41,797 bases of DNA from Oligoflexales bacterium (lineage in GTDB: Bacteria; Bdellovibrionota_B; Oligoflexia; Oligoflexales; Bog-1112), in contig JAGNWK010000016.1 in NCBI GenBank assembly GCA_017985985.1, forward strand, positions 1-41,797, in the 5' to 3' direction. The stretch's first letter is position 1. Each line of letters begins with the position of its first letter. The notes under the pieces are model-generated. The model saw only the letters and a program-made list of their open reading frames with translations. It ran no database searches and was not told where the DNA came from. Positions 1-41,797 of the stretch are shown here, in pieces. Both the position numbers and the translations under genes were made by a program.

Positions 1-1
1 C

Positions 2-232
2 CTTCTAGCTGCTAAGTGTATAATTGTAGATTTTGACTTTGGAAGCGAGAATGCAGGTGAAATTGATATAATTTCGTTTTTAAAGGGAAAAAATTATACT
101 GGCAAAATAATCATGTGTTCTATTTTTGAAGATTTTGGTGAATACCAAAATCATATTATCAGTAATTTTGATTATGTCATAAAGAAAAGCCCTATGAAAT
201 GGAAAGAGTTAAGAACTCTGATCGACACTTAG
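2..232 (+). CDS. C-terminal part of a response-regulator receiver-like protein (5' end outside window)
   Basis: This reading frame is open from the window edge to a TAG at 230-232. It encodes about 76 residues, starting near '[18 protein letters not shown]' and ending with '[13 protein letters not shown]'. An acidic D-x-D after a hydrophobic beta strand, a second strand 'KIIMCSI' and a late 'VIKKSP' lysine match the order of a CheY-like receiver domain (phospho-Asp strand, Thr/Ser strand, conserved Lys-Pro). No output domain follows. The stop overlaps, tail to tail, the stop of the kinase remnant on the other strand. It is A/T-rich compared with the rest of the window. Assignment rests on motif order only, because the N-terminus is not visible. 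Confidence 0.5.
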
Positions 233-405
233 ATTTCCTTCCTAATATTTTCAGATGGCAGCTCAATATAAAAAATAGTTCCTTTGTTTGAATTAGATTC
301 ACACCATATTCTTCCTCCATGTAAAACTATTATCTTTTTACAAATAGATAATCCTAACCCAATTCCTCCATTTTTTTTTCTTGAAAATGAAAATGGGGTC
401 AGCCC
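229..405 (-). pseudogene. Histidine kinase C-terminal fragment (HATPase domain end), truncated
   Basis: Reading the minus strand from 405 down to the stop at 229-231 gives a histidine-kinase end. It contains the G2 box '[19 protein letters not shown]' followed by 'GTIFYIELP', the usual last strand of the HATPase_c domain. The frame is closed immediately upstream by a TAG (406-408) that lies inside the palindromic repeat at 391-428, and no H-box, N-box or start is present between there and fusA. The gene is therefore a remnant whose 5' part was removed or replaced at the repeat. It converges on the receiver-domain fragment, so both may derive from a lost two-component locus. Confidence 0.7.
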
Positions 406-428
406 CTATAATAAGGCTGACCCCATTT
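391..428. repeat. Palindromic repeat with perfect 14-bp arms (AAATGGGGTCAGCC)
   Basis: Arms at 391-404 and 415-428 are exact reverse complements around a 10-nt loop. The GGGGTCAG/CTGACCCC core resembles dispersed REP/MITE-type palindromes of many bacterial genomes. It forms the exact breakpoint of the kinase remnant and lies downstream of fusA. It lacks a T-tract in either direction, so it is not a classical intrinsic terminator. No second copy was seen in this window. Confidence 0.75.
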
Positions 429-504
429 CATCTTCTTCGTTCTCCCCGACAGAATGAGATTGTCGGTCAGGGGCTCTTGTGTGAGACAACAGCCGCTGAC
501 AGAT

Positions 505-2631
505 TTACTTGTTAGAGGAACCCTTAGCTTGTTCTTCCCTAAATTTAGAGACGAGCTGTTCCTGGATAGAAACAGGAACCGGTCTATATTTGGAGAATTC
601 CATCGTAAAGCTAGCTTTACCTTGGGTCATAGACCTAAGGTCTGTTGAGTAACCAAACATCTCAGCAAGTGGGACTTCCGCTTCGATAATGGTGAAGTTA
701 TCACGGATGTCACTGCCGCAGAGGTAGCCGCGTCGAGAAGAAAGATCTCCTTGTACGGACCCTTGGAACTCAGTTGGGGTCTCAGCCTCTACCTTCATGA
801 TCGGTTCAAGGATCACGGGTTTAGACTCGAGGAAGGCTTGTTTAAATGCCATTCTCGAAGCGATCTTAAAGGCCATCTCTGAGGAGTCGACGTTGTGGAA
901 AGATCCGTCTTCGAGATCAACCGCAACACGAATCACCTGGAAGCCGCCCAGAGGACCTTTGTCCAAGGATTCACGGAAGCCTTTTTCACAGCCAGGAATA
1001 TATTCCTTCGGAATGGCGCCCCCGACGATTTTATTGACAAACTCAAAGTTGATAGCAGCGCTCTCTTCAACTGGCCTTAGGGTCCCTACGACGTGAGCGT
1101 ATTGACCCGCACCACCAGTCTGCTTTTTATGCTTGTAGTTGAACGCAGCATTAGCCGTTGGAGACTCGCGGTAGTTGACCTTTGGCTGTCCAACGATGAC
1201 GTTTGCTTTGTACTCTCTTTGTATCCTCTGGACGTAGATCTCCAGATGAAGCTCACCCATACCTCGGATGATGGTTTCGTTGGTCTCTTCGTCGACAGTC
1301 ACACGGAAGGTTGGATCTTCTTTTGTGAAGCGATTGAGGGCCTTAGAAACTTTCGCAAGGTCATCTTGTTTCTCTGGCTTGATGGCAAGTTCGATAACAG
1401 GATCTGGTACGAACATGCTTTCCATAGTGAAGTTGACACCATCATCACAGTAGGTATCCCCAGAGGCGCATTCGACACCGACCATAGCGACGATATCACC
1501 GGCTCGAGCTTCCTCGATCTCTATACGGTCGTTCGCAAACATCTGGACCAAGCGGCCTACACGCTGGGACTTACGTTGACGGGGATTATAGATCATATCC
1601 CCTTTTTTCATCGTTCCCTGGTAAATCCTTGTGTAGGTAAGCTGTCCATAGGTGTCTTCAGTGATCTTGAAGGCCATAGAAACGAGAGGTGCCTTAGGAT
1701 CAGGTTTGATCTCAACTTTTTTGTCTTGATCAGACCCCTGCTTATCGTTGTCGATAGCGGAGTAAGTTTTGTCGAGCGGACTTGGTAAATAGGAAATAAT
1801 CGCGTTGAGAAGGAGCTGTACCCCTTTATTTTTGAAAGCAGAACCCATGTATACAGGGGTGATTTTTCTACCGACAGTCGATTCTCGGATGACGTTGAAG
1901 AGGAGCTCGTCTGGAACAGGAGCTTCTTCGAGCAGGAGTTCGGTCATCTCGTCAGAGAAAAGGGAGAAGGAGTCGTACATAGCCGCCCGGTACTCTTGGG
2001 CAGATTCGAGCATCTCAGCGGGGATCTCTTCTTCTCTGATGTTTTCCCCGTTTTTCCCGTCAAAATAGAAGGCTTTCATTTTGATTAGGTCGATGAGGCC
2101 GGAGAATTGATCTTCAGCCCCTATAGGGATCTGCATCATGACGGCATTGTGTCCGAGCTTTTCTCGCAATTGACCAACAACTTTGAAGGCGTTGGCGCCA
2201 GCTCGGTCGAGTTTATTGATAAAAGCAAGGCAGGGGACCCCGTAACGCTTCATCTGTCTGTCGACGGTGATCGACTGTGACTGAACACCGGAGGTTCCGC
2301 AAAGGACAAGAACGGCACCGTCAAGAACGCGTAGAGAACGTTCTACTTCGATCGTGAAGTCGACGTGGCCTGGGGTGTCGATAATCTGGATGGGGTGGTC
2401 GTCCCACTGGAGCGTCACAGCAGCAGAGGTGATGGTGATCCCTCTTTCCTTCTCCAGTTCCATGAAGTCCATCTTCGCACCGTCTCCACCCCCCCGAACC
2501 TCTTGGATTCGGTGAATCAGACCCGTGTAAAAGAGTATGCGCTCTGTGAGCGTAGTTTTACCTGAGTCGATGTGGGCAGAGATCCCAATATTCCGATATT
2601 TCTTAAGATCGAACTTCTTGTTGACGGCCAT
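505..2631 (-). CDS. fusA: Translation elongation factor G (spdEFG1/mtEFG1-like)
   Basis: At 708 residues this is full-length EF-G, the ribosomal translocase GTPase. The G domain has P-loop 'AHIDSGKT' (about residues 19-26), 'DTPGHVDF' and 'NKLD'. Domains II to V follow through '[12 protein letters not shown]' and '[19 protein letters not shown]'. The ATG at 2631 is preceded by AGGAT at a normal distance. The Ser-Gly-Lys-Thr-Thr-Leu P-loop replaces the Ala-Gly-Lys-Thr-Thr-Thr of canonical EF-G. In the known EF-G phylogeny this marks the spdEFG1/mtEFG1 branch, which works in translocation and normally has a second EF-G for ribosome recycling elsewhere in the genome. It stands alone here, divergent from the next gene and without rpsL, rpsG or tuf neighbours. 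Confidence 0.97.
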
Positions 2632-2660
2632 TGCTTATCCTAATTCAAAAAATTAAATCT

Positions 2661-2700
2661 TGCCCTTATATAGTATTTTATCAAAAAATCAAAGGGTTTT
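2661..2700 (-). promoter_or_regulatory. Possible fusA promoter
   Basis: On the minus strand upstream of fusA there is a TATATA-like -10 (plus 2667-2672) about 16 nt from a CTTTGA/TTTGAT -35-like stretch, within A/T-rich DNA. The fit is moderate and rests on consensus only. Confidence 0.3.
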
Positions 2701-2767
2701 ATAAAAAGTACTGAAGTTTCCCAGAAAACAAACGAAAAGCAGGGGGTACCGCTGGAGGTCAAAAACG

Positions 2768-3658
2768 ATGGAATCCCCCTTATCGTCAAATCGAGGCTTA
2801 GCGTCAAGTCAAGACATGGAGAGAGAGGATTCGTTCTCTGCGCAGGGTCGGGGGCGCTCGTCTTCTTATGGGAAGATCTTCGTAGCCGGATTTTTGGGGG
2901 TTGTCGGCCTTGCTGTAGGACTTTTTGTGATGGCAGATCAGTCGCTTAGGGATGAGGTCACCCATCATTTGCCAGAGTTTTTGCAGCCGGCAGAGTCGGA
3001 GTCGTCTGCCTTGCTGATCCCTACCGCTAAAAGTCGCTCCCAAAAATCGGGTCTGAGTTCTGCGCACAAAACGCTCAGCCCTTTACCAAAAGATGAGTTT
3101 AAGGTTCCGACGAAAACAAATGTCTCAGAACTATTCGCCCTCTATGGTGGGCTGCCGAACCCTCGAGAAGGGCTTTCCTCTGCAGATCCAACATGGACAA
3201 AAGAGGACGAAAAGCTGTGGAGCTCAAAGATCTTGCATGAAAAAAGTTGGCAGAGATATGAGGGGGTAAGGGAACTACAGCAGAGTAGATTTTCAGGGGG
3301 TGCGGATCTTCTCAAAAGTGCTTTGAACGATAAAAAGTTATGGGTTCGTATGGGGGCTTTGTGTGCCCTAGCTGATCTTGGAGTGGATCTGCCGGCTTCG
3401 TTATTAGAAATGGTTTTTCAGGCCCCAGCCTCTGAGCGGCTTGCCAATTATTTCCAGAAATTTTATTTTCGCTCGACTGTTGGGCAGAATTTTGTCATGC
3501 GAGCAGCTCTCTCCTACGGCAAGGAGGATGTACGCTTAGCTGTTCTTCGGGTTTTGGCACATGGGGCTAGAAAAGATCCGGTTAATCGTCCGTTTTTCGA
3601 AGCAGCGAAAAAAGACCCTTCTTCAAAAATTAGAACTTGGGCTTCTTCTTTTCTCTAA
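2768..3658 (+). CDS. Single-pass membrane protein with HEAT-like C-terminal domain
   Basis: The product has 296 residues. A hydrophilic N-terminus of about 38 residues is followed by one membrane helix ('IFVAGFLGVVGLAVGLFVM'), then a Ser/Pro-rich linker. The C-terminal half (from about residue 150) has alternating helices of the kind 'LLKSALNDKKLWVRMGALCA' and 'LAVLRVLAHGARKDP', resembling HEAT repeats, which usually mediate protein-protein contacts. The start is the ATG at 2768, with GGAGG at 2754-2758. It is transcribed away from fusA and converges with the lipoate-ligase-like gene, their stops overlapping by 3 nt. I do not recognise a named family. The HEAT-like reading is an inference from helix periodicity. 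Confidence 0.7.
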   Translation: MESPLSSNRGLASSQDMEREDSFSAQGRGRSSSYGKIFVAGFLGVVGLAVGLFVMADQSLRDEVTHHLPEFLQPAESESSALLIPTAKSRSQKSGLSSAHKTLSPLPKDEFKVPTKTNVSELFALYGGLPNPREGLSSADPTWTKEDEKLWSSKILHEKSWQRYEGVRELQQSRFSGGADLLKSALNDKKLWVRMGALCALADLGVDLPASLLEMVFQAPASERLANYFQKFYFRSTVGQNFVMRAALSYGKEDVRLAVLRVLAHGARKDPVNRPFFEAAKKDPSSKIRTWASSFL

Positions 3659-4350
3659 AGAGGGCGTTCCCCACTCTTTCCTGAGGCTTTACTGAGTATA
3701 TGGTTCACTTGGCTGAGATCGGGTGGGATGATTTCGCCTCTCAGTTGAGTATTTAAATGGGAGGGAAGATGTTTTTTTAGGGTTCTGAGAACGGAATCGA
3801 CAGACGCTTTGGGCCACTCGTCTTCCAGGCAAGTCAGAAAATTGCGGTGGCTCTTCCCCTCCCGGTAGGCAGGTTCCCGGCTTGGGTGTTTCAGGTATCT
3901 TTCAATGAGTTGAATCTCTTTTTTAATCAGTAGGGAGGCCTGGTAGAGCAGAAAATTTCTGCTCCGAAAGAGGGATGTCCCTGCGACTTTTTTCTGCGCT
4001 ATGCAGAGGTCGCTGTAGCCTCTCTGCTCCATTTGGCTAGCCTCTTGCCAAGTTTCATGGAGGCTTTCAATGACAGCTTGGTTGATTTTTTGGAAGTAAA
4101 ACCCATTGTCATAGAGACGATGGACCCAGGTGCCAATCCCGATGACAACACAGTGAGTATGTAGGACGACGGCTCCCCCTCCTCCGCAACGCTTGAGAAT
4201 CTCTACCTGATCTTCTTCACAGTTTTCGATATGGCATTCAAGCTCAGCTCGATTGGCGTTCCCCAGTACGACAAGGGTCTTCTGCGGTCGCCATACTTGG
4301 ATAGATAGCGTTTCTTGGCATTCTGAGAAGATCTCTTCATCGATCCACAT
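3655..4350 (-). CDS. Lipoate/octanoate-protein ligase family protein (LplA-like)
   Basis: This is a member of the biotin/lipoate A/B ligase fold, which attaches lipoyl or octanoyl groups to lysines of E2 or GcvH proteins. Signatures are 'QTLSIQVWRP'-like N-terminal strand, 'LKRCGGGGAVVLH' (family RRxxGGGAVxHD), and 'YSDLCIAQKKVAGTSLFRS', in which the conserved catalytic lysine of 'KxxG' is kept. I prefer the ATG at 4350 (protein starts MWIDEEIF), which overlaps the rnhB end by 14 nt. A TTG at 4413 would add 21 residues and a 77-nt overlap. The HD that usually follows the GGGAV motif is replaced by His-Thr-His, so substrate preference is uncertain. It forms a two-gene unit with rnhB. Confidence 0.75.
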   Translation of the reverse strand: MWIDEEIFSECQETLSIQVWRPQKTLVVLGNANRAELECHIENCEEDQVEILKRCGGGGAVVLHTHCVVIGIGTWVHRLYDNGFYFQKINQAVIESLHETWQEASQMEQRGYSDLCIAQKKVAGTSLFRSRNFLLYQASLLIKKEIQLIERYLKHPSREPAYREGKSHRNFLTCLEDEWPKASVDSVLRTLKKHLPSHLNTQLRGEIIPPDLSQVNHILSKASGKSGERPL

Positions 4351-4981
4351 AAGGCGTCTCGAGCGCTTTTCGTACAGGCGCAAAGTTTTTCCTGTGGAGG
4401 GCGCAGGCGCCAAGCTTCATCAGAGCCTTTTGGTGCTGAGAGGTAGCGTAGCCGACATGATTTTCGAAGCCATAGAAAGGATGCTTTTTTGCTTCTTTCC
4501 TCATGATCTCATCTCTGGCCTCTTTAGCGATAATAGAGGCAGCTGCGATGCTGTAACAAAGGGCATCACCTTTGATAATAGCCATCTGGGGGTGAGGATA
4601 GTTAGGCAGGGTATGGCGACCGTCGATAAGAAGAATGTCAAAGCAGAGCTTTAGGGAGTCAATAGCCCGCTGCATAGCGAGATAGGTTGCTTTCTGGAGC
4701 CCCAAGGTCTCAATCTCCTCGACGGAACTTTCCGCTACAGAGTGTGCTATCGATACTTCTGCGATGAAGGGGAGTAGCCGACTTCTCTGCTGAGACGAAA
4801 GGGTCTTGGAATCTCTTAGGAGCTTGAGTTGGGTGTTGGGATGGCTCAGAAGTTTTGGGAAGTCCAGCACAACACAGCCTGCAAAGACTGGACCCGCGAG
4901 GCAGCCTTTGCCAACCTCATCCACACCTGCACATACGAGTCCCTTTGTTCTCAAATCTTTTTCAATCTTTCCTTTCAACAT
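4337..4981 (-). CDS. rnhB: Ribonuclease HII
   Basis: RNase HII cleaves the RNA strand of RNA-DNA hybrids and initiates removal of single ribonucleotides from DNA. The DEDD metal site is visible: 'GVDEVGKGCLAGP' (Asp-Glu), 'LLIDGRHTLP' (Asp) and 'SIAAASIIAKEARDEIM' (last Asp). Total length of about 214 residues is normal. An AAAGGAG ribosome-binding site sits only 2 nt before the ATG at 4981 and 5 nt before an in-frame TTG at 4978. An upstream TTG at 5002 is also possible. The 3' end overlaps the LplA-like gene, indicating translational coupling. Confidence 0.95.
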   Translation of the reverse strand: MLKGKIEKDLRTKGLVCAGVDEVGKGCLAGPVFAGCVVLDFPKLLSHPNTQLKLLRDSKTLSSQQRSRLLPFIAEVSIAHSVAESSVEEIETLGLQKATYLAMQRAIDSLKLCFDILLIDGRHTLPNYPHPQMAIIKGDALCYSIAAASIIAKEARDEIMRKEAKKHPFYGFENHVGYATSQHQKALMKLGACALHRKNFAPVRKALETPYVDR

Positions 4982-5032
4982 ATCTCCTTTTGTTGCCGCC
5001 AAAGGTAGTTCCTGCTGCTGCGTTCTTTTTCT

Positions 5033-5112
5033 GTGAGGGTCCGTTCCCTCCCCTCACACACCATCTCTGATTTACTTCCCACTTCGTGAGGGTCCGTTCC
5101 CTCCCCTCACAC
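5033..5112. repeat. Two 27-bp direct repeats, each a hairpin (GTGAGGG...CCCTCAC)
   Basis: Identical 27-bp copies lie at 5033-5059 and 5086-5112, 53 bp apart. Similarity continues into a shared 'CTGATTTA' tail after each copy (to about 5074 and 5129). Within each copy GTGAGGG and CCCTCAC can pair. The repeats occupy the gap upstream of rnhB. Between the repeats and the IS element (5130-5250) I see nothing recognisable. Confidence 0.7.
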
Positions 5113-5253
5113 CCCCCTCCCTGATTTAGCTATCATATGCGGCGACAAATGACTCTTTTGTCATCACTACGCCGAAGCAAAGTGCAGGTGGTCAGGTGCT
5201 CTCATGCATAAGATCTTGATCTCACGTTCCTCTCCCTGCTTTGAGAATTTACC

Positions 5254-5298
5254 AAAAAAAGCCAGAAAGCCTGTTCCTTTAGGGACAGGCTTTCTGGC
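5254..5298 (-). terminator. Rho-independent terminator of tnpA / IS end hairpin
   Basis: Arms GCCAGAAAGCCTGT (5261-5274) and its exact reverse complement (5285-5298) can extend inward to a TTTA loop. Read on the minus strand the hairpin is followed directly by seven T (plus 5254-5260 is all A). It lies 15 nt beyond the tnpA stop, so it should terminate tnpA. It may also serve as the subterminal hairpin of the IS200/IS605 end. Confidence 0.85.
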
Positions 5299-5312
5299 TG
5301 CAGCTTCAAAAC

Positions 5313-5747
5313 TTAGCTTGGCGTTTTTTGGCTTTGGATATATTTTTTGATCACTTCAATAGAAGCTCCACCACAAGATCCTGCAAAGTAACTTCTAGAC
5401 CAGAGATGTTCTCCCCACAAGGCTTTCTTGATGGAAGAATAACCTTTTTTTCTGATCACGCGAGATGAGGCGCCTTTAAGACTATTCACTAGTTTTGAAA
5501 CAGCTACTTTTGGAGGATAAAAGATAAGAAGGTGGACATGATCATCTTCTCCATCTATCTCTACCAGTTCAGATTCAAATTTTTCACAAATTTGAGAAAA
5601 AATCACATTCAAAGCATCAATAATAAGTTTTGTAAAAATTTTCCTGCGGTATTTCGTGACAAACACCAAATGAACATGCATTTGAAAAGCGCAGTGTCTA
5701 CCTGTTCTGATACTATGGCTAAAAAAATCAGTCCATCTTTTGTTCAT
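5313..5747 (-). CDS. tnpA: IS200/IS605 Y1 transposase TnpA
   Basis: The 144-residue product is a single-strand transposase of the HUH, single-tyrosine family. 'GEDDHVHLLIFYPP' carries the HUH pair (His-Val-His). 'LWGEHLWSRSYFAGSCGG' is the family's conserved segment, and 'EVIKKYIQSQ' contains the catalytic tyrosine near residue 137. The length is normal and the frame uninterrupted, so the enzyme may be active. The ATG start (5745-5747) lies inside the first codons of the divergent tnpB, so each gene's promoter must lie within the other. Confidence 0.95.
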   Translation of the reverse strand: MNKRWTDFFSHSIRTGRHCAFQMHVHLVFVTKYRRKIFTKLIIDALNVIFSQICEKFESELVEIDGEDDHVHLLIFYPPKVAVSKLVNSLKGASSRVIRKKGYSSIKKALWGEHLWSRSYFAGSCGGASIEVIKKYIQSQKTPS

Positions 5748-7267
5748 ACCTTCGAATTGCAGATCGCTGAAGCCGGTAGTAGCTTTCGATCTTTAGACGT
5801 CAGTAGCGATCACTATCGCAGATTGTATAATGCTGTTTTAGGCCACCTACTTTTTTTAGCCAAAAAAATGAAGTCTAGCTCCGGATGGACCTCTGCTCGC
5901 AAAATGCCAAAAGCTACTGATGAGGACAGGCTAGCACGTTCGATGGCTTTTGAAAGTTTAAAAAAACAATATAAAATCACCAAGAACGACAGTGAAAAGT
6001 ATATTAAATCTTTAGTCAAGACTTCTGATTTTAGATTGTGGTGTAATTCAGCAGTGAATCAAAAATGTGCTGAAAGAGCCTTTAAAGCTGTAAATCTCTT
6101 TATTTTTGGAAAAGCTAAGAGGCTGCGATTTAAAAATAAATCTAAAGCTTTTAATTTTGAAGGTAAGTCGAATGATACGGGTGTGCGCATCCTCGAAAAG
6201 GATAAAAGATTTATTTGCATAGTGGGGAAAATCCCTATCATTGTCACGCTCTATCTTCCCGCTGTAAATATGCGCGAATTCTTATCAAAACTATCGAAGG
6301 AAAAAGCGCTATTTCGTGCAAGGAGTATTTGAAGGCCTCCCTTACGAGGATAAAGAAAAGCAAGCGCGACATCTAGAGAGAGTGCAGAGTAGAGAAGAGG
6401 GTACAGAGTTTGATGCTAGGCGTCAGCAACTTCCTTTGCATTTGCGTGATAAAGTAGCCTATGATATTGGCCCCAAGATGATTGCTATTTCCACGGCTCT
6501 TACAAGCTTCGAGCGTCCTCTATGTAAAGATCTCGATACGAAGCAGCAAGAAATTCGTCGTATTCAACGTAAATTAGATAGGTCACGGCGTAAAACGAAT
6601 CCTACAAATTATCATGAAAATAAAACCATAAAGAAGGGAACTAAGCATTGGAAGTATTCCAAAAACTATCGGCAATTAAAAAATCAACTTGCCGATTTAG
6701 AAAGAAAAAAAACTGCCATCAGAAAAAGTAACCATGGAAATCTCTGCCATGAAATTTTAGCGTATGGGAACCTAGTCCATACAGAGAAAGTGTCCATAAA
6801 AGGTTGGCAAAAGTTGTGGGGTCGAAGTATTCAACATCATGCACCGTGCTTTAACAAGCGAATTAACTCGAAAAGCAGCATATGCTCGAGGGCGGGTAGA
6901 GAAGATCTCGACTTTTGACACGGCCTTATCTCAACATTGCGTATGTGGTCACAAAAAGAAGAAACCTCTGTGTGAGAGAGTGCATATCTGTGAGGTGTGT
7001 AATTTTAGAGCTAAACGTGACACTTTATCAGCTTATTTAGCTTTATTTGCCGACTTTAAATCTGATGAGAAAAAATGGCAGGTAAATTATAACGAGGCTT
7101 TGTATTTTTCCAAAGGGCATAGAACTTTGTCCTTGCGTGCGCCCGACGTTGCGGAAACAGTCAACAGAAGATTGTCTGAAATTTTTTCAGACTGCCAGAA
7201 CCGTATCTGGCCAGATTCTGTGCACCAGAAGAGTCAAGATTTCATCCAAGAGCTGGCTTATCTTTAA
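5715..7267 (+). pseudogene. tnpB: TnpB (RNA-guided nuclease family), broken by three frameshifts
   Basis: The start is ATG 5715. The N-terminal part is intact ('FVHTFELQI', 'LYNAVLGHLLFLAKKM', 'AERAFKAVNLFIFGKAKRLR'). The homologous sequence then jumps frame near 6258 (to 'YARILIKTIEGK'), again in the A-run near 6299-6305 (to 'RYFVQGVFEGLPY') and again near 6847-6852 (to 'LTRKAAYARGRV'). Pieces of the RuvC-like core remain: 'VAYDIGPKMIAIST' (Asp), 'HTEKVSIKGWQK' (Glu), and a zinc ribbon 'HCVCGHKKKK..CEVC' followed by 'RAKRDTLSAYLA' (last Asp). TnpB proteins are omega-RNA-guided nucleases that favour transposon retention. This copy cannot make a full protein without at least three frame changes. 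Confidence 0.9.
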
Positions 7268-7300
7268 GTGAGAAACGGATGAAAGCAAAACTTAAGAATC

Positions 7301-7355
7301 CCCCTGCTCAAAAAAACGACCCTAGGGGAGTTTTTTAGCTGGGGGAGGTTCAATT
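7301..7355. repeat. Imperfect hairpin at the right end of the IS element
   Basis: CCCCCTGCTCAAAAAAA near 7302-7318 pairs imperfectly with TTTTTTAGCTGGGGG near 7333-7347. It lies about 35 bp after the tnpB stop, the expected place for an IS605-type right-end structure or the 3' end of an omega RNA. Confidence 0.5.
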
Positions 7356-7524
7356 TTAACGTTAAACAGGAGGGGGAGTCTTTGCCTAAATTATCGCCAG
7401 AGGGGTCTGCCTATTTAATTTTCAGCTTGACCTTGTTTTTCAATTTTCTTTGAGGTAATTCAACGCTCGTACTTTTTGAACAATGAAATGAAATTCCTGA
7501 ATTGAAATTGAAACGGAGCTTACG

Positions 7525-7704
7525 ATGAGCCAAGTAAAAACGATTTTTTCCCCTCCTCAGAATAGAAGAATGTCATACTCTCTTATCAGAATGACGGTTG
7601 CTTTGATTTCTTTTCTACTTGCGGTTGTTGCCAGTCCTTCTGTGACAAAAAGTGGTGTACAGGATCAGAACAAAGTTTGCCTAAAAAACTGTGTTCACGC
7701 CTAA
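7525..7704 (+). CDS. 59-residue Cys-containing peptide, candidate modified or signalling peptide precursor
   Basis: A short open frame begins at ATG 7525, with CGGAG 6 nt upstream, and ends at TAA 7702-7704. The protein has a basic N-terminus ('NRRMSYSLIRM'), a hydrophobic helix ('VALISFLLAVVASPS') typical of a Sec signal or membrane anchor, and a C-terminal tail containing 'KVCLKNCVHA'. The stop overlaps the GTG start of the binding-protein gene by 14 nt, so it is the first gene of the YcaO operon. Position, size and two C-terminal cysteines make it a plausible substrate of the YcaO protein or an exported pheromone-like peptide. This is inference. It could also be a chance leader peptide. 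Confidence 0.55.
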   Translation: MSQVKTIFSPPQNRRMSYSLIRMTVALISFLLAVVASPSVTKSGVQDQNKVCLKNCVHA

Positions 7705-9211
7705 TTCTGCTTTGCAGTCGAGACGTGTAGTTCTTCTTATTATCTGCACGTGTGTGCTCATCTGCTCCCTTACCGTTGCGTTCTTCGGATTTTTCTTTCA
7801 AAAACAGAGTGATGGGTCAGGTGACATGCATAAGCAAATTTTGAAGGTCGCTTTGCCTTTGCAATTTTTTAAAGGGCAGAAGCTTCTCGATCCACAAAAT
7901 TTAAATTACATCTACGAATACTATCTGCTTGAAAATCTAGGTTCTGTGCTCCTCAGAGAGGATGCTCGAGAACCTGGTGGGTATCGAGCAGAGTTGATGG
8001 AAGGCTATCAGCAGGAGTCCTCTTATTCTTGGGCGTTTGTTCTCAAAAGGGATCTCCGCTGGAGTGACGGCTCTTTGATACAGGCTGAGGATCTTGCACA
8101 GAGTCTACTTCGCCTATCTAAAAAAGGTAGTCGCCATCATCTCATTTTGAACGATCTTCAAAGTGTAGATTTTGATGAAAGTTCACGAGTCATTCGTCTG
8201 CGATTTTCTCAGAAGGTTGAGCAAGAAGATCTTCTCCATGAGCTTTCCTTGGCAGATGCCTCCCTACTTCACCCTAGAAATTTCCAAGACGACTGGACAG
8301 TCAGCTCTGGTCATTTTTTTGTTGAAAAGATGAGCTCTGAAAAAAATGTTCTCACTTTGAAGGCTAATCCCTATTTGCCTGTAGAACGAAAACCAGAGGT
8401 CCAATCTGTGGAACTGCGCGACGGGAGTACGCAGGAGGGGACTCTTTCCTTGCTCGGTTACGACATGATGAAGCGTCCCCCTTATTCTTTCCAAGAAAAG
8501 ATAAAGAAGCTGGAAGATCAGGCCAAGAAAATATGGTTGGGGCATGCCATCACGATCTATTACTTTTATTTCGGGAAAGATCATCTACTCACAAAAGATT
8601 TGAAATCGAGACAAGAATTTTCACATTTAGTGGCACTAGCGTACCGAAGTCTGACGAAAACCCCTTCTCTTTTTTATGAAGAACAGATTGTTCCAGAAGG
8701 TTTTTCAGGGAGATTAAAATCTTTTTCAAGACATCTTGAGCCTATTGAAAATCTGAGGGGAAAGACCCTAAAATTGGTTTTTGATTCAAGACTGAGTGGC
8801 TCCGATTTTCTGACGACCCCCCTGCTTGAGGTGGGACGGCAGCATGGGGTTCAATTTGAAATAGAGTTCTCATCAGATAAGAATGTCCTTAACCAGGCGT
8901 TTGCTGTGATGACCAATTTTGTTGGGAATCAAAAGAGTCCTTTGGGTTCCTGGAGTTTTCTTTATTCAGAACAGGGAAGTGTGGGTTATTTTAGAGAAGA
9001 AGCCCAATCTTTTCTGCAAGCTGTCATAAAATCCAGCAAGGAAGATCGCTTTTCCCGACTTATGGACCTTCATAAATTCAGCTTAGATCAAACTTTCCTT
9101 GTTCCTTTCATGTGTGAACAGCACGCTATTTTAGCGAGTGAGAGAGTCGACCTTTCTGCTCTAAATCCATTTGACCAACGCATGAGATTTTTTGAAGTCA
9201 AATGGAATTAA
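7691..9211 (+). CDS. Membrane-anchored family 5 (OppA/DppA-like) solute-binding protein
   Basis: The 506-residue product has an N-terminal membrane helix ('VVLLIICTCVLICSLTVAFF', about residues 13-36) that lacks a lipobox. The rest follows the SBP_bac_5 pattern: 'LLENLGSVLLRED', 'SYSWAFVLKRDLRWSDGS' (the classic F-LR-x3-W-DG signature), and 'ANPYLP'. Family 5 proteins bind oligopeptides, dipeptides or similar ligands in the periplasm. The start is a GTG at 7691 overlapping the small peptide gene. No ABC permease or ATPase gene is nearby, so it may act as a receptor for the adjacent sensor kinase rather than as a transporter component. Confidence 0.8.
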   Translation: MFTPNSALQSRRVVLLIICTCVLICSLTVAFFGFFFQKQSDGSGDMHKQILKVALPLQFFKGQKLLDPQNLNYIYEYYLLENLGSVLLREDAREPGGYRAELMEGYQQESSYSWAFVLKRDLRWSDGSLIQAEDLAQSLLRLSKKGSRHHLILNDLQSVDFDESSRVIRLRFSQKVEQEDLLHELSLADASLLHPRNFQDDWTVSSGHFFVEKMSSEKNVLTLKANPYLPVERKPEVQSVELRDGSTQEGTLSLLGYDMMKRPPYSFQEKIKKLEDQAKKIWLGHAITIYYFYFGKDHLLTKDLKSRQEFSHLVALAYRSLTKTPSLFYEEQIVPEGFSGRLKSFSRHLEPIENLRGKTLKLVFDSRLSGSDFLTTPLLEVGRQHGVQFEIEFSSDKNVLNQAFAVMTNFVGNQKSPLGSWSFLYSEQGSVGYFREEAQSFLQAVIKSSKEDRFSRLMDLHKFSLDQTFLVPFMCEQHAILASERVDLSALNPFDQRMRFFEVKWN

Positions 9212-10191
9212 AATGGATGCCAGACCAGTCCTTTTTTCAAAAAGGTCAGATGGAGATTGTTTTATCTTTTATTTCTGAGCCAGCTACTTTGACTTGGGAA
9301 TTTACGAGGTGGCGAAGCCGTAGAGCTTTGCCATTTGCTGTCGTGAATTGTCGAGCAAGGCTTTCCTCTAGCGAAATCACCTTTGAAACAGTGGGCTTAG
9401 GTATTCGGTTTCTTTTCAAGAACGCTCTCCTTGTCTCCTTTGCGGAGGCGTGGGAAAGGCTCATTTTTCTTAGTGCGAGAGGAGCAGACTTCATCCCCCC
9501 TTGCTCTCGTCTATCCACCAATGGATATGCAGCTGGTGCAACAGAATTTTCAGCAAAGAGAAAAGCTAAAGAAGAATTGATCGAGCGAAGTCTGGTGCTT
9601 TCTTCGTGGCGAAGCCAAACAGGGTGGACTCAAGTTTTTCCCCGTGGTCTACGAGTGCGCTTCTTCATAGCTCTTTTGAAGACTTGGGGCTGGGACTGTT
9701 CTTTTTTCCGTATCGATGGAGAAGATTTTCTGGGTTCTGCTCTCGTCGCTTTGGGCGTTGCTTCCTCTGGGGGATTCGTTTGTGACAGCGTCTTTCTGTC
9801 CATATCAGAGGCAGAGTCATGTGCTCTGAAGCTGATTCAGGGACTAGTCTCTATCGTCACGAAAGTAGAAGAGGAGAACCCGGAGCCGCTCTCTGTCTTG
9901 CCAGATAAGGCTGAGCCAGATGATCATCTTCACTACTATCTTTTGCCTGAGCACAGACGGGCTTTAGATTGGGTTTTTGCTTCCCCAAAACAGGAACATG
10001 CAGGTCTTCTGCCTTTGAACTCAAAGACTGTACTTGTGACTCAGCTCAAGACTCAGCCTAGAGTGGATCTCATTGTTGCTAACCCCGGTTTACCCTTTGT
10101 CGCACTTGCTTACGAAGCGACTTGGCCTGTTCTGAGTTGGGGTAAGAAGAGTCTGGTGGGGGGAAACAATTGGCCTCATCCTCTCGCATGA
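9202..10191 (+). CDS. YcaO-like protein (putative azoline/thioamide-forming enzyme)
   Basis: The 329-residue protein shows the YcaO ATP-binding signature. 'TNGYAAGATEFSAKRKA' runs straight into 'KEELIERSLVLSSW' (about residues 106-136), matching family S-x-G-x-A-x-G...A...A-x-x-E-x-x-ER. A second helix 'EAESCALKLIQGLVS' and 'DDHLHYYLLPEHR' match later family segments. YcaO enzymes use ATP to activate peptide amide bonds, forming azolines or thioamides in RiPPs. The very C-terminus, 'NNWPHPLA', resembles the PxPxP tail of azoline-forming members but ends in Ala. It is shorter than the usual 380-450 residues. No E1-like partner, TfuA or dehydrogenase is adjacent. The start (ATG 9202) overlaps the previous gene by 10 nt. 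Confidence 0.72.
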   Translation: MELKWMPDQSFFQKGQMEIVLSFISEPATLTWEFTRWRSRRALPFAVVNCRARLSSSEITFETVGLGIRFLFKNALLVSFAEAWERLIFLSARGADFIPPCSRLSTNGYAAGATEFSAKRKAKEELIERSLVLSSWRSQTGWTQVFPRGLRVRFFIALLKTWGWDCSFFRIDGEDFLGSALVALGVASSGGFVCDSVFLSISEAESCALKLIQGLVSIVTKVEEENPEPLSVLPDKAEPDDHLHYYLLPEHRRALDWVFASPKQEHAGLLPLNSKTVLVTQLKTQPRVDLIVANPGLPFVALAYEATWPVLSWGKKSLVGGNNWPHPLA

Positions 10192-11441
10192 GAAAACTTC
10201 TGCCTATTTTTCACATCAATCTTCTGATGTGGGGACTTTGCTTTTGTTTGCTGACATGTTCCCTTGTTATGGTTTTTTCTATCATTCAAGAAGAAAGCCA
10301 ATTTTTTTTAAAGGGAATTTTACAAGCGTTGATGAAGTCGCAGTATGAGGAATTGCTTCGAGGCGATTATAGAAATTTTGTAGAAGGTTTGGGGTCTCAG
10401 TTTCAAGAATTTTATGTTGAGATAGAACGCTTTCAGCAAAAGTTTTCTTTTGGGGATAAGAATCTTCGAGGGTTTATATTTTTTAATTGTATCGAAGATC
10501 AGCTAAAAATTTCACAACAAGATCGCGATTTTTTGCAGATTTCTCTGTGTCGTCCCCCCAACTCCATGTTGGGTTACTTAGGTGTATCCTTCGCGATCTC
10601 TATTGTTTTAGCTGTCTTTTCTTTTCGGATGTCCCGTCGGTTCGAGAAAGAGACTTGTTCTCGACTCGCGTTGTTTTTGAATGAACTTGGTCTGCATGTC
10701 GGAGCAAAGCCAGAACATATAAGAGAAATTTTGATCAGACTTTCGTTGTTTAAACGAGAATTTGAGGACATAAAAAACAATCTTATCAAGACGACAGAGG
10801 AGAGGTCCTTTGCAAGGATGGCATCTTTCATAGCTCATGACTTGAGACCTCCTTTGGAATCCCTGGTAGAGGTTTTACAGATAAAAAGTTTTGGGGAGTG
10901 GGAGAGGCTAAGACCGATGGCCTCATCTGCGATGGAGAGGATGAGACTTCTTCTAAAAAATCTTAATAAAAGGAAAGCTTCTTCTTCACCGATTCATTCG
11001 GCCTGTTCTCTAAATTTTCAGGACGTATGTCTAGAACTGCAGATGGAGGTACAAGGTCGCTTCCAGAAAAAAGGTCTCACTTTTTCTTTTTCTGCTCCAC
11101 CCGGTCTCGTTCGTTTGGGTATAGATAAAGAAGCGTTTGAAAGATGTCTCCTTAATCTCATTTATAATGCCTGCGATTTTTCTATCCAGGAGGTTGCTGT
11201 CAAAGTTCAGACTTTGAACGAGCAGGTACTTGTGGAAGTTATCGATGATGGGCATGGGGTCCCCTCTCATCTCGAGGGGGACTTATTTAAAAGTTTTTTT
11301 TGTTTTGGGAAAGAAGATGGCTATGGTTTGGGTTTAACTTTTGTGTGGGAGATGATGACTCAATGTGAGGGGGAGGTTTTTTATCAGCGAAGGGGACTGC
11401 GGACGGTTTTTAGTCTTTTGATTCCTTATTCAAAAAATTAG
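10188..11441 (+). CDS. Membrane sensor histidine kinase
   Basis: Two membrane helices (about residues 9-34 and 127-146) enclose a periplasmic sensor region of about 90 residues. A cytoplasmic linker leads to the H-box 'FIAHDLRPPLESL' (His near residue 217), the N-box 'LLNLIYNACDFS', the G1 box 'VIDDGHGVP' and the G2 box 'GYGLGLTFVWEM'. The protein of 417 residues starts at ATG 10188, whose ATGA overlaps the YcaO stop. A further upstream TTG is less likely. It should phosphorylate the response regulator encoded 9 nt downstream. The input could be ligand-loaded binding protein from the same operon, which is inferred. Confidence 0.93.
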   Translation: MRKLLPIFHINLLMWGLCFCLLTCSLVMVFSIIQEESQFFLKGILQALMKSQYEELLRGDYRNFVEGLGSQFQEFYVEIERFQQKFSFGDKNLRGFIFFNCIEDQLKISQQDRDFLQISLCRPPNSMLGYLGVSFAISIVLAVFSFRMSRRFEKETCSRLALFLNELGLHVGAKPEHIREILIRLSLFKREFEDIKNNLIKTTEERSFARMASFIAHDLRPPLESLVEVLQIKSFGEWERLRPMASSAMERMRLLLKNLNKRKASSSPIHSACSLNFQDVCLELQMEVQGRFQKKGLTFSFSAPPGLVRLGIDKEAFERCLLNLIYNACDFSIQEVAVKVQTLNEQVLVEVIDDGHGVPSHLEGDLFKSFFCFGKEDGYGLGLTFVWEMMTQCEGEVFYQRRGLRTVFSLLIPYSKN

Positions 11442-11449
11442 GATTTTTT

Positions 11450-12688
11450 GTGGATGATTTTCTTTTGATAGTGGAAGACAATGTCGAAGAGCTGTCTTCG
11501 TGCTTATCTTTGATGAAAGGTCTTAAGTATGAGGTCCGAGGTCTCTCTTCTTTTTTAGAAGCCGAAACCCTCTTAAAAAAGAAAAAAGTCGATCTGCTTT
11601 TTGTTGATCTGTTTCTTTCCTCTGATCCCAATCCACTTGGGATCGAGCTCCTCAAGCTAGCTGTGAAGTTCAATCCATCGGTACTACCTATCATCATGTC
11701 TTCGCACCCAGATGCACAACTTTATTTGAGAGCTATGGAGGAGGGAGCTCTTTACGCTATAAAAAAACCGCTTATCAATCAGGATGAACTCACAATTGCC
11801 ATTACAGAAGCTAGAGAGAGGAGATGGCTGCAAAATGAAAAAAAGGAAGGATCTCTCCCAGAGCAGTTATTGAAGCTCTGCCCAGATGGTCTTGTGCTGT
11901 CAGAAAAAACACGGAGAGCAACTGAGATCTTGTCCAGAAATCCAAGCTTACCAGCCGTGATCTATGGAGAAACAGGCACAGGAAAAGAAGAGGTCGCCAA
12001 GTTGATCCACAAAAAAAGGATGGTGATGGGGGCTAGAATTCCCTTTGTTGCTGTGAACTGCTCTCTTCTCAATGGGGATTTGGCCGAGTCTCTGCTGTTT
12101 GGGCATGTGAAAGGTGCTTTTTCTGGGGCCGTCGTTGACACAGAGGGCTTTATTGGAACAGCAAGGGGAGGGGTCTTGTTTCTCGATGAAGTTCACACCC
12201 TCTCCTTGAAATGTCAGCAGAAATTGCTGAGGGTCTTGAGTGATGGACACTACCACCGGGTGGGGGAACACAAAGAGAGACAGTCACAATTTCAGATCAT
12301 TGCAGCCAGTGGAATCAATTTGGATCAAGCTATCGACTCTGGTCATTTTCTTCTTGATCTGGCCTCTCGTCTGACGGGGATAGAGATTCATCTGCCTCCC
12401 CTCCGCGAGAGGAAAGAGGAATTGCCACTATTGGTCCGTTTGTTTTTAGCCAAAAAGCAGGTTTTTCTCGATGAAAAAACGCTTAACAAACTCATTCGAC
12501 TCTGTGAAAGCTATTATTGGCAGGGGAATATTCGGCAGCTTTACCAAGTTCTCCACGCGACTATGGCGTTATCCCACGCCGATGGAGAAGAGCTGAATCC
12601 GGCCTACCTGCCTGATTTGACCAGTATGAAGGCCCCTTCGGCTAAGCGACGAAAAATTCTTCAGTTCTTGAATTTCTCTTCATTTTAA
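11450..12688 (+). CDS. NtrC-family sigma54 response regulator lacking a DNA-binding domain
   Basis: The receiver domain has 'LLIVEDN', phospho-acceptor Asp53 in 'LLFVDLF' and 'AIKKPL'. The AAA+ domain follows with Walker A 'GETGTGKE' (about 173-180), the sigma54-contact loop GAFSGA (222-227) and Walker B 'GGVLFLDEVH'. Thr of the canonical GAFTGA is Ser here. After the AAA+ domain only about 35 residues remain ('KAPSAKRRKILQFLNFSSF'), too few for a Fis-type helix-turn-helix. HTH-less activators such as FlgR are known and act on sigma54 holoenzyme from solution. The start is GTG 11450, with AGGA 6 nt upstream. It is the last gene of the YcaO unit. Confidence 0.92.
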   Translation: MDDFLLIVEDNVEELSSCLSLMKGLKYEVRGLSSFLEAETLLKKKKVDLLFVDLFLSSDPNPLGIELLKLAVKFNPSVLPIIMSSHPDAQLYLRAMEEGALYAIKKPLINQDELTIAITEARERRWLQNEKKEGSLPEQLLKLCPDGLVLSEKTRRATEILSRNPSLPAVIYGETGTGKEEVAKLIHKKRMVMGARIPFVAVNCSLLNGDLAESLLFGHVKGAFSGAVVDTEGFIGTARGGVLFLDEVHTLSLKCQQKLLRVLSDGHYHRVGEHKERQSQFQIIAASGINLDQAIDSGHFLLDLASRLTGIEIHLPPLRERKEELPLLVRLFLAKKQVFLDEKTLNKLIRLCESYYWQGNIRQLYQVLHATMALSHADGEELNPAYLPDLTSMKAPSAKRRKILQFLNFSSF

Positions 12689-12893
12689 GATTGTTAAGGC
12701 TCTTTGAGGGGGCTCTGCTTCAGGCTCTCCTTGGACTCTGTGCTTGCATGGGTAAATTTGTTTGACGTATATTGCTTCGACCGTTGCCATTTCAAATTCC
12801 TAGGACAGGACCTAGTTCTGGTCTTTTATCTCTTTTCGTAAGTTTTCAGATATTTTTGAATCTTATATTTCTCAGAGGCTTGTTTTAACCGTC

Positions 12894-14516
12894 ATGCAGA
12901 TTTTAAGTAAAAAAAGGCATACTAAATTTATTTTTGTCACAGGTGGTGTCGTCTCTTCGCTAGGGAAGGGCATAGTCTCCTCTTCGCTTGGAGCCCTGCT
13001 AGAGACCCGTGGTCTCAAGGTTAGCCTTAGCAAAGCGGATCCTTATATCAATATAGATCCAGGGACGATGAGCCCATCTCAGCATGGCGAGGTTTTTGTC
13101 ACTCGGGATGGGGCAGAAACTGATTTGGATATTGGGCACTATGAACGGTTTACCCACGCGGTCCTGACCAGATTCAATAGTTTCTCTGCTGGAAAGATTT
13201 ACGACGATGTATTGTCGAAAGAGAGAAAAGGAGTTTACCTGGGAATGACTGTGCAGGTTGTTCCCCACATCACAGCACAGATTAAAGAATATATTTATCG
13301 ATCAGCAGAAGGCTCCGATCTTGCTATTATTGAGATTGGAGGAACTGTTGGAGATATAGAGAGTCTGCCTTTTCTGGAAACGATCCGTCAGATTCGATAT
13401 GATCTTGGCCCAGAGAATGTGCTCTCTATTCATGTTACATTGCTCCCCTACATTGATGCTGCAAAAGAGCTCAAAACAAAGCCTACGCAACATTCTGTTA
13501 AGGAGCTCCGCTCGATAGGCATTCAACCCGATATTCTCGTATGTCGTGCGAATCATCCCATTTCACAAGACATAAAAAAGAAGATAGCTCTTTTTTGTAA
13601 CGTAGCTGCTAGCCATGTGATCGAATCGGTTGATGTGGATAACATCTATAAGATGCCACTTATTTTTCACGCTCAGGGTCTTGATCAGATCGTTGTGGAA
13701 CATCTCAATATTTGGACGAGGAAGCCTGAACTTCAACAGTGGCATCTGATTGTTGATCGATTGAATAATCCAAAGCGAGAGTGCACGATTGCGGTGGTTG
13801 GCAAGTATACCGATGTGATCGATTCTTATAAATCGATCAGTGAAGCCCTTGTCCATGCTGGTATAGCGAATCAAGCAAAAGTAAAAGTAGCCTATATTGA
13901 TGCCTCAGACCTAGAACAGAAATCGGCAGACAAGCAACTTGAGGCTTATGATGGCATTATTGTCCCAGGAGGATTCGGTGAAAGAGGCGTCGAGGGAAAA
14001 ATAGCAGCTGTCTGTCATGCAAGAACTCAGAACAAACCCTTTCTAGGGATCTGTCTTGGTATGCAGCTCGCAGCGATTGAATTTGCGAGGAATGTTCTGG
14101 GACTGACAGACGCCAATAGCTTTGAGTTTAAACCCAATGCGGCCCATGTGATTGTTCATCCTATGCCAGATCAAACGGAACTGGCTAAGTTGGGGGGGAC
14201 GATGCGTCTGGGGGCTTATCCCTGTGAGATCAAAGAGGACACCAAGGCCTTTGAAGCTTACAAGCAGAAGAACATTCAAGAGAGGCATCGACATCGGTAT
14301 GAATTCAATAATGAATACCGTCTCGTGTTTGAGGAACGTGGATTTTGTTTTAGTGGGTTGTCTCCCGACCATAAATTAGTTGAGATCGTAGAGCTGAAGG
14401 ATCATCCCTGGTTTGTCGCCAGTCAGTTCCATCCTGAACTGCAAAGTAAACCGATGGAAGCTCATCCCCTCTTCTCAGAGTTTATTAGGGCTTCTCTTCT
14501 TTGTAAGGAAAACTAG
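12894..14516 (+). CDS. pyrG: CTP synthase
   Basis: This 540-residue, full-length enzyme makes CTP from UTP, ATP and glutamine. The synthetase domain begins '[17 protein letters not shown]' and the glutaminase domain carries the nucleophile in '[18 protein letters not shown]' and the His/Glu pair in '[11 protein letters not shown]'. The ATG at 12894 has a weak GAGG site 13 nt away. The preceding 205 bp (12689-12893) contain no gene and only a weak TTGACG-like -35. In many proteobacteria pyrG is followed by kdsA, and here kdsD follows after a small gene on the other strand, in keeping with the CTP need of Kdo activation. Confidence 0.97.
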
Positions 14517-14533
14517 TTTTTTCTTACAAAGAA
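14497..14533. terminator. 16-bp A/T-rich hairpin enclosing the pyrG stop codon
   Basis: Arms 14497-14512 and 14518-14533 pair with 15 Watson-Crick pairs and one G-U. The pyrG TAG lies in the loop. A six-T run is part of the stem rather than following it, so it is not a textbook intrinsic terminator, but it may protect the 3' end or stop transcription. Confidence 0.45.
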
Positions 14534-14625
14534 CCATCTCACAAGTCTTGTCGTTTGGCATGAGGCCAAAAAAAGACGCAGAGATAGAATCAAAGCTTTT
14601 ATCTTAAACAAAGTTCTCTCCTCTA

Positions 14626-14666
14626 TAGGGAAACCAGCTGCGCAGTTTTCCCTAACCCTTCCTTGC
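14626..14666 (+). repeat. Interspersed structured repeat, copy A (GGGAAACCAGCTGC...CCTTCCTTGC)
   Basis: Arms AGGGAAAC (14627-14634) and GTTTTCCCT (14645-14653) flank the CAGCTGCGC core and are followed by the tail ACCCTTCCTTGC. It shares core and tail with the copies at 21956, 24035 and 31472. A second 'CCTTCCTTGC' follows at 14676-14685. Confidence 0.75.
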
Positions 14667-14689
14667 TCATCCGTGCCTTCCTTGCGGGC

Positions 14690-15220
14690 CTATTTTCTTG
14701 TCAAAACGTAGCTAGTGCATCGAGATTGATAGCCTTCCCGGCCGGCTGTGCAGGAGATGTCGGAGACTTCGAAGCTTTGTGTATCTTGATCGATATAACG
14801 TTCATAAAGGCCTAGAACATCTGATGAGGAGCTAGCATCGATGCTATGCCATTTTTTTTTGTGTAGGGAAATGGAGCAGGTCCAATTTCCTTTAACAACA
14901 GAGCATTTCATTCCTGAAATATTGTATTTCGGTAAAATGATTTTCCCAGGCTCTTTGTTGGGGAGCCTCTCTCTTAAACGTCTAAAAAGGCCTGGCTTGT
15001 TGTCATCGGGAACTTTGTTGTCTTTGAGAACTTTGATGAGTACTCTTGCCCTGTTATTCAACAGGGTCGCCGAGGTGGATTCTCGCTCTTCTTCATAGTT
15101 CTTAGCGTAGACTTGGCCAGATTCCAGATCCATCTTTGCCAGAAGAGAATGGGAAAAGAGGAGGGCAGTCAGAGAGCAAAAAAACAAAGGTGATAAGGAG
15201 AGGCGAAGTAGGGGCTTCAT
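14690..15220 (-). CDS. Secreted protein of unknown function with four cysteines
   Basis: The 176-residue product starts with a clear signal peptide ('LLRLSLSPLFFCSLTALLFSHSLLAK'-type segment, residues 4-29), so the mature protein is about 147 residues and periplasmic or secreted. Mature features are 'KYNISGMKCSVVKGNWTCS' and 'DISCTAGREGYQSRCTSYV', suggesting two disulfides. The ATG at 15220 has AAGGAT 8 nt upstream. I recognise no family. It is transcribed opposite to its neighbours and alone. Confidence 0.75.
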   Translation of the reverse strand: MKPLLRLSLSPLFFCSLTALLFSHSLLAKMDLESGQVYAKNYEEERESTSATLLNNRARVLIKVLKDNKVPDDNKPGLFRRLRERLPNKEPGKIILPKYNISGMKCSVVKGNWTCSISLHKKKWHSIDASSSSDVLGLYERYIDQDTQSFEVSDISCTAGREGYQSRCTSYVLTRK

Positions 15221-15411
15221 TGGATTTATCCTTTTTATAATAGTCTGTTACATCTTGTCTGGCTAACCATGCCAGGAAAATTCTTCTTTTGCTATAACAA
15301 ATCTTGAGTGTTTCAAGTCCTATTCCATTCGTGACGAGGGAGCCTTTTCACATTATAAAAAGAGTCTTAGTTTGAGTTGTAAATATTTAACTATTTTAAA
15401 ATTATGAAAAA

Positions 15412-16398
15412 ATGGTGGGTTCAGTGAGATTGAAAACATCTGTGCCAGAATGTGCAAGAGAAGTGCTGCTGCTCGAAAGCAGGGCTCTACAGAAAACGGC
15501 TGAACGGATCTCAGATAGTTTTACAGAGGCAGTCTCCATTTTGCTTTCTTGCAAAGGCAAGCTGATTACGACCGGTTTGGGAAAATCAGGTCATGTAGCG
15601 CAGAAAATCGCTTCTACGTTTTCAAGTACCGGGACATCTGCGCTGTTTCTTCATCCCTCGGAAGCTCTTCATGGGGATTTTGGTATAATCAGTAGTGATG
15701 ATGTGCTCCTTGCTATCGCTTTCGGCGGAGAAACCAGGGAGGTCCTGGCTGTTGTTGGCTTTGCAAAAAAAGAGGGGCTGCCTGTTTTGGCTATAACAGG
15801 ACGCCTTGACTCGACCCTAGCGAAAATGGCGACCTGTTTATTGGATGCTAGGGTGGATAAGGAGGCAGATCCCTTTGACTTGGCGCCGACGACCTCTGTT
15901 ATCGTGGCTCTTGGTTTGGGGGATGCTTTGGCTGTGACTGTTATGAATCAGAAAGGATTTACTAGGGAGAGGTTTGGTCAATTGCACCCTGGAGGATCTT
16001 TGGGGCGTTCCCTGTCTCTTGTCTCTGACTTTATGCGGACAAGGGAGGAGGTCTCTGCAGTGAGTTTGCAGTCGGACTTCCATTCTGTTTTGGAAGCTGT
16101 GACCAAGCATAACTTTGGAGTGGTGCCTGTGCTGGATGCATCATCGAAACTGCTTGGCTGTATTACGGATGGGGATGTTCGGCGATGCTTACTACAGAAA
16201 GGACATAAGGCTCTTTCCCTGCTTGGGTCTGAGTTTATGAGCTTCAAGCCCAAAACGATACTAGCTTCTGCTCGCGTTATGGAGGCTGTGCAAGTGATGG
16301 AAAAGCACAGGATCACCAGCCTTATGGTGACGACAGAATCTGGAGAATTTGTGGGGCTTCTTCGCCTGCATGATCTTATTTCCGCTAAAATTCTTTAG
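15412..16398 (+). CDS. kdsD: D-arabinose 5-phosphate isomerase (KdsD/KpsF family)
   Basis: The 328-residue enzyme converts ribulose 5-phosphate to arabinose 5-phosphate, the first step of Kdo synthesis. The SIS domain has 'KLITTGLGKSGHVAQKIAST' and 'FLHPSEALHGDFG', then 'PTTSVIVALGLGDALAV' and 'FGQLHPGGSLGR'. Two CBS domains follow ('MRTREEVSAVS...' and 'FMSFKPKTILA...'). The start is uncertain: ATG 15412 has no clear ribosome-binding site, and GTG 15424 follows a GGTGGG stretch. It heads a co-directional run into lptC (78 nt to the preferred lptC ATG), lptA, lptB, rpoN and rapZ. Confidence 0.93.
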   Translation: MVGSVRLKTSVPECAREVLLLESRALQKTAERISDSFTEAVSILLSCKGKLITTGLGKSGHVAQKIASTFSSTGTSALFLHPSEALHGDFGIISSDDVLLAIAFGGETREVLAVVGFAKKEGLPVLAITGRLDSTLAKMATCLLDARVDKEADPFDLAPTTSVIVALGLGDALAVTVMNQKGFTRERFGQLHPGGSLGRSLSLVSDFMRTREEVSAVSLQSDFHSVLEAVTKHNFGVVPVLDASSKLLGCITDGDVRRCLLQKGHKALSLLGSEFMSFKPKTILASARVMEAVQVMEKHRITSLMVTTESGEFVGLLRLHDLISAKIL

Positions 16399-16475
16399 AT
16401 TCTGAGGTGTTGGGAGAAGCCGGCTGTACAATTTTCTTCCAAATCCTCTTCTTTGCAATAAACAAAGGAGATCTG

Positions 16476-17063
16476 ATGGGGCGCTACCTTTTGATGGCGG
16501 CCTTCTGCCTGAGTGTGTTGGTTGGTGGGCTGATCTACTTTACGAAGAGCTCACTATCCCTCAAAGAAAATCTAGAAAAGGCGGTGGTTCATGGTCCTAA
16601 GGTTCGTCTTTCTCACTTTACGATCTACAAGTTTTATGGGGGGGTTCTCCATGCCGTGTTAAACTCGACAAAGGGGGAGTTCAGAGACCCAGGGATCCTG
16701 CAACTGGAAGGAAAGGTTCACGGTCTTAGGGAAGGCTCTGATCGCATCGAGTTTAATGCTGATGAGCTGGAGGCCAATTTTCGGGATTCTCGCCTCGATC
16801 AACTTCTGGATGGAGGGACAGCTGAGACCGTAGAACTCCGTCGTGGGGTGCAAGTTCAGAATGCTGCTTATAGAGTGACTTCCGAGCTAGTTCATTATCG
16901 AACTCGGGAAGAGATGCTGTCGGGCCCAGAGCCTGTTTCTATCACGGCTGGACAGAGCCAGGTGCAAGCCTCGGGTGGCTTTAAGTATGACATAAAATCA
17001 GGGGACTTGAGTCTCTTTGGAAAGGTCTATGGTGTTCTATATAAAGAGCAGAGGAAAAATTAA
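16476..17063 (+). CDS. lptC: LptC-like LPS export protein
   Basis: The 195-residue protein has one N-terminal membrane helix ('YLLMAAFCLSVLVGGLIYFT') and a periplasmic beta-rich LptC domain ('LEGKVHGLREGSDRIEFNAD', 'ASGGFKYDIKSGDLSLFGKV'). LptC joins the inner-membrane LptB2FG extractor to the periplasmic LptA bridge. The ATG at 16476 is chosen for its AAAGGAG 5 nt upstream. The frame is open further up without a better site. The next gene starts within its last codons. Confidence 0.85.
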   Translation: MGRYLLMAAFCLSVLVGGLIYFTKSSLSLKENLEKAVVHGPKVRLSHFTIYKFYGGVLHAVLNSTKGEFRDPGILQLEGKVHGLREGSDRIEFNADELEANFRDSRLDQLLDGGTAETVELRRGVQVQNAAYRVTSELVHYRTREEMLSGPEPVSITAGQSQVQASGGFKYDIKSGDLSLFGKVYGVLYKEQRKN

Positions 17064-17739
17064 TATAGCTTCTCTCTTCTTAGCCGTAGCCTCGGAGATC
17101 TTCTGTTCTTCAGGCTGCCTAGCTGATCTTCTGGATGAGGATCCATCAGTTCCCTCAGTTGCTCCAGTGCCTCCGAAAATTTTAAAGGTTAAAGAAGCGA
17201 ACGAGCCTTTGAAAAAACCGGTCCCTCACCCGCAAGGGCAGCGGGCTGCAGATAAGGAACCTTCTCCTCTTACGAAGCAAGGCAATAAAGTCAGAACAAA
17301 AACAAGTGAGAGCTTTCGTGCAGATGAGAAAAATTCAGACGAGCAGAAAAAATTACCGGTGCATTTTCGTGGGGATGGTCTCGTCGGGAGTCGTAGGGAT
17401 GGCTACCTGGAACTCCAGAAGGATGTGCTTGTGAGTCAGGGAGATTTAACCCTAAAATCTGATTATGCTCAGGTGTATTACGAGGACTCGAGCCATGAGG
17501 TAAAGAAAATCATTGCGAAAGGTCACGTGAAGGTGCAAAGGCCTGCTGCTGGGGACAGGGCCCTTCTCAGCGCTAAAAGCGATGAGATTGAATTTGATGT
17601 CGCAAAGCAAAGACTGGTTCTTCAAGGTCATGCCGAGCTTGCTAAAGATGGAGATCTTGTGAAAGGGGAACGAATCAATTACGACATCAAAACAGGTTGG
17701 ATCGATGCGAGTCAGGTGAAGGGTGTTCTTAGGCCGTGA
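17029..17739 (+). CDS. lptA: LptA-like periplasmic LPS bridge protein
   Basis: The OstA/LptA domain lies in the C-terminal half: 'HFRGDGLVGSRRDGYLELQK', 'VLVSQGDLTLKSDYAQVYY', 'KIIAKGHVKVQ' and 'LLSAKSDEIEFDVAKQRLVL'. An N-terminal signal peptide ('IASLFLAVASEIFCSSGCLA') is followed by an unusual Pro/Lys-rich spacer of about 80 residues not found in typical LptA. ATG 17029 has GGAAAGG just upstream and overlaps lptC by 35 nt. LptA oligomers carry LPS across the periplasm. Confidence 0.87.
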   Translation: MVFYIKSRGKINIASLFLAVASEIFCSSGCLADLLDEDPSVPSVAPVPPKILKVKEANEPLKKPVPHPQGQRAADKEPSPLTKQGNKVRTKTSESFRADEKNSDEQKKLPVHFRGDGLVGSRRDGYLELQKDVLVSQGDLTLKSDYAQVYYEDSSHEVKKIIAKGHVKVQRPAAGDRALLSAKSDEIEFDVAKQRLVLQGHAELAKDGDLVKGERINYDIKTGWIDASQVKGVLRP

Positions 17740-17758
17740 GACTTTTGTGAGATCATTT

Positions 17759-18496
17759 ATGCAGCAGAAGAGAGATAACATTTTAAGAGGAGAACTTCTC
17801 TGTAAGAATTTTAAAAGTAGGAAGGTTGTCGATGAGGCATCTTTTGAAGTTCGGAGTGGAGAAGTTGTTGGACTCTTAGGGCCGAATGGAGCTGGCAAGA
17901 CAACCAGTTTTTATATGATGGTAGGCCTTCTTTACCCGCAGTCTGGGAAGGTCTTTTTGGGTTCAGAGGACATTACTTTTCTTCCCATGCATAAGAGGGC
18001 GCGAAGGGGCATCAGCTATCTTCCGCAGAGCACATCCATTTTCCGGAAGTTGTCTGTCCAAGATAATCTCTTGTCCATTATGGAATTGGCGGGAGTTCCT
18101 AGATCTCAAAGGAAAGATTTTCTCCAAGATCTTATGAAAAAATTCCAAATTTCGCACATCGCACTGTCGATGGGAGCCGCCCTTTCTGGGGGAGAGAGGA
18201 GAAGAGTAGAGATTGCAAGATCACTTATTACCTCTCCCGTCTTTCTTCTCCTTGACGAACCCTTTGCAGGGGTGGATCCTTTGACAGTGCAAGAAATCCA
18301 GTCTCTGATCCGTAACCTAAGGGATGAGGGACTGGGAATCTTAATTACGGATCATAATGTCCGTGAAACTCTTGGTATTTGCGATAGAGCGTATGTCCTT
18401 TCCCAGGGGAAAATTATTGCTAATGGCAACCCGCAGTTTATTTTAGCGAGTTCTCTCGTAAAAGAAATTTATCTGGGAGAGAACTTCAAGCTCTGA
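17759..18496 (+). CDS. lptB: LPS export ABC transporter ATP-binding protein
   Basis: This is the cytoplasmic ATPase of LptB2FG. Walker A 'GPNGAGKTT' is followed by the LptB-typical 'SFYMMVGLL', then Q-loop 'LPQSTSIFRKLSV', signature 'LSGGERRRVEIAR' and Walker B 'LLLDEPFAGVDP' with 'ITDHNVRETL'. The 245 residues are normal. ATG 17759, 19 nt after the lptA stop, is preferred to the GTG at 17723. Confidence 0.96.
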   Translation: MQQKRDNILRGELLCKNFKSRKVVDEASFEVRSGEVVGLLGPNGAGKTTSFYMMVGLLYPQSGKVFLGSEDITFLPMHKRARRGISYLPQSTSIFRKLSVQDNLLSIMELAGVPRSQRKDFLQDLMKKFQISHIALSMGAALSGGERRRVEIARSLITSPVFLLLDEPFAGVDPLTVQEIQSLIRNLRDEGLGILITDHNVRETLGICDRAYVLSQGKIIANGNPQFILASSLVKEIYLGENFKL

Positions 18497-18507
18497 TCGG
18501 ATAATTT

Positions 18508-19944
18508 ATGAGCTTAGATCTCAAGCAAACATTCAGGCTCTCTCAGCAAATCTTGATGACACCTCAACTTCAACAGGCCATCAAGATTCTGCAACTTTCT
18601 CGTCTTGAAATTGAGCAATTCGTTCAGCAGCAGCTGACAGAAAATCCCGTCCTCGAGGAGGAAAAGGGAGAACTCGATGCTACTTTTCAAGAGGAAACAG
18701 GTGAGCATATCCTTTCGGAAGAAGTAGAGCGAGAGCGTCTTGTCGACTCCATCTCTTCGCAAGATAAGGAATTAGATTGGGAGGCTTTGGTTCAGTATAA
18801 GGATAGTTCCCCACGGAAGAGTTCCTCCATCGAGGATGACGCTTATAATTACGAAAACATGGTTTCTAGGAAAAAGACTTTGGGTGAGCACCTTCTCTCT
18901 CAGGTCGGCGAGATTGATTTTTCAAAGGCGGAAAAAGATATTGCTGAGAAACTGGTGGGGAATATCTCTGAAAATGGAATCCTAGATCTGGACCTAGAAT
19001 CGTTTTGTGTGAGCGAACAAGTGGACCCTGAGCTTGTCGAAGGGGTTCTCGACTCGATACAGAGGTTTGATCCCATTGGAGTGGGGGCGAGAAGTCTACA
19101 AGAGTGTCTCTTGATCCAACTGCGTGAATACAGGCTAAAAAATGGGGTCGTTGAAAAAATAGTTCAGAATCATCTGAAGGATATAGAAAATTTCAACTAT
19201 GATATTGTGGCTAAATCTTTAAAAATTCGAGAAGAGGAAGTTCTACAGAATGTCGATATCATCCTCCGCTTGAATCCCCACCCTGGAGACCTGTTCAATC
19301 AGGATCCAGTCGATTTAGTTGTCCCCGATGTCTTCATCTTCAAGAAGAAGGAGAATTGGCAAGTGACTTTAAATGAAGACAATCTTCCAGACTTGAAATT
19401 AAGCTCGTACTATAGAGAGATTGCCAAAGATATTCGGAGTGGGAAAGAGAAGGACTATATTCAGGAAAAGATCAAATCAGCTCAGTGGTTGATTAAGAGT
19501 ATGCAGCAAAGGAAAAAAACGATCTTAAAGGTGACAGAAAGCATAGTGCAGAGGCAAATTGATTTTCTTGAGAAGGGACCTCAGTACTTGAAACCCATGA
19601 TTCTCAAGGATGTGGCAGCAGATCTGGGTCTTCATGAATCGACAGTGAGTCGTGCAACAAATGGTAAATATGCACATACACCGAGAGGGATTCGAGAACT
19701 AAAGTTTTTTTTCAGCGGCTCCTTGACCAATGCAGAAGGAGAAGAGCTGGCGAGTGAGAGTGTTAAGGTTACACTCAAGCAGGTTCTTGACCAAGAAAAC
19801 CCAAAAAAGCCGTATTCCGACCAGGAATTGGTTGCTTTGCTGAGGGAGAAGGGTATATCTCTCGCTAGAAGGACAGTGGCTAAATATAGGGATCAGCTCG
19901 GCATTCTTTCATCAAGCAAGAGAAAGAGGAGGCGTAGCGGGTGA
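18508..19944 (+). CDS. rpoN: RNA polymerase sigma-54 factor
   Basis: The 478-residue protein is complete. Region I is glutamine-rich ('TFRLSQQILMTPQLQQAIK'), an acidic region II follows, then the core-binding domain, the HTH around 'VAADLGLHESTVSRATNGKY' and the C-terminal RpoN box 'ARRTVAKYRDQLGI' that reads the -24 element. It lies 11 nt after lptB, the conserved lptB-rpoN order of proteobacteria. It is the natural partner of the activator at 11450-12688. Confidence 0.97.
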   Translation: MSLDLKQTFRLSQQILMTPQLQQAIKILQLSRLEIEQFVQQQLTENPVLEEEKGELDATFQEETGEHILSEEVERERLVDSISSQDKELDWEALVQYKDSSPRKSSSIEDDAYNYENMVSRKKTLGEHLLSQVGEIDFSKAEKDIAEKLVGNISENGILDLDLESFCVSEQVDPELVEGVLDSIQRFDPIGVGARSLQECLLIQLREYRLKNGVVEKIVQNHLKDIENFNYDIVAKSLKIREEEVLQNVDIILRLNPHPGDLFNQDPVDLVVPDVFIFKKKENWQVTLNEDNLPDLKLSSYYREIAKDIRSGKEKDYIQEKIKSAQWLIKSMQQRKKTILKVTESIVQRQIDFLEKGPQYLKPMILKDVAADLGLHESTVSRATNGKYAHTPRGIRELKFFFSGSLTNAEGEELASESVKVTLKQVLDQENPKKPYSDQELVALLREKGISLARRTVAKYRDQLGILSSSKRKRRRSG

Positions 19945-20921
19945 AAAATGAGCGAAAAGAAGTAGAGGGAAAGCGGGAAAAAGAGGGGTTCGAGAGAAAC
20001 GAGCAAAGTGAGAAGACAAGAGAGGGAGGAGCTAAGGCAAAACTAGTTCTGATTGTGGGTATGTCTGGTTCCGGTCTTGGAACGGCTATCAGGGCCTTAG
20101 AAGATATTGGTTTTTATTGTATCGATAATCTCCCTTTTGAGCTCATAGAAAAATCTGTTGAAATCCTTAGTCAGAATGAAACCCAAAAAAATCTCGAGAT
20201 TGCTATCGGTGTACATATTCAATCGAATGAGCAAGCCGCAGCCTTTAAGGAGATGAAAAAAAATCTTCAAAAAAAAACAGATCTCGAATGTGTTTTTTTA
20301 AAGGCCAAAGAGGACGCCCTGCTTGATCGCTTTAGTGTCAACAGACGTCGCCACCCCTTTCTCTCTAAAACTGGGAATATAGTTGACGCCCTCCGAGCTG
20401 AGCGCGCAGTCATGCAGTATGTCGAGATGGAAGCAGATAAAGTCTTCGATACGTCTTCGCTGATTCCTCATGACTTTGTCCGTTTGATTCAATCTTCTTT
20501 TCAAAAAAATATATCCAGAAAATTATTCGTCAATATCATGAGCTTTGGGTTTAAGTTTGGTTGCCCTCGCTCTCTAGACTCCCTTTTCGATGTCAGGTTT
20601 TTGAAGAATCCCTATTTTGTGACAGCTTTAAAGGACAAGACAGGTCTTGATCCAGATGTTAAAATTTTTCTCAAAGGGGAAGATCCCCATTCAGATCTCC
20701 TTCTTCAGAAGTTGATAGACTGGCACCTCTGGGTTTTGCCAAAATATTATGAAGAAGGTAAACATGATTATAAGATTGGTATAGGATGTACCGGAGGTCA
20801 GCATAGGAGTGTGTATATAGCAGAGGAGCTGATAAAGCGCTTGCAGGATGAGACGGAGAACTTGTTTGTCTTTGGTCTTCATCATCGGGATGTATACCGG
20901 AGCAAGTCAGGTCTGAGATAG
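19941..20921 (+). CDS. rapZ: RapZ/YvcJ-family protein with altered Walker A
   Basis: The family is recognised from 'RALEDIGFYCIDNLPFELI', 'RFSVNRRRHPF', 'NIMSFGFKFGCP', 'DVRFLKNPY' and 'IGIGCTGGQHRSVYIAEEL'. RapZ binds RNA and controls glucosamine-6-phosphate synthase in E. coli. Usual members begin with Walker A GxSGxGKS/T. Here it reads GMSGSGLGTA, with Lys replaced by Leu, and 'GGKHRS' has become 'GGQHRS'. An N-terminal tail of about 33 charged residues (Lys/Glu/Arg) precedes it. GTG 19941 overlaps the rpoN stop (GTGA). The hpf and ptsN genes that usually separate rpoN and rapZ are missing. Confidence 0.9.
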   Translation: MKNERKEVEGKREKEGFERNEQSEKTREGGAKAKLVLIVGMSGSGLGTAIRALEDIGFYCIDNLPFELIEKSVEILSQNETQKNLEIAIGVHIQSNEQAAAFKEMKKNLQKKTDLECVFLKAKEDALLDRFSVNRRRHPFLSKTGNIVDALRAERAVMQYVEMEADKVFDTSSLIPHDFVRLIQSSFQKNISRKLFVNIMSFGFKFGCPRSLDSLFDVRFLKNPYFVTALKDKTGLDPDVKIFLKGEDPHSDLLLQKLIDWHLWVLPKYYEEGKHDYKIGIGCTGGQHRSVYIAEELIKRLQDETENLFVFGLHHRDVYRSKSGLR

Positions 20922-20940
20922 GAATTTCGAAGAAAGAAGC

Positions 20941-21948
20941 ATGATAGATCATTCAAAAGAAAATATTTGTATTGTGGAGACGGAGGACGGTCTTCATGTT
21001 GAAAATACCGTTCTTTGGCTTGATTCTTACCATGAGGGGGAATTTTCTTTCCTCTCATGCTTAAAAAAACCAGCAGTGAAAATTTCATCGAAAGTTCTGG
21101 CAACAGAAGAGACCATCCAATTGATCTCTTGTTTTCAAGCGCAAACAAACGCACTAGTCTGCCCTTACAACAAACCATTTTCACTAGGAAAATTAACGAT
21201 GGAGCTCTTGCCATCGGGGTCTTTCCTGGGAGCAGCCTCACTTTTTATTGAGACCAATAATCAGACTATCTTGTATGCCCCAGCTCTTCAGATGCAAAAA
21301 ATTCCATCCTTGCGTTCTGCTCAGCTGAAAAGGTCGGACATACTCGTCCTTAATGCATATTACCCCGTTTCTAGTCATATGATGATGAATACCAAGAATA
21401 GAAATCAGGAAAAAAAGAGACTTCTCGTTCGGATTAAGCAGAGCTTGAAGCAGGGTCTTGCCCCGATTGTTTGTTGTAAATCTTTTGAAATTGCCCAGGA
21501 GTTGTCCTGCGAAATTTCAAGAGAAGGTCTGGATTTTGTCGTTAAAAAAGATCTTTTTAAGATGAGTCAGATCTATAAAAAGTATGGGATAGATCTGGCC
21601 CCTAAGCTTTATTCAAAAGACAAGGTTACGGATAATCAAATCATCCTGCTATGTGAGAATAAGGTCAAACTTTCGCAATACAGAAGACGGCATGATCAGT
21701 CCGTTTTCATTATTGAAGATGGGGGTGACCCCCTTCCTTTCCGTAAAGCGATGGACCCCCACATAGAAAAGTTTTATATCCCCCGATTTTCTGAATTTTC
21801 AGCTATTAGAGACCTTGTTGAGAGTGTGCAGCCAGAGGATCTCTATTTCTTTGGAGATTACTCTTCTGAGTATGTCAGGCAGTTACAAGGGCTTGTTCCT
21901 CGAGTTAGGATTTTACCTGGGCCACAGCCCTCATTGTTTCTTTCCTAA
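20941..21948 (+). CDS. Metallo-beta-lactamase/beta-CASP-like protein lacking the metal ligands
   Basis: The 335-residue protein contains a stretch 'LTMELLPSGSFLGAASLFIE' that matches the beta-CASP/exonuclease motif (...pAGHxLGSAxxxxE), then 'TILYAPAL' where active enzymes have 'vySGD'. The C-terminal 'FYIPRFSEFSAIRDLVES' matches 'pfSdHadxxeL' with the His lost, and 'DLYFFGDYSSEYVRQL' matches the 'vxlvHGexxa' end. The HxHxDH motif is absent from the N-terminus. The fold is therefore that of a DNA-ligase-associated exonuclease or CPSF-like protein, probably inactive. It follows rapZ by 19 nt. Assignment is by motif comparison only. Confidence 0.55.
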   Translation: MIDHSKENICIVETEDGLHVENTVLWLDSYHEGEFSFLSCLKKPAVKISSKVLATEETIQLISCFQAQTNALVCPYNKPFSLGKLTMELLPSGSFLGAASLFIETNNQTILYAPALQMQKIPSLRSAQLKRSDILVLNAYYPVSSHMMMNTKNRNQEKKRLLVRIKQSLKQGLAPIVCCKSFEIAQELSCEISREGLDFVVKKDLFKMSQIYKKYGIDLAPKLYSKDKVTDNQIILLCENKVKLSQYRRRHDQSVFIIEDGGDPLPFRKAMDPHIEKFYIPRFSEFSAIRDLVESVQPEDLYFFGDYSSEYVRQLQGLVPRVRILPGPQPSLFLS

Positions 21949-21955
21949 TTCTTTT

Positions 21956-22050
21956 CCGGGGGAGCTAGCTGCGCACCCATTCGACGGAGCCTGCTCTGAG
22001 CGGAGTCGAACGGGCTCAGGGCAAGGTTTCCCCCAAACCCCCTCCTTGCC
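21956..22050 (+). repeat. Interspersed structured repeat, copy B, with a nested TTCGAC palindrome
   Basis: Left part GGGGGAGCTAGCTGCGC and right part TTTCCCCC followed by AAACCCCCTCCTTGCC match copies A, C and D. Between them sits a further palindrome (TTCGAC at 21980-21985, GTCGAA at 22005-22010, with CTCTGAGCGGAG between). It resembles a dispersed repeat known from many bacterial genomes, as if one repeat had inserted in another. It lies 25 nt before the ftsK start. Confidence 0.7.
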
Positions 22051-22074
22051 ATAATCCTGTGGTAAAATGAGAGC

Positions 22075-24003
22075 ATGAAAAATAAAGAAGATGGGATAAA
22101 ATCGAGTTTTTTTGAGAGGCTTTTTTTATCTCATTATAAAGATCTCACTGCAATTTTTCTGTCCTTTTTGTTTATTTACAATCTTATTTCGATACTGAGC
22201 TATAGCCCCTACGATAGCTCTTACAATGTGAAAGGGATCCCGCCGACAGTCATAAAAAATTTAGGAGGGTTTCTCGGATCCTTTCTCAGTAGCTTTCTTG
22301 TCTACCATGTCGGTGTAGGGGCGCTGATTGTTCCTTTCTGTCTTTTCGTCTTCATCTTCCATTTGTTTTTTAGAGAATTTAATAAAAATACATTTTTTAA
22401 TATTATGATCGGTAGCTTGCTCTTCTATATTTTTTCTTCGTATGTGCTTTTGAAAATTTACCCAACGCATAAAATGGACATCATTCCCATCCCGACTTCT
22501 GGTACGGTCGGTACTTTTTTAGGACGAGGGATCGACCTTTATTTAGGAACGATGGGTAGTTTGACGTTCATCGCTGCTTGTTTTTTTGCCAGCATGATCC
22601 TGCTCCTCCAAGGAGGGCGAACAGCTCTTAGTATAGAGAGCTTAGAGGGAGAGCTGGGTTTTTTTGCCAGCATGATCAGTAAGTTCTTCAAGAAAAAATG
22701 GTGGGGTGCACCTTGGAGCGGTCTCGTCCGGTGGTTTCGATCCTGGCGCTTGTCAAAGGCAAAACCGATTGTCTTGGGTCCTGTTTCGGCAGGCCCTCAG
22801 CTGGTGGATGACGTAAAACTCGACGCTGATTCTGGTGGAAATAACAGGTGGGCTAGTGAGACGGTCCGTAATGAATTTCTGCCCTTGATCTCTGTCTTTC
22901 GCTGTAGTCCAGGGGGATCGGCTACCTTGATCGATGAGAAGGTCGATGGGTTTATTTCTCAAACCATCGTGCAGACCTTTGCTGAGTTTGGTGTGTCGGG
23001 AGAAATTGTAGGGTCTCATCGGGGGCCCACTTTGACGGTGTTTGAATTCCAGCCAGCGGCTGGGGTCAAGCAGTCGAAAATTATGCAGCTGAGTGACGAT
23101 CTCGCTCTCGCTCTGCATGTTGGTTCTATCATGATGAGCCCCATGACGGATAAAAGAGCTATCGGAATACAGGTGCCGAATAAGAAGAGGGAAGCAGTCT
23201 CTCTGGGAGATCTTTTTTCTTCACCTGTTTTCACCCAGGCGAGTTCCCCTCTGACGTATGCTATAGGGAAGAGCCTTTCTGGCGAAATCCTCTGCGAAGA
23301 TCTCTTGAATATGCCTCATCTTCTCATAGCCGGAACGACGGGATCTGGAAAGTCGGTAGGGATCAACGCTCTGATTTGTAGCCTCTTGGTGAAGACGAGT
23401 CCTAAGCACTTGAAGTTGATTTTAATTGATCCCAAAATTCTGGAACTGTCGATTTATAAAGGTGTTCCTCATCTCTTACGCCCTGTCATTACAGATAGGG
23501 ATGAGGCGACAGAGGCACTTTACTGGGCGGTCGATGAGATGGATCGTCGCTATAAGGTGATGGAGTCAGAACAAGTTCGCAATATTCAGGCTTACAATCA
23601 GAAAAAGGGCGACAAGCTTTATCTGCCCTACATAGTCATCGTCATAGATGAACTTGCCGACTTGATCTTAGGAGCTTCTAAGGAGTTTGAGTCGACAGTT
23701 CAAAAACTAGCCCAGAAGGCGAGAGCCTGTGGCATCCATTTGGTGTTAGCTACCCAAAGGCCTTCTGTTGATGTGGTGACAGGGGTGATCAAAGCTAATT
23801 TTCCCACAAGGATTTCTTTTCAAGTTGCGTCCAGACATGATAGTCGGACGATTTTTGATCAATCTGGAGCGGAAAAACTGCTTGGGAAAGGTGATCTTCT
23901 CTATTTGAAGCCAGGGATGCAGAAAATCATCCGTGCCCAAGGAGCCTTCGTCAGTGAGGATGAAATTCATGCCCTCGTCTTGAAACTGCAAGTAGGGGCT
24001 TAG
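22075..24003 (+). CDS. ftsK: DNA translocase FtsK, short form without gamma domain
   Basis: The 642-residue protein has four N-terminal membrane helices (from 'DLTAIFLSFLFIYNLISIL' to 'LTFIAACFFASMILLL'), a short linker, and the alpha/beta motor: 'LLIAGTTGSGKSVGINALI', 'LKLILIDPKILELSIYKGV', 'YIVIVIDELADLIL' and 'HLVLATQRPSVDVVTGVIK'. It ends with 'FVSEDEIHALVLKLQVGA', where the motor normally passes into a winged-helix gamma domain of about 65 residues that reads KOPS and activates XerD. That domain is absent. FtsK pumps DNA during chromosome segregation and division. ATG 22075 has a weak GAGAG site. Confidence 0.95.
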   Translation: MKNKEDGIKSSFFERLFLSHYKDLTAIFLSFLFIYNLISILSYSPYDSSYNVKGIPPTVIKNLGGFLGSFLSSFLVYHVGVGALIVPFCLFVFIFHLFFREFNKNTFFNIMIGSLLFYIFSSYVLLKIYPTHKMDIIPIPTSGTVGTFLGRGIDLYLGTMGSLTFIAACFFASMILLLQGGRTALSIESLEGELGFFASMISKFFKKKWWGAPWSGLVRWFRSWRLSKAKPIVLGPVSAGPQLVDDVKLDADSGGNNRWASETVRNEFLPLISVFRCSPGGSATLIDEKVDGFISQTIVQTFAEFGVSGEIVGSHRGPTLTVFEFQPAAGVKQSKIMQLSDDLALALHVGSIMMSPMTDKRAIGIQVPNKKREAVSLGDLFSSPVFTQASSPLTYAIGKSLSGEILCEDLLNMPHLLIAGTTGSGKSVGINALICSLLVKTSPKHLKLILIDPKILELSIYKGVPHLLRPVITDRDEATEALYWAVDEMDRRYKVMESEQVRNIQAYNQKKGDKLYLPYIVIVIDELADLILGASKEFESTVQKLAQKARACGIHLVLATQRPSVDVVTGVIKANFPTRISFQVASRHDSRTIFDQSGAEKLLGKGDLLYLKPGMQKIIRAQGAFVSEDEIHALVLKLQVGA

Positions 24004-24034
24004 TTTGTTTTTTAAGGAAGTAGTTGGCTTTCTT

Positions 24035-24105
24035 TTGGGAGAAACCAGCTGCCCCTCTTCTAGATAAAGTTTTCTCCCAAACCCTTTTCCTTGCTACTCC
24101 TTGCC
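24035..24105 (+). repeat. Interspersed structured repeat, copy C
   Basis: Arms TTGGGAGAAAC (24035-24045) and GTTTTCTCCCAA (24069-24080) flank CAGCTGCCCCTC. Two tails CCTTGC follow (24089-24094 and 24099-24104). The arm sequences differ from copies A and D yet remain complementary. Confidence 0.8.
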
Positions 24106-24192
24106 ACATTTTCATCTATCCTTAATTGCCTGAAAATTGCTAAAATCGACCCGTCTTATGTGGTGTCTTTTGAAACCTGTGGGGAGCTTGTC

Positions 24193-25221
24193 ATGGTGGA
24201 GGCGTCTTTGGAAGCGAATGGGCTTGTGAAGGGGGCGGATGTGTCGACCGAGAGCTGGGAACCTCGAATGAGAGAGGCATCTGGTCGTATAGAACAGGCT
24301 CTTGCCGAGATCTCAAAAAAAGTTATCGGGCAGCCTCGGGTTGGTCAGCGGCTTCTGATGGCCTTAGTAGCAGGTGGCCACGTGCTGCTAGAGGGAATGC
24401 CTGGTCTGGCGAAGACAACGTCTATCAAGGCCCTTGCTGAGGTCTGTCAACTTCATTTCAAGCGTATTCAATTCACCCCGGATCTCCTTCCTGCAGATCT
24501 GATCGGAACACAAATTTATGATCCGAGGTCAGCTGAATTCAAAGTGAAGAAGGGTCCAATCTTTGCCCATCTTGTCTTAGCTGATGAGATCAATCGAGCC
24601 CCAGCCAAAGTGCAGTCAGCCTTATTGGAAGCTATGGAAGAGAAGCAGGTCACCCTTGGGGAGCAAACTTACCCGCTAGAGGACCCTTTCCTTGTTCTTG
24701 CCACACAAAATCCGATCGAGCAGGAAGGGACGTACCAGTTGCCAGAAGCGCAGATAGATCGATTTTTGATGAAACTGAAGATTAGCTACAGCAGCCCTCA
24801 AGATGAGGAAGAGATCATTCGTCGATCTTCTTTAGAGCAGATGACTGTCGACAAGCTGCTTGATCGGCATGCTATCCGGGACATGCGAAATCTCGTTCAA
24901 AAAGTTTATGTTTCGGAGAAGATTCGTCGTTACATAGTTGATCTGGTGTTTGCTACGAGAACTCCGAAGGAAAGGGGCTTTCCCGATTTGGCTCCTCTTA
25001 TAGAATATGGGGCAAGTCCGCGGGCTTCTATTGCCTTGGACAAACTTTCAAGAGTGAATGCCTTTTTTGAAGGCAGATCGTTTGTGACCCCCCAAGATGT
25101 GAAAGACGTAGGGATGGATGCGCTTCGCCACAGGGTTAAACTGACGTATGAGGCAGAGGCGGATGCTGTCGGCCCTGAACAAGTGATAAGTCGCATATTT
25201 GACAAGGTTGATGTTCCTTAG
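24193..25221 (+). CDS. MoxR-family AAA+ ATPase
   Basis: The 342-residue MoxR ATPase has Walker A 'GMPGLAKTTSIKALA', 'FTPDLLPADLIGT', Walker B 'LVLADEINRAPAKVQSALLE', sensor 'LATQNPIEQEGTYQLPEAQ' and Arg finger 'IDRFLMKL'. MoxR proteins act as chaperones for VWA-domain partners, which is what the next six genes encode. ATG 24193 is chosen because GGGGAG stands 6 nt upstream. The frame extends up to a TTG inside repeat copy C. Confidence 0.95.
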   Translation: MVEASLEANGLVKGADVSTESWEPRMREASGRIEQALAEISKKVIGQPRVGQRLLMALVAGGHVLLEGMPGLAKTTSIKALAEVCQLHFKRIQFTPDLLPADLIGTQIYDPRSAEFKVKKGPIFAHLVLADEINRAPAKVQSALLEAMEEKQVTLGEQTYPLEDPFLVLATQNPIEQEGTYQLPEAQIDRFLMKLKISYSSPQDEEEIIRRSSLEQMTVDKLLDRHAIRDMRNLVQKVYVSEKIRRYIVDLVFATRTPKERGFPDLAPLIEYGASPRASIALDKLSRVNAFFEGRSFVTPQDVKDVGMDALRHRVKLTYEAEADAVGPEQVISRIFDKVDVP

Positions 25222-25238
25222 CGAAGGGTCTTATTGCT

Positions 25239-26120
25239 ATGCTATCTCCCGAGCTCATCCGACAGATTAAAAATATTCAGCTCAAAGCTGGTCATCTCGT
25301 TACCGAAGCCATGGCAGGAGAGTATCTTGCTGCGTTTAAAGGCGTCGGTATGGAGTTTGAAAAGGTGAGAGAGTACACCCATGGAGATGATGTTCGTTCG
25401 ATTGACTGGAATGTGACTGCACGGATGAATGAGCCTTTTGTTAAAGTTTTTCGAGAAGAAAGAGATATGACGCTGATGCTGATGGTGGATGTCAGTCCAT
25501 CTCAGCATTTTGGCAGTCAGGGTCGCTTTAAACATGAAAAATCAGCAGAGCTTATTGCTGTTCTTGCTTTTTTAGCCATAAAAAATAACGATAAAGTGGG
25601 CCTCATTATTTTTTCAGATCATATTGAAAGGCTCATTCCTCCTAAAAAAGGGAGAGCTCACGTCTGGTCTCTCATTCGTGAGGTGTTGCTGCATCGAAGT
25701 TCGGGACGATCGACTCGGATCAATCTAGCTCTCGATACGCTTATGCAGGTCTTGAAGAGGAGAAGTCTGTGTTTTTTAGTGAGTGATTTTAAATCTGAAA
25801 ATTTTGAAAAATCTTTGAGTCAAGCCTCGAAGAGGCATGAGCTTGTTTGCGTCAAAGTTTCGGATGTGAGGGAAGAAACAATTCCTGCCTGTGGCATGGT
25901 AGAGATGGAAGACAGCGAAACTGGAGAAACTCTTCTCGTGGATACACATGATCATCTCTGGCGAAACGTATATGAAGGGCATGCTCGGCAGGAAGAGCGA
26001 TTCTTGAATAGTTTATTCGATAAACATCGGGTTGGTTATTTTTCGGTTCAGACGGAGGGAGAGATCGTTATGCCTCTGTACAAGTTTCTGCGTAGACGAG
26101 AAAGGAAGGGTATCCGATGA
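25239..26120 (+). CDS. DUF58 domain protein (VWA-like) of the MoxR/Bat cluster
   Basis: The 293-residue protein has the DUF58 core 'FEKVREYTHGDDVRSIDWN' and a VWA-like fold with MIDAS start 'MLMVDVSPSQHFGS' (D-x-S-x-S). It is cytoplasmic, with no membrane helix. DUF58 proteins nearly always follow moxR and are thought to be its clients. The ATG is 17 nt after the moxR stop, and the 3' end overlaps the next gene by ATGA. Confidence 0.92.
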   Translation: MLSPELIRQIKNIQLKAGHLVTEAMAGEYLAAFKGVGMEFEKVREYTHGDDVRSIDWNVTARMNEPFVKVFREERDMTLMLMVDVSPSQHFGSQGRFKHEKSAELIAVLAFLAIKNNDKVGLIIFSDHIERLIPPKKGRAHVWSLIREVLLHRSSGRSTRINLALDTLMQVLKRRSLCFLVSDFKSENFEKSLSQASKRHELVCVKVSDVREETIPACGMVEMEDSETGETLLVDTHDHLWRNVYEGHARQEERFLNSLFDKHRVGYFSVQTEGEIVMPLYKFLRRRERKGIR

Positions 26121-26680
26121 ACCCGGAATCTTCTCTGCCAGATCATCTTCCGCATGGCATTCGAGAGCTGGTGGCTTACCCCTCCTTTTGGAGTGAGGAA
26201 CGGATCTGGATCGCTTTGGGTCTCGTGTTTTTTGCTATCATTCTCTTTCTGATTTATTTTTTTTGGAGAAGGCAGAAGCCTAGCGTGGTGGAGTCTCTAC
26301 CGGTCGACCCACTGGCACGTCTCCTCGACGAGTTAAAAAGCATGGCTCCCCCGAGTCCTTTTGAGGGGAAAGCCGTTCAAGATTATTTCTTCCTACTTTC
26401 GGGTAAATTTCGCCAACTGATTGAGTTGAGTACAAAAATCGATGCTACTAATCTCACGAATAAAGAATTAAAGAAACCTTTTAGAGACCGACTTCCTGTT
26501 TCCAGAACAGAAGTCGAAGAAATTTTACAGTTCTTAGATCGTTGTGAACTGATTCAATTTGCAGAGGCTTTTGTGAGTCAGGAGGAAGCTGGTCTATTAT
26601 CGGGTCAAGTGAGGGAATGGGCACAAATTCTGGTGCCCCGTCATATAGAGCTTGGGACAGGCAGTGGGAGGGAGTCTTGA
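26117..26680 (+). CDS. DUF4381-like single-pass membrane protein
   Basis: The 187-residue protein has one membrane helix ('IWIALGLVFFAIILFLIYFFW', about residues 31-51) after a short N-terminal segment ('HGIRELVAYPSFW') and a helical cytoplasmic domain. Proteins of this shape (DUF4381) sit between the DUF58 gene and batA in MoxR/Bat operons. It starts by ATGA overlap and ends by TTGA overlap, so it is translationally coupled on both sides. No catalytic motif is seen. Confidence 0.72.
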   Translation: MNPESSLPDHLPHGIRELVAYPSFWSEERIWIALGLVFFAIILFLIYFFWRRQKPSVVESLPVDPLARLLDELKSMAPPSPFEGKAVQDYFFLLSGKFRQLIELSTKIDATNLTNKELKKPFRDRLPVSRTEVEEILQFLDRCELIQFAEAFVSQEEAGLLSGQVREWAQILVPRHIELGTGSGRES

Positions 26681-27657
26681 TATTTCAGGAGCCAATTTAT
26701 TTTCTGTTCTTGCTAGCTCTGATCCCTATGTTTCTGGCTTATAAAAGAGCGAGGACGTTGCGGATCAAAATTCCATCTCTGCTGCGTTTGAAGGCTAAGT
26801 CTGTAAAAGTCGCTTGGTGGAAGAGGCACTCCTTTTTCTTCTTGCGGTCTTGCTCCGTCATTTTTCTTTGCCTAGCCCTTGCTCGTCCACAGTCGGGAAG
26901 GAGCCAACGGTTGAACAAGACGGAGGGCTTAGACATCATGCTTGTGGTAGACACCTCCGGTAGCATGAAGGCTTTGGATTTTTCCAGCGCTGGAGAACGG
27001 CGTAATCGATTGGAAGTTGTCGAGCAAGTTCTTGGTGAGTTTGTTCAAGCTCGTCCGGATGATCGGATAGGTTTGGTCGTATTCGGTAACCATGCTTTTG
27101 CGCAAGTCCCGCTTACGCTCGATCATGATGTCCTTCTTCGCTACATAGACTCAGCCCAGATTGGCATGGCAGGAGATGCTACAGCCATAGGGGATGCTTT
27201 AGGGGTGGCTCTAAACCGACTTAAGAATTCGGAAGGGAAGAGCAAGCTGATTATTCTGTTGACTGATGGAGAGAATAACGAAGGCAAACTAAGTCCTCAA
27301 GAGATGGCGGCCGCAGCGAAAGCGTTTGGGGTAAAGATTTACGCAGTAGGGGTCGGTAGTAAAGAGCCGGTTTTGTTCCCGACACAGTTTGGTTATCAGA
27401 AAGTTCTACTCCCTCTCGATGAAAAACTGCTGCAGGAGATCTCAACGGCCACCAATGGGAAGTACTTTGTTGCGAGAGATAAGGAGACTCTCTCCAAAAT
27501 TTACAGCACTATAGATCAGTTGGAAAAGTCAAAGGTGGAAGTAAAAGTGTTTCATCAGTATGAGGAACATTTCTCAAACTTTGTTTTCCCAGCAATCTTG
27601 TTCATTCTGATGGAACTTATGTTGAGACTTACTCGACTTCGTAGAGTTGGCTTATGA
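26677..27657 (+). CDS. batA: BatA, VWA-domain membrane protein
   Basis: The protein has two N-terminal membrane helices ('IYFLFLLALIPMFLAY' and 'SFFFLRSCSVIFLCLALARP'), a periplasmic VWA domain with MIDAS 'LVVDTSGSM' plus 'GDATAIGDALGVAL' and 'IILLTDGENN', and a C-terminal helix ('FVFPAILFILMELML'). The start TTG 26677 overlaps the previous TGA and follows GGGAGGGAG closely. A longer frame from 26617 is less likely. Bat proteins (Bacteroides aerotolerance) are linked to oxidative or envelope stress, though the exact role is unsettled. Confidence 0.93.
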   Translation: MIFQEPIYFLFLLALIPMFLAYKRARTLRIKIPSLLRLKAKSVKVAWWKRHSFFFLRSCSVIFLCLALARPQSGRSQRLNKTEGLDIMLVVDTSGSMKALDFSSAGERRNRLEVVEQVLGEFVQARPDDRIGLVVFGNHAFAQVPLTLDHDVLLRYIDSAQIGMAGDATAIGDALGVALNRLKNSEGKSKLIILLTDGENNEGKLSPQEMAAAAKAFGVKIYAVGVGSKEPVLFPTQFGYQKVLLPLDEKLLQEISTATNGKYFVARDKETLSKIYSTIDQLEKSKVEVKVFHQYEEHFSNFVFPAILFILMELMLRLTRLRRVGL

Positions 27658-29609
27658 ACTTTCTATATTCTGAATATCTTCTCCTTCTGTGGCTGGTCCC
27701 TCTACTCGGTCTTGGTCTTTTTCTGGAAATGAAACAGATCAGGAAGAGGCTTCTCTTATTTGCATCGAAAAGGCTCGAAGAGCTCTTAAATGCCTCTTGG
27801 AATCGAAGACTCTCCCTAGTTAAGGGGGTCCTCCTTATTTCTTCTCTTGTTTTTTTAGTCTTGGCTCTAGCCAGGCCTCGTTGGGGTTATGAATGGAAAG
27901 ATCTCCCTAAGGGGGGACAGGACATTATTGTGGCCATTGACCTGTCGTCATCGATGTTGGCTACAGATATCTCCCCTTCTCGGATCGAACGAGCGAAGCG
28001 GGAGATGATAGATCTGATCTCGATGCTAGAAGGCGATAGGATAGGGATTGTTGCTTTTGCTGGGGTAGCTTTTATGCATAGCCCCCTTACCGTCGACTAT
28101 CGTATGGCGCAGATGTTCGTCAGTCAGCTCTCTACGACTTTGATTCCTGTACAGGGAACAGCTATAGGTGAGGCTCTTCGTGTCGGGTTGGATAGCCTTG
28201 AAAAAGCGGCATCTCCACTTGCTCAGAGCAAGTCTTTGATTTTGATTACAGACGGTGAAGATCAGGGTCAGGAAACCCTGAAGGAGGCCGAGAGAGCTGC
28301 TCGCTTGGGATATAAGATTTTTGCGATTGGGATAGGTGGTCAAGAAGGAGCTCCGATCCCTCTTCCCGACGGTGGTTTTAAGAAAGATGCTCAAGGTCAG
28401 CTCATCCTCAGTAAATTGGATGAAGGCTTGCTCCAGAAAATTACGCAAATGACTGGGGGAATCTATGTACGTTCGAGTTCAGGTGATTTCGATCTGCAGA
28501 GAATTTATAGGCAGGGAATCCGTGCAGCAGTAGAGCCCCAAGTTGACGCAGAAGAGCTTGACTCAACCGGAAATCGGCAGAAAGTTTGGATAGAGAGGTT
28601 CCCTATCTTCCTCATCATAGCTCTTCTTCTCTTGATTCTGGAATTCTTTCTGCGTGAGACCAAGAAAAAGCTTAAAGATGAAGATAAGTTAAAAGGTCTG
28701 GTCCAGTTGAGTCTTTTGTTTTTGATGATGCTTGTATCCCTAGGGGCTCAAAATATATGTGCCAGCCCTGCGTCAGATGGACAAGACTCCTATCAGAAGA
28801 AGGAATACGATCGAGCGGCACAGAGTTTTTTAAAAGCAGAGATTGAAGACCCTGATAATCTGAATCATGCCTATAATAGAGCTGTCAGTCAGTTTCAGAA
28901 TGGCGACTACGAAGAAGCGAAACGTGGTTTTGAGAAAGCCTCCCAATCTGCAGATAAGAAGCTAGCTGCCAAGGCTCTTTATAACCTTGGTAATACGCAG
29001 GTCGCACTAGGGAAATTACCCGAGTCTGTGGCTGTCTATGATGAAGCGCTAAAAATTGAACCAACGGACAAAGATTCGCTCGAAAATCGGCAATGGGTTC
29101 AAAAGCAGATAGAGAAGAAGAAGAACGAAAAAAATGACAAAAAAGACGACAAGCAGGATAAAAAAGAAGACAAGAAAGACGACAAGCAGGACTCAAAAAA
29201 TGAGCCCGACAATAAAGACAAGAAAGACGAGCAAAGTCAGGACAAACCAGATGGGGACAAGCAGAAGCCCGAACAAGAACAGAGCAAAAGTGAAAAGGAG
29301 AAGCAAAATGAGTCCAAACAAAAAGGAAGTGAAGATAAAAAAGGAGCAAACGACAGTAAAAAAGATGAGCAAGGGAGTCAAGACGGGAAAGAGCAAAAAA
29401 GACCAGAAGAGTCCGAAGATAAGCCAAAAGAAGATCCACCTCGTTCTGGAGACGCTCTTGGTGACAAGAAGGGCTCTCAAGGATCAAATACTCCTGTTAA
29501 TAAAGAAACTGCAGAAAAGTTGCTCCGGATGCTCGAAGATCAAGAGGATGTTTATGGCATCCCTCCACAATTTAAAAAGCCAAGGACTCCTCAGGAGAAA
29601 GACTGGTGA
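27654..29609 (+). CDS. batB: BatB-BatC fusion: VWA domain, TPR and Lys/Asp-rich tail
   Basis: The 651-residue protein has two N-terminal helices, VWA with MIDAS 'IVAIDLSSSMLATDISPSR' and 'SLILITDGEDQGQE', and a helix 'FPIFLIIALLLLILEFFL' that ends the BatB part (about residue 330). A second hydrophobic segment ('LVQLSLLFLMMLVSLGAQ') begins the BatC part, with TPR units ('YQKKEYDRAAQSFLKAEIED', 'ALYNLGNTQVALGKLPESVA'). Then about 125 residues consist almost only of Lys, Asp, Glu, Gln, Ser and Asn (about 29108-29490). The C-terminal 'RMLEDQEDVYGIPPQ' is BatC-like. The ATG overlaps the batA stop (ATGA). Confidence 0.9.
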   Translation: MNFLYSEYLLLLWLVPLLGLGLFLEMKQIRKRLLLFASKRLEELLNASWNRRLSLVKGVLLISSLVFLVLALARPRWGYEWKDLPKGGQDIIVAIDLSSSMLATDISPSRIERAKREMIDLISMLEGDRIGIVAFAGVAFMHSPLTVDYRMAQMFVSQLSTTLIPVQGTAIGEALRVGLDSLEKAASPLAQSKSLILITDGEDQGQETLKEAERAARLGYKIFAIGIGGQEGAPIPLPDGGFKKDAQGQLILSKLDEGLLQKITQMTGGIYVRSSSGDFDLQRIYRQGIRAAVEPQVDAEELDSTGNRQKVWIERFPIFLIIALLLLILEFFLRETKKKLKDEDKLKGLVQLSLLFLMMLVSLGAQNICASPASDGQDSYQKKEYDRAAQSFLKAEIEDPDNLNHAYNRAVSQFQNGDYEEAKRGFEKASQSADKKLAAKALYNLGNTQVALGKLPESVAVYDEALKIEPTDKDSLENRQWVQKQIEKKKNEKNDKKDDKQDKKEDKKDDKQDSKNEPDNKDKKDEQSQDKPDGDKQKPEQEQSKSEKEKQNESKQKGSEDKKGANDSKKDEQGSQDGKEQKRPEESEDKPKEDPPRSGDALGDKKGSQGSNTPVNKETAEKLLRMLEDQEDVYGIPPQFKKPRTPQEKDW

Positions 29610-31459
29610 TGATAGCGCAACGTCTCATGCTTAATCTATTGGTTTTTGTAGTCTGTCTCACCGCTAGTTTTGCCCAGGCTGGTCAAGCTACGCTGCAGGT
29701 AGATCAGAAGGAAGTCACTCTTGGAGAGACCATTACCCTTACGCTGACGGTCGAGGGAGATCTGCAAGAGGAGCCTGAACTCCCAGACGTGAAAAATTTG
29801 AGAGTAGCAGGAAGTGGTTCTTCCCAGAGAATGTCCTGGGTGAATGGTCAATACAAAAAAGATGTGTCCTACAATTATGCGATTCAAGCCCAAAGTCCAG
29901 GCACCTATACTGTCCCACCTGTGAGTTTGAAAATCGATGGACAAGTTGTAGCCAGTAATGCGGTTAGTTTTACCGTGAAAAACGGAGGAGGACAGACGGG
30001 GACAGCGAATGCTCAAGCAGGGGGTGGTGATTTTCAACAAAGCGGTGACGAGCAAGGGACAGACTTACCTCCTGTTTTCCTAAAGAGAACATTTTCTACG
30101 ACGACTCCCTATGAGGGGCAGGCTGTTCTCAGTACAGTGAAAATTTATCATCGAGTGAATCTGTCAAAGATCGATAATATCAGCGAGAGAAGCCCAGATC
30201 TGCGAGTGATGGAGATAGGACAATCCCAAAGAAAGGAGCAGATAGGGGATGTGGTTTATAACGTCATCGAATACAAGCAATTGCTGCTCCCATCGCTTGC
30301 TAAAGATATTCGTGTTCCGTCTTTTCAGATCAGGACTCAGATGATCATTCCCCGGTCGCGTTCTAGGGGTATCGATGATTTTTTCTCTGAATTTTTTTCG
30401 AATGGATTTGGCCAGGCTGTTGAAAAAGTTGTTTCCAGTTTGGAAGGACGTCTTACGGTTCGTCCTCTTCCCAAAGAGGGAAGACCTCTCGATGATCGGG
30501 GGCTGGTCGGTCAATTTAAAGTGAGCAGCTCTCTTAGCAAGTCCTCACTGAAAACTGGGGAAACGACGACGTTAGTCATCAGCATTACGGGTCATGGATC
30601 TCTCGATCCTTTAGGGCTTTTGAAGGTTGATTTTGGGCCAGATCTCAAAATTTATGCAGATAAACCTGAGGTGAAGGATAAGCCTGGAGAGGGTGGAATC
30701 GAGTCAAGCAGGGTCTATCGCTTTGCCTTAGTTCCTGGAGCGCTTCCCGCTCAGATGAACGAAAAGAATATAAATTTGGGCCCCTTTAAACTCTCTTATT
30801 TCGATCCAGAAAAAGAGAAGTATGAACTGATTACCACTGAGTTGGGTACTTTAAATGTGCAGAATTCTGGAGATGTACTCGCAGATAAAAGTGCTCCAGA
30901 TGAACACCTCCAGGCAGGATCCGTCAAGTTGACAGTTAAAACACTAGCTTCCGACCTGCTTGACTTACAAAGAGACGCTGATTTATCAGAGTCGAGGGTG
31001 CTTTTGCAAAAGGACTGGAATCGGGCGTTTGGTCTTTTAGGCAGCTCCTTTGGATTTTTTATTCTCTTGTGGGTGATAAGAAGGATTCGCAGTAGAAAAT
31101 CTGAACGAGATAGATCTGTGGCAGCAGCAGCGAAGGAGTTTAAGAGAACAAAGGAAGAACTGGATCGGCAATATGCGAAGTCGGGCGCAAGCAACTCGGA
31201 GGCGCAGTTGAGTGTCTATATCGCCGAGCTCTATCGGGCTTATCGTCTCTTCTGGGGAGTGAAGTTTGGCAAGTCTGGTTCGGCTTTGACAAGTAAAGAG
31301 CTAGCTGTTCTCTTTAAGGAGATCGATCTCGAGGAGAGCCTACAGAAAAAAGCTCAGGCTATGGCTGAAGCGATCGAGTCGTCTGTTTACAGTGCGAGAC
31401 CCATTCAGAAGGAAGAGGTCCTGCAGTTTGCTAGTCTTATGGAGAGTTTGGTGTCTTAG
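29606..31459 (+). CDS. batD: BatD, membrane-anchored beta-rich protein
   Basis: The 617-residue protein has a signal peptide ('MLNLLVFVVCLTASFAQA'), then 'LQVDQKEVTLGETITLTLTV' and 'SYNYAIQAQSPGTYTVPPVS', typical of BatD Ig-like periplasmic domains. A membrane helix ('FGLLGSSFGFFILLWVI', about 475-491) and a helical cytoplasmic tail follow. GTG 29606 (GTGA overlap) or the next ATG at 29609 can start it, and AGGAG lies at 29593-29597. It probably docks with BatA and BatB in the membrane. Confidence 0.92.
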   Translation: MMIAQRLMLNLLVFVVCLTASFAQAGQATLQVDQKEVTLGETITLTLTVEGDLQEEPELPDVKNLRVAGSGSSQRMSWVNGQYKKDVSYNYAIQAQSPGTYTVPPVSLKIDGQVVASNAVSFTVKNGGGQTGTANAQAGGGDFQQSGDEQGTDLPPVFLKRTFSTTTPYEGQAVLSTVKIYHRVNLSKIDNISERSPDLRVMEIGQSQRKEQIGDVVYNVIEYKQLLLPSLAKDIRVPSFQIRTQMIIPRSRSRGIDDFFSEFFSNGFGQAVEKVVSSLEGRLTVRPLPKEGRPLDDRGLVGQFKVSSSLSKSSLKTGETTTLVISITGHGSLDPLGLLKVDFGPDLKIYADKPEVKDKPGEGGIESSRVYRFALVPGALPAQMNEKNINLGPFKLSYFDPEKEKYELITTELGTLNVQNSGDVLADKSAPDEHLQAGSVKLTVKTLASDLLDLQRDADLSESRVLLQKDWNRAFGLLGSSFGFFILLWVIRRIRSRKSERDRSVAAAAKEFKRTKEELDRQYAKSGASNSEAQLSVYIAELYRAYRLFWGVKFGKSGSALTSKELAVLFKEIDLEESLQKKAQAMAEAIESSVYSARPIQKEEVLQFASLMESLVS

Positions 31460-31471
31460 GGGATCTTTTTT

Positions 31472-31525
31472 CAGGGGAACCAGTTGCCCCTCCTGTACTA
31501 AAGTTTCCCCTGGCCCCTCCTTGCC
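31472..31525 (+). repeat. Interspersed structured repeat, copy D
   Basis: Arms CAGGGGAAC (31472-31480) and GTTTCCCCTG (31503-31512) flank CAGTTGCCCCTC, followed by the tail GCCCCTCCTTGCC. The first base pairs differ from copies A and C, but pairing is kept. It sits between batD and batE, 15 nt before the preferred batE start. Confidence 0.8.
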
Positions 31526-31539
31526 GAATGGAAGTCGTT

Positions 31540-32310
31540 ATGAAGAAAATTTTATCTGTTTGCATGCTGTCTCTCTGGATACAGGGAGCGTTTTTTTCAA
31601 ATCTGCTGACAGCCTCTGTTGCTCCTGGGGAGACGGACCAATCCCAGTCCGTTTTTCTGAAGGCAGAGCAGGCCTATGATGCGAAGAACTACCCCGCTGC
31701 CATAGAAGGTTATCTGAGTCTGTGGAAAGGGGGGACGTATCACGAGGCTGTTGCCTATAATTTGGGGAACGCTTTTTATAGAAAGGGGGAAAGGGGTAAG
31801 GCTGTTGCTGCGTATTTAGCAGCCAGAAGGGTCCTGCCTCGAAACCCAGAAATTAAGGCTAATCTCGAATTTGTTCACGCTCAAGGGCAAGATAAACTTT
31901 CGCTAGAGGAGCCGTCTAGTTTGTGGAAGGCACTTTGTTTTTGGAAGGATTTTCTTTCCCCAAGAGAGCTTTTCTATTCGACGCTTTTCTTCTTATGTTC
32001 GACCTTCCTTTTGCTTGGGGTGAGTCTGTGGATCTCACGCTTGAAACCACTGGTGGGTCTAATTTTGACACTTGCGATTCTGCTAGGTGGTCTCTTTTCT
32101 CTCTCTTGGGGGAACGAGTCAAAGTGGGGAGCGGTGGTTGTCACTTCTGCACGAATTTTGTCTGGGCCAGATGCTGCAAACATGACTTTATATGAGTTGC
32201 ATGAAGGGGCTCCCTTTATGGTAACTGGGGAGCAAGGAGAGTGGGTAAGAGTTCTCCTTTCCGATGGCAAGACGGGTTGGGCTCGGTCTCAGGATGTCCT
32301 TGTTTTTTGA
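31540..32310 (+). CDS. batE: BatE-like protein: TPR, two membrane helices, SH3-like domain
   Basis: The product has about 256 residues. A signal or anchor segment ('SVCMLSLWIQGAFFS') precedes TPR units ('AEQAYDAKNYPAAIEGYLSL', 'AVAYNLGNAFYRKGERGKAV'). Two membrane helices follow ('LFYSTLFFLCSTFLLLGVSL' and 'PLVGLILTLAILLGGLFSL'), and then a bacterial SH3 domain ('LHEGAPFMVTGEQGEWVRVL', 'KTGWARSQDV'). This order is that of BatE. ATG 31540 has GGAAG 5 nt upstream. An ATG at 31528 would add four residues. It closes the operon. Confidence 0.87.
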   Translation: MKKILSVCMLSLWIQGAFFSNLLTASVAPGETDQSQSVFLKAEQAYDAKNYPAAIEGYLSLWKGGTYHEAVAYNLGNAFYRKGERGKAVAAYLAARRVLPRNPEIKANLEFVHAQGQDKLSLEEPSSLWKALCFWKDFLSPRELFYSTLFFLCSTFLLLGVSLWISRLKPLVGLILTLAILLGGLFSLSWGNESKWGAVVVTSARILSGPDAANMTLYELHEGAPFMVTGEQGEWVRVLLSDGKTGWARSQDVLVF

Positions 32311-32341
32311 ACCTCCGTGCTTCATTCGAGCTTTTTCTAAG

Positions 32342-33439
32342 TTAGGCTTTGCGCAGCTTTATCATCTGATAGCAGATGACGATGACAAGCCACAGATTGG
32401 GGAACCATCCTGCAGCAAATATGGGAAGATCTCCTGAGCTGGCTAAGGCTCTGCAGGAGCTTAAGATGAACCAGTAGCTGATCCCTAGAGCGACAGCAAA
32501 AAGTATTCTCCGAACGGTTTCGGTGGTTCTCTCAAAGCGATAGCCAAAGCTAAGGCCGATTAGACTTAGCAAGAAACAGGCAAAGGGATAGCCCCATTTT
32601 GTGTGCCAGGCAATTCGGAATTTGGCAACATCCGACCCTCCCCTTATCCCCGCATCTATCAGTTGGGACAACTCATTAAAGGTCATTTCATCCGGCATCC
32701 TTCTGTCTATCATCAACTTCGTAGGATCGATAGGTAAGGACATACTCAGCTCAGCTTGGCTGCTTGTGGTCTTGAGTCCTGTCTCTTGACTAAAGATGAG
32801 AGTCTTCACTCCTTCGAGTTCCCAGATGGGTCCAGTGTCTTTCTCGACATACTGCGCTGTAGTTGCATGAACCGATTTTAAGGGCTTAAAATCAGGGTTC
32901 ACGTAGAGCAGTTTGAGTCCGGTGATTTTTTTTGTTTCTGGGGAATAGGATCTAAAACTGATGAAAGAATCTTTTTCTCCCTTCAGCCACTGCGACTCTA
33001 TGTTGAGGTTCATTTCGTTGTCCCCTTCGATGAGGACCCAGCTTACATAACGCATTTTTTTGGAAGAATAGGGGATCACACATTCCCCTAAAAAAAAGGC
33101 GAAGAGGGTTGCAAGCAATCCACCTGTTGCGAGGGGTGAGGCTAGACCTAGAGGACTAAGGCCTGCTGCTCTCATGGCAACAATTTCACCCGAGCGATTC
33201 AGAAGGACCATGACAGCCACAGATGCAAGGAGAACGGCAATAGGTAGAAGTTGGAATACTTCGAATGGAATTTGATAGAGATAATACTGAAGAATCAAAG
33301 AGTAACTGGGTCGATAGTGAGCAAAATAGCCCGTGATTCTGTATATAAAATCAAAGAGAGTGAAGAGGAAAAGACATAGGACGAGGGTGCTGAAGATAAA
33401 GCGAAAGTACTCTTTAAGTATATACAGAGGCAGGATCAT
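32342..33439 (-). CDS. lptG: LptF/LptG-type LPS export permease
   Basis: The 365-residue membrane protein of the YjgP/YjgQ family has N-terminal helices ('IFSTLVLCLFLFTLFDFIY', 'LPIAVLLASVAVMVLLNRSG' followed by 'EIVAMRAAGLSPLGLASPL'), a periplasmic beta-jellyroll, and C-terminal helices ('YPFACFLLSLIGLSFGYRFE', 'RILFAVALGISYWFILSS'). 'SGEIVAMRAAGLS' is the coupling-helix signature. With LptB it extracts LPS from the inner membrane. The second permease (LptF) is not in the window. I prefer the ATG at 33439, since the 39 upstream residues would overlap the thiolase gene. F versus G cannot be decided with certainty. Confidence 0.85.
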   Translation of the reverse strand: MILPLYILKEYFRFIFSTLVLCLFLFTLFDFIYRITGYFAHYRPSYSLILQYYLYQIPFEVFQLLPIAVLLASVAVMVLLNRSGEIVAMRAAGLSPLGLASPLATGGLLATLFAFFLGECVIPYSSKKMRYVSWVLIEGDNEMNLNIESQWLKGEKDSFISFRSYSPETKKITGLKLLYVNPDFKPLKSVHATTAQYVEKDTGPIWELEGVKTLIFSQETGLKTTSSQAELSMSLPIDPTKLMIDRRMPDEMTFNELSQLIDAGIRGGSDVAKFRIAWHTKWGYPFACFLLSLIGLSFGYRFERTTETVRRILFAVALGISYWFILSSCRALASSGDLPIFAAGWFPNLWLVIVICYQMIKLRKA

Positions 33440-33491
33440 AGTTCCACATACTTTGAAAAATTTTCCGATATCTGTCCAGTGTTGGAGAGAT

Positions 33492-34754
<1,263 letters not shown>

Positions 34755-34795
34755 TCAATGGATGTCACCGGAACTATGGAACGTCACCCCGAGTC

Positions 34796-34960
34796 AAGCT
34801 GTTTAAGTATTCATCGCACGTCATTGCGAGGCAAACTGTTCAAGTATTCATCGCAGAACCTCGTCATTGCGAGCGTAGCGAAGCAATCTCCCTGTAAAGC
34901 AAGATTGCTTCGTCGGCTACGGCTCCTTGTAATGACGAAATCGGAATACTTAGACAGCTT
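34796..34960. repeat. MITE-like palindromic element (CGTCATTGCGAG type)
   Basis: Outer ends AAGCTGTTTAAGTATTC and GAATACTTAGACAGCTT are inverted repeats. Inside, two CTGTTYAAGTATTCATCGCA units alternate with CGTCATTGCGAG. A hairpin pairs GCGTAGCGAAGCAAT with ATTGCTTCGTCGGCTAC across a short loop. The CGTCATTGCGAGCG...GCAATGACG palindrome is a dispersed repeat type known in several bacterial groups. It fills most of the 383-bp gap between the thiolase and the RDD-like gene. Its relative lies at 41374-41653. Confidence 0.85.
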
Positions 34961-35041
34961 AGAGCGGAGTTGAGGGGTCGCAAGTGAGAACTGCATGGCA
35001 AGAGTATTTCAATCAGCTCTTAGAAAGTGGGAGACTTCATC

Positions 35042-35668
35042 ATGGCGGAGAATGACCCTACCTACAAGGCTTTAAGAATAGAGCTTTCTCAGCTAGCGGA
35101 GAGACTGGCACCTCACCATTTTAAAGCTCTCTCTAGGGGAGTCAGCTTGTGGGATAGGGCCAGGGCTCCAGAGATGAGGGAGATAAGGCTTTCTCCTCCT
35201 AGACGAGAGGAAAAAACTCCTGTGCCGGAGCCTCTGGAGAGAAGTCTTATCCGAGAGAGAGTTGTAGAGGTGCCTGAAATTTTTCAGGAGCAAGCAGATT
35301 TTAATCCTTTTGATGAAAAATTTGAATCCAAGTGGGATGAGAGAGAAAAGAAAGATGACTATGCTTTTATTGTTCCCGACGAGAGACCCCTATTCGCAAA
35401 AATATTTTGGTTTATGGTCGCCCATCTCTTTGATCTCTTTGTGATCACTGCTTGTGCTGTCTTGACCTTGCTATCATTTAAGGTGGCTTTACTGGGTTAT
35501 CAAGAGACGGTTAGGGATGGACTGACCCCCTTTGTTAAATATTGGTTCGAGACTTTTAGTCTGCCCGAGGTCTTGATGGGCTTGTATGCAATTTTTTTAT
35601 GCTATGCCACTCTTTTCTACGTAATTGTTGGTTCCACCCTCGGAGGTCTCCTCGCTAGAACAAGATAA
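35042..35668 (+). CDS. RDD-like integral membrane protein
   Basis: The 208-residue protein has a charged N-terminal half (Pro/Arg/Glu-rich) and two membrane segments. The first is 'FWFMVAHLFDLFVITACAVL', with the Asp typical of the first RDD helix. The second is 'LMGLYAIFLCYATLFYVIVG', followed by 'STLGGLLARTR', close to the RDD ending G-x-T-x-G-K-x-x-x-x-x-R. RDD proteins are of unclear transport or structural function. ATG 35042 is preferred, with GGGAG 9 nt upstream. Confidence 0.6.
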   Translation: MAENDPTYKALRIELSQLAERLAPHHFKALSRGVSLWDRARAPEMREIRLSPPRREEKTPVPEPLERSLIRERVVEVPEIFQEQADFNPFDEKFESKWDEREKKDDYAFIVPDERPLFAKIFWFMVAHLFDLFVITACAVLTLLSFKVALLGYQETVRDGLTPFVKYWFETFSLPEVLMGLYAIFLCYATLFYVIVGSTLGGLLARTR

Positions 35669-35736
35669 AGAATTCTATTTCTTGACCTTGATTAGCCCAG
35701 CTTCTATAATGGTCTCATAGTTATTCCTTAAAAAAT

Positions 35737-35766
35737 TTGATCTTCTTAAATTGATCTACCTGATAA
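35737..35766 (+). promoter_or_regulatory. Candidate sigma70 promoter of the IrrE-like regulator
   Basis: TTGATC (35737-35742) and TGATAA (35761-35766) are separated by 18 nt, about 100 bp before the start codon at 35866. The fit is good but only by consensus. Confidence 0.45.
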
Positions 35767-35793
35767 ACGCGTTAAAACGCGTTAAAACGCGTA
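35765..35793. promoter_or_regulatory. Three ACGCGT palindromes at exact 10-bp spacing (operator candidate)
   Basis: ACGCGT occurs at 35767-35772, 35777-35782 and 35787-35792 inside AAAACGCGTT repeats. Sites one helical turn apart, starting at the candidate -10 box, suggest cooperative binding by a dimeric repressor, possibly the protein encoded next. Confidence 0.55.
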
Positions 35794-35865
35794 GGATCGG
35801 ATGAAGAAACAGTCTGCATCTCCTTTCCGCGTGATCTCAGGATTTAAAAAAGATCTGGAGGAGCG

Positions 35866-36780
35866 ATGAAACGTTCGAGTGTCATCAAGTTCCCGAGCTC
35901 GCTGCAGCTTTTTAAATTTTGCCAAAAAGTCCTGAGTTCTCAACGAGGAGAGAAGGTTCATGATCAGGAGATAGGATCGTTTCTGAATTTTAATCCCTCA
36001 GACTGTAGTCATTGGAAGAGGGGTGAGAAAAATGTTAAATCCGTATTTGCGCTAGCCAAGCTCGCGGAAGTCTTGAAATTAGAGCCATTTCTTCTCCACG
36101 ATGTGGCGAGTGGAGCTACCGACTTAGATGAAGCCTACTACGAGTATTCCGAGGCTAAATCCTTCCGGGAGTGTTTAGCTCAAGTTCAAAGTAGCGATAA
36201 AAATGAACTGAATAGGAGGAAGGAACAGATTCATAATTTCTGTCGAGTCCTTCTCGAAAAGGCGAACTTTTCGACTCCTCCTCTTTATCTGCCAGAAATT
36301 TTCCGGTTGTTCCCCTTCATTCAAGTGCAGCCTGTTGATCTGCTCGATAAGCTCAGTCGTATTCTGAGAAGTAAACCAGGTCATTATATCTTGCAGCACA
36401 AAAAGGGAGATATAAAAGCTCAGACTCGTATGAGTATGAGCATGGATTTGGCAAAAATTATATTTGAGGGGGAGAGATCCCGTTACCCGGTTCTAGGAGA
36501 ACTCAATCCTTCTCTTCTTCTTTGGGAAAAGCTTTGCTTTGCTACGTCTATTCTCATTCCATCTGATCAATTAAAAATGGAATGTAGCAAACTCGACGTG
36601 AGAAAAAATGTCATAGCAGAGTTATCCTCTGTTTTCTGGGTCCCGAAGTCTTTGGTGAGCTTTAAGCTCTATGATTTACTGCAAAGCCCAAATGCAGATT
36701 TTGCTGTGAAGGTGAAAGCTGGTCTCAACTCTGACTTTGGACTGTCTCCCCTCCTCGGGGATGAGATGGGTCTAATGTAG
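35866..36780 (+). CDS. XRE-type regulator with a degenerate ImmA/IrrE-like domain
   Basis: The 304-residue protein has an N-terminal helix-turn-helix ('DQEIGSFLNFNPSDCSHWKR' with 'SVFALAKLAEVLKL'). A C-terminal part resembles the COG2856/IrrE fold: 'LLWEKLCFATSILIPSDQLK' matches 'eaxxFAxxLLmPxxxl' and 'VIAELSSVFWVPKSLVSFKL' matches 'laxxFxVsxxxvxxRL'. The expected zinc motif HExxH is replaced by 'MSMDLAKIIF', so protease activity is unlikely. ATG 35866 has GGAGG closely upstream. A perfect 13-bp tandem duplication (36771-36796) spans the stop codon. Self-regulation through the ACGCGT sites is an inference. Confidence 0.65.
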   Translation: MKRSSVIKFPSSLQLFKFCQKVLSSQRGEKVHDQEIGSFLNFNPSDCSHWKRGEKNVKSVFALAKLAEVLKLEPFLLHDVASGATDLDEAYYEYSEAKSFRECLAQVQSSDKNELNRRKEQIHNFCRVLLEKANFSTPPLYLPEIFRLFPFIQVQPVDLLDKLSRILRSKPGHYILQHKKGDIKAQTRMSMSMDLAKIIFEGERSRYPVLGELNPSLLLWEKLCFATSILIPSDQLKMECSKLDVRKNVIAELSSVFWVPKSLVSFKLYDLLQSPNADFAVKVKAGLNSDFGLSPLLGDEMGLM

Positions 36781-36820
36781 ACCTCTAATGTAGACCATAG
36801 TCGATAGAGAGGGGGGAGAA

Positions 36821-36851
36821 TTCTAAAGAGGGGGGAACGCCCTCTTTAGAA
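36821..36851. terminator. Hairpin between convergent genes (TTCTAAAGAGGG arms)
   Basis: Arms 36821-36832 and 36840-36851 are perfect 12-bp inverted repeats with a 7-nt loop, 8 nt from the end of the LRR gene and 41 nt after the regulator gene. No strong T-tract follows on either strand, but the place suggests a bidirectional terminator. Confidence 0.6.
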
Positions 36852-36858
36852 GAAGTGG

Positions 36859-38199
36859 CTAGTCACACGTTCTTATATCTTCTTTGGGTACGGTGAGAGC
36901 TTTTTCTGCGATGGCACTAAGGGTTTTGGGATCGATTTTGGTGTGATGAATATTCAGACTCTCTAGATAAATTGCATGGGCAAGTAAGCCTGAAAGCTCA
37001 GATAGGTCACAGTTGTCCGATAGATCTATATTCTTGAGATGAATGAAGGCTCCATCCGAAGCACCCTGTAGGCTCACATAATCTTTTAAACTACCGATCT
37101 TGTTTTTTCTCAGAATAAGATCTCTGATTTTAGTAAGTTCAGCAAGCGGAGCTAGATCGGATACTTCGTTCTCAGACAGATCTATGGACTCAAGTCCTTT
37201 CAGATACTTCAAAGAACTGAGGTCTTGGATTTTATTTTGGGAGAGGTTGAGGGATGTCAGATTGTGGAACTTTTCCAGAGCTTCAAGGCTGGTGATCTGA
37301 TTATTCTGTAACAGCAGTTGTTTAAGACTGTCCTCCAAGCCATGTAAGGGTGCAAGGTCTTTTAGACTTTTGTTTTGCAGTGAGAGAAGGGGGCGTCGCT
37401 TTAATTCTTCAAAAATTTGTGAGCAATTATTAGTGTAAGGGACAAATTCTGCCAAGGCTTGCACTGTTTTTTTGAGTTCTTCACTGAGGGTTTTATCGGA
37501 GCAGTAGTCATAGAAATTTTTCATCCTACAATTTTTTTGACCATGATCCCAGACTTGTAGCCCTGTTGCCTTGCAATTCGACTCACCTGCAGATAGACAT
37601 TTGCCTTCGATCCAAGAGGATCCATCTCTGCGATCAAGACATGTTTTTTCTGCTTTTGTGAGGCAGCGAGTTTCCGATTGGCTCCAGGTGTCGCCTCCTT
37701 TTAGGCAGGAAAGCTGTTTTGGACTCAGGCATTCGGAGCTCTTTTCGTCCCAAAACGCCCCTTTTTCTTGTGCAAGGCAGCGTTCTTTTTTTGTTTCTGT
37801 GGTGATTTTTAAGCAGGATCCCTGCCCTGTTTCTTTATTTATTTTCCAGCTGAACTCCGGATTTTTTTCACAATCTAATTGGAGGGTTTCGTTAGGGGAA
37901 TGGATTTGATTTTGAAGGAGAACACAAGTTTCATTCACCCATTTAGATCCATCCTTTCGTTGGTTACAGTCGAGTTGACGCTCAGTGAGAGATCCCAAAA
38001 TCAGGCATTGGTTATTTTTCCAAACATAGTCGGGTTGAAGTTCGCAGCGTTGTGCCGGCGTGAGGGTGCTTTCTTTACGGAGACAGGAAGGATTGAGTAG
38101 AATACAGCTGATTCCAAAGCAATAAGAAGCCGTTCGAATGGATAGGATGCCGAGAGGGGGTAAGTTCTCCGCGGTTCCAGCTGCGCGGGGCCCTATCAC
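36859..38199 (-). CDS. Cys/Trp-repeat protein with C-terminal leucine-rich repeats
   Basis: The N-terminal half repeats a unit of about 20-35 residues with the pattern Cys-x(8-11)-Trp-x(5-9)-Cys, for example 'CELQPDYVWKNNQC', 'CLAQEKGAFWDEKSSEC', 'CLDRRDGSSWIEGKC' and 'CKATGLQVWDHGQKNC', about eight units. The C-terminal half has LRRs ('LEKFHNLTSLNLSQNKIQDL', 'LKGLESIDLSENEVSDLAPL'). Such a protein is expected outside the cytoplasm with disulfides, perhaps for adhesion. A hydrophobic stretch 'ASYCFGISCILL' may be a weak signal. The start is unclear. GTG 38199 is taken, and a TTG at 38247 would overlap the divergent gene. The repeat type is not one I can name. Confidence 0.65.
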   Translation of the reverse strand: MIGPRAAGTAENLPPLGILSIRTASYCFGISCILLNPSCLRKESTLTPAQRCELQPDYVWKNNQCLILGSLTERQLDCNQRKDGSKWVNETCVLLQNQIHSPNETLQLDCEKNPEFSWKINKETGQGSCLKITTETKKERCLAQEKGAFWDEKSSECLSPKQLSCLKGGDTWSQSETRCLTKAEKTCLDRRDGSSWIEGKCLSAGESNCKATGLQVWDHGQKNCRMKNFYDYCSDKTLSEELKKTVQALAEFVPYTNNCSQIFEELKRRPLLSLQNKSLKDLAPLHGLEDSLKQLLLQNNQITSLEALEKFHNLTSLNLSQNKIQDLSSLKYLKGLESIDLSENEVSDLAPLAELTKIRDLILRKNKIGSLKDYVSLQGASDGAFIHLKNIDLSDNCDLSELSGLLAHAIYLESLNIHHTKIDPKTLSAIAEKALTVPKEDIRTCD

Positions 38200-38223
38200 C
38201 AATCTGATTCGCTTCAGTATATA

Positions 38224-39603
38224 ATGGATTCTATGGAAACTTTTCAAATGTCATCCTATGTTAGTTATAAAACAGTCATGAAGCGAATGGCTTCGGCTCT
38301 GACTCAACTGCAACATAGCTTCACTCATCAACAGCTTGAGAGATGGAGCCTTCTCATTCTGAGAAGTATGAGTGGTCATTTTCGCATTTTCCATCGTCCT
38401 CATCATATCATCGCCCTTTCTGAGAACCTAGATCCGATCGGTATACTTTCTGCCCTGTATCATGATGTGGTTTATTATCAAATTGATGGGGGTTTTCTTC
38501 CTGATATAGAAGCTATTCTTTCGCCTTATTTTCATTCTGTAAATGGGGTTTTGTACATATCAGAATTAGCGCCATCTTCAGACCTCATTTTTAATATGGC
38601 CCTAGAAGTCTTTGGTTTTAAGCGAGGGGATAAGCTTCTGATCCATGCTGGACAGAATGAGTTCCTAAGTGCCTTACTAGCTCTTCGTGAACTTGAGCAG
38701 ACGCTGTCGTTGCGAGAGCTCCTGATGCTTGTTGTTTGTATCGAAGCCACGGTACCTTTTCGAGGAAAAGAAGATGTTTTTTCAACTTTGAAGAGAAGGA
38801 TTTTGACTGTCAACGATCATTTGAAGTTGGGACTGAGTCCAAATGATGTGGAAATGGGTTTAAAGCGGGCTGTGATCTTAGCCAACAAAGATGTCGAGAA
38901 TTTTTCTTATAGCGATACGGCTAAATTTCTTGATAACACCTGGATGCTTCTACCAGAAACACATAAAAAGTTACAGGAGTCAAGTTTCTATACGATCAAA
39001 GAATATCGTCTTGCTCTGCAGGGGATGGAGGCTTTTCTGTCGCAGCTCGATGCACATCGTGTGTTCTATACTTATAATAACACGCCTCCTAAGCATGATT
39101 TTGATTCCATTATCTCTCTTGCTGACAGGAACCTCCACCTGGGTAGAACTTATTTGAGAGTAAAACTGTATGAGACTGCTATTCTAGAAGCTCTGGCAGA
39201 GTTAACGGGTGGGGATCTTCCGATGATTTATTTTGTCGGAGATAGAGTTCGCGGCAAAAAAAATTCAAAAACCATAGAGTCTTATTTGGAGTACAGTTCG
39301 AATAAGCATCCAGAAGATCAGGATCAAGCTCTCATCGCTCTTTTTTCAGAGGGCCGTGCACAAGAATCCTCTTTCGACTCGAAAAAATCTCCTCTATCTT
39401 TTTATCTCTATAAAAATTTAGGAGAGTTAGCGACTTTGGAGGGTGTTAAAGATGCTAAGAGGTTTTTTGCATCTGAGCTGACGAGCAAAAATTTTCTTCG
39501 CAGTCAAAAGCTGGAGATGATCTGTGATCTGGCTCAAGCTATCGCACATTTTGCAGAGTCTCGGGCTCCAGCTCTCAGAAAAATGGCTGACCTGCTCGCA
39601 TGA
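38224..39603 (+). CDS. HD-domain protein, predicted metal-dependent phosphohydrolase
   Basis: The 459-residue protein has His57, His60/His61 ('FHRPHHIIALSE') and 'ILSALYHDVVYYQ' (His80-Asp81), the H...HD pattern of COG4339-like HD proteins, with 'LMLVVCIEATVPF' after. The C-terminal 200 residues are helical and unassigned. Start choice is uncertain. ATG 38224 is directly preceded by a TATAAT (38218-38223) that could itself be a -10 box, in which case ATG 38233, 38248 or 38278 would be used. No clear ribosome-binding site is seen. Its end overlaps the next start (ATGA), so both are co-translated. Confidence 0.65.
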   Translation: MDSMETFQMSSYVSYKTVMKRMASALTQLQHSFTHQQLERWSLLILRSMSGHFRIFHRPHHIIALSENLDPIGILSALYHDVVYYQIDGGFLPDIEAILSPYFHSVNGVLYISELAPSSDLIFNMALEVFGFKRGDKLLIHAGQNEFLSALLALRELEQTLSLRELLMLVVCIEATVPFRGKEDVFSTLKRRILTVNDHLKLGLSPNDVEMGLKRAVILANKDVENFSYSDTAKFLDNTWMLLPETHKKLQESSFYTIKEYRLALQGMEAFLSQLDAHRVFYTYNNTPPKHDFDSIISLADRNLHLGRTYLRVKLYETAILEALAELTGGDLPMIYFVGDRVRGKKNSKTIESYLEYSSNKHPEDQDQALIALFSEGRAQESSFDSKKSPLSFYLYKNLGELATLEGVKDAKRFFASELTSKNFLRSQKLEMICDLAQAIAHFAESRAPALRKMADLLA

Positions 39604-41363
39604 GGAGGAATGTTTTCATCAGTCCATTTAAATGCATCTTGATTCTGGCCTTCTTGAGTTCAGCAGCCAGTTTACTGTATGAAATGAGCATGGCTAAATG
39701 CCTGTCGCAGTTGATGGATGACAGTTCAGTTTGGGAAAGCCTCAGCCTAGGTTTTTATATGGCGGGCTTTTCCTGTGGAGTCTTAGTTAGGCAAGGTAAA
39801 GGTCGAGTTGAATCCCAATTTTTTAAAGTTCAAGCCAGCCTCATCTGTTTAGGGGCGAGCAGTGTCCTTCTCACCATTTTTTTGCACATCGTTTATAGAA
39901 TTTACTTTTATGATTATGGGTTCAGTCGTGGGGAAGCCTGGATCGTTAGGCCTCTGCATCAGTTTGCTATGTTGGCAGAAGGCCTTGTCTTTGCTATCGG
40001 CTTTATGTCTGGACTGGAATGGAGGCTGCTCCTAAAAATACAGAGAGTGAAGGCGAGTCTTGTGGAGTCGCCCCTCTATCTGATCTGGTCAGCTTATTAT
40101 TTTGGGGCCCTAGCTGCTTCTCTCATCTTTATTCTTATTCTCAACCCCCATGTCAGCATGGTTCAAGCGGGTCTGCTTGCGGCCTTCGTCCATTTGATAG
40201 CATTAGGCATCTTTTTATTTGAGTTTAATCGAAAATCTGCGATTTTGAGGGTTTCAGGACTGAGTGTTCTTCTCCTTTTGGGTCTGATCTTCTCTCCCGT
40301 TTTAGAAAATCTTCAAATTAAAAATTTTTATTATAATTTTCTGGCTCTGCAGAACTCTTCACAAACAGGTATCGAATGGCTAGGCCCAGTTCCACTTTCC
40401 GAACTTTATAGCTTTTTGAAGAAAATCCCTGACGTAGAGCGAGTGCGTAGTCCGTATCAGTTTATCGATATGACAAAATCTGTAGAAAACACTGGCCATG
40501 GCTCAGAGGAAAAACCTACTGTGGAAGGGTACTTTGAGCACACTCTTTTTTTAAATGGGCATTACCAGTACGACACGAGGAGGGAACGGGATTATCATGA
40601 GCATCTGGCCCACGTCCCTTTTCTTTTGACGTCTCGCTTTCCGGATAAAGTTCTCGTCTTAGGTGCAGGTGATGGCTTACTCCTAAGGGAACTTCTTAAA
40701 CATAAGAAAAACCCACTGGATCTGACTTTGGTGGAGTTGGATGCGGGGATGGTACAGCTTGCTCAGCGTCCCCCCCTTGCTCACTTGAACCAAAATTCTC
40801 TTCGAGATCCTCGGGTGCGGGTGGAGGTGGCAGACGCCTTTCTCTGGCTGCAAAAAAATAAAGAACAGTTCTCATCTATTTTTGTCGATTTCCCCTTTCC
40901 CTTTGATGGAGAGGGTATGCGTCTTTATAGTCTGGAATTTTTCCGACTGCTTCACAAAACCCTTGCTCCTGGTGGGTTCATGGTGATGGATGCCCCCTTT
41001 CATCACTCTCCTCGAACAGATGAGGCCAGAAGAAATCTTTTTGATAACGACAGGTTGATGAGCAGTCTTTATGGAGGAGGATTTCGTTCTTTGTTTGGTT
41101 TTAAATCGATGGGTGAGGGTTTTCTGATCGGATTTGCAGAGCTGACACAGTTGCCGATTTTACCTATGAGTCGACCGCACTTGTCTCGAGAAACTTTAGA
41201 TTACTGGGAGAGTCTTTCTCTCAAGGCTTTGTCACTAGATGACTGGTTTGTTGAAGATCCTCCATTTGTGAATCTTTTAGGGGGAAAGCCCCCCCCTGGG
41301 ATAGAGTCTGCGAACTCCATCTTTAAACCGATGTCTCTAGTCCAGTCTGATCGAGCTTTTTAG
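39600..41363 (+). CDS. Membrane-bound spermidine-synthase-like protein
   Basis: The 587-residue protein has an N-terminal half of about seven membrane helices ('FKCILILAFLSSAASLLYEM', 'VSMVQAGLLAAFVHLIALGI', 'VLLLLGLIFS'). The C-terminal half is a class I methyltransferase-like spermidine-synthase domain: 'LFLNGHYQYDTRRERDYHEH', 'VLVLGAGDGLLLRELLKH', 'LTLVELDAGMVQLA' and 'ADAFLWL'. Where the soluble enzyme has Asp plus 'DPxGPA' the sequence reads 'FVDFPFPFDGEGMRLYSLEF'. Whether it makes polyamines is not certain, since membrane-fused members are little studied. ATG overlaps the HD gene stop. Confidence 0.85.
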   Translation: MRRNVFISPFKCILILAFLSSAASLLYEMSMAKCLSQLMDDSSVWESLSLGFYMAGFSCGVLVRQGKGRVESQFFKVQASLICLGASSVLLTIFLHIVYRIYFYDYGFSRGEAWIVRPLHQFAMLAEGLVFAIGFMSGLEWRLLLKIQRVKASLVESPLYLIWSAYYFGALAASLIFILILNPHVSMVQAGLLAAFVHLIALGIFLFEFNRKSAILRVSGLSVLLLLGLIFSPVLENLQIKNFYYNFLALQNSSQTGIEWLGPVPLSELYSFLKKIPDVERVRSPYQFIDMTKSVENTGHGSEEKPTVEGYFEHTLFLNGHYQYDTRRERDYHEHLAHVPFLLTSRFPDKVLVLGAGDGLLLRELLKHKKNPLDLTLVELDAGMVQLAQRPPLAHLNQNSLRDPRVRVEVADAFLWLQKNKEQFSSIFVDFPFPFDGEGMRLYSLEFFRLLHKTLAPGGFMVMDAPFHHSPRTDEARRNLFDNDRLMSSLYGGGFRSLFGFKSMGEGFLIGFAELTQLPILPMSRPHLSRETLDYWESLSLKALSLDDWFVEDPPFVNLLGGKPPPGIESANSIFKPMSLVQSDRAF

Positions 41364-41373
41364 GGTCGACCAT

Positions 41374-41468
41374 CGCAGAACCTCGTCATTGCGAGCGGCG
41401 AAGCAATCTCAGTGTAAAGGCAAGATTGCTTCATCGCCTACGGCTCCTCGCAATTACGAGGTTCTGCG
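41374..41468. repeat. Long palindrome of the CGTCATTGCGAG family
   Basis: CGCAGAACCTCGTCATTGCG at the left pairs with CGCAATTACGAGGTTCTGCG at the right, with further pairing of GAAGCAATCT and AGATTGCTTC inside. It is related to the element at 34796-34960. Confidence 0.85.
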
Positions 41469-41650
41469 ACAATACTTCGACAGGTTGAATCCTAATGACG
41501 AGGTTCTGCGACAATACTTCGACAGGTTGAATCCTAATGACGAGGTTCTGCGACAATACTTCGACAGGTTGAATCCTAATGACGAGGTTCTGCGACAATA
41601 CTTCGACAGGTTGAATCCTAATGACGAGGTTCTGCGACAGTACTTCGATA
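41455..41650. repeat. 42-bp tandem repeat, about 4.7 copies
   Basis: Units at 41455-41496, 41497-41538, 41539-41580 and 41581-41622 are almost identical, with a partial one to about 41650. Each holds GAGGTTCTGCGACAATACTT and CGACAGGTTGAATCC. The unit is the outer arm of the adjacent palindrome, amplified. Its 42-nt length keeps frames open on both strands, so open frames here are by-products. Confidence 0.92.
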
Positions 41651-41684
41651 TCGTCACCTCGAGCGAGCATAGCGAGTCGAGAGG
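41651..41684. repeat. Stem-loop next to the intron (CCTCGA...TCGAGAGG)
   Basis: GTCACCTCGAGCG and CGAGTCGAGAGG can pair. The right arm is cut where the intron begins, suggesting the palindrome was the insertion target. Confidence 0.55.
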
Positions 41685-41797
41685 GTGCGCCCGGCATGCA
41701 CTTTAGCTAGCTGGTGAAAGTCCAGAATCAGCCCTGAGAAGAGGGAATGAATAGGAGAAGGCAAGGGTGCCCGAAGAAACTTAGGTGAACTACCCGA
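41685..41797 (+). ncRNA. 5' end of a group II intron (domain I; continues beyond the window)
   Basis: The sequence starts GTGCGCCCGGCATG, the conserved GUGYG 5' end of group II introns. It continues with GGTGAAAGTCC (41714-41724) and GGCAAGGGTGCCCG (41760-41773), the domain I landmarks of bacterial introns in their usual order. The rest, with the reverse transcriptase gene and domains V and VI, is outside the window. Confidence 0.8.

Follow-up and report, generated by a model that had tools for sequence, protein, structure and literature searches.

The operon described here raises the question of why the gene for a small exported peptide should be found beside, and partly overlapping, genes for a peptide-type binding protein, a YcaO-like enzyme and a two-component pair. 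It lies within a contig of 41,797 nucleotides from an Oligoflexales bacterium (GenBank assembly GCA_017985985.1, contig JAGNWK010000016.1), and this whole stretch is referred to as the window.

The five genes and their products

The operon and the mobile element next to it comprise the following features.

5313-7267: IS200/IS605-type element, directly upstream of the operon, with an intact Y1 transposase TnpA on the minus strand
7525..7704, plus strand: small Cys peptide gene (59 aa), with a GGAG ribosome site and the C-terminal end NKVCLKNCVHA; exported; candidate YcaO substrate (precursor)
7691..9211, plus strand: OppA-like solute-binding protein (SBP) of family 5 (506 aa), with a GTG start and an N-terminal membrane anchor
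9202..10191, plus strand: diverged YcaO enzyme (329 aa), with the ExxER...ExxER glutamates kept and the C-terminal end PHPLA
10188..11441, plus strand: sensor histidine kinase (417 aa), with two TM helices and a short periplasmic domain common to cassette kinases
11450..12688, plus strand: response regulator with a sigma54-activating AAA+ domain (412 aa), with a GTG start, GAFSGA and Walker A/B, but no DNA-binding HTH

The operon spans 7525-12688 on the plus strand, and successive overlaps of 14, 10 and 4 nt are followed by a final gap of 8 nt. An earlier note, drawn from the sequence alone, had described this one-strand unit with the correct genes, coordinates and overlaps, and only its figure of 9 nt for the last gap has to be amended. 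In the upstream element the TnpB-like gene is split over three overlapping frames, with the TNB domain in the last, so that TnpB is probably broken. By reading, the downstream neighbour of the operon is a CTP synthase gene. Permease or ATPase genes of an Opp/Nik ABC importer were not seen, on reading the ORF lists, in the block or directly adjoining it. Sigma54 itself is encoded within the window at 18508-19944, and a sigma54 promoter scan of the window returned 13 sites against 16.5 expected, with none near the operon.

Taken alone, the YcaO-like protein of the window matches PF02624 with an E value of 7.5e-4 and 19.3 bits, below the Pfam cut-off of 25.7, and Pfam and NCBIfam searches with this single protein give a marginal YcaO call or none. 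Among its cassette relatives, 14 of 16 YcaO proteins match PF02624 at E<=0.01 (best 5.7e-20) and 13 of 16 have a match to TIGR03604, the SagD model. Combining the window protein and named relatives in one profile finds MJ1094 of Methanocaldococcus (1.2e-16), the nearest solved YcaO by profile, as well as MusD, TruD, McbD and LynD. The AlphaFold2 model of the window protein is moderate (pLDDT 67, pTM 0.71), and its PDB fold matches at ranks 1-41 are all YcaO structures, the best with E 4.3e-8 and prob 1.00. The paired Mg2+/ATP glutamates, E82/E85 and E125/E128, are invariant in one YcaO alignment and, as E68/E71/E102/E105, in a second; E82/E85/E125 are invariant in a third. The C-terminus reads PHPLA in the window and PHP[LFI][AG] in relatives. 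Although marginal on its own, the third gene product is, because of its relatives' PF02624 matches and its fold, a diverged YcaO enzyme, for which ATP-dependent amide activation is predicted. The profile search and structure prediction that the earlier note had proposed as a check thus uphold its YcaO-like assignment, by way of the cassette relatives and the predicted fold.

The OppA-like product matches SBP_bac_5 (PF00496) with E 3.8e-9 and 36.6 bits against a cut-off of 32.4. Its AlphaFold2 model (pLDDT 79, pTM 0.75) shows a single long helix at the N-terminus (residues 5-38) and then an SBP fold, and the best PDB fold matches are MppA, AapF, OppA and NikA (E 7e-26), in agreement with its first description as an anchored, peptide-type binding protein. 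The fold is also that of the nickel-binding NikA. Another genome of the window's class has five OppA-like genes in a tandem array, with no YcaO (L127, G044:C6).

The sensor kinase has a Pfam match to HATPase_c (6e-11). The first 185 residues of the cassette kinases form a shared family, with leave-one-out values of 4e-5 for the window, 3e-28 for Bacteriovorax and 4e-29 for Elusimicrobia, and part of this likeness may come from a common membrane-helix composition. The regulator matches Response_reg (2e-11) and Sigma54_activat (7e-46) and has an NtrC-type core, consisting of a receiver and an AAA+ domain with the GAFSGA loop and Walker A/B present. In the regulators of the window and of genome G003, the part after the AAA+ lid contains no Fis/HTH domain, and the reading of this protein as an HTH-less sigma54 activator is borne out. 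FlgR is an activator of this kind, which the cassette regulator resembles in combining a receiver and AAA+ domain without a DNA-binding domain. In contrast, three of the cassette-type sigma54 regulators inspected (L026, L073, L081) retain, by reading, a Fis-like C-terminal tail.

Recurrence of the cassette and its peptide

Variants of the cassette are spread over three groups of uncultured bacteria, in at least 19 assemblies. The contig ends inside the cassettes L006, L007, L032 and L037. Counting OppA-YcaO blocks with a kinase, unless the contig ends first, 13 of 58 genomes from the window's phylum have the OppA-like/YcaO/kinase set, namely the window's genome, G003 (as a split pair), G004, G006, G011, G012, G014, G024, G027, G050, G052, G054 and G056. 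There are often several copies per genome, with four in G012, at least three in G027, up to three in G050, several in G054 and a second copy in G006. In G006, which belongs to the same family as the window, one block runs from peptide through OppA to YcaO and on to the contig end. In G003, a sister genome of that family, YcaO, kinase and sigma54 regulator lie together at one locus (L005). The gene for a short exported peptide (48 aa when read from an internal ATG, ending KRNCVHE) overlaps oppA on another contig (L115), so that all five genes are kept although the set is split. Outside the 58 genomes, a contig scan with a 6-row YcaO alignment as query places the block in a Bdellovibrionales MAG (L087), a Bacteriovorax MAG (L088), a Bdellovibrionaceae MAG (L098), two Elusimicrobia MAGs (L093, L095) and an Oligoflexia MAG (L096, L102); YcaO matches with no OppA beside them (L069-L071, L080, L082, L084) are left out of the cassette count. 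The comparison of homologous neighbourhoods that had been suggested for the coupled gene set consequently finds it recurring as a block, both in the phylum and in outside MAGs. Several cassettes (L025, L074, L026) adjoin ParA-type or integrase genes, suggesting that some are located on plasmids or integrated mobile elements. A tblastn comparison of one cassette YcaO with known plasmids found nothing.

Nearly every cassette has an ORF of 48-104 codons that encodes a signal peptide or lipobox and terminates near or inside the start of oppA. Such small exported ORFs adjoin oppA in 22 of 28 cassettes, as against 40 of 273 other genes of the same loci (Fisher p 4e-12), and those with a Cys in the last 25 residues in 18 of 28 against 14 of 273 (p 1e-13), whereas OppA relatives with no YcaO nearby have a small exported ORF in 9 of 30 (p 2.6e-4); these p values are guides that overstate significance, because the criteria, though fixed, were set after examples had been seen and the loci are related. 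The enrichment agrees with the earlier claim of an exported Cys peptide tied to the gene set.

A Cys within the last 25 residues is present in 22 of 29 cassette peptides and missing from seven, and a lipobox is present in 10 of 29. The Cys/His pattern is not kept across the peptides, and their C-terminal cores are hypervariable. Many harbor a leader-like motif, LxxxLxxxG[RV], between the signal and the C-terminal part (341 against 313 +- 4 in shuffles). The window peptide, which has no Pfam match over its 59 aa, has a signal and a core but is very short, and lacks both this motif and the lipobox that is a feature of DAG-RiPPs. It shares a C-terminal K..NC.H with the peptides of G003 and G006, and the window-family peptides end in NC[VD]H. 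One peptide from outside the motif search (L119, SKLLEKEDVVETRN) fits the motif by eye; because its OppA and, in the same genome, the L033 YcaO each reach a contig edge, assembly has probably divided a single cassette here. For the cassettes as a set, the small ORF looks like a RiPP precursor, with an export signal, a recognition segment and a variable core, and its modification is predicted.

The genes of the cassette do not co-vary equally. The OppA and YcaO trees correlate with a Mantel r of 0.75 (0 of 2000 permutations), and the YcaO and kinase trees weakly, with r 0.27 (13 of 2000). OppA-kinase gene pairs without YcaO also exist, for example L117 and L118 in G012, hinting that the SBP-kinase sensor exists independently. 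Together with the weak tree fit, these pairs mean that the kinase may sense something else.

A proposed circuit and its precedents

On balance, we favor a self-contained cassette, in which an exported ribosomal peptide would be modified by YcaO, bound by the anchored OppA-like protein and reported by the kinase to the sigma54 activator. The small ORF would encode the ribosomal precursor, the N-terminus of which would act as a Sec signal (often a lipoprotein signal in other copies) and the C-terminus as a short variable core, KVCLKNCVHA in the window. In the cytoplasm, YcaO would use ATP to activate a backbone amide of the core and so generate a thioamide or azoline. The modified peptide would leave via its own Sec signal, such that no dedicated transporter would be needed, and would be trimmed in the periplasm after export. 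The OppA-like protein, with one inner-membrane helix and no ABC permease, would capture the trimmed peptide and, once loaded, act on the periplasmic domain of the kinase. The kinase would then phosphorylate the activator, leading to sigma54 transcription, with the activator working without a DNA-binding domain of its own. This circuit is the most economical reading of the gene set, and we infer its modification, capture and sensing steps, and its direction of signalling, from the genes, their linkage, their recurrence and their folds.

More tentatively, the cassette may represent an undescribed autoinducer class, in which a signal-bearing, YcaO-modified peptide is read by an anchored SBP and a kinase. 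It could then be viewed as a mobile, multi-copy and specificity-diversifying cassette of Oligoflexia, Bdellovibrionota and Elusimicrobia, each copy having its own core and matched receptor. If true, this appears to be an undescribed kind of bacterial peptide signalling. It would join YcaO peptide chemistry, mostly natural-product or protein modification so far, with SBP-coupled kinase sensing, and would place modified-peptide signalling in Gram-negative predators and their uncultured relatives. The fixed layout makes the cassette testable directly in E. coli, and its many paralogues supply matched pairs of peptide and receptor with which specificity can be studied.

With respect to the chemistry, an E1-like partner (TIGR03882) was not found in the window's genome (92.75% complete), as the earlier note had held for the locus, and a standard azole-peptide (TOMM) cluster is rejected for this reason. 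Heterocyclisation is not excluded by the missing partner, because both bottromycin YcaOs function without one (PMC8442711). A thioamide product is suggested by MJ1094, the nearest solved homologue, and by the presence of TfuA with a methyltransferase in one cassette-like locus, and an azoline product by the frequent Cys in the peptides and the SagD-type profile matches. The locus in question (L121 819-8076, in G024) is extended, and comprises a small exported ORF, a methyltransferase, YcaO, a divergent SBP, TfuA, a kinase and a sigma54 regulator. YcaO-TfuA thioamidation is described for McrA (PMC5589413) and in Actinobacteria (PMC6511847). The cassette resembles such systems in its MJ1094 match and this single locus, but TfuA was not found in the window's genome or in any of the 58 searched other than G024. 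In one cassette of G012, a gene for a JmjC_2 (PF08007) protein separates the kinase gene from a YcaO whose reading frame is split (L028 3031-3876).

In some respects, the cassette mirrors the YcaO-dependent RiPPs (TOMMs, bottromycin, thioamitides), which also have YcaO beside a short variable ORF, and bottromycin in particular, with its stand-alone YcaO (PMC8442711). However, the cassette precursor bears a Sec or lipoprotein signal, and its fixed partners comprise an SBP with a two-component pair rather than an exporter, protease or dehydrogenase. Among signal-bearing RiPPs, the closest precedent is provided by the products of the MNIO family, the bufferins and DAG-RiPPs; they too have a short precursor with an export or lipobox signal, a modified core and a general secretion route (PMC12452194, PMC12636315). 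The cassette differs in that its enzyme is YcaO, not MNIO, and in the addition of the SBP-kinase pair.

Periplasmic binding proteins are also coupled to sensor kinases in LuxP-LuxQ and ChvE-VirA, whereas the cassette SBP belongs to family 5, is membrane-anchored and is operon-linked to YcaO and a peptide gene. In Gram-positive Opp-dependent pheromone systems, such as PrgZ/cCF10 and the Phr peptides, an SBP of family 5 is used with a self-made secreted peptide that is imported and acts inside the cell. In contrast, the cassette has no permease and has a membrane kinase. Within the open-licence full-text literature searched, there was no description of YcaO with both a histidine kinase and an SBP, with Oligoflexia, or with a signal peptide/two-component or quorum-sensing/pheromone set, and matches for a lipoprotein, RiPP and histidine kinase concerned graspetides and bottromycin regulation only. 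In that literature, the earlier statement that no system with this gene set was known stands.

Competing readings

The same genes could form a metal circuit, with a modified Cys/His peptide that buffers metal or serves as a metallophore, a NikA-like SBP, and a kinase that signals the metal status. NikA is indeed among the SBP fold matches, the NC[VD]H end of the window family is a plausible metal ligand set, and MNIO-made signal-bearing RiPPs chelate copper (PMC12452194, PMC12636315). Such a circuit is nonetheless unlikely, given that the Cys/His pattern varies across cassettes, that the top fold matches are murein-peptide and other non-metal SBPs, and that no metal transporter is present in the block. 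Also improbable is an environmental sensor, in which foreign peptides from prey or murein are detected by the anchored SBP and the kinase, YcaO modifies some other target (such as the SBP or a cytoplasmic protein) and the small ORF encodes an accessory lipoprotein. Against the murein-tripeptide binder MppA as best fold match, the OppA-kinase pairs that lack YcaO, and the several carriers belonging, by their record titles, to lineages known for predators, have to be set the tie of the small ORF to YcaO-bearing loci, its leader-like motif and variable core, and the closer co-evolution of OppA with YcaO than with the kinase.

Hypervariable cores, and the location of several loci beside ParA or integrase genes and thus in mobile DNA, would equally suit a bacteriocin-type cluster, where the peptide is an exported toxin and the SBP, kinase and regulator only control its production. 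We consider this very unlikely, as genes for immunity, a protease or an ABC exporter were not seen repeatedly in the cassette loci, and sensing better explains why the one non-regulatory partner is an SBP. That the five genes are chance neighbours without a common function is barely credible and is rejected, because many genomes have the block and small exported ORFs are strongly enriched ahead of oppA; the same order in distant phyla, the overlapping genes, the several copies per genome and the OppA-YcaO tree correlation (r 0.75) likewise contradict it.

Some further genes of the window and its genome may be mentioned. At 36859-38247 (minus strand) the window encodes a protein in which leucine-rich repeats (PF12799) come after repeated units that contain Cys. 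A multi-TM protein with a spermidine-synthase domain (39600-41363, plus strand) adjoins a product of 459 aa (38224-39603, plus strand) that has no match in Pfam. Elsewhere in the window's genome, at C53:7072-7851 (minus strand), there is a RiPP-type enzyme of the MNIO family (PF05114, E 2e-97).
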